From: Actibacterium lipolyticum | GTDB taxonomy: Bacteria; Pseudomonadota; Alphaproteobacteria; Rhodobacterales; Rhodobacteraceae | DNA: 64,000 bases | Direction: 5' to 3' | Assembly (NCBI RefSeq): GCF_900184935.1 | Contig: NZ_FXYE01000001.1 | Span: 372,001-436,000, forward strand | Part shown: piece after piece, positions 1-64,000 of the stretch | Position numbering within the stretch: the stretch's first letter is position 1 | Layout of the letters: every line of letters starts with the position of its first letter | Made by a program: the position numbers and the translations under genes | Notes under the pieces: model-generated | The model's input: only the letters and a program-made list of their open reading frames with translations | Told to the model about the DNA's origin: nothing | Databases searched by the model: none

Positions 1-2
1 TG

Positions 3-1922
3 CGTAACGCATCCACCCACGCGGCGGGTGTGGTGATCGGCGACCGGCCACTGGATGCGCTGGTGCCATTGTATCAGGATCCGCGGTCCGACATGCCAGC
101 GACCCAGTTCAACATGAAATGGGTGGAACAGGCCGGGCTGGTAAAGTTCGACTTTCTGGGCCTGAAAACGCTGACGGTTATTCAGGGCGCGCTGAACCTG
201 TTGAAACAGCGCGATATCGAATTTGATATCGGCCTGATCCCGCTGGACGACAAAAAGACCTACGACCTGTACGCCAGCGCTAAAACGGTTGCGGTGTTCC
301 AGGTTGAAAGTTCGGGCATGATGGACGCGCTGCGCCAGATGAAGCCCACCTGTATCGAAGATATCGTTGCGCTTGTGGCGCTGTATCGCCCCGGCCCGAT
401 GGAAAACATCCCGACCTATTGTCAGGTGAAGAACGGCCAGAAAGAGCGTGAATCCGTTCACCCGCTGATTGACCATATCCTTGAGGAAACCCAAGGCATC
501 ATCGTCTATCAGGAACAGGTGATGCAGATCGCGCAGGTCATGGCGGGCTATTCGCTTGGCGGCGCTGACCTGCTGCGCCGCGCGATGGGTAAGAAGATCA
601 AAGAGGCGATGGACGCCGAGCGCCCGAAATTCGAAAAAGGCGCGGGCGAAAACGGGGTTCCGGCCAAGAAAGCGTCCGAAGTTTTCGATCTTCTTGAAAA
701 ATTCGCCAACTACGGCTTCAACAAATCCCACGCGGCGGCCTATGCGGTGGTCAGCTATCAAACCGGGTATCTGAAGGCGAACTATCCGGTGGAATTCATG
801 GCCTCGGTCATGAATTGCGATATCCATCTGACCGACAAGCTGAACACCTATGCCGAAGAGGTGCGCCGCGGGCTGGATATCGAAATTATCCCACCTTGCG
901 TGAACCGTTCGGGCGCGGTGTTCGGGGTGAAGGACCAAAAGCTGGTCTATGGTCTTGGCGCGCTGAAAAACGTCGGCGCCGACGCGATGCGCCTGATCGA
1001 AGAGGGGCGCGGCGATAAACCCTTTGCCACGCTGTTTGATTTTGCCCGCCGGGTTGATCTGAAACGCATCGGCAAACGCCCGATGGAGATGCTGGCCCGC
1101 GCCGGTGCCTTCGATCAGCTTGACCCGAACCGCCGTCGGGTGTTCGACAGCCTTGACCCGCTGGTGAATTATTCCGCCGCGATCCATGAACAGCGTGCCT
1201 CGAACCAGGTGTCCCTGTTTGGCGAGGCGGGCGACGATTTGCCCGAACCGCGCCTTTCCCCGGTCGGCGATTGGCTGCCTAACGAACGCTTGGCCGAAGA
1301 ACACAAGGCAATCGGTTTCTACCTGTCTGGCCATCCGTTGGATGACTACATGGCGGCGCTAAAGCGCAAAAAGGTGATGACGTTAGTTGAAGTCACCGAA
1401 GCCGCCCGATCTGGCCCCACGATTGCAAAGATGGCCGGGGCGGTCGCTGGGAAACAGGAACGCAAATCCGCCAAGGGCAACAGATTTGCCTTTGCTCAGC
1501 TGTCGGACCCGACCGGGCTTTACGAGGTTACGCTGTTTTCCGACGTGCTAGAGTCTTCGCGCGATCATCTGGAAACCGGGGCCAACGTCGTGCTGTCGGT
1601 TGAGGCGACGATGGAAAGCGAACAGTTGAAGCTGTTGGCCCGCGGGGTTCAGCCGATTGACAATGTCGTGGCTGACGCGGGTTCGATGGGTTTGAAAGTG
1701 TTCATCGATGATGGCTCTGCCGTGGCTGCCGTTGCGGGCGTACTTGAGCGTGCGAAAAACGAAAGCGGCATGCGCGGGCGCGGCCCGGTTCAGTTCTGTC
1801 TGATGGCACCTGACCTGCCGGGCGAGGTTGAGATCGCCTTAGCCGAGGATTTTCCCGTGAACCCGCAGATCAAGGGCGCAATCAAATCGCTGCCCGGCGT
1901 CATGATGGTCGAAGAGGTTTAG
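3..1922 (+). CDS. dnaE: DNA polymerase III subunit alpha, C-terminal part (5' end outside window)
   Basis: This is the catalytic subunit of the replicative polymerase. The reading frame is open from the first bases of the window, so the PHP domain and part of the palm lie upstream. The visible part begins in the palm with the VKFDFLGL motif, which in the family carries the third catalytic aspartate. It continues through the fingers (SLGGADLLRRAMGKK, NYGFNKSHAAAYA) and the helix-hairpin-helix region, and ends with an OB-fold (about residues 480-560 of the visible part, GAVAGKQERKSAKGN). About 640 residues are seen, consistent with roughly half of a normal DnaE. The gene ends in TAG and is followed by 76 bases before an unrelated permease. 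Identification is secure; only the start is missing. Confidence 0.97.
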   Translation, partial: RNASTHAAGVVIGDRPLDALVPLYQDPRSDMPATQFNMKWVEQAGLVKFDFLGLKTLTVIQGALNLLKQRDIEFDIGLIPLDDKKTYDLYASAKTVAVFQVESSGMMDALRQMKPTCIEDIVALVALYRPGPMENIPTYCQVKNGQKERESVHPLIDHILEETQGIIVYQEQVMQIAQVMAGYSLGGADLLRRAMGKKIKEAMDAERPKFEKGAGENGVPAKKASEVFDLLEKFANYGFNKSHAAAYAVVSYQTGYLKANYPVEFMASVMNCDIHLTDKLNTYAEEVRRGLDIEIIPPCVNRSGAVFGVKDQKLVYGLGALKNVGADAMRLIEEGRGDKPFATLFDFARRVDLKRIGKRPMEMLARAGAFDQLDPNRRRVFDSLDPLVNYSAAIHEQRASNQVSLFGEAGDDLPEPRLSPVGDWLPNERLAEEHKAIGFYLSGHPLDDYMAALKRKKVMTLVEVTEAARSGPTIAKMAGAVAGKQERKSAKGNRFAFAQLSDPTGLYEVTLFSDVLESSRDHLETGANVVLSVEATMESEQLKLLARGVQPIDNVVADAGSMGLKVFIDDGSAVAAVAGVLERAKNESGMRGRGPVQFCLMAPDLPGEVEIALAEDFPVNPQIKGAIKSLPGVMMVEEV

Positions 1923-1998
1923 CAAACTCCACTTGTCTTTTCCCGATTTCAGGCGCTTCCATTAACGGTAAATCGTCAGTGAAAGGCTGAGTCGTCCG

Positions 1999-2763
1999 GT
2001 GGAAGAGTTTCTGTTTTTCGTTCTGGTCGGTTTTATCGCCCAGCTGTCAGATGGCGCGCTGGGCATGGGATTTGGAGTGATCTCGTCTTCCATGCTGTTG
2101 GCGCAAGGAACGCCTCCGGCTTTGGTGTCTGCGACGGTGAATGCAGCAAAGATCCCGAATGGGTCGGTTGCGGCGTTCTCGCATCATCTGAACGGGAATA
2201 TCGATTGGCGGCTTGCGCGCAAGCTGGCCATTTTCGGTGCGATTGGCGGCGTGGTAGGCGCGCTGCTTTTGTCCAACCTGAAGGGGCGTTTTTTGCACCT
2301 GATGATCGGCATCTACCTTGTGCTGATCGGCGCGTTGATCATCCGCCGTGCGCTTAGGGGTATTACACCCAGAAAACTTAAGGGCCGGGCCTTGAACCTG
2401 GTTGGTGGGGCAGGCGGCCTGATCGAAGGTATCGGCGGAAGCTGGGGGCCGATTGTTGCGCCCGCGTTGCTGGGCGGGGGGGTGTTGCCACGCAAAGCCA
2501 TCGGCAGTTCCGCGTTCGGGGAATTCATCGTGTCAATTGCCGTGGTTTGCGTGCTGACAGCCACGTTTTTCGGCGGCCTATGGGGCGACAAAAGCGACAT
2601 TGCTGGCGCGGTGGCCCCAATTGCGGGGCTTATCGTCGGTGGTATCCCCGCAGCATTCATCGGCGGGTATTTGGCGCGACGCGTTCCCAAAAAGCCACTG
2701 TCCGTGGCGATCGGTATTCTGGCGTTTTCGATTGGCGTTCAGCGATTGGTTATCGCCTTTTAA
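1999..2763 (+). CDS. TauE/SafE-family membrane permease
   Basis: A 254-residue, strongly hydrophobic protein with about eight membrane segments and the glycine-rich repeats of the TauE/SafE (DUF81) family (GALGMGFGVISSS near the start, GGAGGLIEGIGGSWGP in the middle). Members export sulfite, sulfoacetate or other small organic anions across the inner membrane; substrate cannot be read from sequence. GTG is taken as the start because the family N-terminus (short polar stretch, then helix 1) fits it, although the upstream Shine-Dalgarno match is weak. It stands alone, 3 bases from the convergent slyX gene. Confidence 0.85.
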   Translation: MEEFLFFVLVGFIAQLSDGALGMGFGVISSSMLLAQGTPPALVSATVNAAKIPNGSVAAFSHHLNGNIDWRLARKLAIFGAIGGVVGALLLSNLKGRFLHLMIGIYLVLIGALIIRRALRGITPRKLKGRALNLVGGAGGLIEGIGGSWGPIVAPALLGGGVLPRKAIGSSAFGEFIVSIAVVCVLTATFFGGLWGDKSDIAGAVAPIAGLIVGGIPAAFIGGYLARRVPKKPLSVAIGILAFSIGVQRLVIAF

Positions 2764-2766
2764 GGC

Positions 2767-2976
2767 CTACCAATGCGGTGGTTTCTGATCGGCAAGCGGG
2801 ACGGTTCCGCCTGCGTCATATTCCCGCTCTGCCTCGCGTTCCATCAACATACGCACGCGGTTCGTTAGCAACGCAATCTCATTCGCTTGCGTGGCAACGA
2901 TGTCTGAAAGGTCGTCTACCGCAGCAGTAAGATGCGCGATGCGTTCTTCCATTTTGGTTGTGCTGTCGTCGCTCAT
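2767..2976 (-). CDS. slyX: SlyX family protein
   Basis: A 69-residue protein with the SlyX pattern. An N-terminal heptad-rich helix (EERIAHLTAAVDDLSDIV...ALLTNRVRMLME) should form a short coiled coil, and the C-terminus ends in the family signature of prolines and paired histidine/tryptophan (KPPHW). The function of SlyX is not established. The gene is convergent with the TauE/SafE permease (3 bases between stops) and divergent from hisS. Confidence 0.85.
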   Translation of the reverse strand: MSDDSTTKMEERIAHLTAAVDDLSDIVATQANEIALLTNRVRMLMEREAEREYDAGGTVPLADQKPPHW

Positions 2977-3098
2977 TGGCCACTCCGGTGCGTGAAGGTG
3001 TTACATTCATTTCATATCGGTAAGGGGCGGTCCACCTTGCCCCTTGCCCCCCCATCCGCTATGCCCCGCGCGAACCCATTTCAAGGGACGATTGAACG

Positions 3099-4595
3099 AT
3101 GGCCAAGGATAAGAAACCCCGGCGCCCCAAGGCAGAGACGCCAAAAGGCTTCCGCGACTATTTCGGTATGGACGTGATCGAGCGTAAGGCGATGCTCGAT
3201 ACGATTGCCGAAGTATACCATCGTTACGGGTTTGACCCGCTGGAAACTTCGGCCGTTGAAACGGTCGAGGCGTTGGGAAAATACCTTCCGGATGTAGATC
3301 GCCCCAATGCAGGCGTCTTTGCTTGGCAAGAAGAAGACGGCGATTGGCTGGCCCTGCGGTATGACATGACGGCACCGTTGGCGCGTGTCGCGGCGCAGTT
3401 CCGCAATGACCTGCCCAGCCCATACCGCCGGTTCACGATGGGCCCGGTTTGGCGCAACGAAAAGCCCGGCCCGGGCCGGTTCCGTCAGTTTTATCAGTGC
3501 GATGCCGATACGGTTGGCAGTGGCTCGGTCGCTGCTGACGCGGAAATCTGCGCTATGCTGTCTGATACGTTGGAGGCCGTGGGCATTCCGCGCGGCGATT
3601 ACATCGTGCGCGTGAATAACCGTAAGGTTCTGAACGGCGTGATGGAGGTTGCAGGCGTTCTGGACCCATCCGACCCCGAAAAATTCGAACACGAACGCGG
3701 CATTGTTCTGCGTGCGATCGACAAACTTGACCGCCTTGGCCCGCAGGGTGTGCGCGCATTGCTGGGCGAAGGTCGCAAGGACGAAAGCGGTGATTTCACC
3801 GATGGTGCTGGGCTAAGCGAAGCACAGGCCGATATCGTTATGGGCTTCATGGAAGCCAAGCGTGACACAGGCGCCGAAACCTGCGCCCGTCTGCGTGAAC
3901 TGGTCGAAGGATCGGTTGTGGGTGGCGAAGGCGTGACTGAGCTTGAAACCATTGCCGAACTTCTGGACGCGCAGGGTTACAGCGCCGACCGGATCGAAAT
4001 TGATCCTTCGGTCGTTCGCGGCCTCGGCTATTACACCGGCCCGGTTTACGAGGCTGAACTGACGTTCGAGATCAAGGATGAAAAAGGCCGTCCGCGTCAG
4101 TTTGGTTCTGTTGCTGGCGGTGGCCGCTATGACGATCTGGTCAAGCGTTTCACCGGGCAGGCCGTTCCGGCGACGGGTGTTTCCATTGGCGTTGACCGCC
4201 TGCTGGCCGCGCTGCGCGCCAAGGGGCGGAGCGGCGGCGTTGAACAGGGCCCCGTGGTTGTCACCGTGATGGATCGTGACCGCATGGCCGACTATCAAGC
4301 GATGGTGGGTGAACTACGTGCCGCTGGCATCCGGGCAGAGGTGTATTTGGGTAACCCCAAAAACTTCGGCAACCAGTTGAAATATGCGGACAAACGGAAC
4401 TCTCCGGTCGCGATTATTCAGGGTGGCGATGAAAAGGATCGCGGCGTGGTGCAGGTGAAAGACCTGTATCTGGGTGCTAAGATCGCAGAAAGCGCCAGCC
4501 TTGAAGAATGGAAATCGCAGCCCGCGCAATACGAAGTGCCGCGCGACGATCTGATCGCCGCTGTGCGCAAGATCATTGATGGGGCGGAGGGCTGA
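3099..4595 (+). CDS. hisS: Histidine--tRNA ligase
   Basis: Class II aminoacyl-tRNA synthetase that charges tRNA-His. Motif 2 is visible ([17 protein letters not shown], about residues 112-128), as are the histidine-specific motif ([13 protein letters not shown], about 306-318) and motif 3 ([13 protein letters not shown], about 362-374). A C-terminal anticodon-binding domain follows (VVVTVMDRD onward). At 498 residues it is longer than the roughly 420-residue enterobacterial enzyme, as expected for alphaproteobacterial forms with an insertion between motifs 2 and 3. It starts with ATG about 10 bases after a GGGACG purine stretch. It is followed after 2 bases by hisZ, forming the hisS-hisZ-hisG operon typical of Rhodobacterales. 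Confidence 0.97.
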
Positions 4596-4597
4596 AC

Positions 4598-5704
4598 ATG
4601 GCCTCTAAATCCGCGATCCGCGCAGAGGCGGCCCGCTTGTTTGATCGGTTCCAAGCCGCCGGAGCCCAACCGGTAGAGGCATCGGTTCTGCAATCTGCGG
4701 ACACGTTGTTAGACCTATACGGCGAAGACATCCGTTCGCGCGCCTATGTCACCGCCGACCCGTTGCAGGGCGAAATGATGCTGCGCCCGGATTTCACGGT
4801 TCCGGTCGTTCAGATGCACATGTCCGATGGCGCCGAACCCGCGCGCTATACCTATATGGGCGAGGTGTTTCGTAAGCAGGAACATGACGATGGCCGCCCG
4901 TCCGAATATTTTCAGGTCGGGTACGAGGTGTTCGACCGCGAAGACCCCGAAGCTGCCGACGCCGAGGTGTTCGCGCTGTTTGCCGATGTGCTGTCACCGC
5001 TGGGCCTGCGTGCCGCGACAGGCGACATTGGCATTCTGTTGGCCGCGGTCGATGGGTTGAACACATCTGATCGCCGCAAAGCTGCGTTGAAGCGCCACCT
5101 GTGGCGCCCGCGCCGTTTCCGCACGTTGTTGGACCGGTTCGGCGGGCGCACGTCCATGCCGGAAACGCGGGCTCGGTTGTTGAAGACGGTTAAGAAGGTC
5201 GGTGTTGACGGCGTGCTTGATCAAGCCGGCGCTGAAATCGGGCTGCGGGATCGCAGCGAAGTTGCCAAACGCATCACCGCCTTGGAAGAAGACGCCGCAA
5301 CGCCGCCAATCGCGGCGGGCGAGGTCGATATTCTGGACCACATTCTAAGCCTGCGCGAAAAATCGCCCAATGCGTTGGAAAACCTGCGCGATATCGCGGT
5401 GGACCTGCCTAATATAAGCGGTGCGGTTCAGCGGTTGGAACGCCGACTGGACGCGCTTTCGGCCAAGGGCGTCGATGTTTCCAAGTTGGATTTCGAAGCC
5501 AGCTATGGCCGCACCACGATGGAATATTACGACGGCTTCGTCTTCGGTTTCTACGCCGAGTCGCGCCCCGATCTGCCACCACTTGCATCCGGTGGGCGCT
5601 ATGATGCGCTGACCCGCGTTCTGGGGCAGGGGCGTTCTATTCCGGCTGTGGGGGGCGTCATTCGCCCGGCGCAGGTGTTGACCCTGACGGAGGGCAAGCA
5701 ATGA
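4598..5704 (+). CDS. hisZ: ATP phosphoribosyltransferase regulatory subunit
   Basis: HisZ is a catalytically inactive paralogue of histidyl-tRNA synthetase. It assembles with short HisG to make the active, histidine-inhibited first enzyme of histidine synthesis. The 368-residue protein keeps the class II core: a degenerate motif 2 region (YTYMGEVFRKQEHDDG, about residues 85-100) and a C-terminal GGRYDALTRVLG motif near residue 330. It lacks the anticodon-binding domain found in the preceding hisS product. The start lies 2 bases after the hisS stop, and the end overlaps hisG by 4 bases (ATGA), so translation is probably coupled. Confidence 0.95.
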   Translation: MASKSAIRAEAARLFDRFQAAGAQPVEASVLQSADTLLDLYGEDIRSRAYVTADPLQGEMMLRPDFTVPVVQMHMSDGAEPARYTYMGEVFRKQEHDDGRPSEYFQVGYEVFDREDPEAADAEVFALFADVLSPLGLRAATGDIGILLAAVDGLNTSDRRKAALKRHLWRPRRFRTLLDRFGGRTSMPETRARLLKTVKKVGVDGVLDQAGAEIGLRDRSEVAKRITALEEDAATPPIAAGEVDILDHILSLREKSPNALENLRDIAVDLPNISGAVQRLERRLDALSAKGVDVSKLDFEASYGRTTMEYYDGFVFGFYAESRPDLPPLASGGRYDALTRVLGQGRSIPAVGGVIRPAQVLTLTEGKQ

Positions 5705-6399
5705 CCCTGAAACTGGGTGTGCCGTCCAAGGGGCGGTTGATGGAAAAGACCTTCGACTGGTTCGCAGAGCGGGGCGTAACGCTGCGCCGCACGGGCAACG
5801 AACGCGAATACGCGGGCGCGGTTGACGGGCTGGATGGGGTTGAACTGGTGCTGCTATCGGCGGGTGAAATTCCGCGCGAATTGGCGGCGGGGCGCATCCA
5901 GCTTGGCGTTACGGGGTCGGACCTTGTGCGCGAAAAGATCGCCGACTGGGAAAACAAAATGCGCGAGCTGGAGCCGATGGGCTTTGGCCACGCGGACCTG
6001 ATCATTGCGGTTCCTAAATGCTGGGCCGATGTTGAAACGCTGGACGATCTGGATGCGGCTGCGGCGGCGTTCCGGTCCGAACACGGTTTCCGCTTGCGGA
6101 TTGCTACGAAATACCACCGTTTGGTGCGTGAATTCCTGCGCGAAGCAGGTGTTGCGGATTACCAGCTGGTCGATAGCCAAGGCGCGACCGAAGGCACGGT
6201 GAAAAACCTAACGGCCGAGGCCGTGGCCGACATCACCTCAACCGGGGACACGCTGCGCGCGAACCACCTGAAAATCCTGACAGATGGCAGCGTTCATAAA
6301 AGTCAGGCCACCCTGTTCCGCAGCCGCCGTGCAGACTGGACCGATGAGATGCGGGCAGATTTCATGGCGCTTGCGCGCAAGCTGGGCCTAGAAGACTAA
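5701..6399 (+). CDS. hisG: ATP phosphoribosyltransferase, short form catalytic subunit
   Basis: Condenses ATP with PRPP in the first step of histidine biosynthesis. At 232 residues this is the short form, which lacks the C-terminal regulatory ACT-like domain and depends on HisZ, encoded immediately upstream with a 4-base overlap. Visible signatures are the N-terminal KLGVPSKGRL and the PRPP-binding loop DITSTGDTLRANHLK near residues 179-193. Its TAA stop overlaps the stop codon of the convergent DUF1489 gene, so the two transcripts run into each other. Confidence 0.97.
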   Translation: MTLKLGVPSKGRLMEKTFDWFAERGVTLRRTGNEREYAGAVDGLDGVELVLLSAGEIPRELAAGRIQLGVTGSDLVREKIADWENKMRELEPMGFGHADLIIAVPKCWADVETLDDLDAAAAAFRSEHGFRLRIATKYHRLVREFLREAGVADYQLVDSQGATEGTVKNLTAEAVADITSTGDTLRANHLKILTDGSVHKSQATLFRSRRADWTDEMRADFMALARKLGLED

Positions 6400-6833
6400 C
6401 GAACGCCGATTTCGGCAAGGGCCGCCATAAGGCTTGGTGGTAGGTCTTCGTTGCGCTTGCGCCCTTCGGGCAGGTCTTGGGGGCTGTCTTCGGGTTTTAG
6501 ATAGCGCCAGCCCTGAAAGGGGCGGCGCGGTACGGCCTCTGTGCGGATCACGTTGGGTTCCAACACAATACCGCAGCGCCGGATGCCATCGTCGCCATGC
6601 ACTTCGTCCAGACGCAAAACCCGCTGGCGGGCCAGAATCACCCCTTTGAAAACCCAATAAAGCGAACCACCGCTTAGAAGCTCATCAGATTTTTTCGGCC
6701 ACATGCGTGTCACGTGCTGTGTCAACGCGTTGGGATTTAGGGCGCGGCGTTGCTGTTGCCAATGCTCCAAATCCTCAACCTTTTCGGCGCCAACGCAAAG
6801 TTTCACGAGGTTGATATGCTTCTGTTCGACCAT
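6396..6833 (-). CDS. DUF1489 family protein
   Basis: A 145-residue protein of the alphaproteobacterial DUF1489 family, recognised from the HINLVKLCVGAEKVEDL start and the conserved VTRMWPKKSDELL...GSLYWVFKG core. No function is established. The chosen ATG puts the conserved block at residue 5; an in-frame ATG 12 codons upstream (6869) is an alternative. The stop codon (TAG read leftward at 6396-6398) shares two bases with the hisG TAA. It is divergent from nrdJ, with about 110 bases between the two starts. Confidence 0.8.
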   Translation of the reverse strand: MVEQKHINLVKLCVGAEKVEDLEHWQQQRRALNPNALTQHVTRMWPKKSDELLSGGSLYWVFKGVILARQRVLRLDEVHGDDGIRRCGIVLEPNVIRTEAVPRRPFQGWRYLKPEDSPQDLPEGRKRNEDLPPSLMAALAEIGVR

Positions 6834-6941
6834 GCGCTGCAAGATAGAGTTGGCGGCGGCGAAGTCCATGCTAATTGTTGCGCCCACCCACCTGAATGCG
6901 TATTGTGAAAAACCTTCCCGCCTGACCAAGGACACCGCCGT

Positions 6942-9425
6942 ATGAGCCGCTTTTCCGCCCCGATCGCAGAACAAATCTGGGACATGAAATATCGTCTGAA
7001 AGAGGCTGACGGCACGCCCCTTGATGTAACAGTAGAGGATTCGTGGCGCCGCATCGCCCGCGCCTTGGCCGAGGTGGAGCAAGAACCCAAACATTGGGAA
7101 GAAAAATTCTTCGACGCGCTGGAGGATTTCAAATACCTGCCGGCGGGCCGGATCACTGCGGGTGCTGGCACGGCGCGTTCCGTGACCCTGTTCAACTGCT
7201 TTGTCATGGGCACGGTCCCTGACAGTATGGGCGGCATTTTCGATATGCTGAAAGAGGCCGCACTGACCATGCAGCAGGGCGGTGGTATCGGCTATGATTT
7301 CAGCACGATCCGCCCCAAGGGCGCGGGTGTGAAGGGCGTGGCGGCCGATGCCTCTGGCCCGCTGTCATTCATGGATGTGTGGGACGCCATGTGTCGCACG
7401 ATCATGAGCGCAGGCAGCCGCCGTGGCGCGATGATGGCCACGATGCGCTGTGACCACCCCGATATCGAAGATTTCATCACGGCCAAGGAAGACCCGGCGC
7501 GCCTGCGAAACTTTAACGTGTCCGTCCTTGTGACTGATCCGTTCATGGAGGCCGTAAAGGCCGACGGCAGCTGGGATTTGGTGTTCGACGGCACGATCTA
7601 TCACACAGTTCAGGCGCGTGATCTGTGGAACAAGATCATGAACGGTACCTACAGCTATGCCGAGCCGGGCGTGATTTTCATCGACCGCATCAACCAGATG
7701 AACAACCTGTCTTATTGCGAAACCATCGCAGCGACGAACCCGTGCGGCGAACAGCCCCTGCCGCCCTATGGCGCGTGCCTTTTGGGTTCCATCAACCTTG
7801 CACGCCTGGTGAAAAACCCGTTCGACGCGATTTCGGAACTGGACGAAGCAGAACTGGACGATCTGGTCGCGACTGCGGTTCGGATGATGGACAACGTCGT
7901 CGATGCCTCGCGCTTCCCACTGCCCGCACAAGCCGAAGAGGCGAAGAACAAGCGCCGCATTGGCCTTGGCGTAACGGGGCTTGCCGATGCTTTGCTGATG
8001 GTCGGCTTGCGCTATGGTTCAGAGGAGGCGGCGCGTCAGACCGAGCGTTGGCTGCACCGGATCGCGCGCGCCGCGTATCTGGCGTCGGTGGACTTGGCGA
8101 AGGAAAAGGGCGCGTTCCCCTTGTTCGATGCCGACAAATACTTGGCCACAGGGCACATGTTGCAAATGGACGATGACGTGCGCGATGCGATCCGTGAACA
8201 CGGCATCCGCAATGCGTTGCTGACCTCTATCGCGCCTACGGGCACGATCTCTCTCTATGCTGGCAACGTCTCGTCCGGGATCGAGCCTGTGTTCGCCTAT
8301 GCCTATACCCGCAAAGTCCTGCAAAAGGATGGCACCCGCACTGAAGAAGAGGTTGTGGATTACGCCGTTCAGATGTGGCGCGAAAAGAACGGCGATGCCG
8401 AACTGCCCGACTATTTTGTGAACGCACAAACACTGGCCCCGCTGGATCACGTGCGTATGCAGGCGGCGGCGCAGAAATGGATCGACAGTTCGATCTCCAA
8501 AACCATCAACTGCCCCGAAGACATCAGCTTTGACGCGTTCAAAGACGTCTACATGGAGGCGTACGAGACCGGCTGTAAAGGCTGCACCACATATCGCCCG
8601 AATGACGTGACGGGCAGCGTGCTGAGCGTTTCGGAGAACGATGAAGAGACATTCGCCGGCAGATTGAGGCTAGCACGCAAAGGAACGGGTCTGACGCAGG
8701 AAGAGCTTGCTCGGAAACTCGGGATAACCAAATCGGCAATTTCCAACGCAGAGAACGGTATCGCGCAGAGCATGAGGAATCTTGCGAAATTGGCGGAGGT
8801 TCTAGGCGTCCAGCCGGGTTGGTTGCAGTTTGGGTCAACTGCTCCTGAAGTCATGGCGAACTCGGGGTTGGAAAACACGATTCCTCACGGTGACGTGATC
8901 TATATGGCCGAACCGCTGGACCGCCCACAGGCCTTGGAAGGCAATACCTACAAGCTGAAATGGCCCGACAGCGAGCATGCGATCTACATCACGATCAACG
9001 ACGTGGTGATCAACGGCCACCGCCGCCCATTCGAAGTGTTCATCAACTCCAAGAACATGGAGCATTTCGCCTGGACGGTTGCGTTGACGCGCATGATCTC
9101 GGCCGTGTTCCGTCGCGGGGGCGATGTGTCTTTCGTTGTGGAAGAGTTGAAAGCCGTTTTCGACCCGCGCGGTGGTGCTTGGATGCAGGGCAAATACATC
9201 CCTTCGATCCTCGCGGCGATCGGCGGTGTCATCGAACGCCACCTTGTGACCATCGGCTTTATCGAAGGCGAAGGCATGGGTCTGAAGACGGACCCACAGG
9301 CCGAAGCCATGGCCGTGGGGGAGCGCCCCAAAGGCAAAGCATGCCCAAGCTGCGGACAGTTCGACATGCGCATGGTCGAAGGATGCATGACCTGCATGAG
9401 CTGCGGCCACTCGAAGTGTGGTTAG
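6942..9425 (+). CDS. nrdJ: Adenosylcobalamin-dependent (class II) ribonucleotide reductase with an inserted XRE-type HTH domain
   Basis: Reduces ribonucleotides to deoxyribonucleotides using a B12-derived thiyl radical, without oxygen. In the 827-residue protein the alpha-barrel is clear. An FNCFVMG cysteine lies near residue 85, the catalytic loop NPCGE is at residues 266-270, and GLGVTGLADALL and the conserved SIAPTGTISL follow. A TSCPD-type domain (about 655-770) and a C-terminal cysteine-rich tail (CPSCG...CMTCMSCGHSKCG), likely the redox shuttle, complete it. Between the barrel (ends TYRPNDVTGSVL) and the resumption at HGDVIYMAEPLDRP lies a typical Cro/C1 helix-turn-helix (about residues 570-632, LTQEELARKLGITKSAISNAENG). 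The frame is intact through the insert, but its codon use is visibly less GC-rich at third positions than the flanks. The enzyme call is secure; the role of the HTH is unknown. Confidence 0.95.
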   Translation: MSRFSAPIAEQIWDMKYRLKEADGTPLDVTVEDSWRRIARALAEVEQEPKHWEEKFFDALEDFKYLPAGRITAGAGTARSVTLFNCFVMGTVPDSMGGIFDMLKEAALTMQQGGGIGYDFSTIRPKGAGVKGVAADASGPLSFMDVWDAMCRTIMSAGSRRGAMMATMRCDHPDIEDFITAKEDPARLRNFNVSVLVTDPFMEAVKADGSWDLVFDGTIYHTVQARDLWNKIMNGTYSYAEPGVIFIDRINQMNNLSYCETIAATNPCGEQPLPPYGACLLGSINLARLVKNPFDAISELDEAELDDLVATAVRMMDNVVDASRFPLPAQAEEAKNKRRIGLGVTGLADALLMVGLRYGSEEAARQTERWLHRIARAAYLASVDLAKEKGAFPLFDADKYLATGHMLQMDDDVRDAIREHGIRNALLTSIAPTGTISLYAGNVSSGIEPVFAYAYTRKVLQKDGTRTEEEVVDYAVQMWREKNGDAELPDYFVNAQTLAPLDHVRMQAAAQKWIDSSISKTINCPEDISFDAFKDVYMEAYETGCKGCTTYRPNDVTGSVLSVSENDEETFAGRLRLARKGTGLTQEELARKLGITKSAISNAENGIAQSMRNLAKLAEVLGVQPGWLQFGSTAPEVMANSGLENTIPHGDVIYMAEPLDRPQALEGNTYKLKWPDSEHAIYITINDVVINGHRRPFEVFINSKNMEHFAWTVALTRMISAVFRRGGDVSFVVEELKAVFDPRGGAWMQGKYIPSILAAIGGVIERHLVTIGFIEGEGMGLKTDPQAEAMAVGERPKGKACPSCGQFDMRMVEGCMTCMSCGHSKCG

Positions 9426-9590
9426 GTGTTGATGTTCCCCGTTGTGGATGCCCCCATAGTCTTGCCATTTTGACCCTGAAAACTGCCATTCTGGTCTGAT
9501 AAAACTGCCATCGTCCATTTTGGCTTGCTGGAACGCAATTTCTTTCCTAGCTCCAAGGGGCTTGGGTACTCAGAGTTGGCCACGATCAGA

Positions 9591-9779
9591 ATGGCGCATT
9601 GGTATACGGCGGATACCCACTTTGGGCACGAAAACATCATTACGTTCTGCAACAGGCCCTTCGCTAATACTGACGACATGGATGCAACCATGCTCAAGAA
9701 CCTCGCAGATCGTGTGGGGCCGGATGACGAACTGTGGATCATCGGCGACTTCGCCTTTGGTCGAAAAGCAAAAGTGTAG
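9591..9779 (+). pseudogene. Metallophosphoesterase fragment (5' part), cut by an IS481 element
   Basis: The first 60 or so codons encode the start of a calcineurin-like phosphoesterase. The metal-binding DTHFGHENI motif (DxHxxH) is at residues 8-16 and a GDF motif is near residue 56. The frame ends at a TAG exactly where the IS481-family element begins, so the remaining metal-binding motifs and most of the domain are missing. The rest of the gene is not found on the far side of the element, where IS3 sequence lies instead. A non-functional remnant is the best reading. Confidence 0.75.
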
Positions 9780-9782
9780 ATA

Positions 9783-10766
9783 TGTACGGACTCTCGGGAC
9801 ACTTCCTGTAAATTACCCAATCTTGGGTGGAGGAAGTTTTCATGACGAACGAAGATCGGGACATTCAACGCAAGCTTAGAGTGCTTCAACATGCCGAGAA
9901 GATCGGCAACGTACGCAAAACTTGCCGATATTTTGGGGTTGGGAGATCGAGCTTCTATAGATGGCGGGACGCATACCAGAAGCATGGTGAAGCCGGTCTT
10001 AAGAACGCCAAATCTGTTCCGAAGAACCCTGCCAATCAGACACCTGCCCAGATTGTCGAGAAGGTCCTGTATCTTCGCCGCAAATATCACCTGGGGCCTA
10101 TCCGGATCGTCTGGTATTTAGCGCGATATCACGACATCAAGATCTCTGACGCCGGGGTCTATCGCATTCTCAGACGCAACGGCCTCAACCGGCTGCCCAG
10201 AGGCACGCGCATGCGGAAGTTGCACACCAAGCGTTATCAGAAGCAGGTTCCTGGTCATCATATCCAGGTAGACGTCAAGTTCCTGACGTTTAAGGGGAAA
10301 CGCGGCGAAAAGGTGCGCCGCTTCCAGTACACGGCAATTGACGATGCGACGCGTGTAAGAGCGCTAAAGATCTACGACAAGCACACGCAGGCAAACGCGA
10401 TCAACTTCATTGATCATATCATTGAGAAGTTCCCGTTCCGCATTCGCGAAGTTCGTACTGACAATGGCCATGAGTTCCAAGCCAAGTTCCATTGGCATGT
10501 CGAGGACAAAGGCATTCGACACTCCTACATCAAGCGGGGCACGCTACAGCTCAATGGCAAAGTTGAGCGATCCCACCGATCCGATCAGCAAGAATTCTAT
10601 CAACTCCTCAGCTATAAAGGCGATGTCGATCTGGAGGCAAAACTGAACGAATGGGAGCGGTTCTATAACTTCGCAAGACCGCACGGCGCACACAATGGCC
10701 AGACCCCTTATGAAGCTCTCAGAGACAAGCTACAGTGATCGGATAAGTGTCCCGCCGGTCTGTCTA
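9783..10766 (+). mobile_element. IS481-family insertion sequence
   Basis: An element of about 0.98 kb with one transposase gene. Imperfect terminal inverted repeats of roughly 22 bases are visible. The left end (9783-9804) finishes in CGGGACACTT, and the right end (10745-10766) begins with its complement AAGTGTCCCG. The exact outermost bases are uncertain. The left flank is a metallophosphoesterase and the right flank an IS3 remnant, and I see no clear target duplication. That suggests deletion or recombination after insertion rather than simple transposition into one gene. Confidence 0.75.
9842..10738 (+). CDS. IS481-family transposase
   Basis: A 298-residue DDE transposase. Its N-terminal helix-turn-helix is near residues 15-50 (LQHAEKIGNVRKTCRYFGVGRSSFYRW). 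The integrase core then runs HHIQVDVKFL (first D), VRTDNGHEF (second D) and KVERSHRSDQQEF (E). The start is the ATG preceded by a good ribosome binding site (GGAGGAAG, 5 bases away). The gene looks intact and fills the element between its inverted repeats. Confidence 0.9.
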   Translation: MTNEDRDIQRKLRVLQHAEKIGNVRKTCRYFGVGRSSFYRWRDAYQKHGEAGLKNAKSVPKNPANQTPAQIVEKVLYLRRKYHLGPIRIVWYLARYHDIKISDAGVYRILRRNGLNRLPRGTRMRKLHTKRYQKQVPGHHIQVDVKFLTFKGKRGEKVRRFQYTAIDDATRVRALKIYDKHTQANAINFIDHIIEKFPFRIREVRTDNGHEFQAKFHWHVEDKGIRHSYIKRGTLQLNGKVERSHRSDQQEFYQLLSYKGDVDLEAKLNEWERFYNFARPHGAHNGQTPYEALRDKLQ

Positions 10767-10768
10767 GG

Positions 10769-11155
10769 TTACTCACTGGCAGCCTGGATGACGATGAACG
10801 CAGGGCTGGTGATCAGATCATGGGCTTTCAGCACGCGATACACTGTAGATTCTGAGACAAAGTAGCGTTCCTGATCCGTGAACGTCACTGCCAGTTCGCG
10901 CGGCGACAGTTCCGTTTCCTGCAACGCCAGTTTCACAACCTTGCGCTTCACGTCATCAGGCACGCGGTTCCAAACGTGCTTTGGCTTGGGGGATTGATCC
11001 TGCAATCCAGCCTCACCGCTCTGCAGACACCGATCATACCAGCGATAGAACGTCGTGCGCGGAATACCCAGCTTGGCCAGTGTACGGCGCGCCGACAGGT
11101 GGCTGTCTTCGACCAACCTGATGATCTCCAGCTTCTCTTCTGCAGGATACCTCAT
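10769..11155 (-). pseudogene. IS3-family transposase OrfB, 5' fragment
   Basis: The first ~125 codons of an IS3-type OrfB: an N-terminal HTH (RRTLAKLGIPRTTFYRWYDR) and the linker ending VYRVLKAHDLITSPAF. The whole DDE catalytic core is missing, because the reading frame ends where the IS481 element begins. The start ATG overlaps the OrfA stop by 4 bases, the normal arrangement for this IS group. Dead on its own. Confidence 0.8.
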
Positions 11156-11304
11156 TCGCCGTCGTCCCCACCGTCGTACATGCTTTTTTTGAGAAGACGC
11201 AGTTCGAGCGTCTGTTCGGCAACCACCTCTTTGAGGTCCTTTGCCTCCCGGCGCAGTTCTTTCACCTCATCGGTGCGTATTCTCACCTGACTGACACGGC
11301 GTTC
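11152..11304 (-). pseudogene. IS3-family OrfA, 3' fragment
   Basis: Translated leftward, this short open stretch gives the C-terminal leucine-zipper-like part of an IS3 OrfA (TDEVKELRREAKDLKEVV...LRLLKKSM), ending in TGA just inside the OrfB start. The N-terminal HTH part of OrfA is absent; an in-frame stop and unrelated sequence lie upstream at 11305. The IS3 copy is thus truncated at both ends. Confidence 0.65.
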
Positions 11305-11307
11305 TCA

Positions 11308-11750
11308 GTAACGCTGCCGCGCAATCCTAGTAAGACTGCCGTCTGTTAATTGGAGGTGATTGACGGGAGAAGGCGAGAAGCGCGAAGACCTCATCTATCG
11401 CAGCGGTTCTCGCCTTCGGGCAACAATCGCCCAGCTCTGAGGGCGGAAAGCGGAACTACGCTGCGAGTGCAAGCGTGACCTTTAGAAAACGGACAATGAG
11501 CTTGTCGTTTTAATTGCAGGCCAGCTGCGTTTTCGGATTGGTGAGATTTGCGCCTTCTCCGGGGTGTTATGGCTTCACTAGGAAGTCTATTTCCTACCGT
11601 CACCAGGGGTTTTGCCAGAAGGCAGCTTAATCGCTTTGCAATTTTGTCTCATGTTCAGCTTCAGTGGGGCTCGGGTCAAAGTCGTTGGATGGAGAAAGCC
11701 GCTCATTCGTATTATTGTTGGCTCCGGGTTATCAGCACGAGTTGATTGGT
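11308..11750. other. Intergenic stretch without recognised gene
   Basis: About 440 bases between the IS3 remnant and the outer-membrane-like gene. The short open frames here have no family resemblance and no ribosome binding site. The last ~100 bases presumably hold the promoter of the next gene; no clear -35/-10 pair was identified. Confidence 0.5.
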
Positions 11751-13334
11751 ATGGACCGGTTTCAAAGTCTTAAAACCTGGAAGGTTTGGTGCGTTACGAC
11801 AGTAGTGACGTGCTTGGGGACGGTATTGGTAGGCGATGCGAACGTCAGTCCACAGGCCTATTTCGTCGATACATCAATATTGGCTGCACCGAATGCCGAC
11901 GAAGTCATCATCGATGTGCCAAGCGCCTTTCATTGGTCAAGATATCAGCAAGGCAAGCTCGGGGAGTTTACCTATACGATTTACCCGGATGGCTCTGCCA
12001 AGGTCATGTCCGGGACCGATAGACTTATAGAAGAGGCGCGGATTGAGTGCGTCGCGGCTTTGATGTGCTCTGTCGAGATGGCTGACAGCACTAATTTTAC
12101 TGTGCCCGTCGAACGAGGGCTTCGTCCCGCCCTGCCAGATGCGTTCGACGAGCGAAGTGCCGCGACATATGTGGCGCAGTGGATTTTGATGGGCACGGCA
12201 CCTGAGATTGTCGCTGTGCCACCGGAAGCCGCGCCAGAGCAGCCCGAAAATGAACCGCTTGAAACCGGAATCTCGAATGGCGATGGAAACATCGTGCAGC
12301 CTGCAATCGAACCTCCCATCGAGCTTACGCAAGCTTCCAATAACACGGTTGATAACACTAACGACCCAGACGCTGTCGGTGAAGATGAAGGTAACTCTGC
12401 AAGTCTTGACGGGACGCTAAATGACGCACCGCAAGAACCCGTAAAAGACGTCGCCGTGGCTCAATCTGACGAAGGCGACGACCGCCCATCCGAGATCGAA
12501 TGCGACGAGGTCGACCCGTTCTTCCCCGAATTGTGCACCGGCCCCAGGCCGCTGCGGCCTGAGGTCTCGGATCCTTCCACGCCACCAGCTGTCGTGCCCC
12601 GCAGGGAACCGACGGGCGCTATGCCCCAATCGACTGCGGCAATCGTGGAAGAGCCCGAGGCTGCGCCCGCATCGGCCGACGAAGGCTGGAGCCTGTCAGA
12701 TCTGAACTGCTCCGTAACAGCAAGTGCGAGCCTTGCGGGCCTTGACGGCGGCAATGCAAAGCCGCGTGTCAGCCTGGGCTGCGGCACCCGGATCACCGAT
12801 CGCCTGTCGTTCCGCGGGGCATTGATCGGCTATGCCATTCCCAGCCATCAAGAGGACTTTGATCCGGATTTCACCTACGCCTTCAACTACAAGGTCAACG
12901 ATCGCATCAACCTCAGCTATAGTAACTATTCCGCCAGCTTTTCCGACAGCGATGGAGCCCTCGCCGGGCTTCTCGACGGAAACCTACGCGCGAGTTACAA
13001 GTTGCCAGACATTCCTTTGCCAAATGATCGCTCGCTTCCCTGTACGGCAAGCATCGGATTGCCAGACGTCGCGTCATCCAGCTTGAACCTGTCTTGTGGC
13101 TATTCCATCACGCCCGACTTGCGGGTGGGAGGCACCGCATATCTTTACCTTTTGGGCGAGCAGGACGAATTCAGCCCTGATTACAGCTATACCGCCAGCT
13201 ACCGGATCAACGACGACTGGCGATTGTCCTACAACAATTACAGCAACAACCGCTTCCCGTGGAACCGCGGGGCGTCACCCGGGCCGGGTCTGCTGGGGGG
13301 CAGTATATCGTTGACTCATCAGATCGAATTTTAG
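11751..13334 (+). CDS. Secreted protein with duplicated C-terminal beta-barrel-like repeats, polysaccharide-locus associated
   Basis: A 527-residue protein not matching a family I can name. It starts with a signal-like hydrophobic stretch (about residues 12-30). A small domain follows (about 40-140, opening IIDVPSAFHW), similar to one in the protein encoded at 23,993. Then comes a long acidic, proline-rich linker (about 150-315). The C-terminal 210 residues are two copies of a repeat: about 318-425 with FDPDFTYAFNYKVNDRINLSY, and about 429-527 with FSPDYSYTASYRINDDWRLSY. The alternating aromatic pattern and final phenylalanine are typical of outer-membrane beta-barrels. It converges with the hybrid kinase gene. 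A role in export or anchoring of the polysaccharide made by the locus is inference. The ATG start has only a weak ribosome binding site. Confidence 0.75.
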   Translation: MDRFQSLKTWKVWCVTTVVTCLGTVLVGDANVSPQAYFVDTSILAAPNADEVIIDVPSAFHWSRYQQGKLGEFTYTIYPDGSAKVMSGTDRLIEEARIECVAALMCSVEMADSTNFTVPVERGLRPALPDAFDERSAATYVAQWILMGTAPEIVAVPPEAAPEQPENEPLETGISNGDGNIVQPAIEPPIELTQASNNTVDNTNDPDAVGEDEGNSASLDGTLNDAPQEPVKDVAVAQSDEGDDRPSEIECDEVDPFFPELCTGPRPLRPEVSDPSTPPAVVPRREPTGAMPQSTAAIVEEPEAAPASADEGWSLSDLNCSVTASASLAGLDGGNAKPRVSLGCGTRITDRLSFRGALIGYAIPSHQEDFDPDFTYAFNYKVNDRINLSYSNYSASFSDSDGALAGLLDGNLRASYKLPDIPLPNDRSLPCTASIGLPDVASSSLNLSCGYSITPDLRVGGTAYLYLLGEQDEFSPDYSYTASYRINDDWRLSYNNYSNNRFPWNRGASPGPGLLGGSISLTHQIEF

Positions 13335-13350
13335 CCGACAGCCAAACAGC

Positions 13351-15108
13351 CTAGTGCTTCAGAATGGCACTGAGTTCTGTAAGCTTTGCGCTGAACTTTT
13401 CGGCCGTCTCTCGAACGGTCATGTCTTCTTTTTCCGTCTCGCCCAGTTCGATCTTCTTCGCCCAATCGGCCATATCGGGAAACCCGAGCGCAAGTGCTGC
13501 ACCCTTGAGCGAATGGGCCTGCGCATTTACCTCTGCAGCATCGCCGTTTTCATTGGCTGCGATGAGTTTCGCAATCCGGTTGCTGGAATCCAGCAGGAAC
13601 TTTTCAGCAAAGTCGGACAAGCCATCGAGACCAAACATATCGACAAGGTGCTTGTGAACGTCCGGTGCCATCAGATCCATCAAGGACCGCGCATCACCGG
13701 TTTCCGGCTGGGCCTTTGCTTTTCGGGGCTTTGCCGACGTTCTCGCCTCCTGCAAGCCCGACTTCAGGCCGCCCGCCACGACATCTTCGATGGCGCTTTT
13801 GAGGTCTTGGAAAGGAATGGGTTTCGACAATATCCGGTCAATACCGACCTGCTCTGCCTCGTCTTCGATTGCGTCCATGACATGCGCCGTCAGCGCAAGG
13901 ATCGGTGGTATCTGATCTTGCTCCCATTTGTCGCGGATACGGCGCGTTGCCTCTAGCCCGTCCATCACAGGCATCGCGATATCCATGAGGATCAGATCAT
14001 ATTTCCCCGGTGCAAATTTCTGAAGCGCGACACTTCCGTTCTCGGCCAAATCCGCGATCAGGCCCATGCGATCCGCATAGGTCAAAAGCAGTTTCTGGTT
14101 GATGGTGTTATCTTCCGCAATCAGAACGCGGGTGCCGTGAATGACCTCCGGGGGGAGCTTCGGGTCGGAGCTTGCACCATCAGATCCTGTGGCGTCAATC
14201 ATATCGACGGTTTCGATCTCGATCTCGAACCAGAAGGTTGATCCCTCGCCAAGGGTGCTTTCGACAGAAATCTCTCCACCCACCCCATTGATGATGCGTT
14301 TGCAGATCGCGAGCCCCAGTCCAGCGCCCTGCGCCGCCGCGGTCAGGGGATTGGATATCTGCGTGAAATCCTTGAACAGGTTTGAAATGCCATCAGCGTC
14401 GATGCCAACGCCGAAGTCTTCAACTTCGAGACGCAGAATTGTATTGTCTGCATCGCCCTTTGTTGTGGCTTTGATAATGATCGGGCCGTCAAAAGAATAG
14501 CGAATGGCGTTGCTGACGAAATTTGAAACCACCTGCCGGATTCGCGTGGCATCCCCGAGAAATAGCTTGGGCACACTGTCGCTCACCTTGGTGACAATCT
14601 GACGGTCTGATCCTGTTTCGTGGGAGGTGGCAAGAATCTTGACGCTCTCGATCAGCGCTCGGATATCGACGTTTTCTTCTTCGAACAAAAAGACGCCAGC
14701 TTCCATTTTCGAGAAGTCCAGAACGTCGTTCACGATCTTACTTAGTCCGATACCGGCCGTCTTTGCGTAGTTTAGCAACTCGAGCTTCTCAGGCTCGCGT
14801 TCGTCCATTTCAAGAAGGTCGATCATCCCCAAAAGCCCGCCCAACGGCGTTCGGATTTCATGGCTCATGGTAGCAAGGAATCGGCTGCGCGCGGCAGAAG
14901 CAGCTTCCGTGCGTTCTAACGCCAAACGCACTTCGGCTGTCCGCTCCAAAACTGCCTGCTCTAGATCAGTCGAATACTTCTCCAGCTTCTGATTGGCCAA
15001 GAACAAGTCGCGACTTTTCGCTTCCAGCAAGGCTTCCGCCTCAGCGCGGGCAGCCTTCTCTCGTTCGTATCTTCTCCGTGAGACGCGATCGTCAGTGTTT
15101 TCAGACAT
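13351..15108 (-). CDS. Hybrid histidine kinase (HisKA-HATPase-REC-HPt), H-NOX partner
   Basis: A 585-residue soluble kinase without membrane segments or its own sensor domain. It has an N-terminal coiled coil (about 10-70), HisKA with phospho-accepting His83 (SHEIRTPLGG) and an ATPase domain with N-box SNFVSNAIRYS and G-boxes DFGVGID and GAGLGLAI. A receiver follows with Asp376 (LMDIAMPVMDG), then an HPt domain with His532 (AHSLKGAALALG). It lies 12 bases downstream of the H-NOX gene in the same operon, so it should receive its signal from H-NOX. The HPt domain would pass phosphate to a separate receiver; the receiver-phosphatase encoded divergently at 15,937 is the obvious candidate. ATG at 15108 is preferred over in-frame GTG/TTG codons just upstream. 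Confidence 0.93.
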   Translation of the reverse strand: MSENTDDRVSRRRYEREKAARAEAEALLEAKSRDLFLANQKLEKYSTDLEQAVLERTAEVRLALERTEAASAARSRFLATMSHEIRTPLGGLLGMIDLLEMDEREPEKLELLNYAKTAGIGLSKIVNDVLDFSKMEAGVFLFEEENVDIRALIESVKILATSHETGSDRQIVTKVSDSVPKLFLGDATRIRQVVSNFVSNAIRYSFDGPIIIKATTKGDADNTILRLEVEDFGVGIDADGISNLFKDFTQISNPLTAAAQGAGLGLAICKRIINGVGGEISVESTLGEGSTFWFEIEIETVDMIDATGSDGASSDPKLPPEVIHGTRVLIAEDNTINQKLLLTYADRMGLIADLAENGSVALQKFAPGKYDLILMDIAMPVMDGLEATRRIRDKWEQDQIPPILALTAHVMDAIEDEAEQVGIDRILSKPIPFQDLKSAIEDVVAGGLKSGLQEARTSAKPRKAKAQPETGDARSLMDLMAPDVHKHLVDMFGLDGLSDFAEKFLLDSSNRIAKLIAANENGDAAEVNAQAHSLKGAALALGFPDMADWAKKIELGETEKEDMTVRETAEKFSAKLTELSAILKH

Positions 15109-15120
15109 CACAAGCAAAGC

Positions 15121-15663
15121 CTACGCAGTCGTGGTAACGTCAAAGGTGATCGTGTTTTCGGTTGTAGGGTCCAGCGTTCGTGCAATTTCGCCTTCTTCAC
15201 CGAAGTGCAGCAAGCAGGCTTCGATCAAGCCTTGGCAAAAGCTGTCCAAGGGCCGCGGAGATGAATAAACCATAGTCAGGTGGCTGTCGGAATGGCGCAT
15301 GGTGTCAAAACGGGGCAGTTCCGCGTCAGGATAAAGCTTACGCACCTCAACGTGGATTTCCTGATCCACAGACTCCAACAGAGCAAAAGCAGAGGTCTTA
15401 TCTTTGAAAAACTCGGGGTAATGTTCAATAAAGAACCCCATCATCCAGTGCCCGAACTTGATCTGGAGCACTTCGGGGCTTAGCCCCGAGTGTTCGCTGA
15501 AAGCCACAACGATTTTCACCAACTCAGAGCAAGGGTAATTGCCAACTGTCGTGAACGCGCCGCCGTTTTCCAGATCGGCCTTATCAATAACACTGTCGAC
15601 GGCGTTCTCACCGAACGCATCTTCAGCCATTTTCAATAGCTCGACAAAAACTACACCCTTCAT
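15121..15663 (-). CDS. H-NOX heme nitric oxide/oxygen sensor
   Basis: A 180-residue stand-alone heme sensor. The start MKGVVFVELL is typical of bacterial H-NOX proteins. The proximal heme ligand is His104 (DQEIHVEVRKLY), and the heme-propionate-binding YxSxR motif is YSSPR at 133-137. Bacterial H-NOX proteins bind NO at ferrous heme and inhibit or release a partner histidine kinase; here the partner is the next gene, 12 bases downstream. A strong ribosome binding site (AGGAGTG) precedes the ATG. I see no obvious distal-pocket tyrosine, so NO rather than O2 is the likelier ligand, as in other facultative organisms; that part is inference. Confidence 0.95.
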   Translation of the reverse strand: MKGVVFVELLKMAEDAFGENAVDSVIDKADLENGGAFTTVGNYPCSELVKIVVAFSEHSGLSPEVLQIKFGHWMMGFFIEHYPEFFKDKTSAFALLESVDQEIHVEVRKLYPDAELPRFDTMRHSDSHLTMVYSSPRPLDSFCQGLIEACLLHFGEEGEIARTLDPTTENTITFDVTTTA

Positions 15664-15936
15664 ACTACACTCCTGCTTCTGTTTCAGCCGCCGATACAGC
15701 ATCGCCTTGCACAACGCTACTGCATGATTGGAAACAGGCAAAGACTGCATGGGCACTGAGGGGCGTAAAATCAGGCGAAGCGAGGGGGCAGGGCGACTGA
15801 AACGGCGCTTGCGCTGCAAAATGCCACAATTTCCCCGTTTCGATGACGTATTTTTATGGTTGAATCAGTATTCCGTGGATCCGTCCTCGGTTGTAGTTCC
15901 ACGCTTGAGTAAAGCATCTTTGAGGGGTTTCGCAAC
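15664..15936. promoter_or_regulatory. Divergent promoter region between the H-NOX operon and the polysaccharide operon
   Basis: 273 bases separate the leftward H-NOX-kinase operon from the rightward signalling and polysaccharide operon, so both promoters must lie here. The right half is AT-richer (around 15,835-15,880) and is the likely promoter zone for the rightward operon. I looked for an FNR/NnrR-type palindrome (TTGAT-N4-ATCAA) and found none. Confidence 0.55.
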
Positions 15937-17133
15937 TTGCGCGAGCAGATTGAAGTCATCGTCGCTGAGGATAACGTGGTGCAGCGCACCTATATGCGTC
16001 GTCTCATCGAAAATGCCGGCGTCACATGTTTCAAGGTTATCGAAGCAGAGGACGGACAAGCCGCGCTTGAACTTCTGAAAACCTCTCGCGCCGAAATCCT
16101 GATCACTGATTATCAAATGCCGGGCCTGAACGGCGTCGAGTTGACCCGCGCGGCCCGTTCCCTTGATCTTGGTCGCTATGTCCACATCATCCTTATTACG
16201 GGAACGGATATGGGCGGTTACGACGTGCGCGCCGATGCACTGAATGCTGGTGCCGATGACTTTTTGAACAAAGAGAAAGATCCGACTGCCCTCAAGGCGC
16301 GCTTGAGAACCGCGATGCGCCTTATTCACCACGGCAAAGAGCTGGAAGAGCAACACAGGGCGATGAAAGAGGCCAACGATCGGATCAATGAAGATCTTGC
16401 CGCCGCCGCCCATGCCCAACGCAATCTTTTGCCGGACATCAACACCAACATCCTCGGCGCGCATGTTGCGTCTGTCTTTGTGCCATCCTCTGTGGTGTCA
16501 GGCGACATGTTCGGGTGTTTTCCACTGAACGACAGTCAAATAGGGTTCTATGCGGTCGACGTTTCAGGGCACGGCATTCGCGCCTCGCTTATGTCGGTTG
16601 CGATCGGCTACCTCATCACGCCAGAGTTCTTTACAAAGTCGGTTCTGGACGAGGACGGAATCCCCCGTCCGGCGCGTCTGGTTCGTGAGTTGAATGAACG
16701 TTTCTGCACCGATGCCCATGACGATTACTTTACGATGTTGTGTGGCGTGATGGATACGCGAAGGGTTAAGTTGTTTTTCTGTCAGGCCGGATATCCCTCT
16801 CCTTATTATGTTGATGCAAATGGCAATGCGACGCCCATTGGCGACGGCGGGTTCCCCGTGGGCATGTTTAGCGGCGTGGATTATGAAGATGGGAATATCG
16901 GCGTCGATCTGGACGGAATGCTGCTGTGCTGTTCGGATGGTGCATTTGAGGCCGAAAACAATGAAGGTATCCCCTTTGGTGAGCAGCGGATGGAAGAGAT
17001 TGTGAAACAGATTTACCACGAACCGGCCGACAAGGTGCCCGAGAAGATCGTAAAAGCCTTGGCCGACTGGCGCGGGCGCAAACCGCTAGAAGACGACCTG
17101 ACCGTGGTTGCAGTTAAAAGGAATATGAGATGA
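15937..17133 (+). CDS. Response regulator with PP2C (SpoIIE-type) phosphatase output
   Basis: A 398-residue protein: a receiver domain (about 5-125) with acidic pair Glu11/Asp12 and phospho-acceptor Asp58 (LITDYQMPGLNG), a coiled-coil linker (about 128-165), then a SpoIIE-type serine phosphatase domain (about 175-395). The metal-binding residues of the latter are seen in SGDMFG, AVDVSGHG and near the end in PLEDDLTVV. Such proteins dephosphorylate STAS antagonists when their receiver is phosphorylated. The STAS gene follows with a 4-base overlap. A TTG start is chosen because GAGGGG sits 9 bases upstream and the receiver fold begins at once. First gene of the long operon running to about 24,700. 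Confidence 0.92.
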   Translation: MREQIEVIVAEDNVVQRTYMRRLIENAGVTCFKVIEAEDGQAALELLKTSRAEILITDYQMPGLNGVELTRAARSLDLGRYVHIILITGTDMGGYDVRADALNAGADDFLNKEKDPTALKARLRTAMRLIHHGKELEEQHRAMKEANDRINEDLAAAAHAQRNLLPDINTNILGAHVASVFVPSSVVSGDMFGCFPLNDSQIGFYAVDVSGHGIRASLMSVAIGYLITPEFFTKSVLDEDGIPRPARLVRELNERFCTDAHDDYFTMLCGVMDTRRVKLFFCQAGYPSPYYVDANGNATPIGDGGFPVGMFSGVDYEDGNIGVDLDGMLLCCSDGAFEAENNEGIPFGEQRMEEIVKQIYHEPADKVPEKIVKALADWRGRKPLEDDLTVVAVKRNMR

Positions 17134-17474
17134 TCCATACAACCCAGGCGGATGCTGGTATTACAGTCGTGCGTACAGGCATGGAACGGCTGACAGCCAT
17201 CAACTCCAAAGCGTTCAAAGATGGAATCGTAGAACTGATCGACGCGGGCAATAGCGTGATCGTTATTGATTTCACCAAAACAAACTTCATGGATTCCTCT
17301 GGTCTGGGGGCGCTTGCGGGCGTCCTGAAAAAGATCGGGCACCGCGGCGATCTGGCCGTCTGCGGGTTGAACGCGGAAGTCACACAGATGTTCAAAATCT
17401 GCCGAATGGATCGGGTGTTTTCGATCTACGCGGATGAAGCAGCTGCCGTGCGCGCGCTGAGCGAAAAAACGTGA
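17130..17474 (+). CDS. STAS-domain anti-sigma-factor antagonist (SpoIIAA/RsbV-like)
   Basis: A 114-residue single STAS domain. The phosphorylatable serine lies in FMDSSGLGAL (Ser56 or Ser57), matching SpoIIAA/RsbV. It overlaps the phosphatase gene upstream (ATGA) and the kinase gene downstream, so the three form a complete partner-switching cassette. Its final target could be a sigma factor or, as for SypA and HsbA in other bacteria, another protein controlling polysaccharide production. No sigma-factor gene lies nearby. Confidence 0.93.
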   Translation: MIHTTQADAGITVVRTGMERLTAINSKAFKDGIVELIDAGNSVIVIDFTKTNFMDSSGLGALAGVLKKIGHRGDLAVCGLNAEVTQMFKICRMDRVFSIYADEAAAVRALSEKT

Positions 17475-17893
17475 TTTCAGATTCCTTCCGTTTGGATCAC
17501 GCCCTCGAGAGCATCGATCCAATGGTACAGCTCCTGAGCGCGAAAGCCGGAAGAGTCCTGCCGCCCGAAGCGCAGGGGCGTTTCGCGATATGTGTAAGCG
17601 AGGCTTTGACCAATCTGGTCTTGCACTCAAAGAACAGCAACCCAGACGCGCAAATCCAAATTGAGCTCTGCGAACAGGATACGGCCGTCACCGTTGAGAT
17701 TTATGACCCCTGTGGCGCAGATCCTTTCGATCTTCGCGAATACGCCACAGATTTGTCAAAACTTGATGTGATGGCTGAGTCTGGTCGCGGCTTGGGGCTT
17801 ATCATGGCCTGCGCGGATCACGTCACCTATGACCCGGTGGGCAATAAACACCGGTTGAAACTAACGATAAACAAAGAAGAGAGAGTCGGCTGA
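17471..17893 (+). CDS. RsbW/SpoIIAB-like serine kinase (anti-sigma-factor type ATPase)
   Basis: A 140-residue GHKL ATPase with N-box SEALTNLVLHS (about 43-53) and G-box GRGLGLIM (about 109-116). It should phosphorylate the STAS protein encoded just upstream and be opposed by the PP2C response regulator. It starts with GTG inside the STAS stop region (4-base overlap). A 35-base gap separates it from the first DUF3131 gene, and the next reading frame has its own ribosome binding site, so co-transcription with the polysaccharide genes is likely. Confidence 0.9.
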   Translation: MISDSFRLDHALESIDPMVQLLSAKAGRVLPPEAQGRFAICVSEALTNLVLHSKNSNPDAQIQIELCEQDTAVTVEIYDPCGADPFDLREYATDLSKLDVMAESGRGLGLIMACADHVTYDPVGNKHRLKLTINKEERVG

Positions 17894-17928
17894 AGGCCGC
17901 AACCGCACCCCGGGTATTGGAGAGAGTA

Positions 17929-19650
17929 ATGGTAATTTCGACGTTTACACGAAAACTGGCGGCAGCGGTTGTCTTTGGCACCTTTGGCATGGTTTCGACC
18001 ACGGCGAATTCGCAAGAGGACGCGGCCACCAGCGATGTGAAGCAGATCACAATCGACAATGTCACGGTGAACGGCGCAGAATTCAATTCCGTGACGATTA
18101 CGTCAGAATTTCCGCTTGTGATCCATCACGGCGGCGCGACGCGCGTGGGCGAATGCGAAGGCCGCGTCGATCCGGTATCGGGCGTCCATTTCGGGCGTAA
18201 CGGCGCGCTGACCGATCGCGAATACCGCATGGCGCAGGTGGCTTGGTCCTATTTTGATCGCTATTTCCAAGAGGAAACCGGCCTTGTGAACGCGGTCGGA
18301 AATTACCCGTCGACCACCCTTTGGGACACGGCCTCGTATATCTCTGCGCTGGTCGCCGCATTTGAGCTGTGCGTGATCGACAAACGCGAATTCGACACCC
18401 GCGTTACCCAACTGACAAACACCTTACGCAACCTTGATTTGTTCCGCGGCGAGGCCCCGAACAAGGTTTACAATACCCAGACAGGTGAAAAGGTGAACTA
18501 TGCGAACGAAGCCGGCGAGGTCGGTATGTCCGCACTGGATATCGGCCGGATGCTCGTTTGGCTGCGCATTCTGAAAGAACGTCATCCGCATCTGGCCAAC
18601 AGCGTCGACAATATTCCGATGCGCTGGAATTTTTGTAACCTCGTCAGTGACGATGGACGTATGTATGGCTCTTTCGTTCAAGGCGATGGAAACGTACGCT
18701 ATGTTCAGGAAGGTCGGCTTGGCTATGAAGAATACGCCGCCAAAGGCTTTGCGCTCTGGGGTTTTGATGTTCCGCGCGCCCTATCGCCAGAGCCATTGAA
18801 CTATACAACGATCTACGGAGTCGATGTGCCTTATGACGGGCGCGATCCACGGATTTTCAAGAACCAGAACTATGTCCTCACCGAAGGCTACATCCTCGAC
18901 GGGATCGAAATGGGCTGGGATCTTCCATCTGATCGCAGTGGTGACGGGCTCACGGCATCCCATGGTTGGCGGGCAGAGTTCGCGCAGCGGATATATCTGG
19001 TTCAGCAGCGCCGGTTTGAGCAGACGGGTATCATCACGGCGCGCTCTGAACATCAGGTCGATGGGCGTCCTTACTTTGTATACGATTCCATCTTCGCGGA
19101 TGGCTATCCGTGGAACACTCTCGACCCGACAGGTGAATACCAGCCAGACCGCGCGGCCGTTGCGGCCAAGGCAGCGATTGGCCTTTGGGCGCTTTGGGAA
19201 ACCGATTACACCGATCTGCTCTTTGAAACGGTTGCGGACCTGTATGATCCCGAATTGGGCTTTTACGAAGGCCTTTATGAGAACGGCAACGGCTACATTC
19301 CTTTGCAAACCGCCAACAATAACGGAATTATCCTCGCCGCGCTTTTGTATAAGGTGCAGGGGCCGATCCTTCAGCAGACCAATGACAACACGCAATATTG
19401 GGACACGGCCTATGCCGGAACTGATTTGCGCGACAACAAATGTCACCCGCGTCAGATGGAAGAGGTCGTGAACTGCTGCAATTGTGCAGGCGTCCAGATT
19501 CCGCCGGTTATCCCATTCGAAGAATTCACCTACTGCCGCCCAGTCCCGACAAGTGGCGAAACCGCGGCAATCGAATGTGGCACGACGGAACACAGCTTCC
19601 CATTGCCTGAACCCCGTCCGGTTCTGCCGCAATCTTGCAGCGCACAGTAG
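17929..19650 (+). CDS. DUF3131 domain-containing exported protein (first copy)
   Basis: A 573-residue protein with a signal peptide (about 1-29, cleavage near TANSQ). A DUF3131 domain follows, rich in aromatic and glycine residues and probably an alpha/alpha barrel (YRMAQVAWSYFDRYF...TGLVNAVGNYPSTTLWDTASY, GMSALDIGRMLVWL, GRLGYEEYAAKGFALWG, and PYFVYDSIFADGYPWNT near 400). DUF3131 has no assigned activity; its position with a polysaccharide synthase suggests a periplasmic glycan-modifying or glycan-cleaving role. The last ~80 residues form a cysteine-rich tail (VNCCNCAG, several later Cys) that is absent from the second copy. ATG at 17929 is chosen for its ribosome binding site GGAGAG; upstream in-frame TTG is rejected. 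Confidence 0.88.
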   Translation: MVISTFTRKLAAAVVFGTFGMVSTTANSQEDAATSDVKQITIDNVTVNGAEFNSVTITSEFPLVIHHGGATRVGECEGRVDPVSGVHFGRNGALTDREYRMAQVAWSYFDRYFQEETGLVNAVGNYPSTTLWDTASYISALVAAFELCVIDKREFDTRVTQLTNTLRNLDLFRGEAPNKVYNTQTGEKVNYANEAGEVGMSALDIGRMLVWLRILKERHPHLANSVDNIPMRWNFCNLVSDDGRMYGSFVQGDGNVRYVQEGRLGYEEYAAKGFALWGFDVPRALSPEPLNYTTIYGVDVPYDGRDPRIFKNQNYVLTEGYILDGIEMGWDLPSDRSGDGLTASHGWRAEFAQRIYLVQQRRFEQTGIITARSEHQVDGRPYFVYDSIFADGYPWNTLDPTGEYQPDRAAVAAKAAIGLWALWETDYTDLLFETVADLYDPELGFYEGLYENGNGYIPLQTANNNGIILAALLYKVQGPILQQTNDNTQYWDTAYAGTDLRDNKCHPRQMEEVVNCCNCAGVQIPPVIPFEEFTYCRPVPTSGETAAIECGTTEHSFPLPEPRPVLPQSCSAQ

Positions 19651-19662
19651 TAGGTCGGGGGC

Positions 19663-20808
19663 ATGGCCACTTCGAAACAGAGAATGGTTTGGTTCGATGC
19701 CAATCGCGTCTTTGCCGCGATGGGTGTCGTACTGATCCATTCAACCACCGATTTCGGCGGTAAACCATTTGAGGCAGCAGAACCGGCGGAACGCCTGTTG
19801 CCTGTCTTTCTGCGCTCCATTGGAGAGTTTTCCGGCTCCGAGATGTTCTTTCTCTTCTCGTTGTTCCTGATGGCACTTCGCGTGGATCGAAAACTGCCCA
19901 GTTACCGCGAGACGGTGCTGACACAGGCCGAGCGCCTTTTGGTGCCTTTCGCCTTCTGGGTCGTGTTCTACGCGTTTTTCCGCCTCTTGAAGGCCGATGC
20001 CTTCAATTACACCGATTATATCTGGGCGCAGGTATCAGACCTTAAGAACTGGTACGGCTATTTCCTGCTTGGGAACGTGCAATATCACATGCATTTCCTA
20101 CCCACATTGTTCGCATTGTTCCTGTTCTATCCATTGATGCGCGGGGCGACACGGTATCCGATCTTCGGACTGATCCTGTTTCTTACGCTCGGGATCATGA
20201 ACAACACCCAAGCCTTTGTCTGGGGGCTGGATCTGGACCCGACCCTGCGCGACTACATCATCCGCGCCCTTAAAATACTCGGCTATGTCGGCTATGGCTT
20301 CGCGGCCTTCGCACTTTACGGGGTCTGGAAAGACGGCGTGCCACGGGGCGAAAGCCGCCTGATGCGCCGCTTTGGGCTATACCTCGCCTTGCTCGCCTAT
20401 GTCGCGACGATCCCGTTCTTTGCCACGGCGTGGCAGACTGGCGATTGGGGCGTGCGCAGCGGTTGGGATTTCTACGGCCATTTCCTGATGCCGATCTGCA
20501 TTTTCCTGATCTTCATGGGCGGACAATTCCTTGATTGGTCGCCGCAATGGTCGAAGTTGGCCAAGTATTCCTTTGGCGTTTATCTGGTGCACCCTGCGGT
20601 CATCGACTTGTTCGATATCGCCCTGTTCAAAAGCGGGATGTCGGGTGAGATGTCCCCGACGATCATCGTGCTGCTGCGCTACGCCGTGGCACTGCCCGGC
20701 TCCTTCGGCGTTGCCTATGCCCTGTCCAAAATCGGGTTCCTAGCGTGGACGATCGGCCTTGGGGCGCCGCCTTGGCAATGGGGCAAATCAACAGGCGGGG
20801 CGGCATGA
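19663..20808 (+). CDS. Acyltransferase 3 family membrane protein
   Basis: A 381-residue integral membrane protein with about ten hydrophobic segments and the acyltransferase-3 start (WFDANRVFAAMGVVLIHST, the histidine being the usual catalytic residue, near 27). Family members O-acetylate or otherwise acylate cell-surface glycans. It is 12 bases after the first DUF3131 gene, and its stop overlaps the GT2 start (ATGA), so it probably decorates the polymer made by the GT2 enzyme. Confidence 0.88.
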   Translation: MATSKQRMVWFDANRVFAAMGVVLIHSTTDFGGKPFEAAEPAERLLPVFLRSIGEFSGSEMFFLFSLFLMALRVDRKLPSYRETVLTQAERLLVPFAFWVVFYAFFRLLKADAFNYTDYIWAQVSDLKNWYGYFLLGNVQYHMHFLPTLFALFLFYPLMRGATRYPIFGLILFLTLGIMNNTQAFVWGLDLDPTLRDYIIRALKILGYVGYGFAAFALYGVWKDGVPRGESRLMRRFGLYLALLAYVATIPFFATAWQTGDWGVRSGWDFYGHFLMPICIFLIFMGGQFLDWSPQWSKLAKYSFGVYLVHPAVIDLFDIALFKSGMSGEMSPTIIVLLRYAVALPGSFGVAYALSKIGFLAWTIGLGAPPWQWGKSTGGAA

Positions 20809-22631
20809 TCCAAGACGATTATTTCCTGAAGTACGAAGACCGCACGCCGCCGCCGCCGCTGGAGTATAACCCGTGGAGAGAGGCGCTTTGGCAATTCCTC
20901 GCGGTCCTCGCCTTGGTGATCGGGGCCTGGTACATCATCTGGCGGTGGACGGGGTCGCTGAACCCCGACGCGATGTGGTTCGCCGTGCCACTGGTTGTGG
21001 CGGAAACCTGCGCGTTCATCGGCATGGTTCTGTTTGTTTTCAACCTCTGGAAGGATGATCCGATCAAGATCGAAGAGCCGCCCGCTCTGCTTGGGGATGT
21101 TGTGGAGACCCATCCCGAAGCGGACCGTGCGATCGTTGTAGATGTGATGTTTGCAACCTACGATGAAGACCCTGAATTGGTCCGGCTTGGCATTCTGGAT
21201 GCCAAGAAGATGACCTATCCCCATCCAATTGATGTACGTATCCACATTCTGGATGACGGTCGCCGTCCGGAGATGAAGGCCGTGACTGAAAGTGAGGGCG
21301 CGAACTATATTTCGCGCACAACTAACGAAGGCTTCAAGGCCGGCAACCTGCGCAACGCGATGGAGCAAACCCACGGGGATTTCCTCGTGATTTGCGATGC
21401 GGATACGCGGCCTTTCCCGACCATGCTGGAACATACGCTGGGCTATTTTCGCGATCCCAAAATGGCCTGGGTGCAGACCCCGCAGTGGTTCTATGACCTG
21501 CCCGAAGGTGAACGCCTGCCACAAAGGCTCGGGCGTCGTTTCGGAAGCCGTGGCCATACCTTCGGCACATGGATCGAACGGCTGTTCGGCCCCGTGCGCG
21601 TGGGCGAAGACCCTTTCGTGAACGACCCCAAGATGTTCTACGACGTCATCCAAAGACGCAGAAACCGTGCGAACGCCTCGTTTTGTTGCGGGGCGGGGTC
21701 CATCCACCGCCGCGAGGCGGTGATGATGGCGGCCTTGCGCAGTTTTGGCGCCAAAGTCGAAAAACGGACGTGGGACGTTGAAGAGGTCGTCACCGTGTCG
21801 TCCAAGGAACGCGAACTGGCCCCGGACCTTATGGAGGCGATCAAGACCGAAGCCGCGGCGACCGAAGCTCTGACGCCCTATAAATTCCACGTCTCCGAAG
21901 ACATTTACACCTCGATTGTCCTCCACTCAGACCGTGAAAGTGGATGGAAGTCGAAGATGCACCCCATCGTGGAAAGCAAAATGCTCTCGCCCCAAGATTT
22001 GCTAACGTGGACAGTGCAGCGGTTCAAATACGCGGGCGGAAGCCTTGATATTCTTGTCAACGACAACCCGATCTTCCGCAAAGGTCTGACGTTCGGGCAG
22101 CGTATGATGTATGCAACGACGTTCTATTCCTACCTCGCGCCGCTGTGGAATATCATCTTCCTGCTGGCGCCGGCGATCTACCTTTTCACGGGCGTTTCAC
22201 CCGTTGCAGCCTATTCGGCAGAATTTTTCTTTCACCTGATCCCGTTCCTTGTCACGCTTGAGCTGGCAATCATGGTCGGGACGTGGGGGATAGCCGGATA
22301 CGCCCCAAAGGCAAGTTATCTTGCCTTTTTCCCCCTTGGCCTGAAGGCGATCTTCACTGTCGCACGGGGCGAGAAGATCACCTTTAAGGTAACGCCAAAG
22401 GTCCGCCAGTCGGGCAACTTCCTCGGGCTGGTTTGGCCGCAAATCGGGGTGGTGTTTCTGACAGGAATAGCCACGATTTACGCCATTGGCGCGCTCATTT
22501 CAGGAGCGACAGATCACTCCGCCAGCGGCGTCATCGCCAACATCATGTGGGGCATCAACAACTGCCTTGCGATGGCAGGCATGATTGCCGCCGCGATGTG
22601 GCAACCCAGCGAGACAGAAAAGGAGAGCTAA
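20805..22631 (+). CDS. Cellulose-synthase-like processive glycosyltransferase (GT2)
   Basis: A 608-residue inner-membrane GT2 enzyme: two N-terminal membrane helices (about 27-80), a cytoplasmic catalytic domain, and several C-terminal helices (about 430-600). BcsA-type motifs are present in order: DDG (150-152), DAD in CDADTRP (198-200), FCCGAGSIHRR (293-303), SED (364-366, the TED equivalent) and QRFKY (405-409) in place of QxxRW. The family polymerises a nucleotide sugar and extrudes the chain through its membrane channel. There is no PilZ domain, so c-di-GMP control by BcsA's mechanism is not evident. An unusually long segment (about 230-360) separates the DAD and SED motifs. Sugar and linkage cannot be predicted. 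Confidence 0.92.
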   Translation: MIQDDYFLKYEDRTPPPPLEYNPWREALWQFLAVLALVIGAWYIIWRWTGSLNPDAMWFAVPLVVAETCAFIGMVLFVFNLWKDDPIKIEEPPALLGDVVETHPEADRAIVVDVMFATYDEDPELVRLGILDAKKMTYPHPIDVRIHILDDGRRPEMKAVTESEGANYISRTTNEGFKAGNLRNAMEQTHGDFLVICDADTRPFPTMLEHTLGYFRDPKMAWVQTPQWFYDLPEGERLPQRLGRRFGSRGHTFGTWIERLFGPVRVGEDPFVNDPKMFYDVIQRRRNRANASFCCGAGSIHRREAVMMAALRSFGAKVEKRTWDVEEVVTVSSKERELAPDLMEAIKTEAAATEALTPYKFHVSEDIYTSIVLHSDRESGWKSKMHPIVESKMLSPQDLLTWTVQRFKYAGGSLDILVNDNPIFRKGLTFGQRMMYATTFYSYLAPLWNIIFLLAPAIYLFTGVSPVAAYSAEFFFHLIPFLVTLELAIMVGTWGIAGYAPKASYLAFFPLGLKAIFTVARGEKITFKVTPKVRQSGNFLGLVWPQIGVVFLTGIATIYAIGALISGATDHSASGVIANIMWGINNCLAMAGMIAAAMWQPSETEKES

Positions 22632-23996
22632 ATGAGCTTTCGCGAAAACATCATTAAAGCCCGCGGCAGTTTGATCTTCTTGGCCGCCTTGATCTGTGGT
22701 CTGTTGCTGGTCACGACTTTGGAAAGAAACATGCCAGCCACATCCGAAACCGCGGACGGCGCCAACGCGCCAACCGAACTCTCCGCCCCGATTGCGGTCG
22801 CTGCACCCATCACCGCCTTTGACGACGTCGATCCTTTGCCATTGGCCAATACAGGGGAAAGCAAACCCGGCGATCTGGACTACGCCCGCATCGCGTGGCG
22901 GTATTTCGCGAACAATACAAACCACGACACGGGCCTTGTGAATTCTGCCGACAAGTACCCATCCACAACGATGTGGGAAACGGGGTCCTACTTCATGGCG
23001 GTGATCTCGGCGGACCTGTTGGGCATCATCGAAACCGAAGAGGCCGTTTCGCGGCTGTCTTTGGCGCTCGACACGCTGGCGCGCATTCGCCTGTTTGACG
23101 AGATGCTGCCAAATAAGGCCTACAACACGCGCACGGGTGAACTGGTCGACTATTCCAACCAGCCTGTGGAACGCGGGCTTGGCTGGTCTGCCCTTGATAT
23201 TGCCCGCATGGTTGCCGCGATGAGCCATGCCGAGCAAAGCTATCCCGAACTGGCCGTAAAAGTCGACGCAGTGATTGATCACTGGGATTTGGATCAGATG
23301 GTTGAGAACGGCGAACTGATTGGCGGCAACATCGCCGACGGCAACCTGCGACGCGATCAAGAAGGCCGCGTGGGTTACGGCCAGTACGCTGCCAAAGCCA
23401 TGATGCTGCGAGGCTTCGACATGGTCCTTGCCTATAATGCCGAAGCAAACCTGATGGTGCAAACCGTCGAAGGCCAGCCCATCCCCGTCGACGCCCGCCT
23501 GCACCGCAATATCACCCCGGCCTTCACAGTGTCGGAACCCTACGTTTTCGACGGGTTGGAGTTCGGATTTGATTACCGGTCTCACCGCTTTGCCACAGCG
23601 ATCTATCAGGCCCAAGAGGCGCGCTTCCGCGAGACGGGGCAGTTGACAGCTGTCAGTGAATCCCACCTCGATGAAGCTCCATATTTTGCCTATTCGACCG
23701 TCTGGGGCGGTGGCGCGCCTTGGGCTGTCATGACATTCAGCGGCGACCGGATCGATAGCAAACGGACAATCACCGTGAAGACGGCCTTTGCTTGGGATGC
23801 CCTGTTTGGCACGGACTACACGGCCGAACTTGTGGATGCACTGTCCGAACTGGGCGATCCTGAACGCGGCTGGCCCGAAGGCATCTATGAGGCGGATGGG
23901 GTCGTGAATGGCTCGTTCACGACGAACACCAATGCTGTTGTGCTGGCGTCACTCGCCTTTCGGGCTTTCGGCCCATTGTCACGCGTAAATCAGTGA
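22632..23996 (+). CDS. DUF3131 domain-containing protein (second copy)
   Basis: A 454-residue paralogue of the protein encoded at 17,929. It has an N-terminal hydrophobic anchor or signal (about 15-30), a short linker, and the DUF3131 domain (about 75-450). Matching blocks include DYARIAWRYFANNTNHDTGLVN, YPSTTMWETGSYFMA, GWSALDIARMV, GRVGYGQYAAKAMMLRG and PYFAYSTVWGGGAPW. It lacks the cysteine-rich tail of the first copy. The start ATG follows the GT2 stop directly and the end overlaps the next gene by 4 bases (GTGA), so it is firmly in the operon. A tethered and a soluble version of the same activity is a reasonable inference. Confidence 0.88.
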   Translation: MSFRENIIKARGSLIFLAALICGLLLVTTLERNMPATSETADGANAPTELSAPIAVAAPITAFDDVDPLPLANTGESKPGDLDYARIAWRYFANNTNHDTGLVNSADKYPSTTMWETGSYFMAVISADLLGIIETEEAVSRLSLALDTLARIRLFDEMLPNKAYNTRTGELVDYSNQPVERGLGWSALDIARMVAAMSHAEQSYPELAVKVDAVIDHWDLDQMVENGELIGGNIADGNLRRDQEGRVGYGQYAAKAMMLRGFDMVLAYNAEANLMVQTVEGQPIPVDARLHRNITPAFTVSEPYVFDGLEFGFDYRSHRFATAIYQAQEARFRETGQLTAVSESHLDEAPYFAYSTVWGGGAPWAVMTFSGDRIDSKRTITVKTAFAWDALFGTDYTAELVDALSELGDPERGWPEGIYEADGVVNGSFTTNTNAVVLASLAFRAFGPLSRVNQ

Positions 23997-24700
23997 GCGG
24001 CGCTGTGAGGGTGGTAATTCTTGGTGGGGTGGCTCTCACGCTTTGCATCGGGGTCAGTGCCGGGCAGGCGGCCCCCTGCGTCGGGAGCGATTTTACGACG
24101 CCGTTTCCGGGCGCGTCGAACGTCACAACACATGTTGTCGACGTCCCATCGCCGCGCTTTCCAGGGTTTTGGCAAGAGGGGACGAAAGACGGATATTTCT
24201 ATATGCTCTTTGCCAATGGGGATGCCGTCTTGACGGCAGGTCGGGATAGCACTTGGCATATCTCGTATAGTTGTGACGCTGGTTTGGGTGAATGCTCAGC
24301 GCATATCGAAGGCACCCCTCCAGGCGAGGCAATGCAAGTTGCAGAGCAACTTAAACAATGCCTGCTGGAGGGCGAGGTTTCCCAAGCCGTCCAAGAGCCC
24401 GAAACGCGCCTCGTCGAAGAGGAGCCTCCAAACGTGCCTTCAGAAGAACCGGTTTCGCCCGCTCCACCTGAAGACCCCGCAACCTGCAGTGTGGAGACAA
24501 TCGACGACGAAAATCTGACCCGCAAGCTGCAAGGCATGTTAGTCTTGGCAGGCGCTGATCCTGGCCCTTTGGACGGCATCCCCGGTGCCATGACCACCAA
24601 CGCTTTGATTAGTGTTCTCGGCGAAACGGCGGCTCAGCTTCCCACTGAAGACGCAATCGCGGCACTGCGAGAGCTCATGTGCTCTGACAGTGATCGATAG
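23993..24700 (+). CDS. Periplasmic protein with cluster-specific domain and peptidoglycan-binding-like C-terminus
   Basis: A 235-residue protein with a signal peptide (about 1-26). A domain of about 90 residues (VVDVPSPRFPGFW...GYFYMLFANGDAVLTAGRDS...) resembles the N-terminal domain of the protein encoded at 11,751. An acidic proline linker (about 130-165) follows. The C-terminal stretch (LTRKLQGMLVLAGADPGPLDGIPGAMTTNAL) has the look of a PG_binding_1 repeat. The GTG start overlaps the preceding stop. Last gene of the operon. No enzyme motif is seen; a structural or export-assisting role is likely. Confidence 0.75.
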   Translation: MSGAVRVVILGGVALTLCIGVSAGQAAPCVGSDFTTPFPGASNVTTHVVDVPSPRFPGFWQEGTKDGYFYMLFANGDAVLTAGRDSTWHISYSCDAGLGECSAHIEGTPPGEAMQVAEQLKQCLLEGEVSQAVQEPETRLVEEEPPNVPSEEPVSPAPPEDPATCSVETIDDENLTRKLQGMLVLAGADPGPLDGIPGAMTTNALISVLGETAAQLPTEDAIAALRELMCSDSDR

Positions 24701-24890
24701 GGGTGGACTGAACGCTGGAAGAATCTTCCGCAAGCCGATGCCGCAGAAGTGCTCAATTTCTGGCTTTCTAGATACAACCGCAGTATCGGTGAGCAATACC
24801 GAAGGTCCGGAAAGGGCCGTTACGCCCTCCCAGCTTTCGAGCAGTTCATTGCGTTTTGACAATCAAGTTTAACACATCCTAATTGGCATC

Positions 24891-25349
24891 ATGAAGATAT
24901 CTGTCGCAGTTGCTTTTATGTTGTGTGCCTCTGCCGCTGCTCTGGCTGCTTTCGTCTGGTCAGGTCCGTCCCAGATCAGGCATTACACCTTCGATGAACT
25001 GTCAGAATTGACGTGCGAGGAGCTTGGCGAACGCCACACCGAAGTCATCGATGCATACCATGACGCCGAGATTGCCCACTATGGGCGGACAGCTGCGTTT
25101 CATGCTGACCTTGGCATCCCATCCGAAGACGTTTTGCCATATGCTGTTCTGATGATGCGTTTTATGCGCGATAACAACATCAGCGAAACCAACCTAGTAA
25201 CGCGGTCAATGCCCTGGCCTCTGCTCTATTCAGATTTTTATTATGAGATTTCGGGCACATGCGCGGCGAACCCGTCATGGCAAGCCGTCGAAGCGATGCG
25301 GCAGTCTGCATTGAAACTCGGTTTGATTGGCAGAAACGAAATTGATTAG
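24891..25349 (+). CDS. Hypothetical exported protein
   Basis: A 152-residue protein with an N-terminal hydrophobic segment (about 4-24, alanine-rich) and no family I recognise. The rest is moderately charged and probably helical (LTCEELGERHTEVIDAYHDAEIAHYG), with a pair of cysteines (one near residue 42, one near 125) that could form a disulphide. It follows a 190-base gap after the polysaccharide operon and precedes another exported protein by 10 bases. Function unknown. Confidence 0.6.
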   Translation: MKISVAVAFMLCASAAALAAFVWSGPSQIRHYTFDELSELTCEELGERHTEVIDAYHDAEIAHYGRTAAFHADLGIPSEDVLPYAVLMMRFMRDNNISETNLVTRSMPWPLLYSDFYYEISGTCAANPSWQAVEAMRQSALKLGLIGRNEID

Positions 25350-25359
25350 GCTCAAGGAC

Positions 25360-26352
25360 ATGAAACAGAAATTTGGGCTGTATCTCGCCTCTTGCTGCGC
25401 ACTTATCGGCAACATGGCGCAGGCGGGTTGTCCGGCAGGACAGGAACCCTTCACATCCTGCCAGATAGATGGCCGCAACACCGAGATCTTTGTCTGTTTC
25501 GACGATCAGGTCGTGACCTATAGCTATGGGTCTGTCGGCGGCACACCTGATCTGTTCCTGTCAGAACCTGTTGAGCGTGTTGACTATGAACCGTGGTCGG
25601 GTGTGGGGAAAGCGATCAGCGAAAGTGTTACCTTTTACAACGGAGACTTTGCCTATGACGTTGGTGGCGGCTTTGACCGTCCGTTTTCTGAAGAAGAAAT
25701 GCGAGAGCCAATCAGGCGCTTTGGCTGGGTAGAGGTGACCCAGAGCGGTGAAATAGCCGCCAGTCTCGAATGCATCCCTGAAACGGTGAGCTACGGTTTT
25801 GGCGGCGGCATCCATGACATCAAAGTGGCGGCTGGGCAGTCGTGGGACTCGGCCTCCTTTACATGGGTATCCGACAGTATTGTGCCGCCGGTCACGCCGC
25901 TTCTGCTGGAAAGCCATCTGTATGAGACAGTCGAAGATTGCCTGCCCGCATCAGAGTTCAGTCTGAATGGCATCAGCATGGGCGATCCGTTGGATACGCT
26001 CGGCAAGCTTGGATCACCAGAAACGGTCACAGACCCTTTTGGGAGCGGCGAGTTGATAGATCGGATGGTCCTTGTTGGCGCGAATATCGATATTTTCCAG
26101 GATAAGGTTTATGGAATGTCCACCACATCGCCAGGTTGGGACACGCCCGCAGGGCTTAGGGTTGGTCTGACCCGTGGCGAAGTGATCCGTATTCTGGGGC
26201 GGGTGCCAAACGGATATACTGCCACGTCAGATAGGTATTATACCCACGTCTGCTCTGACGTGCGAGATGCTGAGGACGAATGGGGTATCTTGATTGAATT
26301 TGGACAGGACAAACGTGTGGGCAGTATCAGCTTTGTAAGTCCTTCGTATTAG
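25360..26352 (+). CDS. Hypothetical exported protein with two SmpA/OmlA-like half repeats
   Basis: A 330-residue protein with a signal peptide (MKQKFGLYLASCC..., cleavage near AQAG). The body is unrecognised. The C-terminal third has two motifs of the form GxxxGxxxxxxxxxLGxP (NGISMGDPLDTLGKLGSPE and VGLTRGEVIRILGRVPNGY), as seen in BamE/SmpA-like small folds; that resemblance is weak. ATG at 25360 is chosen because the signal peptide starts there; an upstream in-frame TTG would add 11 residues. The 3' end overlaps the leftward gene at 26,327 by 26 bases. Confidence 0.65.
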   Translation: MKQKFGLYLASCCALIGNMAQAGCPAGQEPFTSCQIDGRNTEIFVCFDDQVVTYSYGSVGGTPDLFLSEPVERVDYEPWSGVGKAISESVTFYNGDFAYDVGGGFDRPFSEEEMREPIRRFGWVEVTQSGEIAASLECIPETVSYGFGGGIHDIKVAAGQSWDSASFTWVSDSIVPPVTPLLLESHLYETVEDCLPASEFSLNGISMGDPLDTLGKLGSPETVTDPFGSGELIDRMVLVGANIDIFQDKVYGMSTTSPGWDTPAGLRVGLTRGEVIRILGRVPNGYTATSDRYYTHVCSDVRDAEDEWGILIEFGQDKRVGSISFVSPSY

Positions 26353-26662
26353 CATCAGACCGCCGTTTGCGTCGCTTCCTGCGATAGTGTTCCCAAGCAG
26401 CCCAAGCCAGACACATTGTGATCGCACCAGCATACACGGCGAGGATCGGACGTTCGCCCTGATCTGGCAAAAGCAGAAACGTCGGCACGGTGATGATGGT
26501 CACGAATATGGCCAATGCATACCGAATTGGAATGGTCCGAAAAACAAAGACCATTGCAAGCCCATAGATGCTGAGGAAGACCCAATAATAGTAGCCGAAG
26601 ATTCCATAGGCGACAGTCAGCAATTGCTCAACCAATAACTGCGCACGCGCTATTGAAACCAC
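26327..26662 (-). CDS. Small hypothetical membrane protein
   Basis: A 111-residue frame with three or four hydrophobic segments (LLTVAYGIFGYYYWVFLSIYGLAMVFVF, YALAIFVTIITVPTFLLL, ILAVYAGAITMCLAWAAW) and a strongly basic C-terminus (HYRRKRRKRRS), following the positive-inside rule. The start (GTG here) is uncertain and no ribosome binding site is obvious. The overlap with the preceding gene's 3' end is short. Plausible but not proven. Confidence 0.45.
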   Translation of the reverse strand: MVSIARAQLLVEQLLTVAYGIFGYYYWVFLSIYGLAMVFVFRTIPIRYALAIFVTIITVPTFLLLPDQGERPILAVYAGAITMCLAWAAWEHYRRKRRKRRSDANTKDLQS

Positions 26663-27044
26663 AGCAGATTACTTGAAGTCTGTGACCCTACCGCCGAAGC
26701 CGACGTTCCTGCAGCTTGCAGCATCGAACACTATGGGCTCCAATCGGACATTCGCTGCGTTATGAGGCAGCTTCCGCAATGCGAAATGGCTCAGTCGTGG
26801 CGAACTTCCTGCCAAAAAAATAGTAACGACCCAAATTTTGAGCTTTGCACTTGAATGGCAACTTTATGGGGACAAGAAAGGCAAGATCACTAACAATGTC
26901 ATTTAGTGGGGTCAGAGAATTCAAAGGCTTAAGAATGTGAAATGGCAATACTACGGGACAATCCACACCCCGTTGTTGTCGCGATCCGGACCCCATTATT
27001 CCCGAAGGGCCAGCGCGGCGTTGCGTCACTTCGGTGGATCGCGT
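26663..27044. other. Intergenic stretch at the left edge of the catabolic island
   Basis: About 380 bases, AT-richer than both sides, with short open frames that show no family resemblance. Base composition rises sharply at about 27,040, where the LacI-type gene ends. It may contain decayed mobile-element sequence but no transposase motif could be read. Confidence 0.4.
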
Positions 27045-28121
27045 TCAACAGTTCTCGGACAGGAGAACCCTGAATGGAAATTCCCGCTTGATCCACAATG
27101 ATTGCTCTGCGCCCGAGGCCCACTCGGCGATCGCAGAGATTGCGCCTGCCATGATCTCGAGACCAGGATGTTCGAGGATCACGTGGACCTGTCCCGACTT
27201 CAACATCGCGCGGGTTGTCTCTGTCAGCTCGTTGCCCACGACACAAATGTCTGACCTGCGGGCGTCGCGCAGGGCGGCGACAGCGCCTTCGAGCCCGCCG
27301 CCGATGACAAAGATGCCGCGCAAGCGACTGCCTGCCTGGCCCAGCAAGGTGGTGACGGCTCGCGCTGCACCGATGTCGCATTCGTCGCTCGACAAGGCGG
27401 GAAGGACGGACAACCGGCTGTCTCTTTCTCTTAGGAAGGCGCGAAAACCCTCTTCTTCTGTCTGTTGATTGTGGAAGAACGCGCCTCCATTGACCAATCC
27501 GATACAGCCCTCGGGACCCGCCAGTCGCGCCATGAACCAGGCCGCAGTGCGCCCCAGTTCCATTTCGTTGCTAGCGATCAAACCCGGGGTGGTTTCGCAG
27601 GTCAGCCCGGAAATTACCGGCAGCGCCGGGACGCCGCGGTGGGCCAGATCCTGAACGGCTGACCGGACCTTTGGATGGTCGATGCAGTGGCAGGCAATAA
27701 CGTCACATTGTCTCTCAAGATCCAGAAGCGCTGCAACCGTGGTGTCAGGGTCCGGGCTGGTCAGGTGTCGGGTGATAAGCCGAGCCTGTATATCATGACG
27801 CGATTCAGCGATGGATTGTGCGTGGTGCGCCATATCCAGAAACGTGCGCCTTTCCCGGGTGTTCAGCAACAGACCGATGCGGCAGGCCGGCGCTTCGGTG
27901 CGCAGGCGGCTGCGGATGATCGCGACGCCGTGAAAGCCTATATGTTCAGCGACCTCCAGCACCTGCTCCACCGTGGCGCGTTTGACCGGCAGGCGTCCGG
28001 TCATAATCCGGTCGATGGTCGAGACGCTGACGCCGCAGGTCGCGGCCAGCGCCTTGTGTGTGATCCTGTCCACGTCGCCTCCTGCGGCCTCCCTGAAACG
28101 GGCCATACCTTCGGATCTCAT
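27045..28121 (-). CDS. LacI-family transcriptional regulator
   Basis: A 358-residue regulator. The N-terminal HTH and hinge helix are about residues 18-70 (ALAATCGVSVSTIDRIMTGRLPVKRATVEQVLEVAEHIGF). A periplasmic-binding-protein-like effector domain of the sugar-binding type 1 family follows (GLLLNTRERRTFLDMA..., GLIASNEMELGRTAAWFMA, FVIGGGLEGAVAAL). Such a regulator normally binds the substrate of the adjacent ABC transporter. It is divergent from a LysR gene (97 bases between starts) and is the leftmost gene of the catabolic island. An internal ATG five codons in is an alternative start. Confidence 0.9.
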   Translation of the reverse strand: MRSEGMARFREAAGGDVDRITHKALAATCGVSVSTIDRIMTGRLPVKRATVEQVLEVAEHIGFHGVAIIRSRLRTEAPACRIGLLLNTRERRTFLDMAHHAQSIAESRHDIQARLITRHLTSPDPDTTVAALLDLERQCDVIACHCIDHPKVRSAVQDLAHRGVPALPVISGLTCETTPGLIASNEMELGRTAAWFMARLAGPEGCIGLVNGGAFFHNQQTEEEGFRAFLRERDSRLSVLPALSSDECDIGAARAVTTLLGQAGSRLRGIFVIGGGLEGAVAALRDARRSDICVVGNELTETTRAMLKSGQVHVILEHPGLEIMAGAISAIAEWASGAEQSLWIKREFPFRVLLSENC

Positions 28122-28124
28122 AAT

Positions 28125-28149
28125 CTTTCATTTTGACGTTTTGTGAAAG
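28125..28149. promoter_or_regulatory. Inverted repeat in the LacI/LysR divergent promoter region
   Basis: CTTTCA and TGAAAG arms separated by 13 bases, immediately upstream of the LacI-type start codon. Its position fits an autoregulatory operator for either divergent regulator. Only the symmetry is seen; no binding evidence. Confidence 0.4.
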
Positions 28150-28218
28150 CCTCCAGCGTGGATCGCTTGCTGGTGGCCAGTGGCGTTGATCTAACAGCCC
28201 TCCAACGGAGGGTGAGCG

Positions 28219-29133
28219 ATGGATCGCTGGGCGGAATTTCAGATATTTGTGAAGATCGCCGAAGAACGCAGCATGACCCGTGCCGCCGAGGTGCTCAACA
28301 GCTCGACCTCGGGCGTGAGCCGCCAGTTGACTAATCTGGAAAGCCGTCTTGGCGTGCGTCTCATCCAGCGCTCCACCCGTCAGCTCAGCCTGACCGACGA
28401 GGGAGAACGCCTTTATGGTCAGGCGCGTGATCTGCTGTCCATCTGGGAAGAGGCCGAAGCCAACATTCGCCTTGGCTCGCACGAGCCCACGGGGCGTCTG
28501 CGGATCGGGGCTTCTTTGTCGTTTTCCCTTCTGCATCTGATGCCCGCCGTGGCCGAGTTCCGGCAGCGGTATCCTCAGCTGGCGGTCGAGATCGTCTCGT
28601 CCAACCGCTATTATGACATCATCGAAAACGGGCTGGATCTGGCGATCCGCCTGCGCCGGGTCGAGGCGGACAGTTCGATCACTATCCGCAGGCTGGCCGA
28701 AACGCGCCGCCTTCTGGCGGCCTCGCCGGCCTATCTGGCACAGCGCGGCGTGCCGCAGCGGCCCGAGGATCTGCTGTCGCACGACATGATCCTTTATACG
28801 CTGGCCGACAATTGGAACGATCTGCAGTTCACCAAAGGCACCCAAAGCGCCAAAATCGCCGTATCCGGCACGCTGAACATGAACGACGGTCAGCTGATCT
28901 GCGAGGCCGCGCGCAAGGGGCTGGGGATTGTGGCGCAGCCCACCTACATCCTGCAAAGCGATCTGGAGGCAGGCCGACTGGTGCGGGTTCTGGACGATTG
29001 GGATCTGCCGCGCCTGACCATGAACATCGCCTATCCCAGCAAGTATTTCGTGCCGCTGCGAACGCGGCTGTTCATCGACCATCTAGTGCAGACGTTTCGC
29101 GAGCTGGGCCTTGAAGAGAGGTGGACGGCATGA
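28219..29133 (+). CDS. LysR-family transcriptional regulator
   Basis: A 304-residue LysR regulator with an N-terminal winged HTH (about 3-60, MTRAAEVLNSSTSGVSRQLTNLESRLGVRL) and a type-2 periplasmic-binding effector domain (about 90-295). A good ribosome binding site (GGAGGG) lies 7 bases before the ATG. It sits between the LacI gene and the ABC-transporter operon; the two regulators could respond to the transported substrate and to a ring-cleavage intermediate respectively. LysR control of intradiol dioxygenase genes is common (CatR/CatM types), but this member belongs to the general group with the SxLGVRLxxRSTR signature. Confidence 0.92.
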   Translation: MDRWAEFQIFVKIAEERSMTRAAEVLNSSTSGVSRQLTNLESRLGVRLIQRSTRQLSLTDEGERLYGQARDLLSIWEEAEANIRLGSHEPTGRLRIGASLSFSLLHLMPAVAEFRQRYPQLAVEIVSSNRYYDIIENGLDLAIRLRRVEADSSITIRRLAETRRLLAASPAYLAQRGVPQRPEDLLSHDMILYTLADNWNDLQFTKGTQSAKIAVSGTLNMNDGQLICEAARKGLGIVAQPTYILQSDLEAGRLVRVLDDWDLPRLTMNIAYPSKYFVPLRTRLFIDHLVQTFRELGLEERWTA

Positions 29134-29143
29134 GCTACGCTTT

Positions 29144-29158
29144 TTGCAAAATCTGCAA
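29144..29158. promoter_or_regulatory. Short palindrome upstream of the ABC-transporter operon
   Basis: TTGCA and TGCAA arms with a 5-base spacer, 135 bases before the substrate-binding-protein start. The size suits a LysR (T-N11-A type) or LacI operator half. Seen by symmetry only. Confidence 0.35.
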
Positions 29159-29162
29159 GAAT

Positions 29163-29200
29163 GTTTCCCGGACTCGGTTGTTAATCCCGTTTCGGGAAAC
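29163..29200. promoter_or_regulatory. Long inverted repeat in the operon promoter region
   Basis: Perfect 8-base arms GTTTCCCG and CGGGAAAC separated by 22 bases, between the LysR stop and the transporter operon. It could be a pair of operator half-sites or a stem-loop at the LysR 3' end; no T-run follows, so a regulatory site is preferred. Confidence 0.4.
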
Positions 29201-29293
29201 TGTTACCACCATCACTAGGCTGAAGGCGTGCCTCCAAACAGCGGGGCACATGATGGAGATCAGCCCTCAAAACTCTCTGGGAGGAGAATGGAT

Positions 29294-30361
29294 ATGAAAA
29301 AAGCACTGGCTCTGGCCATCCTTTCGTCGAGCGGGCTTGCCGGCCCTGCAGCGGCTACCGAAGCAGGCAAGGTGTTCTTCCTGCTGCCGAACACCACAAC
29401 CATCCGCTTTGAAAGCCGCGATGCGCCGTTCTTTGTCGAGGCGCTGAAAGAGCGCGCGCCGGATGCGGTTGTGACCGTGCAGAACGCACAGGGCGATCCT
29501 CAACAGCAGCAACGCCAGATCGAAGATGCGATTGCTCAGGGCGCGGATTTGATCCTGCTGACCTCGGCGGATGCAAACCTTGTGGCCGGCGGTTTGGCTG
29601 CCGCGCAGGCCGATGACGTGCCCGTTGTACTGTATGACCACGACGCCATTGGCGGCAAGGCAGAGGCGCATGTGGTGTTTGACTCTCTTTCGGTTGGGCA
29701 GGCACAGGGCCGCCGCGCCGCTGAGCTGATCAAAGGTCTGGAAAAGACCCCGGTGAAGGTCGCACGCGTTAAGGGCAACCAAGGCGAATACGGCACCGGC
29801 CAATATGAAAAAGGGCAGGACGAATTCCTGATGCCGCTGGTTGAGCAGGGCAAGGTTGAAATCGTCTGTGACCAATACACCCAGAACTGGGATCCGACCC
29901 TTGCACAAACCTTTGCCGAAGACTGTCTGACCCGCAACGGCGGCGATGTGGACGTGTTTCTTGGCATGAACGATGGCACCACCGGCGGCTCAGTCGCGGC
30001 TCTGATCAGTCAGGGCTATGCTCCGGGTGACAAGATCGTCACCGGCGGTCAGGATGCCACAGTCGAGGCGCTGCGTTACATCGCGCAGGGCTGGCAGGAC
30101 AACTCGGTCCTGAAGGATCTGCGCCTTGAGGCAAATGCCGCTGCAGACGTGGCTGCCTCGATCCTAAGCGGAGAGGGCGTGCCCGCCAGCCTGATCAACG
30201 GCAAGGTGAACAACGAGTTCATGGACGTTCCAGCGGTCTTCCTGCCTGTCAGCAACATCACGGCTGACAGCCTGAGCGACGTTGTCACGGCCGGTGTCTG
30301 GACCTGGGGCGAGATCTGCCAGGGTGTCGAAGACACCGCCATTTGCCAGCAGAACCAATAA
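29294..30361 (+). CDS. Sugar-type ABC transporter substrate-binding protein
   Basis: A 355-residue periplasmic binding protein (signal peptide about 1-22, cleavage near AAAT). It is of the Peripla_BP_4 sugar family related to XylF/ChvE/FrcB, seen in NAQGDPQQQQRQIEDAIAQGADLILL, FLGMNDGTTGGSVAAL and KIVTGGQDATVEAL. The second ATG of an ATG-GAT-ATG pair is chosen because GGAGGAG is best spaced for it. First structural gene of the catabolic operon. The ligand is probably a sugar or cyclitol judging from family and neighbours. Confidence 0.93.
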   Translation: MKKALALAILSSSGLAGPAAATEAGKVFFLLPNTTTIRFESRDAPFFVEALKERAPDAVVTVQNAQGDPQQQQRQIEDAIAQGADLILLTSADANLVAGGLAAAQADDVPVVLYDHDAIGGKAEAHVVFDSLSVGQAQGRRAAELIKGLEKTPVKVARVKGNQGEYGTGQYEKGQDEFLMPLVEQGKVEIVCDQYTQNWDPTLAQTFAEDCLTRNGGDVDVFLGMNDGTTGGSVAALISQGYAPGDKIVTGGQDATVEALRYIAQGWQDNSVLKDLRLEANAAADVAASILSGEGVPASLINGKVNNEFMDVPAVFLPVSNITADSLSDVVTAGVWTWGEICQGVEDTAICQQNQ

Positions 30362-30420
30362 ATCAAGACCGCAGGCGGCGCGATCCGCCGTCTGCACCAC
30401 CACACATGGGAGGACCCATC

Positions 30421-31230
30421 ATGACGGACATGAGTGTCGGTCGGGAGAGGCATGTCCAGGCGCAGGGCGCTGCGCCGCTGATCTCGATGCGTAACATCCA
30501 CAAAAAATTCGGTTCGCTGCACGCGCTGAGAGGGGCGTCTTTGGATGTCCATGCAGGCGAGGTTGTGGCCCTTGTGGGGGACAATGGCGCGGGCAAGTCC
30601 ACCATGGTCAAGGTCATGGCGGGCGCCCATATGGCCACCTCGGGCGAGTATGACTTTGAAGGCAAGCCGGTCAAAATTAACTCACCCACCGATGCCAATG
30701 CGCTTGGCATCCAGACGGTTTATCAGGATCTGGCCCTGTGCTCGAACCTTGACGCTGTGCAGAACCTGTTTCTGGGCCGCGAACTGACCGGATCGGGCCT
30801 GTTTGGCCGTCGGATCAAACGGGCTGAGTGCGAGGTCAAGGCCCGCGAGGTTCTGTCCCGTATGCGCCTTGGCAACCTGTCCCTGACCCGCCCCGTGGGG
30901 GCCATGTCGGGCGGGCAACGTCAGAACATCGCCATTGCGCGCTCCATCTTGTGGACGCCCAAGGTGGTGATCTTGGATGAACCTACTGCTGCGCTTAGCC
31001 ATTCGGCCGCCGAGCAGGTGGGCGATCTGATCCGCAGGCTGGCCGATCAGGGCCTAGGTATCGTGGTGGTCAGCCACGACATCCACAATTTCGTCGTCAA
31101 CGCCACCGACCGCATTGAGGTCATGCGTCTTGGTGCCAATGCCGCCAGCTTCCGCACCGGCGATGTGACGGGCGAACAGGTCGTCAACGCCATGGTCGGT
31201 GGCAACGAAGGCGTCAATCTCGCGGGGTGA
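30421..31230 (+). CDS. Sugar-type ABC transporter ATP-binding protein
   Basis: A 269-residue single-domain ATPase with Walker A GDNGAGKSTM (about 57-66), signature MSGGQRQNIAIA and Walker B VVILDEPTAALS. Unlike RbsA or XylG it has only one ABC domain, like FrcA of the rhizobial fructose transporter. GGGAGGA precedes the ATG at a good distance. It lies between the binding-protein and permease genes, completing the importer. Confidence 0.93.
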   Translation: MTDMSVGRERHVQAQGAAPLISMRNIHKKFGSLHALRGASLDVHAGEVVALVGDNGAGKSTMVKVMAGAHMATSGEYDFEGKPVKINSPTDANALGIQTVYQDLALCSNLDAVQNLFLGRELTGSGLFGRRIKRAECEVKAREVLSRMRLGNLSLTRPVGAMSGGQRQNIAIARSILWTPKVVILDEPTAALSHSAAEQVGDLIRRLADQGLGIVVVSHDIHNFVVNATDRIEVMRLGANAASFRTGDVTGEQVVNAMVGGNEGVNLAG

Positions 31231-31257
31231 CCGCGGCACAAATCGAAGGAATTCCCC

Positions 31258-32463
31258 ATGGCAGAAGCCATCACATCCGCGCCGCCTCTGGTGCGCCGCC
31301 GCAGCATCGGCGAACTTCTGGCCCGCGATCTGCGCGCCCTTCCCATCGTCATCGGCCTTGTGGCGCTGTGGATCTTTTTCGCCACGCAAAGCGACGTCTT
31401 CCTGACCGCACGCAACCTGTCCAACCTTCTGGTGCAAAGCACCGTGGTTGGCATCATGGCGCTTGGCATCATGTTTGTGCTGCTGGTCAAGGAAATTGAC
31501 CTCTCGGTGGCCGCGATCAATGGCGTCACATCCGTCTTTATGGCCAAGATCATCGTGGAGGCCGGGGTAAACCCTTGGGTCGCCGTGCCTCTGGCCATTT
31601 TGCTTGGCGCGCTGATCGGCAGCCTGTCGGCGCGGTGGGTCACGTATGTGGGTGTGCCGTCCTTTGTGGTTACGCTGGGCCTTGGCCTTGCGCTCAACGG
31701 ATTGCAACTGATCCTGCTGCCGGCAACCGCACGTTATAGCCTCAATGGCACCGGCCTTGAGAAGATCGCCCTGATCAACATCAGCGGCAATGGAGCCTGG
31801 CTGGTTCTGGCAATTGGAGTTCTGGCCTTTGCCACGCTGGTCCTGTCCGAGGCGACAAGCCGCACCAAGGCCGGGCTTGAGACGCCCATGATGCGCGCGG
31901 TGATTTTGCCGGTTGCGGCTGCGGCGGTTTTTGGTCTGATCGTGGTGTCGATCCTTTCGGCGCATAAGGGTATTCCGCTGATCGTTTTGATCTTTGGCAT
32001 CCTGCTGGGGCTTGGCGGTTATGTGCTCAAGCAGACGCAGTTTGGGCTGTATCTCTATGCTGTTGGCAACAATGACGAAGCGGCGCGCCGTTCCGGGATC
32101 AAGGTTCACCAGATCAAGATGGCGGCCTTTGCCATCGCGGGCGGTGTTGCGGCGCTCGCCGGTGTGATCGCCGCCTCGCGGACCCTGGGTGTGGGCGTCT
32201 TTTCCGGCGGCGGTGTAGGCGGTGGCACGCTGCTGTTAGAATCCATCGCAGCGGCAGTGATCGGCGGGGTCAGCCTGTTCGGCGGACGCGGTTCGATTCA
32301 TGCGGCGCTTCTAGGGGCGCTGGTCATCGGCACCGTCAGTAACGGTCTGAACCTTATGGGGGTCGAGAACGAGATCCGTCTAATCGTCACCGGTCTGCTG
32401 CTGGTGCTCGCGGTTTCCATCGACAAGCTGATCGAAAAGGCCACCGGCCAGCAGAGCTTCTGA
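31258..32463 (+). CDS. Sugar-type ABC transporter permease
   Basis: A 401-residue inner-membrane protein of the RbsC/XylH/FrcC family with about ten membrane segments. The EAA-like family signature is near residues 275-300 (AAAVIGGVSLFGGRGSIHAALLGALVIG lies near residue 330-357). The start is preceded by AAGGA. It ends the transporter part of the operon; a strong stem-loop follows before the catabolic genes. Confidence 0.93.
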   Translation: MAEAITSAPPLVRRRSIGELLARDLRALPIVIGLVALWIFFATQSDVFLTARNLSNLLVQSTVVGIMALGIMFVLLVKEIDLSVAAINGVTSVFMAKIIVEAGVNPWVAVPLAILLGALIGSLSARWVTYVGVPSFVVTLGLGLALNGLQLILLPATARYSLNGTGLEKIALINISGNGAWLVLAIGVLAFATLVLSEATSRTKAGLETPMMRAVILPVAAAAVFGLIVVSILSAHKGIPLIVLIFGILLGLGGYVLKQTQFGLYLYAVGNNDEAARRSGIKVHQIKMAAFAIAGGVAALAGVIAASRTLGVGVFSGGGVGGGTLLLESIAAAVIGGVSLFGGRGSIHAALLGALVIGTVSNGLNLMGVENEIRLIVTGLLLVLAVSIDKLIEKATGQQSF

Positions 32464-32482
32464 TCCGAAGCCTGTGCCCAAG

Positions 32483-32519
32483 GGATCCGCGCCGCCCTCC
32501 CTCCTCCCGGCGCGGATCC
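32483..32519 (+). terminator. Strong intercistronic stem-loop after the transporter genes
   Basis: A perfect 12-base stem (GGATCCGCGCCG paired with CGGCGCGGATCC) around a 13-base pyrimidine-rich loop, 20 bases after the permease stop. It is followed by TACAGTTTC rather than a clean T-run. It may attenuate transcription into the catabolic genes or stabilise the transporter mRNA; both are common in such operons. Confidence 0.6.
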
Positions 32520-32564
32520 TACAGTTTCAATTGTGGCGCGCGCCACCACGCATAGGAAAAGGCC

Positions 32565-33488
32565 ATGTTGCAGACCACAGACGACAGCTTTGACGGCGGC
32601 TATTTCGAAGAGGAACGCTCCTCCGAGGTGGTCAACTCCCGTATCGGTGACGCCGCAGATCCGCGGTTGAAAGAGGTGCTGAGCGTGCTGACCAAGCACT
32701 TGCACAATGCAGTGAAGGAGATCGAGCCCACGCATGAGGAATGGTTCGCCGCGATCCGCTTTCTGACCGAGACGGGCCAGATGTGCAGCGACTGGCGGCA
32801 GGAATATATCCTGCTTTCCGATGTGCTGGGCGTGACCATGCTGGTGGATGCGATCAACCACCGCCGTCCGTCAGGCGCGACGCCCAACACCATTCTCGGG
32901 CCATTCTATATCGAAGGAGCACCGGAGTACCCCAACGGCGCGAACATCTGCCTTGATCACAAGGGCGAGCCAACATTGGTGCGCGGGCGCGTCACGGATG
33001 TGGATGGCAACCCGGTCGCAGGCGCGCGGATCGACGTTTGGCAGACCAATGATGACGGGTTCTACGACGTTCAGCAGAAAGAAGAGCAGCCCGAATACAA
33101 CCTGCGCGGCGTCTTCACCTCGGATGCCAACGGGGACTACTGGTTCCAGACGGTCAAGCCGCGCTTTTATCCGATCCCTGATGACGGGCCGGTGGGCAAG
33201 CTGCTGGGCGATCTGGACCGTCACCCCAACCGCGCTGCCCATATGCATTTCATTGTGACGGCAGAGGGCTATGACGAGATCATCACCCATATCTTCACGC
33301 CCGATTGCCCCTACCTGAAGGAAGACACGGTTTTTGGCGTCAAGAAGGATCTTGTGGCCGAATTTCACACCGTAGACGATCCCGCGATGGCTGCGCAATA
33401 CGGTCTGCCGAACCCGTTTCTGTTGACGGACTGGAACTTCGTGCTGGCACCGAAACCCCAGCCTACATCCCCAAGGGACCCCCAATGA
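32565..33488 (+). CDS. Intradiol ring-cleavage dioxygenase, hydroxyquinol 1,2-dioxygenase type
   Basis: A 307-residue non-heme Fe(III) dioxygenase. Candidate iron ligands are Tyr167 (GFYDVQ), Tyr202 (FYPIPDDGP), His226 and His228 (AHMHF), with the spacing of catechol and hydroxyquinol 1,2-dioxygenases. The N-terminal helical dimerisation domain (about 35-105) is present. Hydroxyquinol is favoured over catechol because a maleylacetate reductase, not muconate cycloisomerase, is in the same operon. It opens 101 bases after the permease, and its stop overlaps the next start (ATGA). The true substrate may be another polyhydroxybenzene. Confidence 0.9.
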   Translation: MLQTTDDSFDGGYFEEERSSEVVNSRIGDAADPRLKEVLSVLTKHLHNAVKEIEPTHEEWFAAIRFLTETGQMCSDWRQEYILLSDVLGVTMLVDAINHRRPSGATPNTILGPFYIEGAPEYPNGANICLDHKGEPTLVRGRVTDVDGNPVAGARIDVWQTNDDGFYDVQQKEEQPEYNLRGVFTSDANGDYWFQTVKPRFYPIPDDGPVGKLLGDLDRHPNRAAHMHFIVTAEGYDEIITHIFTPDCPYLKEDTVFGVKKDLVAEFHTVDDPAMAAQYGLPNPFLLTDWNFVLAPKPQPTSPRDPQ

Positions 33489-34363
33489 ACATCACCGATA
33501 TCGAGCTTTGCGCCTCTTACTGGACTGTGGCGGGCAATACCTATCCCGGCGCGCCGTCCGAGATTAGCCCGTTTCCCCTGACCGAACGGGCCGAGATCTG
33601 CGGGCGCACCGGATGGCGGGGCATGGGCTTTGTCATGGACGATATGGAGGCTTCGATCGACCGCTACGGCCTGTCTGGTGTGCGGCATATCTTTGCGGAC
33701 AACAACATTCGCCACGTGGAGCTTGAGTTCCTTTTGGACTGGCACCTGACGGGCGAACGGCGAGCGGCCTCGAACAGGATGTATGCCCGTATGCTCGAGA
33801 TCAGCGACGCGCTTGGGGTGGGCAAGATCAAGCTGGGCGGCGGCGTCTTTGAGACCAAAGCGCCGGACACAGGTGCGATGCGCGCGGCGCTGTTTGACAT
33901 CTGCGAGGCGGCAAAGCCGTTGGGCATCGACATCGTGATCGAGTTTCTGCCCTTTGCCTCCATCAACACCATCGAGCGTGGGCTGGATCTGTTCCGCGAT
34001 CTGGGCGTGAGCAATGGCGGGCTTTTGGTGGACACTTGGCACGTTCAACGCGGCGGGATGAGCGCCGAAGACATCCGCAAGATCCCCACAGAATTTCTGC
34101 GCGCCGCCGAGCTGGACGATGCCGGCCCCGAGGTTATCGGCGATCTGTTCAACGATTCCACCCATTACCGCCGCCCCTGCGGAGAGGGCGCAATTGATAT
34201 CGCGGGCCAGATTCAGGCGATGCTGGATCAGGGCTACCGCAGCTATTGGGGGGTCGAGCTGATCTCGGCCCACCACCGCCACCTTCCGCTACAGATGGCG
34301 GCCACCCATGCCTATGACACCACTTTGCGCCAGTTTGATGCCGTGACCCTACCGGCCGACTGA
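33485..34363 (+). CDS. Sugar phosphate isomerase/epimerase-like TIM barrel (IolE/xylose-isomerase fold)
   Basis: A 292-residue AP_endonuc_2-type TIM barrel. Metal-binding positions expected of the fold are seen in VIEFLPFASINT (Glu), LLVDTWHVQRGG (Asp, His) and YWGVELISAHH (Glu). The superfamily includes xylose isomerase, IolI, and inosose dehydratase IolE. In this operon, beside inositol-dehydrogenase-like genes, a dehydratase or isomerase acting on a keto-cyclitol is the most natural guess. It overlaps the dioxygenase by 4 bases and is followed after 21 bases by a dehydrogenase gene. Confidence 0.85.
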   Translation: MNITDIELCASYWTVAGNTYPGAPSEISPFPLTERAEICGRTGWRGMGFVMDDMEASIDRYGLSGVRHIFADNNIRHVELEFLLDWHLTGERRAASNRMYARMLEISDALGVGKIKLGGGVFETKAPDTGAMRAALFDICEAAKPLGIDIVIEFLPFASINTIERGLDLFRDLGVSNGGLLVDTWHVQRGGMSAEDIRKIPTEFLRAAELDDAGPEVIGDLFNDSTHYRRPCGEGAIDIAGQIQAMLDQGYRSYWGVELISAHHRHLPLQMAATHAYDTTLRQFDAVTLPAD

Positions 34364-34384
34364 CGCCCCAAAAGGACCAAACAC

Positions 34385-35380
34385 ATGATCGGAATTGCCG
34401 TTCTTGGCGCTGGCCGCATTGGTAAGATCCATGCGGTCAACGCAGCCACCAACCCTGATGCCCGCCTAATTGCCGTGGCAGACCCCTTTGCCGAGGCCTG
34501 CGGGCCGCTGGCCGCCCAGCATGGGGCGGAGGCGATGACAGACCCGATGGCCGCCATTGCGCGCGATGACGTGGACGCCGTGGTGATCGGCACGCCCACG
34601 GACACCCACATTGGTCTGCTGACGCGCGCGGTCGAGCTGGGCAAGGCGGTCTTGTGCGAAAAGCCAATTGATCTGGACATTGGCAAAAGCGCCGAGGCCG
34701 CAGCAAAGGTCGAGGCGTTGAAGGGCCGCGTGATGCTGGCCTTCAATCGCCGCTTTGATCCCACCTTTGCCGAGGTGCGCCGCGCCATTGACGCGGGCAA
34801 GATCGGCGCGGTGCGGCAGGTGGTGATCTCAAGCCGTGATCCGGGAATGCCGCCCGAAGGCTATGTGAAATCCTCTGGTGGGTTGTTCCGGGACATGACG
34901 ATCCACGATCTGGATATGGCCCGCTGGCTGCTGGGCGAAGAGCCGGTCAGCGTCACCGCCATGGCCTCGCGCGTGGTCGATCCGGCGCTGGTTGAACGCT
35001 ATGACGATTACGACACCGCGATGGTGATCCTGCAAACCGCAAGCGGCAAACAGGCCCACATCAACAACTGCCGTGAGGCGGTATATGGCTATGACCAGCG
35101 GATCGAGGTTCTGGGCGAAACCGGCATGCTGTCGCATGACAACCTGCGCCCCACCACCATGCGGCTGACCACCGCCTACATGACCGATGCGCAGCAGCCG
35201 CTGCTGAACTTTTTCCTCGAACGCTACACCGCCGCCTACCGAGCCGAGATGGACGCCTTTGTGGCCGCTCTGGCGGGTGGCACTCCGCTGCCCACCACCG
35301 CCGCCGACGGGGTGCAGGCGCTTCGGCTGGCCGAGGCCGCGCTGGAATCGGTGCGCAGCGGCAAAACCGTTTCGGTTTGA
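34385..35380 (+). CDS. Gfo/Idh/MocA oxidoreductase, inositol 2-dehydrogenase-like
   Basis: A 331-residue NAD(P)-dependent dehydrogenase with a Rossmann fold (GAGRIG at 8-13) and the CEKP loop with catalytic Lys93. Asp170 and His174 (RDMTIHDLDM) have the same spacing as the Lys-Asp-His triad of IolG. Such enzymes oxidise myo- or scyllo-inositol and related cyclitols or sugars. Its co-localisation with the sugar ABC transporter fits oxidation of the imported substrate as the first catabolic step. Confidence 0.88.
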   Translation: MIGIAVLGAGRIGKIHAVNAATNPDARLIAVADPFAEACGPLAAQHGAEAMTDPMAAIARDDVDAVVIGTPTDTHIGLLTRAVELGKAVLCEKPIDLDIGKSAEAAAKVEALKGRVMLAFNRRFDPTFAEVRRAIDAGKIGAVRQVVISSRDPGMPPEGYVKSSGGLFRDMTIHDLDMARWLLGEEPVSVTAMASRVVDPALVERYDDYDTAMVILQTASGKQAHINNCREAVYGYDQRIEVLGETGMLSHDNLRPTTMRLTTAYMTDAQQPLLNFFLERYTAAYRAEMDAFVAALAGGTPLPTTAADGVQALRLAEAALESVRSGKTVSV

Positions 35381-35402
35381 TTTTTACAGGGAGAACAAAG
35401 AC

Positions 35403-36488
35403 ATGACCTACGCCATTGGCTCTGACACCCCGCTTGGTATTGCCTGCCTGGGGATCACCCACCCGCACACCTCGGGCCGCGTCAAAGCGTTCAAACGCAT
35501 GGCTAACGCCCGCGTTCTCGGCGCCTATGATGACAGCCCACTTCTACAGGCCTTTGTGGACGCGATGGAGATTGAGGCCCGCAGCAAGGACGAGATCCTG
35601 TCAGATCCCAATGTCCATGCGGTGATGATCCATCCCAAAAGCTATCGCATGGCCGATTGGGCGATCGAGGCCATGGAGGCGGGCAAGGCCGTTCTTTGCG
35701 AAAAGCCCGCTGGGCGCGGATCTACCGACACCGCCCGGCTTGTTGAGGCGGCAGAGCGCACTGGTCAGCTGTTTCAGGTGGGCTATTGCTGGCGTTATGC
35801 ACCATCCGTCGACAAAATGCAGGAGGTTCTGCAAAAGGGCCAGCTGGGCAAGATCCTGCAGGTGCGCGCCCATGCGGGTTGTTCCCACAATGAGGCCGAC
35901 ACAGACCACATGCGCCAGCCGGGCGACATCGGCGGGGCCTTTTACGTCATCGGCTGCCACACCATTGACCGACTGCTTTTGCACTTTGGCATGCCCAAAT
36001 CAGTCAACGCGCGGATCTCCAAGTTTGACGGCGTGATGCCCGACAACGCCCGTGAAGACGCCGCCGGGGCGATCCTGAATTACGATGACAAGATGATCAC
36101 CGTGGACTTTATGTCCTGGGAGCCGATGCCCTGGACCGAAAGCTGGGACATCACCGCCTATGGCACAGAGGGCGTAATGCATTCGCGCCCCATGCCCTCG
36201 ACCTATAAGATCTATAGCACTGGAAAACACGGGCTGCCGCAGGGCTGGACCGAGTATAACGAAAACTCATTCCCCGAGATCTGGGCCGTGCGCAAAACCG
36301 TCTATTCGCCCGAGATCGCCGAGATCGGCAATCCGGTCTACTTTGACCGCGAAGCGACGGCCTTTGAACAGTCGCTGCGCACGGGGGCGGCCTCCAACGT
36401 GCCGGCCACTCAGGCGCACAACATCAACCTGATCCTCGAAGCCTTGTTTGCCTCGTCCCAGCAGGGCGGCGGTGAAGTCGTGCTCTGA
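35403..36488 (+). CDS. Gfo/Idh/MocA family oxidoreductase, second
   Basis: A 361-residue protein of the same superfamily as the upstream gene but clearly divergent. The N-terminal loop reads CLGITHPHTSGR instead of GxGxxG, while the CEKPAGRG block (about 96-103) and a C-terminal beta domain are retained (GGAFYVIGCHTIDRLL holds the catalytic-type His). The altered nucleotide loop suggests different cofactor handling or a lyase/dehydratase role. ATG at 35403 is preceded by CAGGGAG. A stem-loop follows the stop. Confidence 0.85.
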   Translation: MTYAIGSDTPLGIACLGITHPHTSGRVKAFKRMANARVLGAYDDSPLLQAFVDAMEIEARSKDEILSDPNVHAVMIHPKSYRMADWAIEAMEAGKAVLCEKPAGRGSTDTARLVEAAERTGQLFQVGYCWRYAPSVDKMQEVLQKGQLGKILQVRAHAGCSHNEADTDHMRQPGDIGGAFYVIGCHTIDRLLLHFGMPKSVNARISKFDGVMPDNAREDAAGAILNYDDKMITVDFMSWEPMPWTESWDITAYGTEGVMHSRPMPSTYKIYSTGKHGLPQGWTEYNENSFPEIWAVRKTVYSPEIAEIGNPVYFDREATAFEQSLRTGAASNVPATQAHNINLILEALFASSQQGGGEVVL

Positions 36489-36518
36489 CACAGCGGTCAG
36501 ACAAAACAGCGCTGTGTC
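36487..36518 (+). terminator. Intercistronic stem-loop
   Basis: Nine-base perfect arms GACACAGCG and CGCTGTGTC overlapping the stop of the preceding dehydrogenase, loop of 14 bases, no T-run. More likely an mRNA-stabilising or attenuating element than a full terminator, as the next gene starts 37 bases on. Confidence 0.4.
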
Positions 36519-36555
36519 CCATGCCGGGACGCGGCACGAGATTGGTGAGGACAGA

Positions 36556-36876
36556 ATGATCAAGCATATCGTCATGTGGAACATGGCCGGCGACACCGCC
36601 GAAGAACGCATCCGCGCCGCAGAGCATCTGCGCGCCCGGTTCGAGGAAATCCGGGAAGAGATTCCGGGGCTTTTGCATCTGGAAGTGGGCTTTGATCACA
36701 GCGGCGTGGACTATGCCTGTGACGTTGTCCTGTACACCGAATTCGACAGTCAGGAAGCGCTGGATGCCTATGCGACCCATCCGGCGCATCTGCGGGTCAA
36801 AGACGCGCTCGGCGCATCCCGGATTGCGCGCCATCAGGTGGATTACCGCCCCTACCAAAGGTTGAACCATGATTAA
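36556..36876 (+). CDS. Dabb (stress-responsive alpha/beta-barrel) family protein
   Basis: A 106-residue protein with the Dabb pattern: MIKHIVMWNM start, a central helix, and FDSQEALDAYATHPAHLRV (the conserved His-Pro-x-His). Ferredoxin-like dimers of this fold include plant olivetolic acid cyclase and other small cyclases or dehydratase-like proteins. In this operon a role in dehydration or aromatisation of a keto-cyclitol is possible but unproven. It overlaps the next gene by 8 bases. Confidence 0.85.
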   Translation: MIKHIVMWNMAGDTAEERIRAAEHLRARFEEIREEIPGLLHLEVGFDHSGVDYACDVVLYTEFDSQEALDAYATHPAHLRVKDALGASRIARHQVDYRPYQRLNHD

Positions 36877-37930
36877 TTTCACTTACACCGCTTTGCCCTC
36901 CCGCGTGGTTTTTGGCGCGGGAAAGCTGGCTAGCGTGGCCGAGGAGGTTCGCGCCATCGGGGCCAGCCGCGCTCTGGTGCTTTGCACGCCGCAGCAAACC
37001 AAGCAGGCCGAGCAGGTGGCCGCGCTTTTGGGCGACTGTTCGGCGGGCATCCATGACGGTGCCGAAATGCATGTGCCGATCGAAAGTGCCCGCAAAGCGC
37101 GCGAGATCGCCCGCGCGCTTGGGGCCGATTGCGCGGTGGCGGTGGGCGGCGGTTCGACCATCGGGTTGGGTAAGGCGATTGCGCTCGATTCGGGCCTGCC
37201 GATCATCGCGGTGCCCACCACCTATGCCGGATCCGAGATGACGCCGGTGTACGGCATCACGGAAAACGGCATCAAGACAACGGGTAAAGACGAGCGTGTG
37301 GTGCCCAAATCAGTGATCTATGACCCCGAACTGACCTATTCCCTTCCGTTGGGCATGTCGCTTGTCAGCGGGATGAACGCCATCGCCCATGCGGCCGAGG
37401 GGCTATATGCCAAGGACGGCAATCCGGTGATGTCGCTGATCGCAGAGGAGGGCATCCGCGCGCTGGCCGCCGGGCTGCCTGCGCTGCGCGCCGGGGCACA
37501 GGACGCCGAGGCGCGAGCGCAATGCCTGTATGGCGCGTGGCTCTGCAGCAGTGTTCTGGGCCATGTGGGCATGGCTCTGCACCACAAACTTTGCCACACG
37601 CTGGGCGGGAGTTTTAACCTGCCCCACGCCGAAACCCACAGCATCGTTCTGCCCCACTCGCTGGCCTACAACAGCCCCGCCGCGCCGGACGCAATGGCGC
37701 GCATTGCCCGCGCTATCGGAGCCAAGGACGGGCCAAAGGGCCTGCATGCGCTGGCGCAGCAGCTCGGGGTGCCCATGGCGCTGCGGGATTTGGGTGTGGT
37801 CGAATCCGATCTGGACCGGGCCTGCGATATTGCGCTGTCCAACCCCTACTGGAACCCGCGTCCTATCGAGGCCATGCCCCTGCGTGCGGTGCTTCAACGC
37901 GCATGGGAAGGCTCCGCGCCTCAGCCCTGA
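36869..37930 (+). CDS. Maleylacetate reductase (iron-containing alcohol dehydrogenase family)
   Basis: A 353-residue protein. The nucleotide-binding loop GGGSTIGLGKAIAL is about 93-106, the PTTYAGSEMTPVYG block typical of maleylacetate reductases is about 116-129, and the metal-site histidines lie in HHKLCHTLGG and HAETHSIVLPH. It reduces maleylacetate, the product of hydroxyquinol cleavage, to 3-oxoadipate. Together with the dioxygenase it fixes the lower half of the pathway. Thiolase and CoA-transferase genes for 3-oxoadipate are not in the window. Last gene of the operon. Confidence 0.92.
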   Translation: MINFTYTALPSRVVFGAGKLASVAEEVRAIGASRALVLCTPQQTKQAEQVAALLGDCSAGIHDGAEMHVPIESARKAREIARALGADCAVAVGGGSTIGLGKAIALDSGLPIIAVPTTYAGSEMTPVYGITENGIKTTGKDERVVPKSVIYDPELTYSLPLGMSLVSGMNAIAHAAEGLYAKDGNPVMSLIAEEGIRALAAGLPALRAGAQDAEARAQCLYGAWLCSSVLGHVGMALHHKLCHTLGGSFNLPHAETHSIVLPHSLAYNSPAAPDAMARIARAIGAKDGPKGLHALAQQLGVPMALRDLGVVESDLDRACDIALSNPYWNPRPIEAMPLRAVLQRAWEGSAPQP

Positions 37931-38804
37931 TCCGTCCGGCTCGCCACCCCACAAACAATTAGTCCGGCCATTGAGCGCGAAACTCGAAGTGCCGGACCGC
38001 CCGTGACCAGCATGTGCTGCAGATGAAAAATGTTCACATCCCGCGCTTGGACCAGCAGTCAGTGGGAGGAATGGGTCGGGATACAGACATCATGTGATTA
38101 GTTCCATTTCCTGCACTGTGCTGCCTGCCCGGTGTAGCACGTAGACTGTCCGTTTCCGGCGTGTCGTTACCACTCCTGCGCAATGCAGCATCAAGTGCTA
38201 GGGGCTCGGAGCTGCCACTCACTGCAAAATGCGTCAACGTCGGCTTTTGCGCCGAAGACCTAGGGTGAACCTATTTGACTGCAACGGGTGGCAGGGGATT
38301 GGTTTGAATTTAGTGGAAGCTGGTGAGTTTTTTGATTGCGATGTGGCTGAGGTAGGTCCTTACGGTTTTTTTGGTCAAGGGCTGCGGTGAGGTGATAGAT
38401 GTGCCTTGAAATAGAAGGGATTTTTGGGTGTGGGTAGGTAATGTCGAATGGAGCGTCACAGTTGTTGTGGCGTGTCACGCGACATGACCTAAACGTTTCA
38501 ATAGGTCATTTTGACGGGTGATACGAAAGAGTGGCCTCGGGTATCATCCGAGGCAGTTTCAATGTCTGGCTGGGACTGGTGAACTGTGAAGGTAGGGGGC
38601 TGAAGGTGCCGCCGTTTCAACATACGCGGCGGAAGCTGGGCTTTCACTGCGAGTTCGGTGTCCGCCGCCTTTGGCTCCAAAAAAAACCTGACGACGTACA
38701 GCGGGTAACTATGTCATGACCGTCATTTAGCTTGTTGAATCTATTGGATAACTATAGTCAAAATCGCGACGATAGTTACTTTCACAAACAGGGCAGGAAG
38801 CATC
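37931..38804. other. Intergenic stretch at the right edge of the catabolic island
   Basis: About 870 bases with no recognisable gene. A weak inverted repeat (GTCCGGC at 37962-37968, GCCGGAC at 37991-37997) may serve as the operon terminator. Base composition falls relative to the island. Short open frames on both strands lack any family pattern. Confidence 0.5.
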
Positions 38805-39602
38805 ATGAAGGCAGTGACAGGCGTAATTGTCGATCTTGAGGGTAGCAATCAGCAGATCGACAAACGCGACGATGGGCAGCTGGGGTATTTGGAAGACAAC
38901 ATCGAAGGCGCTGGCGTTCTTCAAGAACTGGCAGACAATCGCGGGACGCTAAAGGCGAAGCTTCGCACGCCCGACAACGAGGTTGCCCAAGTTTCTGTGC
39001 CATCTGCGAATTTTATGAAGCATGGCGACGTCGTCACTGTTGTGAAAGATAATGACGGCTGCGAGTTCTACTATGAGAACCGCACGTCTGACCGGACATG
39101 GGGGTTTTCGCGCTGTCCCGCAGATAAGCGGCGGCTAACAAAGTTTGCCCGAGCAGGGATCAACTGGGGCCTTTTTGGTGGGTTACTTGTGGGGCTGCTG
39201 GCGAGTCTGGGTCGCGGCCAGTCGGTGGGCCTCAATTTGACCGCGGGCGCATTCATTGTGATCGCGATCACTTCGATGATTTGGAGCCTGACAGGACGTC
39301 CACGCGCGGCGCGGCGTCATCTGGCGGCAGCAAAGGATTTGGCGCGGGGCCACAAGTCTACACATGAGTATTCATTGATGAGGAAGAGAAGGCAGTTTTG
39401 TTGGGCGGTAGGGAGCGCCCTGCTGGATAACAATGATTACGTCGGGTATTTGCGGGCTGTCTTCTTCAGCGCGCATAGGCGATCCCGCGCTGTCCGTGAT
39501 CAGGTTTTTTGGAACCAAAGGCGGCGTAGCCTAAGAGAGAGTTTGGCCCATCAGTGTCGTCGAAAAAATTCGAAACGTGGTTATTGCCACGATACTACTT
39601 GA
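38805..39602 (+). CDS. Hypothetical membrane protein, C-terminus possibly altered
   Basis: A 265-residue frame. The first ~185 residues look genuinely coding: a beta-rich N-terminal region with DGQLGYLEDNI and VSVPSANFMKHGDVVTVV, and then two hydrophobic helices (about 125-165). After about residue 185 the composition changes to many Arg, Ser and Cys (RKRRQFCWAVGS...RRSRAVRDQVFWNQRRRS), which suggests a frameshift or fusion with unrelated DNA. No family recognised. The ATG has a weak upstream AGGAAG. Confidence 0.5.
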   Translation: MKAVTGVIVDLEGSNQQIDKRDDGQLGYLEDNIEGAGVLQELADNRGTLKAKLRTPDNEVAQVSVPSANFMKHGDVVTVVKDNDGCEFYYENRTSDRTWGFSRCPADKRRLTKFARAGINWGLFGGLLVGLLASLGRGQSVGLNLTAGAFIVIAITSMIWSLTGRPRAARRHLAAAKDLARGHKSTHEYSLMRKRRQFCWAVGSALLDNNDYVGYLRAVFFSAHRRSRAVRDQVFWNQRRRSLRESLAHQCRRKNSKRGYCHDTT

Positions 39603-39609
39603 AATTGTG

Positions 39610-39954
39610 ATGAATATGAATGCTGCCAGCTTAGCAGAAAGTTCACGGTCATGGTATTTTGGCTTCGAGCCAATGTACGAAAGGCAGTTTTAAGAAATTT
39701 CCGATGGAGCTGTCGTAGAGAAAATCGAACGCCTCACAGCGGCAGATGTTTCCGAGATACTTTCCGATCTTTCGGAAAATGAAGAATTTGTAGCATTAAC
39801 CAGATCATACGTTGCACGCTCGAAAGGTTCCGCTCCAGAATTGTTGGAAGCCGAAGTGGACCTGTCGCGGTTTGATGCCGCTCCTTTGATAGCATTTATT
39901 GCAACAAAGGAGACGAACTATGGGACTGAAACGGACGGACGAATTCCGCGCTGA
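39610..39954 (+). pseudogene. Decayed small gene with an internal stop
   Basis: From ATG 39610 the frame gives MNMNAASLAESSRSWYFGFE..., meets TAA at about 39692, then continues in the same frame for some 85 codons of protein-like sequence (VEKIERLTAADVSEIL, EEFVALTRSYVARS, LLEAEVDLSRFDA) before TGA at 39952. The helical, charged continuation looks like real coding sequence. Its last part overlaps an IS OrfA remnant in another frame. Identity unknown. Confidence 0.35.
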
Positions 39955-39997
39955 TGCGGTACGGATTGCGCTGACCAAAAAAATGCGAGATTCTTGA
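39920..39997 (+). mobile_element. Remnant of an IS3-type OrfA start
   Basis: ATG at 39920 after GGAGACG begins MGLKRTDEFRADAVRIALTK, the usual first residues of an IS3-group OrfA, then breaks off after 25 codons at TGA. No other part of the element is found nearby. It marks an old insertion just upstream of the mrp operon. Confidence 0.55.
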
Positions 39998-40079
39998 ATT
40001 AATTTGTCACTTGCACTTGCTTGTTGGCGCAACACCGGACAATCGTTCACACGAAAATTCAATCGGAATAGGAGCATGC

Positions 40080-42959
40080 GTGTCCCTCTTCATTATCGTA
40101 GCTCTGCCGTTCCTCGGCGCGTTGCTTCCGGGCTTGATGAACTCCGCTGGTCGGGCGGCAACAGCTGGCGTGACTTTCGCCATCTCACTGGCGGCATTTG
40201 TCGGCCTGTTGACTAACTTGCCAACGGTACTGGCTGGCGAGGTTGTGATGGCCCGGGTCGACTGGATGCCATTGCTGGGCCTTAATTTCTCTTTGATGCT
40301 GGACGGTCTGGGCTTTTTCTTTGCGCTCCTGATCCTTGGCATTGGTCTTCTGATCATCGCTTATGCACGCCATTATCTGAGCCGCGATGACAATATGGGG
40401 CAATTTTTCACCTATCTGTTGCTTTTTCAGGGCGCAATGGTGGGGATTGTTTTAAGCAATAACATATTGCTTTTGTTGGTTTTTTGGGAATTAACGTCGT
40501 TATCATCTTTCCTGCTCATTGGTTACTGGAAGCACTTGCCTGAAGGGCGTCAGGGCGCGCGCATGGCTTTGACGGTCACAGGTATGGGCGGTCTTGCGAT
40601 GATCGGTGGCATGCTCATCTTGGGCGAAATCGTCGGGAGTTATGATCTTAGCGTCATTCTGCAGAACCGTGACGCGATCCAGGCCGATCCGCTCTATGTT
40701 CCAGCACTTCTTCTGATCCTATTGGGGTGCTTTACAAAGTCGGCGCAGTTCCCGTTTCATTTTTGGCTGCCCCATGCGATGGCGGCCCCTACGCCTGTCT
40801 CCGCTTACCTGCACTCTGCCACAATGGTGAAGGCGGGAATCTTCTTGATGGCGCGCATGTGGCCGGTTCTATCTGGCACCCCAGAATGGTTCACAATCAT
40901 TATGACGGTGGGACTGATCACAATGGTCTTGGGGGCGGTGATTGCGCTGTTCAAGCACGACCTGAAGGCGTTGCTAGCGTTTTCGACGGTCAGCCATTTG
41001 GGATTGATCACCATGCTTCTTGGCACGGGGACCGCCTTCGGTGCGATGGCGGCTGTGTTTCACATCCTCAACCATGCGACGTTTAAGGCTGCCTTGTTCA
41101 TGTCGGCGGGGATCATTGATCACGAGGCACATACGCGTGATATCAGGCGGCTGGGTGGCTTGCGAAAATTGATGCCCGTGACCTTTGTGATCGCGAGTTT
41201 GGCGGCTTTGTCTATGGCAGGGATACCGTTGCTAAACGGATTTTTGTCCAAAGAAATGATGCTGGAAGAAGCCAATCATACCGTGCTTTTCAACTCCCCC
41301 TGGTTGGTGCCCGCATTGGCAACCTTTGGATCACTGTTTTCAGCGGCCTACTGTTTCCGCCTTATCGGGCATGTGTTTTTCGGCCCGGTGCGCGACGACT
41401 ACCCCGCCAAACCACATGATCCCGGTTCCGGCCTTTGGCTGCCACCAGCAATTTTGGTTGTATTCGTCGTTCTCATCGGGGTCGCGCCGTTTATGGCTGA
41501 ACCGTTCGTCAAGCTTGTCACGGCATCCTTGTTAGGTGACGCCGCAGAGGTTCCAAAGGCGTATTTCAAGATCTGGCATGGGCTTGTTCCGGCGCTTTAC
41601 ATGTCCCTTATAGCCGTGGTCGGTGGCTTGCTAATGCTCCTGATCTTCAAACCGTCGCTGCGCCTTTGGGACAAAGCACCGCGCCCGGAAGCCAAGGTCA
41701 TTTTTGAGGCGATCGTTGAGGGTGTGGTTCGATTGGCCCGTGCATTGATCCTGCCGCTACACAATGGTGCGTTCACGCGGTATGCGGCTATCGGGGCCGT
41801 TGTGTTTGTCGTCGCTGGTTATCACGCATGGACCACCGGGACAGTCGGGGCAACAACTCGCACCTTGCAAGCCGTGAATTTCGTATCCATCGCTGGTTGG
41901 ATGATGCTGGTGGCCGCGACAGTTGGCATGGTTCTCATGCATCGCAACCGCCTGCTGTCGTTGATCCTAATTGGCATTGTCGGCCTTATGGTCTCGATCG
42001 GGTTTGTATACTTTAGCGCGCCTGACTTGGCGATGACCCAATTTACGGTCGAAGTCGTGACGATCATCTTGCTACTTCTTGCGCTAAATTTTCTACCCAA
42101 TACGACCCCTATCGAAAGCTCGATCTTGCGCCGTGTGCGTGACGCAGGGGTCGCCGTGATCGGAGGGCTCGCAACCTTCGCGCTATCTTACCACTATATT
42201 CTACGTGATGCGGTCAGCGCGCCTATTTCAGAGTTCCATGTGGCCAATTCCTACAAGGGTGGTGGTGGCACGAATGTGGTCAACGTGATCCTCGTCGATT
42301 TTCGTGGGTTCGACACATATGGCGAGATCATCGTGTTGGGCATCGCAGCCCTGCTGATTTATGCGCTGACAGAATCATTGTTGAGCGGGCCCGTGCGCGC
42401 ACGATTGCTTAACCGTAAACCTGATCAGGCACGGGCTGGCGACAAGCATCCAATGATGATGGTTGTGATGACACGTGTCATTATGCCGGTTGTGTTGATG
42501 GTCGGCTTCTACATCTTCCTGCGGGGCCATAACGAACCCGGCGGAGGATTCATCGCTGGCCTGATCGTTTCGATCGGTGTCGTCATGCAGTATATGGCGA
42601 GCGGGTTCGGTTGGGCTTCGGCAAGACTGAGATATCCATATCACGGGGTGATTGGGGCCGGTGTTTTGATCGCCGGTCTAACGGGCATCGGGTCTTGGTT
42701 TGTAAGCAAGCCGTTCCTGACATCCGATTTCACATATGTCCGCATCCCGCCCTTTGAAAAGTTCGAGCTGGCCACTGCTGCACTGTTCGACCTGGGTGTT
42801 TTCCTTGCAGTTGTCGGTGCCGTGATGTTGTCACTTGAGAGTTTCTCTCGTCTTGCACGGCTTGCCCAAGAGCCCAGCGATGATGAACCAATGGACATTG
42901 ACCCGTCACGAGACGACTTGCCAACCAGCTTGGCGTCTTCCGAAAAGGAGGGCGTGTAG
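40080..42959 (+). CDS. Mrp-type Na+(K+)/H+ antiporter subunit A with fused subunit B
   Basis: A 959-residue membrane protein. The N-terminal two-thirds is the MrpA/NuoL-like proton-channel domain, with SNNILLLLVFWELTSLSSFLLIGYW and TKSAQFPFHFWLPHAMAAPTPVSAYLHSATMVKAG, including the conserved Glu and Lys of NuoL-type subunits. The MrpA C-terminal part follows. The last ~180 residues are an MnhB domain (TRVIMPVVLMVGFYIFLRGHNEPGGGFIAG), as in rhizobial PhaAB. GTG is taken as start because GGAG lies 5 bases upstream and the first helix begins there; an upstream in-frame TTG is rejected. It opens the six-gene operon; the complex drives Na+ (or K+) efflux with H+ uptake. Confidence 0.93.
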   Translation: MSLFIIVALPFLGALLPGLMNSAGRAATAGVTFAISLAAFVGLLTNLPTVLAGEVVMARVDWMPLLGLNFSLMLDGLGFFFALLILGIGLLIIAYARHYLSRDDNMGQFFTYLLLFQGAMVGIVLSNNILLLLVFWELTSLSSFLLIGYWKHLPEGRQGARMALTVTGMGGLAMIGGMLILGEIVGSYDLSVILQNRDAIQADPLYVPALLLILLGCFTKSAQFPFHFWLPHAMAAPTPVSAYLHSATMVKAGIFLMARMWPVLSGTPEWFTIIMTVGLITMVLGAVIALFKHDLKALLAFSTVSHLGLITMLLGTGTAFGAMAAVFHILNHATFKAALFMSAGIIDHEAHTRDIRRLGGLRKLMPVTFVIASLAALSMAGIPLLNGFLSKEMMLEEANHTVLFNSPWLVPALATFGSLFSAAYCFRLIGHVFFGPVRDDYPAKPHDPGSGLWLPPAILVVFVVLIGVAPFMAEPFVKLVTASLLGDAAEVPKAYFKIWHGLVPALYMSLIAVVGGLLMLLIFKPSLRLWDKAPRPEAKVIFEAIVEGVVRLARALILPLHNGAFTRYAAIGAVVFVVAGYHAWTTGTVGATTRTLQAVNFVSIAGWMMLVAATVGMVLMHRNRLLSLILIGIVGLMVSIGFVYFSAPDLAMTQFTVEVVTIILLLLALNFLPNTTPIESSILRRVRDAGVAVIGGLATFALSYHYILRDAVSAPISEFHVANSYKGGGGTNVVNVILVDFRGFDTYGEIIVLGIAALLIYALTESLLSGPVRARLLNRKPDQARAGDKHPMMMVVMTRVIMPVVLMVGFYIFLRGHNEPGGGFIAGLIVSIGVVMQYMASGFGWASARLRYPYHGVIGAGVLIAGLTGIGSWFVSKPFLTSDFTYVRIPPFEKFELATAALFDLGVFLAVVGAVMLSLESFSRLARLAQEPSDDEPMDIDPSRDDLPTSLASSEKEGV

Positions 42960-42960
42960 C

Positions 42961-43317
42961 ATGGAACTGCTTGTTTCTTCTGCCATTGGCATCCTGACCG
43001 CTGGTGGTCTCTACCTTTTGCTGCGCCTACGGACATTCCCTGTGATTTTGGGGATCTCACTGCTCACCTATGCAGTGAACGTCTTTCTGTTCGCTTCTGG
43101 TGGTTTGACAATCGGGGCACCGCCAATTCTACGAGACGGAATAGATGCCTACACTGATCCGCTCCCCCAAGCGTTGGTCCTGACGGCCATCGTCATATCG
43201 TTCGGGATGACGGCGGTTGTGGTTATGATAGGCCTTGGGGCCTTCCTTGGCTCGGACGATGACCATGTGGATGATCAACCAGAGCCCGACGAAGATCGGT
43301 CGGAGAGCACGTCATGA
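42961..43317 (+). CDS. Mrp antiporter subunit C
   Basis: A 118-residue NuoK-like protein with three membrane helices (about 4-25, 30-50, 75-98) and the NuoK-family PLPQALVLTAIVISFGMTA motif. An acidic C-terminal tail follows. It starts one base after the MrpAB stop and overlaps subunit D by 4 bases. Part of the seven-subunit antiporter. Confidence 0.93.
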   Translation: MELLVSSAIGILTAGGLYLLLRLRTFPVILGISLLTYAVNVFLFASGGLTIGAPPILRDGIDAYTDPLPQALVLTAIVISFGMTAVVVMIGLGAFLGSDDDHVDDQPEPDEDRSESTS

Positions 43318-44855
43318 CCCATTGGATTGTATTGCCCATCATTCTACCTGCTCTGGTCGCACCTTTTATCGTTCTCGCGGCGCGGTATCACATTGGGATT
43401 CAGCGCGTCTTGTCTGTGGCAGGCGTTTTGGCGTTGATTGCGGCGGCCTGTGGCCTCGCTTTGCAATCGGCTGACGGGACAATCACGTTGTACCAGATGG
43501 GCGATTGGGCCGCACCGTTTGGCATCGTTTTGGTCGGCGACAGATTGTCGACGATGATGGTTCTGTTGACGGCCGTGCTTGCGCTGTTCGTTCTTCTTTA
43601 CGCCATTGGATCTGGCTGGGACGACCGAGGGCGGCATTTCCATGCCTTGTTCCAGTTCCAGCTAATGGGGATTATGGGGGCGTTCCTGACAGGTGACCTT
43701 TTCAACCTGTTCGTGTTTTTCGAAGTGCTTCTGATCGCCTCTTACGCGTTGATGATCCATGCCGGAGGGAACGCACGGCTTCGGGCTGGCGTACAATACG
43801 TGCTGTTCAACCTTATCGGCTCAACCCTTTTCCTCTTCGCGCTTGGGTCAATTTACGCCGAAACCGGCACGCTCAATATGGCCGATCTGGCCCATCGGGT
43901 GGCACTCATCGGGCCGGAAGAAACCGTTGGTATTCGTGTGGCGGCGGTTCTGTTGCTACTGGTGTTTGCGATCAAAGCCGCGATTGTGCCACTGCATTTC
44001 TGGTTACCATCCAGCTATGCAGAAGCGCCGGCTCCTGTTGCAGCTTTGTTTGCGATCATGACCAAAGTTGGGGCCTACGCAATTATCCGGGTTTATACGA
44101 TGATCTTCCCTCCAGAATTGGAGGTCACTGCAGGCTTGCATGATACATGGTTGCTGCCCGCGGCCTTGGTCTCGTTGGCCCTTGGGATGGTGGGTGTTCT
44201 CGCGGCTAAAAGGCTGGACCGGCTTGTCGCTTTTTCAGTGATCGGCTCGATGGGCATGGTGATGGTGTCAATCTCGCTGTTTACGCCTGCTGGCATCGCG
44301 GCAGCGCTGTATTACATTGTGCATTCGACGTTGGCAGGGGCCACGCTTTTCCTGATCTCGGACCTTGTGCGCACGGGGCGTGCCGACCTCAAGCTCACGC
44401 AACAACCGACTATCGCGGGAAATTCTCTGACAGCGGCACTGTTTTTTGTAGGTGCCATTGCGATGGCAGGACTCCCACCATTGTCTGGTTTTCTTGGGAA
44501 GCTATTGGTGCTCGACGCTGCGTTTGATAGCAATTTGGTAGTTTGGATCTGGGTGATTGTTCTGACATCAAGCTTGATCAGTATTCTTGGGTTCGCTCGG
44601 GCTGGCAGCATCCTGTTCTGGAAGGCTCACAGTGTTGAGCGAGGAGATGATATCGAAATGATGTCACCTCCCGCGACCTTGTCTTATGTCGCAGTCGGTG
44701 GGCTGGTTTCGTTGTTGGTGGCCCATACCGTCTTCGCAGGACAAGTTCACAGGTACACCAGCACCATGGCGGCTCAGCTGTTCGCACCAGAACCATATAT
44801 TTCCACAGTGCTGGATACGCCCGGAAAACTGAGCAAACCGAAAGGGGACCACTGA
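43314..44855 (+). CDS. Mrp antiporter subunit D
   Basis: A 513-residue NuoM/N-like membrane protein with about 14 helices. Proton-pathway residues appear in DLFNLFVFFEVLLIASYALM (Glu) and AIKAAIVPLHFWLPSSYAEAPAPVAALFAIMTK in the middle (Lys and Pro-rich loop). It is encoded directly after subunit C with ATGA overlap. Function as for the complex. Confidence 0.94.
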   Translation: MTHWIVLPIILPALVAPFIVLAARYHIGIQRVLSVAGVLALIAAACGLALQSADGTITLYQMGDWAAPFGIVLVGDRLSTMMVLLTAVLALFVLLYAIGSGWDDRGRHFHALFQFQLMGIMGAFLTGDLFNLFVFFEVLLIASYALMIHAGGNARLRAGVQYVLFNLIGSTLFLFALGSIYAETGTLNMADLAHRVALIGPEETVGIRVAAVLLLLVFAIKAAIVPLHFWLPSSYAEAPAPVAALFAIMTKVGAYAIIRVYTMIFPPELEVTAGLHDTWLLPAALVSLALGMVGVLAAKRLDRLVAFSVIGSMGMVMVSISLFTPAGIAAALYYIVHSTLAGATLFLISDLVRTGRADLKLTQQPTIAGNSLTAALFFVGAIAMAGLPPLSGFLGKLLVLDAAFDSNLVVWIWVIVLTSSLISILGFARAGSILFWKAHSVERGDDIEMMSPPATLSYVAVGGLVSLLVAHTVFAGQVHRYTSTMAAQLFAPEPYISTVLDTPGKLSKPKGDH

Positions 44856-44856
44856 A

Positions 44857-45357
44857 GTGACACGCGCACGTAATTGGCTATTGCCGCATCCCTTTCTGAC
44901 GCTCTTGCTTGCTGTCGTTTGGATGCTTCTGCAAAACGAAGTCTCTGCTGGGATGGTCGTCTTTGGCGTTATCCTGGGGATCATCATTCCAAAAATAACT
45001 GCGATCTGGTGGCCAGATACCCCAAAAGGCTTCCGCCTTGGCAAGATGATTACCTATAGCTTTATAGTGCTGTGGGATATTCTGGTGGCCAACATTCAAG
45101 TCGCTTGGATTGTTCTGTCTGTTCCGAACTCAAAGCTAAGGCCAGCTTGGATCGTGGTTCCCCTAGAACTGCGCCAACCCGAGGCGATCACCATGCTTGC
45201 CGGAACAATCACTTTGACACCCGGAACTGTTTCAGCGGATCTATCAAGCGCAGGTCACAGCCTGCTTGTGCATGTCCTGCATACCGATGATCCCGACGCA
45301 ATCCGAGATGAAATCAAATCTCGCTATGAGCGACGCCTGATGGAGATATTTCAATGA
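44857..45357 (+). CDS. Mrp antiporter subunit E
   Basis: A 166-residue MnhE protein: two or three N-terminal helices (about 12-50, 60-85) and a soluble C-terminal domain with the family block TLTPGTVSADLSSAGHSLLVHVLH. The GTG start is one base after the subunit D stop. The gene overlaps subunit F by 4 bases. Confidence 0.92.
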   Translation: MTRARNWLLPHPFLTLLLAVVWMLLQNEVSAGMVVFGVILGIIIPKITAIWWPDTPKGFRLGKMITYSFIVLWDILVANIQVAWIVLSVPNSKLRPAWIVVPLELRQPEAITMLAGTITLTPGTVSADLSSAGHSLLVHVLHTDDPDAIRDEIKSRYERRLMEIFQ

Positions 45358-45641
45358 CAGCCGCTACGGAGTTGATGAATATCGCAATTTTCGTCGCGTT
45401 CGTGACGCTCGCCCTTGGGCAAATCCTGTCAATGGTCCGACTGGTGCTTGGGCCTACATCTGGAGACCGGATACTGGCACTGGATACAATGGTTATCAAT
45501 GCTCTGGGGCTTGTTGTTCTTTTGGGAATCTATCAGGGCGTACAAATCTATTTTGAGGTTTCGCTTCTGATTGCGATGTTGGGTTTCGTGTCAACAGTCG
45601 CACTTGCACGTTTCAAATTGCGTGGGGACATAATCGAATGA
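45354..45641 (+). CDS. Mrp antiporter subunit F
   Basis: A 95-residue protein with three helices and the MnhF signature RLVLGPTSGDRILALDTM near residues 29-46. It overlaps both neighbours by 4 bases. The smallest subunit of the complex; required for full activity in characterised Mrp systems. Confidence 0.92.
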   Translation: MTAATELMNIAIFVAFVTLALGQILSMVRLVLGPTSGDRILALDTMVINALGLVVLLGIYQGVQIYFEVSLLIAMLGFVSTVALARFKLRGDIIE

Positions 45642-46024
45642 GTGTTGAAATTCTTGGAACATACGCAGTCACACTTTTTTTGTTGATTGGGTCAGGATTT
45701 GCCGCGGTTGGGGTTCTCGGGCTTCTGAAGTTCAACGATTCCATGACACGCCTACATGCACCTACAAAAGTTGGGACAGTCGGGATTGGTGCTCTGCTTT
45801 TGGCGTCGGTCGGCCATTCTTTTCTTATTGGCGGCTCGTCGATGCATGAGCTGCTCATCATGGCATTTCTTTTCGTGACAGCCCCAATTTCGGCCAACTT
45901 CATCGCAAAAGTTAATATTCATTCCCGCTCTTGTGAAACACCACCTGCGCCACTGCAAGATTCGACATGGTCTACCTTGAATGTTCCTGAAGAGGAGCGC
46001 GAAGTTGAGGAGAAGCCGAGCTAA
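45638..46024 (+). CDS. Mrp antiporter subunit G
   Basis: A 128-residue MnhG/PhaG protein with three helices and the conserved LLKFNDSMTRLHAPTKVGTVG (about 29-49). The C-terminal 35 residues are an acidic, soluble tail ending EEREVEEKPS. Last gene of the operon, closing the order AB-C-D-E-F-G. No obvious terminator is seen after it. Confidence 0.92.
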   Translation: MSVEILGTYAVTLFLLIGSGFAAVGVLGLLKFNDSMTRLHAPTKVGTVGIGALLLASVGHSFLIGGSSMHELLIMAFLFVTAPISANFIAKVNIHSRSCETPPAPLQDSTWSTLNVPEEEREVEEKPS

Positions 46025-46079
46025 GCATCTAGCCCGAATGATAGTTGCCTAACGCATCGAAAATTTGGCGAGGTCTTTT

Positions 46080-46830
46080 CCTAAACGAGTCGAACGTCAG
46101 ACAAGGTCAGCGTTGAAAGATACTTCGACGCCAATGCCCTCGCAATTGCCAAAGCAGCGCAACGACACCAAAACTGGGGCAGAATGGCCTTAGTGCGTGA
46201 TGGGCTGCTGCCTGAAAATGGAAAACCCCGACATAAGAAACTCAAGATCCTGATGCAGAAATGCTTGGTCCACATCTTGGATCTCGTGAAAAGCTCAGCC
46301 TCGACTAAGAGCGCCAAGCAACTCGGAATCGGCATCAAAGGATTTGAGGCGTTGGTAAATGACGGTCTCCTCCGGCCGATCAGAAGCGGCCCACAAGAAA
46401 TGGCGATTTCGGCCAAAAGAAATTGAGGGCTTTTCGGGTCAGCTCCGTGAGCATATTGCTGGCAACAGCCCGGCTGACGAAGAAGACGATTGCAGCATAC
46501 ATCAAGCGTGCTTTGCATATGGATGTACAACGCCTCAGGTCGTCCGGCTCATTCTGACGGACCAGTTGGTTGGCTCGTGTCAGCATGAAGCCGATGATGG
46601 CATCAGCGGCATCCGTATTCGTAAAACGGAGCTCGTGACCAAGCTTCCGATTTTCACCAGCGATCACGTCACCGAGCATGATCTGAACAAGCGGCTTGGC
46701 TTGACCTAGGCCGAACTCAAACAGCTGCATGAGCTCAACCTGTTGCCGTGCTATCCAACTCCATCGGGCTGCCGACGGAGAATTCGGAATAGTGTGAGCG
46801 ACGTAATTCTTGACCAGTTTCTGGAGCGAT
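46080..46830 (+). pseudogene. Decayed TniQ-like (transposition-associated) gene
   Basis: Two frames, joined by a shift near 46,400 and interrupted by TAG at 46707, give a continuous protein-like trace. It contains repeated helix-turn-helix-type blocks of the form ALVRDGLLPE, ALVNDGLLRPI and KRLGLT-stop-AELKQLHELNLLPCY. Such repeated "long-loop DGLL" blocks occur in the C-terminal part of TniQ-family proteins of Rhodobacterales. The start is not identified and the N-terminal zinc-finger part is absent. Inactive remnant; family assignment is tentative. Confidence 0.4.
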
Positions 46831-47373
46831 TTCAAACGGTGCGCAGTGCGGCCTTTTGTTTGCTTTTAGGCTTGCAAGACTCGCGTTTTACCCGGGCGAA
46901 GTTGGGGTTCTATACGGGCAATTTGGAAAACTCATTATTTCAAAGTGTTGAAAGTGGAAAAGACGCGATTTCGGACCGGACACCACAATGAAGAGCAACA
47001 GATTCAGGCTCTTCGAGCGACCGCAAGCATGCCTTGGTCACACCGGCATGCCGGCAGCACACCTTGCCTGCCCGATCAGATTCGCGTGTCCGCTGTCTCT
47101 GGCACAAAGGCACATCGAAGCATTGAATCACTAATATGTGCCCTTGCCCAACAGGTGAAGCGCGGCCGAGATAGCGCGGGAATCCCGCCGAAATGACACA
47201 ACCTATACGAAATTGCTTGTACAGTTATTCTTTTGAGCAATCGGTATGTCCATTTTTCATCCAATTTATGTGGTCTTCTAGCGTGAAATGAAAAAGACCC
47301 AAGTTGCGAGGGCGGTCCAAGCTGTTCACGACGCTTCTCCCTTGGTTCGTGAAAATGGGCGCACTCAGACTTC
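46831..47373. other. Intergenic stretch without recognised gene
   Basis: About 540 bases between the TniQ-like remnant and the hybrid kinase. Only short open frames are present, without family resemblance. The kinase promoter presumably lies in its AT-richer final 200 bases. Confidence 0.45.
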
Positions 47374-49554
47374 ATGGTTCGTACTAGTACTCAGGCGTCG
47401 GCGACGTTGGACGCCGAAGATCAATTTGATAGCGAGACAGGCGCGTTCAACCAGACAAAGGTGATATTAAACACGTCTTGGGGCATCATTTTGTCATGCC
47501 TCGGCTGGATTGCCCTTTCCTACTATCTGGAAGAGTTGCTAATCGCGGCCATCATCGCCCCGGCACTGCTTGGAACTATTGTTGCAATGGTGCTTGCAAA
47601 GCTTGGCAAACCTTTGCTGGCGCGAGTCATTTGGGTGTCGTCGGGCATCGTTGCTGTGACATTGGCAAATTTCACGCTCCATCCCGCTGCCAATCCTGAA
47701 ATCATGTATCTTGTGCTGATCGGCGGGCCGTTCCTTACCTTCGCAATTGGGCGTGAAAACCTACAGCTTGCCCTGACACTAAGCGCGACCGCGGTTTCCC
47801 TAAGTTCGGTATTGATCCTCGGGCACGACTATTTTGGGCCGCCTCTGGTTTCAGAAGAAGTCGCGGAAAAGTACATTGCGCCGGGCACATTGGTAATGGT
47901 GCTTGTGCTTGTCAGCCTTGAGATGGCGACCTTCGGCATCATGGCGCATCATTTCCAAGAGAAGCTGGAAGCGTCGCGCAAAAAGGCGCGGCTTGCCAGC
48001 CGTGCCAAGACGGATTTCCTTGCAGCAATGAGCCACGAGATTCGGACCCCCATGAACGGGGTCGTCGGGATGATTGAAATTCTTGAGAACAGCAATCTTT
48101 CGACCGAACAATGCCGCATCGTTGAAACCATTCACGATTCATCTATGGCGCTGCTTACAATCATCGAAGATATCCTCGACATGTCGCGGATTGAGGCTGG
48201 CAAGCTTGAGCTGGCGCTTCAAAAGACGGACATCCTGTCGGTTTTCGAGAAATCCGCAGACACACTGCGGCCCTTCGCCGAGGCGCACAATGTCTGCCTG
48301 TCGATCTATTCTGACCCGAACCTTCCACAGTACATGACATGCGACCCTGGGCGGTTGCGTCAGATCACGCTGAACCTGCTATCCAACGCCATCAAATTCT
48401 CAAAGCGGCCTGCCGAAGATGAATGCGGCCATGCCATATTGGTGGTGCAACTTGGAAAACACGGTGCGCTTGAAATCATCGTTGCCGACGACGGCATCGG
48501 CATCGACTCCAGTTTTCTGGAAAACCTGTTCGATCCGTTCGAGCAGTCGTCAAAGGTCAAGGTTAGCAATTTCGGCGGTTCCGGGCTGGGCCTTGCGATT
48601 GTCGCGCAACTTGTCGGGAAATTCGGTGGCGTGATCGAAGTGGCAAGCGAACTGGGGCAAGGCGCAACCTTCACGGTTCAGATGCCAATCGTTGATCCCG
48701 AAGGGCGCGTAGACCCACCAGACCTGCGTGGGAAGACGATCGCCTGCTACAAAGGGATGAACTGGAGTTTGGGGCATTTCCAGCAGTTTGTCGAAACCTG
48801 TAACGGTGCCTTCAAGGTCTATGAGACCAAGGAAGACCTCGTCGCTGCCGCTCAGTCGCACAGCGAAGATGTCGTTTACCTTGTCTGCTATCGCGATGAA
48901 AACAGCGGCGGAAACGGACCTACTGGACGTGATGCGTGGGATTTCCCGCCCGACACCAAAGCGATATACCTAACGCGGTCGCAGAACCATTTGTCCGATC
49001 AATACGCACGAAAACATATCGTTCTGTTGGGTGGGCCGGTTCTGCCCAGCGCCTTTGCAGATGCCCTAAGGCGCGCGTTTGATCCCACATTCGTGCCGCA
49101 GGAACCGCGCGGTGTAACCACTGAAGAGGCGCAAAAGTGCACTAAAGATCCAAGCGCCCCACGCATTCTGGCGGCTGAAGACAACAAAATTAACCGGCTG
49201 GTTTTGGTTGCCCAACTGGAAAAGCTTGGCTTCACCGCGGTCGTGGTAGAGGACGGTGCCAAAGCCTATGAGCTGTGGAAGCGCGGTAGTTTCGACTTGA
49301 TCCTGACCGATTGCCAAATGCCAGAACTGGACGGGTTTGAACTGACCCGGATGATCCGCACGGAAGAGGCGCAAAATGGCGGGCGGCGCATTCCGATCAT
49401 CGCGATCACGGCAAATGCTTTGCGTGGCGAGGCTGACCATTGCTTGTCCGTTGGGATGGATGGCTACTTGTCGAAACCGACCAGCCTAAGCGGGCTTGAG
49501 GACACCCTGAATCGGCACCTTGCCAAAGACGTTTTATCGGGACGCCACAGGTAG
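47374..49554 (+). CDS. Membrane-bound hybrid sensor histidine kinase
   Basis: A 726-residue kinase. Six predicted membrane helices (about 28-190) form an MASE-like sensor without a periplasmic loop. HisKA follows with the phospho-accepting His in AAMSHEIRTPMNGVVGM (near 219), then an ATPase domain (N-box LNLLSNAIKFS, G-boxes DDGIGID and GSGLGLAI). Next is a degenerate receiver-like segment (about 448-580) with no recognisable phospho-acceptor site. A good receiver with Asp in LTDCQMPELDG (near 649) ends the protein. No cognate regulator is adjacent. Signal unknown; domain call is firm. Confidence 0.92.
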   Translation: MVRTSTQASATLDAEDQFDSETGAFNQTKVILNTSWGIILSCLGWIALSYYLEELLIAAIIAPALLGTIVAMVLAKLGKPLLARVIWVSSGIVAVTLANFTLHPAANPEIMYLVLIGGPFLTFAIGRENLQLALTLSATAVSLSSVLILGHDYFGPPLVSEEVAEKYIAPGTLVMVLVLVSLEMATFGIMAHHFQEKLEASRKKARLASRAKTDFLAAMSHEIRTPMNGVVGMIEILENSNLSTEQCRIVETIHDSSMALLTIIEDILDMSRIEAGKLELALQKTDILSVFEKSADTLRPFAEAHNVCLSIYSDPNLPQYMTCDPGRLRQITLNLLSNAIKFSKRPAEDECGHAILVVQLGKHGALEIIVADDGIGIDSSFLENLFDPFEQSSKVKVSNFGGSGLGLAIVAQLVGKFGGVIEVASELGQGATFTVQMPIVDPEGRVDPPDLRGKTIACYKGMNWSLGHFQQFVETCNGAFKVYETKEDLVAAAQSHSEDVVYLVCYRDENSGGNGPTGRDAWDFPPDTKAIYLTRSQNHLSDQYARKHIVLLGGPVLPSAFADALRRAFDPTFVPQEPRGVTTEEAQKCTKDPSAPRILAAEDNKINRLVLVAQLEKLGFTAVVVEDGAKAYELWKRGSFDLILTDCQMPELDGFELTRMIRTEEAQNGGRRIPIIAITANALRGEADHCLSVGMDGYLSKPTSLSGLEDTLNRHLAKDVLSGRHR

Positions 49555-49689
49555 GTATCAAGCCAACGTAAATCACGCCCGGTCGGTGCCACGGGGGGGG
49601 GCGGCATTTTCAAGCATGCAGCAGGGGCGATCAACAATCATCCTCCGTCGCCTCGGCGCCTATTCCCCTGCGCTTACGCAGCAATGCCC

Positions 49690-49713
49690 CGGCTTCGTAG
49701 TAATCCGAAGCCG
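49690..49713. terminator. Stem-loop between the hybrid kinase and the LysR gene
   Basis: Perfect 8-base arms CGGCTTCG and CGAAGCCG with an 8-base loop, in the 268-base gap between two convergent genes. There is no strong T-run, but the position fits a bidirectional terminator. The rest of this gap shows nothing recognisable. Confidence 0.5.
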
Positions 49714-49822
49714 AGGCTTTGGCGTTATTACGGCGTATTCCACAAACAGGACATGTAGATGATCCCGTAGTTTGGCCGTTTCGCGACAACTGATGGAAGC
49801 GGGCTTTCGGGTGCGCAGGCTC

Positions 49823-50728
49823 TTATCCTGACCAGCCGGGCCGGTTCCCCAACCGATCGATAAGGAAGTCCATGAATATCCGGGTCTTTGGTGTCAGGAC
49901 GTTCGAACGGGGATAGACAAGCCAGAGGACCGCGTGATCGTTCAGCTTCCAATCAGCAAGCACGCGGACCAAATGGCCTGCCGCGATCTCTGTTTCGACG
50001 TTCCAAAGCGAATTTATCGATATTCCAGCGCCAGCAACGGAAGCCGCACGCTGTGCGTCACCATCGTCGACAATGGCCCGGCATGTCATGATCGCTGGGT
50101 CCAAGGTCGCAATTTCCCCGCTGGAACTGATCAGTTCACGCGCTTCGACATTCGCCCAGGCAAGGTAGCGATGGCCTTTTAGGTCAGACGGTAGCGTGGG
50201 TATCCCATAGTCCTTCAGGTAGTCTGGCGAAGCGCATAGGACGCGAATGTCCTCCGACAGTTTCCGCCCCTTCAAGCTGCTATCGGCCAGAGGCGCGCTT
50301 CTTAGCGCTAGGTCGAAGCTGCCTTCGATGGCGTCAAACCGCGTGTCCGAGAGGCGAAGGTCCAAGGTAAGATCGGGATAGAGTGACTGAAACTCCGGCA
50401 GAAGCGGCATGATGTGGAGTTGCGCAAAACTGCTTGGAGCGGCAAAGCGCAAGGTCCCTTTTGCTCCAACGTCCTGCCCCCCAAGTGCGGCCCGTGCAGC
50501 ATCGGCCTGAGCCAGCATCTCCCGCGCGTAGGGCAGAAACTCCGAGCCTTCCAACGACAGCGATACCTTGCGGGTGGTGCGACGCAGAAGTTCGACGCCC
50601 AACTCGTTCTCAAGCTTGGCAAGGCGGGCGCTGGCGACCGCAGGGGCAAGGCCAAGCGCGCGCCCGGCTGCGCTGATGTTCAACCTCTCGGCGGCCATGA
50701 CGAAGAGACGCAGATTGTCGGTATCCAT
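49823..50728 (-). CDS. LysR-family transcriptional regulator
   Basis: A 301-residue regulator with N-terminal HTH (about 3-60, NISAAGRALGLAPAVASARLAKLENELGVELL) and substrate-binding domain (about 88-295). It is divergent from the nitroreductase gene with about 110 bases between starts, the classic arrangement for a LysR protein and its target. The start is the ATG just before the HTH; the frame extends upstream without family similarity. The promoter region contains AT-rich tracts near 50,755-50,800. Confidence 0.92.
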   Translation of the reverse strand: MDTDNLRLFVMAAERLNISAAGRALGLAPAVASARLAKLENELGVELLRRTTRKVSLSLEGSEFLPYAREMLAQADAARAALGGQDVGAKGTLRFAAPSSFAQLHIMPLLPEFQSLYPDLTLDLRLSDTRFDAIEGSFDLALRSAPLADSSLKGRKLSEDIRVLCASPDYLKDYGIPTLPSDLKGHRYLAWANVEARELISSSGEIATLDPAIMTCRAIVDDGDAQRAASVAGAGISINSLWNVETEIAAGHLVRVLADWKLNDHAVLWLVYPRSNVLTPKTRIFMDFLIDRLGNRPGWSG

Positions 50729-50837
50729 CCAATTATATCCAAAACCGGTAAACTGTAATCTGATTTGCCTATATTTTATAGATTTCAACAAGTGATATCT
50801 GTCGATCCAGACGCAGTAACGCCCAATGGAGCCGGCC

Positions 50838-51545
50838 ATGAACGCCATCACCAAGATCACCTCGGATCTGCAAGCGCAGATCCTCGACGCCTTCAACTTT
50901 CGCCACGCGACCAAGTTTTTCGACCCAGATCGCAAGATCAGTGAAGAAGAATTCGAGACGATCCTCGAAGCCGCGCGCCTGTCGCCAACCTCGTTTGGCC
51001 ACGAACCGTTCAAGATCGTGATGATTCAGACGCAAGAGAAGCGCGAGCTTTTGCGCGAGTTTTCTTGGGGCGCCAACGGAATGATGAGCGGCACCACGGG
51101 CCAGTTGGGCACGGCGAGCCATTTTGGTATCATCCTTGCCAGCACCGCCGAAACGATGGCCGCTGGATCGGGATACCTCCAAGACCACTATCGCAACGTC
51201 AAGAAATTGCCTGACGAGGTGATCGAAATCTTCAACGGTGCCTATGGCAACTTCCAGACCACCGACCACAAGATCACAACGGACCGCGAGATCACCGACT
51301 GGTCTGGCAAGCAAGCCTATATCGTATTGGCGAACATGATGACGGCCGGTGCGCTGATGGGCATCGACAGCTGCCCGATGGAAGGTTTCGACATGGGCCG
51401 CACTACCGAAACGCTGGCAGAGCATTTTGGCATCGACACGGGCAAATGGAAACCGGCCGTAATGTTCGCTTTCGGCTATCGCGCCAAGGATCCCGAATTT
51501 CCCAAAACCCGCCGCACCATCGCGGACACCGTCAGCTGGTTCTGA
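50838..51545 (+). CDS. NAD(P)H-dependent nitroreductase family oxidoreductase
   Basis: A 235-residue FMN protein of the NfsB/NfnB type. FRHATKFFDPDRKISEEEFETIL is near the start, LSPTSFGHEPFKIVMI near 52, and a C-terminal GID-type FMN block is present (MGIDSCPMEGFD). Family members reduce nitroaromatics, quinones or flavins. The second ATG is used because GGAG is 6 bases upstream. It is probably the first gene of a rightward operon running to 54,231 and controlled by the divergent LysR. Confidence 0.92.
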   Translation: MNAITKITSDLQAQILDAFNFRHATKFFDPDRKISEEEFETILEAARLSPTSFGHEPFKIVMIQTQEKRELLREFSWGANGMMSGTTGQLGTASHFGIILASTAETMAAGSGYLQDHYRNVKKLPDEVIEIFNGAYGNFQTTDHKITTDREITDWSGKQAYIVLANMMTAGALMGIDSCPMEGFDMGRTTETLAEHFGIDTGKWKPAVMFAFGYRAKDPEFPKTRRTIADTVSWF

Positions 51546-51667
51546 CACCGAACCCGGCAGGATCGACCTGCTATCACGACCTGATCGAAGGCAATGACAT
51601 CCTTGCCTGACCTGCACCGGTCGGCCTGTAACGGGCCGACCGTCCCCGCACGAAAAGGAGACACCCG

Positions 51668-52453
51668 ATGACACGCAGTGGAACATTGAATTACCACGTC
51701 CACAAACCTTTCCGTCAGGCGTTCGAGATCGACGCGGGCGGGATTGTCGGCAACCTCATCTCGCCCGAACTCGCTGCTACCGAGGTCGCTCTGAAAGATC
51801 AGCGTGACGGCAACGTCTCAGCAGACTTCATCGAAGATGGTTTCGCCTTCGCCCATGTCCCGACCAGCGTCTCCGATTTCGAGGCCGAAGGCTGGCAGCA
51901 AACCTACGATGCCGAGTTGACCGACCTCTTGCAACGCAAGCTCGGCGCGAAAGAGGTGATCGTCTTCGATCACACGGTTCGCATCGACGGTTCAAATGCC
52001 GATCGCCGTCCTGCCCGCAACGTTCACAGCGACTATAGCCCCAAAGGCGCAGAGCAAAGGATCGTAGACATTCTGGGCGCAGAGAAGGCCGCGGACTGGT
52101 CTGCGGGCCACTATGCGTTCATCAACGTCTGGCGCCCCGTTGGTGCCCCTATAAACAGCGCGCCCTTGGGCTTTGTCAGGCCCTCAAGCGTGGCCGACGC
52201 CGACTGGATCGAAATCGACCTGATCTATCCCGATCGTAAAGGCCAGATCATGGGGCTGGCGGCGAACACGCAGCACGAGTGGGTCTATCGCTCCCGCATG
52301 ACGCCAGACGAAGTGGTCTTCTTCAACATCTACGACAATTCTGGGCGGCCATCCGTTGGCCACAGTGCGATTGACCTTACCGAAGACCCGAATGTCACAA
52401 CCATCCGCAAGAGCATCGAAAGTCGCACGCTTGTGCGGTTCCAGAATGCGTAA
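51668..52453 (+). CDS. CmcJ/NvfI/AsaB-like oxygenase family protein
   Basis: A 261-residue protein of the family named after the cephamycin 7-alpha-methoxylation protein CmcJ and fungal AsaB/NvfI. It contains the HSD motif (His120, Asp122 in NVHSDYSP) and a distal His in QHEWVYRSRM (near 217), resembling the 2-His-1-carboxylate iron site of Fe(II)/2-oxoglutarate enzymes. The surrounding WRP block (INVWRPVGAP) is typical. Its substrate is unknown. It lies in a row of redox genes (nitroreductase before, luciferase-like oxidoreductase after). Confidence 0.85.
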   Translation: MTRSGTLNYHVHKPFRQAFEIDAGGIVGNLISPELAATEVALKDQRDGNVSADFIEDGFAFAHVPTSVSDFEAEGWQQTYDAELTDLLQRKLGAKEVIVFDHTVRIDGSNADRRPARNVHSDYSPKGAEQRIVDILGAEKAADWSAGHYAFINVWRPVGAPINSAPLGFVRPSSVADADWIEIDLIYPDRKGQIMGLAANTQHEWVYRSRMTPDEVVFFNIYDNSGRPSVGHSAIDLTEDPNVTTIRKSIESRTLVRFQNA

Positions 52454-52462
52454 GGCGGCTTG

Positions 52463-53446
52463 ATGTTAGACAGCAAGAAAGCCGAAACATTCTGTCGCCT
52501 GAACCGGGCCTACAACACCGTGTTTCAGCCGAACCGGCTTAGCATCGGGCTGGTGGTGCCGCTTGAAGCACATGGCAACAACCCGGTGCCCGATATGGCC
52601 CGGCATCTGGAGCGTGCCCAGATGGCCGAGGCATTGGGGTTCTCGTCGCTCTGGCTGCGCGATGTGCCGTTCAACGTGCCAAGTTTCGGTGATGCCGGGC
52701 AAGTGTTCGATCCGTTCGTCTATCTGGGGGCATTGGCGGCTTCGACCCGTGAAATCGCGCTTGGCGTCGCCAGCGTTGTCCTACCGCTGCGTCACCCAGC
52801 CCATGTCGCCAAGGCCGCCGCCTCAGCAGATGTGCTTTCGGGTGGGCGTATGCTTCTTGGGATCGCCTCGGGCGACCGGCCAGAGGAATACCCGGCTCTG
52901 AACATGAGCTTTCCCGATCGGGGGGATCGTTTCCGCGACAGTGTGGACTATCTCCGCGCCATGGCCGAGCATTACCCGCGTCTGGATGCGGCGCAGGGCA
53001 CGCTTTCCGGCCAGATCGACATGCTGCCTAAACCCACGGCGGGCCGGGTTCCGCTGTTGATCACCGGCGGCAGCCAGCAATCCCCCGACTGGGTCGCGCA
53101 GAATGGTGATGGCTGGATGACTTTTCCCCGCGATGCCGCATCACAGGGACGCGTGGTCGCCGATTATCGCCGCCGGATCAGCGAGGCCGGTCTGCCGGAC
53201 AAGCCGGTCATGCAGTCGCTTTATGTCGACCTTGTAGACAGGGCCGACGCCCCGCCGCGCCCGATCCACCTTGGCTTTCAATCTGGCACCGATTTTCTGC
53301 GGCAGTATCTTAACGAAGTGCAACACCTTGGCATCAACCATGTCGCTTTGAACCTAAGGTTCAATAGCGCCAATATCGAAGACACGATGCAACGGCTGGC
53401 GGACGCGCTTTTGCCCGAATTTTCCAATACGGAGAAACGAACATGA
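52463..53446 (+). CDS. Luciferase-like (LLM class) flavin oxidoreductase
   Basis: A 327-residue TIM-barrel flavin-dependent enzyme of the bacterial luciferase-like family. RLSIGLVVPLEAHG is near the start, AEALGFSSLWLRDVPF (about 52-67) and ASADVLSGGRMLLGIASGD (about 118-136) are the typical blocks. Family members use FMNH2 or F420; the Rhodobacterales background favours FMNH2, which the nearby nitroreductase-type protein might supply. The start is the ATG 7 bases after AAGG. It overlaps the SDR gene by 4 bases. Confidence 0.88.
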   Translation: MLDSKKAETFCRLNRAYNTVFQPNRLSIGLVVPLEAHGNNPVPDMARHLERAQMAEALGFSSLWLRDVPFNVPSFGDAGQVFDPFVYLGALAASTREIALGVASVVLPLRHPAHVAKAAASADVLSGGRMLLGIASGDRPEEYPALNMSFPDRGDRFRDSVDYLRAMAEHYPRLDAAQGTLSGQIDMLPKPTAGRVPLLITGGSQQSPDWVAQNGDGWMTFPRDAASQGRVVADYRRRISEAGLPDKPVMQSLYVDLVDRADAPPRPIHLGFQSGTDFLRQYLNEVQHLGINHVALNLRFNSANIEDTMQRLADALLPEFSNTEKRT

Positions 53447-54231
53447 CCAAGACCATTCTAATCACTGGCGCGACCGATGGCATCGGACTTTTGACGGCCA
53501 AGACGCTTGCCGCCGAGGGCCACAACGTCCTTCTGCACGGGCGCAGCGACGAAAAATTGCAGGCCGCCGCGCGTGAGGTGGGCGGCAACCCCCAGACTTA
53601 TCGCGCCGATCTTTCCCGGCTGGACGAGGTCAGCGAACTGGCGGATGCGGTGCTGTCTACTCATGACCACCTTGACGTGCTGATCAACAATGCGGGCGTG
53701 TACAAGACCTCTGAAACTCGCACCAAGGATGGGCTCGACGTGCGCTTCGTCGTCAACACAATCGCGCCCTACGTGCTGACCCGCCGCCTCTTGCCAATCA
53801 TCCCGAAAGACGGCCGTGTGGTAAACCTCTCTTCTGCTGCGCAAGCGCCGGTAGATCCCGCCGCTATGCGTGGCAAGACAGCGTTGGACCACATGGGCGC
53901 TTATGCCCAAAGCAAGCTGGCGATCACCATCTGGACGCAGGACATGGCGAAGGGTTACCCGGATGGCCCTGTCTTCGTAGCGGTCAATCCCGGCTCGCTT
54001 CTGGCGTCCAAGATGGTCAAAGAAGGCTTCGGTGTCGCTGGAAATGATCTGCAGATCGGGGCGGACATCCTGCGCCGCGCTGCGCTGTCCGACGCGTTCG
54101 CGGACACCTCAGGCAAGTATTTCGATAACGACGCCCACCGTTTCGGCCTGCCGCACCCAGCCGCTGACGACACGGGGCATGTTGCCGCTGTCATGGAGGT
54201 GCTTCGCAAATTGGCAAATCATCAGGATTGA
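53443..54231 (+). CDS. Short-chain dehydrogenase/reductase
   Basis: A 262-residue classical SDR: NAD(P)-binding TGATDGIG (about 8-15), NNAG (about 84-87), and a catalytic Ser then YAQSK (Tyr and Lys, about 149-153). The neighbours suggest it acts on the product of the oxygenase or luciferase-like enzyme. Last gene of this rightward run; followed by a terminator and then convergent genes. Confidence 0.9.
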   Translation: MTKTILITGATDGIGLLTAKTLAAEGHNVLLHGRSDEKLQAAAREVGGNPQTYRADLSRLDEVSELADAVLSTHDHLDVLINNAGVYKTSETRTKDGLDVRFVVNTIAPYVLTRRLLPIIPKDGRVVNLSSAAQAPVDPAAMRGKTALDHMGAYAQSKLAITIWTQDMAKGYPDGPVFVAVNPGSLLASKMVKEGFGVAGNDLQIGADILRRAALSDAFADTSGKYFDNDAHRFGLPHPAADDTGHVAAVMEVLRKLANHQD

Positions 54232-54262
54232 TTGCGGAACTGCCCCGCATCTGCGTGCGAAT

Positions 54263-54302
54263 GGCCAGCTTAGCCACAAACAGGACAAGTTGGCCGTTTT
54301 TA
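54263..54302 (+). terminator. Rho-independent terminator after the SDR gene
   Basis: GGCCAGCTT pairs with AAGTTGGCC (one G-T wobble) around a 15-base loop and is followed by GTTTTT. It is 32 bases after the SDR stop, and its other side faces the stop of the leftward gene at 54,320, so it may serve both directions. Confidence 0.75.
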
Positions 54303-54319
54303 TTCGGTCTAGAAGGGGT

Positions 54320-54823
54320 CTACCTCGATACCGCGGCCAGTAGCTGGGCCCGATAGGATTCCAAACGCGCGCTGGCGTTGCTGTCGACGAACATGACGGC
54401 ACAGAGGAACGCGATGGTCGTGATCAGCCCTGCGCGCCAAACCGGACTATTCATCACGATGATCAGCGCGGCCGCGGCGACGATCAACAGCGGCATCACC
54501 TTGAAGACCGCCGTTCCGTATTGCGCCACCGTTTTGTCGACGCGCATAACCTCGGACGCGACAAAGCCGGGCCCGTCCTGTGCGACCGCCGGGCCGAAAC
54601 CTGCAAGACTGCTCCATGTGCCGTACAGTAGGCCACCGCCAAGGATCAGCAGCAGCATGCCTGCCACCAGCGTCGGCACCACGTAGGCGCGCGCCATATC
54701 CGTGCGCCCGATCTGCCAGAATGCAATACTCGCGGCGATAAACAGCGCGCCCAGCAGGATGAAGACGCTGTTAGAGATCATTTCGGCCTTGGCCCAGTCT
54801 GTGGCGGTTTTCAGTATATCCAT
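54320..54823 (-). CDS. Hypothetical membrane protein
   Basis: A 167-residue protein with four hydrophobic segments (about 17-38, 44-68, 108-125, 130-148) and no family I recognise. A long loop between segments two and three holds VAQDGPGFVASEVMRVDKTVAQYG. The start ATG has a GGAAG about 7 bases upstream. It lies downstream of the second SDR gene in the same direction with a 52-base gap, and may be co-transcribed. Confidence 0.7.
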   Translation of the reverse strand: MDILKTATDWAKAEMISNSVFILLGALFIAASIAFWQIGRTDMARAYVVPTLVAGMLLLILGGGLLYGTWSSLAGFGPAVAQDGPGFVASEVMRVDKTVAQYGTAVFKVMPLLIVAAAALIIVMNSPVWRAGLITTIAFLCAVMFVDSNASARLESYRAQLLAAVSR

Positions 54824-54875
54824 CTCTGCTTCCGGTCTTGGTGGGGGCAATGCGTCCCGGGTGAAAATTCGGCCG

Positions 54876-55823
54876 TCAAACGGACCAGGTGAAGCCGGTG
54901 GCCTGCTCTGAGCCTTTCCAAAGGCGGGACATGACAGCCTTGTCATGCGCGTGGGGTTCAAGCGTACCACGACCCACGGGGCCCACGAATTCCATTCGCC
55001 CGGTGGGGCCATAAAGGGCGCGCTGCTCTAGCCCATCTTCGGTTGCGCACATGACTTCGGGATAGGCGCCTTTTTCGGCCGTCTGCACCATCGGCGTCTT
55101 GGCCATCAGCCACCATGTGATCCGTGTCATCAGGCCACCACTGGTACTGATCAGCGAGGTAGCGGAGGAGCCGGGATGACAGACATAGACCTCGACATTG
55201 CGAGAGGCCTGCTTGACCCTGTCCTGAAGCTCATACGCGAACATCATCTGCGCCAGCTTGCTTTGGCTGTAGGCCGTGTTCGCGCCATAGCCCTTTTCCC
55301 AGTTCATGTCGTCGAACTTAATGGTGCGCAGACCCATCTTGTAGCCGAGGCTGGCCACCACAACGATGCGGCCGGCGGCCTGCTCGATGCGATCAAACAG
55401 CATCCCGCACAGAACGAAGTGACCATAATGGTTGGTGCCCAGTTGGCTTTCGAACCCGTCCACGGTCAGTTGGCGGGTGGGCACCTGCGCGATGGCCGCG
55501 TTGCAGATCAGCGCGTCGATACACGGAACGGTGTTCAGAACCTCCTGTGCGGCGGCGCGCACGCTGGAAAGATCCGACAGGTCCATGCGGACAAAACTGA
55601 CGTCAGCCTGCGGACCGAATTCGTTCTTCAATCCCTTTATGGCGGCTCCAGAACGCTCTGCGCTTCGGTTCAGCATCACCACCTTCGCGCCTTGGGTCAA
55701 AAGGATGCGCGCGGCCTGAAACCCCGCGCCTGCATTGGCACCGGTGATGAGGTAGGTCTTCCCCGCGAGGGAGGAAAGGCGATCTGGGGTCCATCCCTTA
55801 GCGCCAAAGAGCGTATCTGCCAT
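54876..55823 (-). CDS. Short-chain dehydrogenase/reductase (retinol-dehydrogenase-like)
   Basis: A 315-residue SDR with TGANAGAG (about 26-33), CNAAI in place of NNAG (about 104-108) and YSQSK (about 185-189). The architecture (long C-terminal part ending near the final tryptophan) resembles the protochlorophyllide-reductase/retinol-dehydrogenase branch. A good ribosome binding site (GGAAGGA) is 8 bases upstream of ATG. It is divergent from the AraC gene at 55,982, which probably regulates it. Confidence 0.9.
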   Translation of the reverse strand: MADTLFGAKGWTPDRLSSLAGKTYLITGANAGAGFQAARILLTQGAKVVMLNRSAERSGAAIKGLKNEFGPQADVSFVRMDLSDLSSVRAAAQEVLNTVPCIDALICNAAIAQVPTRQLTVDGFESQLGTNHYGHFVLCGMLFDRIEQAAGRIVVVASLGYKMGLRTIKFDDMNWEKGYGANTAYSQSKLAQMMFAYELQDRVKQASRNVEVYVCHPGSSATSLISTSGGLMTRITWWLMAKTPMVQTAEKGAYPEVMCATEDGLEQRALYGPTGRMEFVGPVGRGTLEPHAHDKAVMSRLWKGSEQATGFTWSV

Positions 55824-55981
55824 GTGTCTGATCCTTCCAATATCTGCGCCGGTTGGGCGCTGGTGTTGATCTGGTAAATAAATCTCATAGGTCGCGCGAA
55901 ATAGGTGCAATAGTCGCGAATACTTGCCCGATTGTATCAATGCCATTGCAGAGCGGCATTTGCGCGCAATACAAATGGCGC

Positions 55982-56869
55982 ATGAGCAAGAACACCATCA
56001 GGCAGATCATCGAAACCCGGATGCCAAAGGACGGTATGATCGACACCGGCATCACGGGCGTCCAACTGTTCCGCGCGACGCAGGCTGTGCCCTGCGCCCC
56101 AGCGGTTTATGAACCCTGCGTCATCGCGATTGTCAGCGGTGGCAAGGAAACCGTGTTGGACGGGGAACGCTATGTCTATGACAACAGCGAATACATGTGC
56201 TGCCCAATGTCCATGCCGGTAGAGGCGGGGACGCCAACCGCATCCTCCGAAAACCCGCTTTATGGTGTTTATGTCGCGCTCGACCAGCGGCTGATGACAG
56301 AGCTGACGATTGAGATGGAGACCACCGGCAGCCGCCTCCCCACGACCAAGGGCATCGCACGAGGTATTCGGCTGGCCCGCTGGGACCATGGTTTCCTCGA
56401 CGCACTCTTGCGTTTGGTGCAACTGGGGAACAACCCGACCGACACCGCCGTGCTGGGCGACGCCCGGCTGCGCGAGCTGTATTACGCCATCCTCAAAGGC
56501 GAGGCTGGCGCGTTTGCCCGGCAGGCCTTCGGTCCCGGCAACGCGATCGCCCGGTCCATCGCGCATGTATCTTCCCGGTTGGATGAGGCCGTCTCCATAG
56601 ACGAGATGGCCGCCCACGCAGGCATGAGCCGCGCGGTGTTCCACCGCAAGTTCAAGCAGGCCACGACCCTGTCGCCCATCCAGTTCGTAAAATCCATGCG
56701 CCTGAACAACGCCGCAATGAAGATCGCAGGCGGCATGACCGTTTCAGAGGCCGCGATGGATGTCGGCTATGTCAGCCCCTCTCAGTTCAGCCGCGAGTTC
56801 AAGCGCATGTACGGCCAATCGCCAAGGCAATGGAGCGATGCACATCAATTGCCTGCGGGCATGCTGTAA
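55982..56869 (+). CDS. AraC-family transcriptional regulator
   Basis: A 295-residue regulator. The N-terminal domain is of the AraC_N type (QLFRATQAVPCAPAVYEPCVIAIVSGGKE), with the C-terminal pair of HTH motifs at about 190-285 (SIDEMAAHAGMSRAVFHRKFKQ and VSEAAMDVGYVSPSQFSREFKR). It is divergent from the SDR gene, with 158 bases between starts. ATG at 55982 is chosen because the domain begins there; no strong ribosome binding site is seen. Confidence 0.9.
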   Translation: MSKNTIRQIIETRMPKDGMIDTGITGVQLFRATQAVPCAPAVYEPCVIAIVSGGKETVLDGERYVYDNSEYMCCPMSMPVEAGTPTASSENPLYGVYVALDQRLMTELTIEMETTGSRLPTTKGIARGIRLARWDHGFLDALLRLVQLGNNPTDTAVLGDARLRELYYAILKGEAGAFARQAFGPGNAIARSIAHVSSRLDEAVSIDEMAAHAGMSRAVFHRKFKQATTLSPIQFVKSMRLNNAAMKIAGGMTVSEAAMDVGYVSPSQFSREFKRMYGQSPRQWSDAHQLPAGML

Positions 56870-57221
56870 CGTCTGAAGGGTTCTGGCAAGCACGAGCCGC
56901 CTTGCAGATGTCGTAGGGTGACCTCAGACATCCCGATGCGTGTATGAAGGCTGGCAACAGCTTTCAAAATGTGAACGACTGATCCAAGAGCGTCCCCCGC
57001 CACCGACACAGCAGCGGCTTTCAAAGTACCGTCGGATACTTGAACGGCGGTTCTAAACAAAAGAAGCAGACGCGCATCGAAAGCGCAGCATCAAGAGCCT
57101 AGTGCGCTAAGCCGCCATTCTTCGCGCAACAGGAACCAACGTTGCTAAATCGGCACTTCCGGTCCAAGGCCCACCATAGCGGAGCCCCTGCAATCTCGGT
57201 GCGCCGCACGCCCTTCCGCTA
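56870..57221. other. Intergenic stretch without recognised gene
   Basis: About 350 bases between two convergent genes (AraC regulator and FAD monooxygenase). No family-like frame, tRNA pattern or clear terminator is seen. Confidence 0.45.
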
Positions 57222-58496
57222 TTATACTTTACTCCCCTGCGGGATGGTCGGCGGGGCGCTGTTCAGCTTTTCAATCGCGAAACCGGCTGCGCTTTTGTAT
57301 GCGGCCATGAACTCGTCGCGCTCGGCCGGCGGCACGACGGCGTCGATGTCGGCGAACTCCCCGCCACAGCGATCATCAACCAAGTTCAAAAGCCCGAATG
57401 GTCCTGCCCCACGATTTCGCAAGATCAGCTCGGATACGGGGCCGCACAACTGCTCGTCAAAGGCGGCCAGTGCCTGCACCGTTAGTCCGTGCTGCAACAC
57501 CTTGGCCCCCAGGATACGCGCATCGACGATGGCTTGGCTCGCCCCGTTCGACCCTGTGGGATACATCGCATGGGCCGCGTCGCCCATCAAAGCGACAGGA
57601 CCGTCCTGCCAAGTCGGGATTGGGTCGCGGTCAATCATCGGGTTTTCATACACCGTGTCGGCACCGCGCAGCAGCGCGGGCACGTCGAGCCAATCATATG
57701 TCCACCCTTCGAAATGGTGGATGAATTCGTCAATCTCGACCTGTTTGAACCAGCCGCTGTCGCGCTCGCCCGGCTTGTCATAGGTCACCTCTGCAATCCA
57801 ATTGATCGCGGCCAACCCATCCTCGTCTACATGCGAGATCGGATAGATCACCATGCGATGCTTGTGAGTGCCCAGCCCAATAAATGACGATCCAGTGCGG
57901 ATCGGTTTTGCCCGTGTCGTTCCGCGCCACATAACCGCACCGCCCCAGTGAATCGGCGGCTGGTCTGGGTGCATTTGGGCCCGAACGGCCGAATGGATCC
58001 CGTCCGCACCTATCAAAAGGGTCCCGGTCTCTCGTTGGGTGCTGCCATCGGACCGCTCGACAATCGCGGTCACGGTCCCGTCGCCGTTATGTTCATAGCC
58101 AGTGACACGCGCGCCTGTCTGCACCGCGTCCGGCCCCGCGCGCTCCAACAGCTTGCGATAAAGCATCATGTGGAATTCACCGCGATGCGCCGCGTATTGC
58201 GGCCAAGCATACCCGGCCTCCAAGCCGCGCGGCTCGCTGTAGATTTCGTTGCCGTTCAAACCGACAAGCGCCCATTCTAGGGCGGGTAGGCCTACACGAT
58301 CCAACTCGTCGGTGGTGAACCCCAAGTCTAACAACTCGCGCACGGCGTTGGGCTGGATATTGATACCCACGCCCAAGGGGCGCAGTTCTTTGGCGGATTC
58401 GAACACGACAGAGCGAACACCGATCTGGTCAAGCGTCAGTGCCAGCGCAAGCCCCCCGATACCACCGCCGGCAATCAACACTCTCGGTTCCGTCAT
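57222..58496 (-). CDS. FAD-dependent aromatic-type monooxygenase
   Basis: A 424-residue single-component flavoprotein hydroxylase. Its FAD-binding AGGGIGGLALAL is about 8-19 and the GADGIHSAVRAQM (DG) motif near 157. GDAAHAMYPTGSNGASQAIVDA near 300 is the second FAD motif. The family includes salicylate and 3-hydroxybenzoate hydroxylases and antibiotic-modifying enzymes. The frame extends far upstream, but ATG at 58496, just before the Rossmann fold and preceded by AAGGG, is the sensible start. No partner gene adjoins it directly. Confidence 0.9.
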   Translation of the reverse strand: MTEPRVLIAGGGIGGLALALTLDQIGVRSVVFESAKELRPLGVGINIQPNAVRELLDLGFTTDELDRVGLPALEWALVGLNGNEIYSEPRGLEAGYAWPQYAAHRGEFHMMLYRKLLERAGPDAVQTGARVTGYEHNGDGTVTAIVERSDGSTQRETGTLLIGADGIHSAVRAQMHPDQPPIHWGGAVMWRGTTRAKPIRTGSSFIGLGTHKHRMVIYPISHVDEDGLAAINWIAEVTYDKPGERDSGWFKQVEIDEFIHHFEGWTYDWLDVPALLRGADTVYENPMIDRDPIPTWQDGPVALMGDAAHAMYPTGSNGASQAIVDARILGAKVLQHGLTVQALAAFDEQLCGPVSELILRNRGAGPFGLLNLVDDRCGGEFADIDAVVPPAERDEFMAAYKSAAGFAIEKLNSAPPTIPQGSKV

Positions 58497-59004
58497 GCTT
58501 TCAGCCCTTCTCGTAATTTTTCTAAGTTCTACAAGGCTTTCACCTTGCTTCCAAGCATCGGCCTGCGACCAACTGGCATTGTCTCCAATGCTGGCCGCCC
58601 TGCCGCCTGTACGGGGGCGGACCTTGACCATCAGAAACGAGCCGTTTTCGACAAATCGCGATGCTACGACGAAGGCCAGACCGAGCCCATCGCTGCGGCA
58701 TGGAAAACGGCCTCGCTTGCTCTGGACAGGCTGCTCTTCGGCGGCCATTCATGCGCCAAACCGCGCATGACCGCCTGCTACACCAAATCCTACTTCGCTT
58801 GTTTCAGGGCTAATTCCTGCGAAGCGCGGCGCAAATATTCCTGAGTGGATAGGCCAACCGCTTTCGAACGTCGTTTTCGCCCGTGCCAGAAACGCGTGAG
58901 TTTTGGCCGGTTCTACCGTACCGCACGCCTTCGCTGCCAAGTTGACCGAGGTCATGGCCCGCGGTCCCAGCGACGCTTAGCCTTTAGGCATGCAGGAGGG
59001 CGTC
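58497..59004. other. Intergenic stretch without recognised gene
   Basis: About 500 bases between divergent genes, GC-rich and with open frames on both strands, but none with family resemblance or a ribosome binding site. It should hold promoters for the FAD monooxygenase and the DUF4386 gene. Confidence 0.45.
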
Positions 59005-59658
59005 ATGTCAAAAAGGTACCGCACCGAGAGCCGGGTCGCTGGCGTCCTGTTCATCATTGCGACAGCTGCGACCATGGCGAGTCAAATGATCGTCGAACCG
59101 ATCCTCGACCGCGCGACTGAGGTGACCGTACTTGCCGGGCGCGAAGGGGCGTTCAGAACCGGCGTGCTGCTTGAAGTTTTGAACGCTCTGGCGAGCGCCG
59201 GGATCGCGATCGCTCTGTTCCCGATACTTTGGTGCTGCGTCAGGGGGCTGGCCGTCGCTTACGCCGGGCTGCGGACGATCGAGGCCAGCACCGGGATTGC
59301 CGCGGTTTGTGGTCTGTTGTTGCTGCTCTCGCCCGACATGGGTGAAATCGGGTTAGTCTGGCACGATTGGGCCTTCCTGTTGCTGCTGCTTGTCTTCAGC
59401 ACCAGCGCTTGCGTGCTTTACCCGGTGCTTTTCGTCTTCCGGCTCGTGCCGCGCGTGCTGTCGGTTTGGGGGCTGATCGGCGGCCTCATGCTGGCGGTCT
59501 CCGTCCTGCTCATCTTGTTCGGCCGGATCGAGTTCGGCTCAATGACTGACTTGGTGCTCTCCCTGCCAATCTGGATCAACGAGATGGCGCTGGCACTGTG
59601 GCTCATCTTCCGCGGCGTAGACATGTCGGCGCTGCCGACTGAGAGGTTGATAGACTGA
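59005..59658 (+). CDS. DUF4386 family membrane protein
   Basis: A 217-residue protein with about six hydrophobic segments and the DUF4386 layout: RVAGVLFIIATAATMASQMI at the start, the loop GREGAFRTGVLLEVLNALASAGIAIALFPIL, and the end with ALWLIFRGVDMSAL. Function unknown. The ATG is chosen for AGGAGG 5 bases upstream; an in-frame ATG 5 codons earlier lacks one. Confidence 0.8.
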   Translation: MSKRYRTESRVAGVLFIIATAATMASQMIVEPILDRATEVTVLAGREGAFRTGVLLEVLNALASAGIAIALFPILWCCVRGLAVAYAGLRTIEASTGIAAVCGLLLLLSPDMGEIGLVWHDWAFLLLLLVFSTSACVLYPVLFVFRLVPRVLSVWGLIGGLMLAVSVLLILFGRIEFGSMTDLVLSLPIWINEMALALWLIFRGVDMSALPTERLID

Positions 59659-59742
59659 GAGCCCCGAAAATGCGGCTGCACGAAGTCCAATTGGGGTGCC
59701 CCTAGATTTCCCTCGCTTTGAGGCCAGGAGGCCAGCAAGGGG

Positions 59743-59880
59743 ACGGGCAATTACAGCGACGCGTTCAAGCGGGACGCGGGGCCTCAGATCACGGTGCGGG
59801 AGGTTTCACGGCGTTTGGGCGTCAGCACACCCTCTGTGTACGACTGGATAAAGCTGTTTGGCGATCCTGCGCCGAAGAAG
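59743..59880 (+). mobile_element. IS3-type OrfA remnant
   Basis: The frame gives TGNYSDAFKRDAGPQITVREVSRRLGVS...VYDWIKLF, the N-terminal HTH of an IS3-group OrfA, then loses similarity after about 45 codons. No ATG start, OrfB or inverted repeat could be found. It marks old mobile-element activity at this junction. Confidence 0.55.
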
Positions 59881-60199
59881 CCCGGCGCGGTTGAAAGCGT
59901 AGTCCATGCTTTCTAGGGCGGCGATGCCCAGAGGGTTGGTCGTTAGATATTTCATCGTGTCATTGGCATGAGCGAGTTGCGCCGCTGCCAGCCCCAATGT
60001 CAGTGCTGTTGCTGCGACCCGGACAGGGCGGGAAAGGGTCAAGGTATTCAAGCGCGGTCTCTTGATTTTTTTGACGGCGGGACACCCACCGAACGTGGTT
60101 CGGAAACAAGGGTGACGTAAGTTGTTATGAAGTAAGGCCTTTTTTGTTGGTGGGTAATTCATTGATCGTTCTCAGCCATCCCCTCCGCTTCGCGGTAAC

Positions 60200-60470
60200 C
60201 TTGCGTTGCCGAAGTGCCCCTCTCGCATCATGCTTCAGCACCTGACCAATCGGTGAAGCGCCTTGGTGCTCTTAACACTGTCAGGCGAAACTTTGCGTTA
60301 CGGGGCCTTACGCCGGGCCATCGTGAGGATCAGTGAGCGGATGCTCTCCGAGACATTGAATGCACTGGAAATTGATGGGCCGGTACATCGCGACTTTCGT
60401 TGAAGTCATGCCGCCACATGTCGAATATCGCCTGACCGACTTGGGAGTTGAAGCTGCCGCGCGTCGGCGC
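60200..60470 (+). pseudogene. HxlR-family regulator pseudogene
   Basis: Reading through one stop codon (TGA at 60254, in place of the conserved Trp codon) and one single-base shift near 60,395 recovers a DUF24/HxlR winged helix. The trace is CPSRIMLQHLTNR-stop, then TLRYGALRRAIVRISERMLSETLNALEIDG, HRDF, and after the shift VEVMPPHVEYRLTDLG. The N-terminal end is unclear. With two lesions in about 90 codons it cannot be functional. Confidence 0.7.
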
Positions 60471-60710
60471 CGAATGGGCAGGACGGGGTGTGATCGGGCC
60501 CGATGGGATCTGTCAGGTTACCAGAATAGACGGAATCGATCGGTTTTGCCTGGTCGCGTGGGGCGAAGAAGTGTGCGAAATCAAATCGCTGTAGTGCTTG
60601 ATAGGCTGAAGTGGATGCAATTTTTGAAATCATGAATTTCCTTTTTGCACATTTATGTGTAAGAATCGCTTCGGGCGACGGATTTTCCGCGCCAACGGAG
60701 GAGGAACACC

Positions 60711-61718
60711 ATGAAATTCAAAACCACACTCACGGCCCTTTCCCTTTTGGGAGCGTTTGCAACTAGCGCAAACGCCGAAGGCAAGGAGATGTTGCTAGGC
60801 ACCATGGCGGTGCCCGGCACAACCGTTGAAACCGCGTCCCATCTTTTTGCTGAAAAGGTTGCCGCCGAGATGCCCGGTCAGCTTACGGTGATAGTGAACG
60901 ACTCGCTGTTGAAAGGCGCACAGCTGGCACCATCCGTCCGGGATGGGGTCGTCGACGCAGTGGTCGCAGTGCATCCCTATCTCTCTGGCTCCGAGCCTGT
61001 GATGGGGCTCCAGAACCTGCCGGGTGTCATCCGAACCGCTGAGGAATATCAAGAGGTTCTCGCTGCTTTCTGGCGAGAAGACCTGCGCTCCCTTTGGAAC
61101 GACAACTGGAATTCTCATGTGGTAGCCGAAGGCGCATGGGCTACACATAATCTTTTCACCGCCAAGCCTGTGGAAACCCCCGAGGATTTCGCGGGGCTGA
61201 AAATCCGCGTCCATAATGCCGAAACCGCGCGCTTCATCAGCCAGCTCGGCGCTTTGCCCACGCCGCTGGATGCCTCTGAAATGGCAGCAGGGCTGGAACG
61301 TGGCGTGATTGATGGGCTGTTCACCCCGTCTTGCTATGCCTACAAGCAGGAGCTGTTTCGCTCTGCCTCGCACATCGGGAACTGGCAGATCGGTCCGATT
61401 CAGGGCTGGGCAATCCTGATCAACAACGACAAGTGGAATGCGCTCAGCGCGGACGAACAGGCCGCATTGACCGCCGCCGGCGAGGCCGTCGAGGCCGAGA
61501 TGTGGGCAAACTTTGCAGCCAATACCGCCGAGTGCGTGGATGGCATGATCGCCGACGGCGCGACCTATTTCGAAGCTTCTGACGGGGACATGTCGGCCAT
61601 CTTCACCGATGCGAACACCCAACCGGTCGTCGACGATTGGAAATCCCGCATGGCTGACAAAGGCTTTGACGGTGACAAGACACTTGATCAGGCGATGAAG
61701 GCCGCGGCGGGCGAATAA
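60711..61718 (+). CDS. TRAP transporter substrate-binding protein (DctP family)
   Basis: A 335-residue periplasmic protein with a signal peptide (about 1-23, cleavage near ANA). It has the DctP/TAXI-type pattern with the carboxylate-binding arginine in GLKIRVHNAETA (about 165) and the ERGVIDGLFT block near 205. It binds an organic acid and delivers it to the membrane permease encoded 24 bases downstream. A strong ribosome binding site (GGAGGAGG) precedes the ATG. The position beside a CoA-ligase gene suggests the ligand is a carboxylic acid that is next activated with CoA. Confidence 0.92.
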   Translation: MKFKTTLTALSLLGAFATSANAEGKEMLLGTMAVPGTTVETASHLFAEKVAAEMPGQLTVIVNDSLLKGAQLAPSVRDGVVDAVVAVHPYLSGSEPVMGLQNLPGVIRTAEEYQEVLAAFWREDLRSLWNDNWNSHVVAEGAWATHNLFTAKPVETPEDFAGLKIRVHNAETARFISQLGALPTPLDASEMAAGLERGVIDGLFTPSCYAYKQELFRSASHIGNWQIGPIQGWAILINNDKWNALSADEQAALTAAGEAVEAEMWANFAANTAECVDGMIADGATYFEASDGDMSAIFTDANTQPVVDDWKSRMADKGFDGDKTLDQAMKAAAGE

Positions 61719-61742
61719 GTCCCTTTTTCCAAGGAGAACACC

Positions 61743-63776
61743 ATGTCATCAACCGCACTTCATGCGGCGGACCAGTCCCCTGATCCCGCGGACACCGCGG
61801 GGGCAGGCGGCGGCTGGCAGGTCGCGGGTCTTCCCGGCGCGCTCTGCGTCGCAGCTCTACTGATCATCTCGGTTTTTGAAATTACCGCGCGTTACGGATT
61901 CAATGCGCCCACCTTCTGGGCGACGGAAATATCGACGTATGTCGGCGTAGCAGCTGTGTTTTTTTCACTGGCCTACGCCGAGGTGCGGGGCGAACATGTC
62001 CGCGTCGAGGCGTTTTTGGAACAGCTACCTGAGGCCCGGCGCGTCCCGATCCTGAGGCTGGCCAATTGGCTGGGCGTGGTGTTCATCGCCTTCTGCTCGG
62101 TCGAATTGAGCCGCTATATGGTGGCAGATTACACCGCAGGGACGCGGAACTGGGGGCTGATGTCGACGCTGCTGTGGATTCCACAGGTGCCGGTCGTACT
62201 GGGGTTGGTCGGGTTCACGTCAATCCTGACATGTCGCGCGGCCGACGGCGCGGGGCGGAAGCACGTGGCGGTGCTGATAGTCGCGGGCGCCGCCGTGGCG
62301 GGATTTTGTGCAGGCCGCAAGGGACTGTCGGTTGCGGGTCATACCGTCCCGTGGAGCTTGCTGATCGTTATTGGCGCGACCGCTATCTCGGCCGCGATCA
62401 CCACCGGCTGGCGCAGTGGGGCGGTGATGGCCGGTTTGCTGGGCGTCGCCTGCGCCGCGATGATGCTTGCCGCCGGTGGCGGGCAGGCTGGCGCGGCCAT
62501 CGTGATCCTGATCTTTGTCTTCGTTTTCCTCGCCTTGGGGATGCAGGTGGCTGTCGCGCTTGGCCTTGTCGGTGCGCTTGGTCTGATCTTCCTCCCGCCG
62601 ATCCCGCAGACGGTCGTGGTGGCAGAACGCGTCTGGAACGGCGTCAACTCTTTCACTTACACAGCTGTACCCATGTTTGTTTTGATGGGTAGCCTTCTGA
62701 TGCGTGCCGGCATTTCGCGCAGCCTTTTCGACGGGCTGGTCGTCTGGATGGGGCGCATTCCGGGTGGGCTGGCACAGGCCACGCTGACGGCCAGCGGGCT
62801 GTTTGCGGCCCTGTCCGGGTCCTCGATCGCCACTGCCGCCACGATTGGCAAAGCCGCAGGGCAGGAAATGCTGGATCGCGGCTACAAGCCGTCACTGGCG
62901 CTTGGCTCTATCGCCGGGGGCGGGACGCTTGGCATCCTGATCCCGCCCAGTGTACCGATGATCATTTTTGCGGCGATGGTCGGCGTCTCGGTAACGAAGC
63001 TGTTCGTTGCGGGCATCGTTCCGGGCTTGATGGTGCTGACCAGCATGATGGTAGCCGTCTGGATCTGGTGCCTGCTGAAACCCGAGGCAGGCCACACGGG
63101 CCGCGCTTATTCAATGGCCGAGAAAGCTCGTGCCTTTGTACAATTCGGCCCGTTCCTAGGTCTGATCGTGATCGTCATCGCATCGCTCTATTTCGGGGTC
63201 GTCACAGCGACCGAGGCCGGCGCACTTGGTGCTGCCCTTGCGCTGATCCTCGCGGGGTTTTCCGGCAAACTTTCGTTTGACATGATCCGGGGGGCGCTTC
63301 TGGAAACTGCCGCGCTGACCGGCGGCATCCTGTTCATTGTGATCGGGGCGGGGATGCTTAGCTGGCTGGTCGATTACCTGCGCATCGCGACGATGTTGGT
63401 CGAAGCGGTTGAGGGCAGCGGCATGCCCGTTGTGTCTGTCCTGCTGATGCTGATGGTCGTTTACCTGATCCTCGGCATGTTCATCGACCCGATTTCCATG
63501 ATGCTGATGACGGTGACGATCACCTATCCGATTGTCCTACACGCGGGATATGACGCGCTGTGGTTCGGCATTGCCCTGATGATGATGATCGAAGTCGGTC
63601 TCATCACGCCGCCGGTCGGCATCATCCTGTTCGTCCTGCGCGGTCTGTTCCCACAGGCCTCGTTCAAAGAGATTTCGACCGGGTCTCTCGTCTTTGTCGG
63701 CGTCATCCTAGCCAATGTCATCCTGATTGCGGTGTTCCCGCAGATTGTCACCTGGCTGCCAAGCCTGATGCGCTGA
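61743..63776 (+). CDS. TRAP transporter fused small and large permease (DctQM fusion)
   Basis: A 677-residue membrane protein. Residues about 25-165 are a DctQ-type small permease (SVFEITARYGFNAPTFWATEISTY and VRGEHVRVEAFL). A linker with several extra helices (about 170-250) leads to the DctM large permease (about 255-672), with ALSGSSIATAATIGKAAGQEM, GSIAGGGTLGILIPPSVPMI and the terminal DPISMMLMTVTITYP. Fused DctQM proteins are known but less common than separate genes. It drives Na+-dependent organic-acid uptake. AAGGAGA precedes the ATG. Confidence 0.92.
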   Translation: MSSTALHAADQSPDPADTAGAGGGWQVAGLPGALCVAALLIISVFEITARYGFNAPTFWATEISTYVGVAAVFFSLAYAEVRGEHVRVEAFLEQLPEARRVPILRLANWLGVVFIAFCSVELSRYMVADYTAGTRNWGLMSTLLWIPQVPVVLGLVGFTSILTCRAADGAGRKHVAVLIVAGAAVAGFCAGRKGLSVAGHTVPWSLLIVIGATAISAAITTGWRSGAVMAGLLGVACAAMMLAAGGGQAGAAIVILIFVFVFLALGMQVAVALGLVGALGLIFLPPIPQTVVVAERVWNGVNSFTYTAVPMFVLMGSLLMRAGISRSLFDGLVVWMGRIPGGLAQATLTASGLFAALSGSSIATAATIGKAAGQEMLDRGYKPSLALGSIAGGGTLGILIPPSVPMIIFAAMVGVSVTKLFVAGIVPGLMVLTSMMVAVWIWCLLKPEAGHTGRAYSMAEKARAFVQFGPFLGLIVIVIASLYFGVVTATEAGALGAALALILAGFSGKLSFDMIRGALLETAALTGGILFIVIGAGMLSWLVDYLRIATMLVEAVEGSGMPVVSVLLMLMVVYLILGMFIDPISMMLMTVTITYPIVLHAGYDALWFGIALMMMIEVGLITPPVGIILFVLRGLFPQASFKEISTGSLVFVGVILANVILIAVFPQIVTWLPSLMR

Positions 63777-63805
63777 TCAACACTCAATAGGGAGGAGGAA
63801 TTCCC

Positions 63806-64000
63806 ATGCCAAACAGAGAGCTAACCCCGCAGATCACCGCCCGCGTGGCCGATCTGACCGGTACATATACTGCCCCTGACGCCTGCGCCGGTTTTTTGCT
63901 GTGCGATCGGCATCCGGCAGACCGCGTGGCCTATCGCATCATCGGTGAGGGCGCGCCCGTCGACCTGACCTTCGGTGCGCTCAAGGCACGCTCCGAAAAG
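63806..64000 (+). CDS. AMP-binding acyl-CoA synthetase, N-terminal part (cut by window end)
   Basis: The first 65 codons, open to the window edge. The pattern TGTYTAPDACAGFLLCDRH...VAYRIIGEGAPVDLTFGALKARSEK matches the start of acyl-CoA/aryl-CoA synthetases, before the AMP-binding core, so the assignment rests on the N-terminal region only. GGAGGAGG lies 8 bases before ATG. It follows the TRAP permease by 29 bases, so it is likely co-transcribed and activates the imported acid. Confidence 0.65.
   Translation, partial: MPNRELTPQITARVADLTGTYTAPDACAGFLLCDRHPADRVAYRIIGEGAPVDLTFGALKARSEK

Follow-up and report, generated by a model that had tools for sequence, protein, structure and literature searches.

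Ribonucleotide reductases (RNRs) bind dNTP effectors, and their control is generally ascribed to allosteric sites, ATP-cones, and NrdR. XRE proteins, which carry a helix-turn-helix (HTH), are usually local regulators. In the HppE epoxidase and in cyanate hydratase the HTH is not known to vary. Type I restriction HsdS and phage immunity regions have constant flanks and a swapped recognition part, with turnover between close relatives. Literature searches, judged by titles and the openings of abstracts, returned no paper on an HTH within an RNR. No occurrence of helix-turn-helix, DNA-binding, TSCPD, or NrdJ was counted in passages of Burnim et al. 2022 (PMC9531940), where 'helix-turn-helices' is used for a ferritin fold only; the C-terminal domain of class II RNRs is called IscU-like there, and we infer this domain to be the TSCPD domain.

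The window analysed here is a stretch of 64,000 nucleotides from Actibacterium lipolyticum (contig NZ_FXYE01000001.1, positions 372,001 to 436,000), whose nrdJ gene, with all its parts and its upstream spacer, is described on the plus strand. The window NrdJ has the barrel, catalytic residues, TSCPD domain, and C-terminal cysteines in common with NrdJ_Z (PDB code: 1xje), but it has about 70 extra linker residues which form an XRE HTH. The five-helix fold of this HTH is shared with 434 CI/Cro and P22 c2 (XRE, HTH_3), although it lies inside an enzyme and is not a free-standing repressor. The insert may also be likened to the ATP-cone and NrdR, which are accessory or regulatory parts tied to RNR control; however, it is a different domain and is C-terminal to the barrel. 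As in HppE and cyanate hydratase, an HTH fold is joined to a catalytic domain, whereas the HTH of NrdJ differs between close relatives. HppE is indeed among the fold matches of the HTH, and CYNS_N (cyanate hydratase) is a weak Pfam match. With its constant flanks, swapped recognition part, and turnover, the cassette resembles HsdS and the phage immunity regions, but there is no homology and the carrier is a metabolic enzyme.

The gene (6942..9422) is an open reading frame of 827 codons, open throughout, and it was assigned to the class II (adenosylcobalamin-dependent) RNRs with an HTH insert from the reading frame, Pfam, TIGR02504, and the alignment to 1xje. Its product scores 602.3 bits with the NCBIfam equivalog NrdJ_Z (TIGR02504), for which the cut-off is 399.95. 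Pfam places Ribonuc_red_lgN at residues 7-79, the catalytic lgC barrel (PF02867) at residues 85-551 (7194..8594; 3.6e-130), and TSCPD (PF12637) at residues 670-768 (8949..9245; 4e-11). In the barrel, C86, N266, C268, E270, and C279 align to Thermotoga maritima NrdJ (1xje) and are invariant in 42 sequences; we take N266, C268, and E270 to be the N-x-C-x-E motif with the thiyl cysteine, and C86 and C279 to be the disulfide cysteine pair. The C-terminal cysteine tail (C801, C804, C815, C818, C821, and C826; 9342..9419) is also invariant in the 42 aligned sequences. The product is an intact class II RNR as judged from its sequence, and AdoCbl-dependent activity is predicted. No Pfam match to the ATP-cone was seen within it at E<=1. 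A second RNR large-subunit gene is present in the same genome as a 1245-aa open frame (contig C10:234190-236445), about 30% identical. Since the class I small subunit (PF00268) had no match across this genome, while the control was positive in 7 of 14 genomes, the second RNR is presumably of class II too.

The insert, bordered by the conserved GSVLSV and APEV(..)PHGDV stretches, spans residues 564-633 (8631..8840) and consists of a lead-in and a complete XRE/HTH_3 domain. Its right border, APEV...PHGDV (residues 634-652; 8841..8897), is found in many carriers and in many insert-free relatives. The initial annotation had described a complete Cro/C1 HTH in frame between the NrdJ barrel and the TSCPD part, and the domain is borne out by Pfam: HTH_3 matches residues 575-628 (8664..8825) at 3.5e-15 and 56.2 bits, against a cut-off of 23, within the unbroken frame. 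It had also called the codon use unlike that of the flanks, which agrees with the GC3 of the insert region, 0.58, against 0.73 for the barrel. In the AlphaFold2 model of the whole NrdJ, which has a modest mean pLDDT of 69.5, five helices lie within residues 571-630, and the pLDDT is below 50 on both sides of the HTH (555-567 and 633-658). When the HTH was modelled alone, five helices were again predicted, at a pLDDT of 84.6. The best fold matches of this model are 434 Cro (PDB code: 2cro; TM 0.82/0.91, rmsd 1.1) and the 434 repressor, followed lower down by P22 c2, HipB, SinR, and the restriction controllers C.BclI and C.AhdI. The predicted model is therefore of the five-helix lambda-repressor-like fold, and the likeness to phage repressors that had been proposed holds down to the 434 Cro/repressor fold. 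The sequence itself matches the 434 repressor at 4.1e-8, and the net charge of the HTH is +5. Helix 3 of the model (residues 597-604; 8730..8753) is taken as the recognition helix. Peptidase S24 has no match in the 827-aa product, so only the HTH is common with the S24/CI-like phage immunity repressors, and Padloc gave HTH-level matches and nothing more. When a target-site duplication was sought at the insert, only 8-nt direct repeats, taken as chance, were seen.

Inserts of this kind recur in the family. In a search with nearly one genome per genus, 357 of 394 genomes matched NrdJ at 1e-100, and at least 43 of these 357 have a long HTH-like insert at the equivalent point (41 rows cover the whole query and two more extend into the HTH; all 43 loci were checked). 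The count of 43 covers the top-scoring rows and is a minimum, as carriers whose match is split may rank lower. Besides the 43 carriers, 27 insert-free loci were retrieved from among the higher-scoring of the 357 positive genomes. In the insert-free relatives the same flanks adjoin each other. When 84,980 species genomes were scanned with PHGDV[IV]Y[MIL]S, a motif that lies outside the HTH, 137 stretches were obtained; the 80 that were kept belong, by record title, to Rhodobacteraceae genera and to a few MAGs titled just Alphaproteobacteria, and long linkers are present in 34 of these 80 loci. In 156 loci, barrel and TSCPD are connected by a linker of either 43-67 aa or 111-154 aa, with no intermediates. 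These reduce to 134 distinct linkers, with the long linkers L104 and L105 clipped at 150 aa (right border not found). Among the 64 distinct long linkers, 63 match HTH_3 at a threshold of E<=0.05, which is not the curated cut-off, with L105 ended for the domain scan at a frameshift after its HTH. PHROG family 4 is matched by 57 of the 64, and PHROG family 8 also by 57. The carriers L105 and L106 have a proline/glycine-rich stretch beyond the HTH, with L105 out of frame from that point on. In Rhodobacteraceae, the site is thus either short or occupied by one of many highly divergent HTH sequences. When 289 genomes of the class were searched at 1e-10 with a 120-aa query around the insert, the window's genome was the only one to match, although a differing HTH would score low in such a search. 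The outcome of the homologue search advised in the initial annotation was not foreseen there: relatives do bear an HTH at that point, though in most cases one of another sequence.

The barrel-to-TSCPD linker is an in-frame exchangeable site for XRE/HTH_3 domains. Over 820 carrier pairs, median identity is 84% in the barrel and 83% in the C-terminus, but 29% in the linker/HTH; C-terminus similarity follows that of the barrel (rho 0.51), while HTH similarity hardly does (rho 0.12). Aligned HTH cores have a median identity of 25% (2016 pairs). The two species of the window's genus have HTHs identical at 17 of 60 positions (28%), with barrels at 91% and C-termini at 96%. Since the only other genome of the genus has a different HTH, the window HTH itself is not conserved. 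In a second genus, five species with barrels at 87.5-94.4% were compared: four of them have HTHs that differ from one another (13-32% identity), and the linker of the fifth is empty. In a third genus, with barrels at 92.8-94.9%, two species have HTHs at 22% identity and the linker of a third species is empty. Replacement between species is therefore seen in three genera, and an empty linker in two of these, so that the insert is dispensable. In DNA alignments of five pairs, high identity runs up to the insert borders and is lost inside, i.e. the borders are sharp. Because the flanks are near-constant on both sides and what lies between them varies among species of one genus, the cassettes are exchanged or lost whole; recombination between the homologous flanks would be the simplest route. 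Sampling was of one genome per species, and exchange was assessed between species.

On the body tree, insert presence takes 15 changes over 70 rows (the mean after shuffling is 21.7, and one of 500 shuffles was as low), and the six multi-member HTH types take 21 changes over 49 rows (the mean after shuffling is 24.9, and two of 300 shuffles were as low). The counts are rough for both trees, and 32 of the 67 inner branches of the presence tree are drawn open. Type T1 (25 of 64) is a chained cluster. Since the changes are fewer than in shuffled sets, presence and type turn over often yet retain some descent signal. The initial annotation had looked to conservation of the recognition helix; the identity of helix 3 is about average within HTH types, and between types it is the least identical helix. 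Helix 3 as the best conserved part within types was rejected by this identity count.

In the HTH of seven of ten same-type pairs, which were hand-picked, dN/dS is 0.11-0.26, with HTH dS near saturation in several; the other three pairs are saturated. HTH dS exceeds barrel dS in all seven measurable pairs (e.g. 1.06 and 0.33), as expected if the cassettes predate the present bodies, or if codon constraint on the HTH is weaker. Across loci, GC3 is 0.60 in the HTH regions and 0.83 in the bodies, and it is lower in the HTH in 71 of 72 (up to 17 loci being repeats). Weaker selection on codons, and not a foreign origin, may underlie this difference. Of the 64 HTH cores, 50 carry a net positive charge, 6 are neutral, and 8 are net negative (mean +2.0), the last group including three of the four cores of type T5. 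As a control, 11 free-standing XREs of the window's own genome have a mean charge of +2.5; these are 11 of its 12 other HTH_3 matches, and one under the cut-off was dropped.

The window HTH is 45-50% identical to the best phage/plasmid repressor matches shown, and 45% identical to its nearest NrdJ-borne HTHs in a separate alignment; it is therefore about equally close to both, as far as figures from different alignments can be compared. Among its 894 phage records, one is in the 60-80% band, outside the matches shown. For type B, the best five matches are NrdJ-borne and the next three are free-standing proteins (35-42%), and ten relatives were found in viral contigs (33-45% identity). For type T2, the best five matches are NrdJ-borne as well, and thereafter NrdJ-borne and free-standing ones are interleaved. 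The free-standing T2 relatives among the matches listed are mostly frames of 216-288 aa. The three free-standing relatives that were scanned all have the HTH, and two of them also have Peptidase_S24. One T2 relative is present in viral contigs, a small XRE protein which is 56% identical, contains the stretch LNPTAVYDILKGKS, and has a recognition helix that nearly matches that of the T2 HTH. By eye, no such HTH was seen in 54 viral NrdJ loci (some linkers clipped at 150 aa; 4 linkers unlocated), and the PHGDV pattern has no matches in viral contigs. Several of the viral NrdJ linkers (L012-L065) are long and varied, e.g. L022 and L036, and four pieces of phage-borne NrdJ linkers scanned had no Pfam match. 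The barrel-TSCPD linker may tolerate insertions in phages too.

The candidate nrdJ promoter of the window is a 69-bp spacer (6873..6941) to a divergent DUF1489 gene, whose start codon was picked by eye. That the enzyme could control its own promoter had been proposed from the sequence, and this found no support in a comparison of 59 loci (1711 pairs). Similarity of the upstream 200 bp follows that of the body (rho 0.36), and its partial correlation with HTH type, with body similarity controlled, is -0.10, with 487 of 500 shuffles as high. Autoregulation via a type-specific operator was rejected on this basis: the HTH type shows no association with the 200 bp upstream of nrdJ, and therefore autoregulation is not supported. 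A site that we call DnaA-box-like lies within 300 bp upstream of 21 of the 59 nrdJ genes with the insert and 41 of the 72 without it; for what we take to be an NrdR-like half site, the numbers are 30 of 59 and 31 of 72, respectively. The DnaA-box-like TTATCCACA near the NrdR-like motifs ATATNGTA is recurrent upstream of nrdJ with or without the HTH; visual inspection of the 69-bp spacer in the window showed none of these motifs.

Fold, charge, and purifying selection suggest that the HTH is plausibly able to bind DNA, and it is likely a DNA-binding domain tethered to the RNR dimer, with specificity being what changes. The differing modules in close species hint at a DNA-binding job with an ever-changing target. 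We tentatively read the insert as an exchangeable DNA-binding cassette in NrdJ, possibly aimed at phages or mobile elements, a reading that is plausible but far from assured. An anti-mobile-element role is our committed guess because of the phage-type origin, the turnover, and the lack of a promoter signal. In such a scheme, a DNA-binding domain that derives from the repressors of phages or mobile elements would profit from the abundance and dimeric state of the RNR; NrdJ-HTH would occupy and repress operators that arrive with incoming elements or belong to changing sites in the host; and shifting element populations would drive the turnover of cassettes. It is more doubtful that the RNR dimer is the chassis of a hypervariable immunity, in which swapped repressor domains occupy the operators of incoming temperate phages or mobile elements and specificity moves as a cassette among strains and species. 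A class II RNR that stays nearly constant while its phage-repressor-type HTH varies between sister species would physically connect the supply of nucleotides with specific DNA, or alternatively it would reveal a new kind of recognition locus concealed in a metabolic gene. Many natural cassettes in similar bodies, together with the insert-free relatives, make a ready set of variants for experiments.

A disordered linker may instead tolerate a small, fast-folding HTH, captured and exchanged by recombination as a passive or near-neutral cassette without use in DNA binding. The low model confidence of the linker on both sides of the HTH, the many insert-free relatives, the net negative charge of some cores, and the several phage-borne NrdJs with long linkers, of which the scanned pieces lack a Pfam match, are in line with this. 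However, nearly all distinct long linkers (63/64) are of one domain family, the fold and a mostly positive charge are retained, the measurable dN/dS values are low, and no linker of intermediate length occurs, so that we consider passivity rather unlikely. The initial annotation had offered a passive linker acquired from a phage-type repressor; the likeness to phage repressors stands, but the passivity is weakened by the HTH_3 matches and by dN/dS. It is still less probable that the enzyme acts as its own repressor or sensor, regulating host genes or nrdJ and coupling dNTP status to transcription. XRE proteins do mostly act locally, and here an XRE HTH is tethered to an enzyme which binds dNTP effectors; but the upstream 200 bp do not co-vary with HTH type, the upstream motifs are common to insert-free genes, and a regulon would need rewiring at every species-level swap. 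A role in protein-protein binding is similarly improbable, with the HTH engaging a partner (in a phage antirepressor, Stl-like, or antitoxin-like interaction) and thereby acting as a decoy or, through an effect on RNR activity, as a sensor. By structure titles, its fold neighbours include the phi106 repressor with AimX and Stl with dUTPase, and some cores are acidic, whereas most cores (50/64) keep a net positive charge.

Directly 3' of nrdJ, an insertion sequence (9786-10763) with a rve-type transposase (9827-10738) sits at the end of a short ORF (9525-9779), which has no Pfam match but by eye resembles the start of a metallophosphoesterase. The ends of the insertion sequence are 19-nt imperfect inverted repeats (9786-9804 and 10745-10763).
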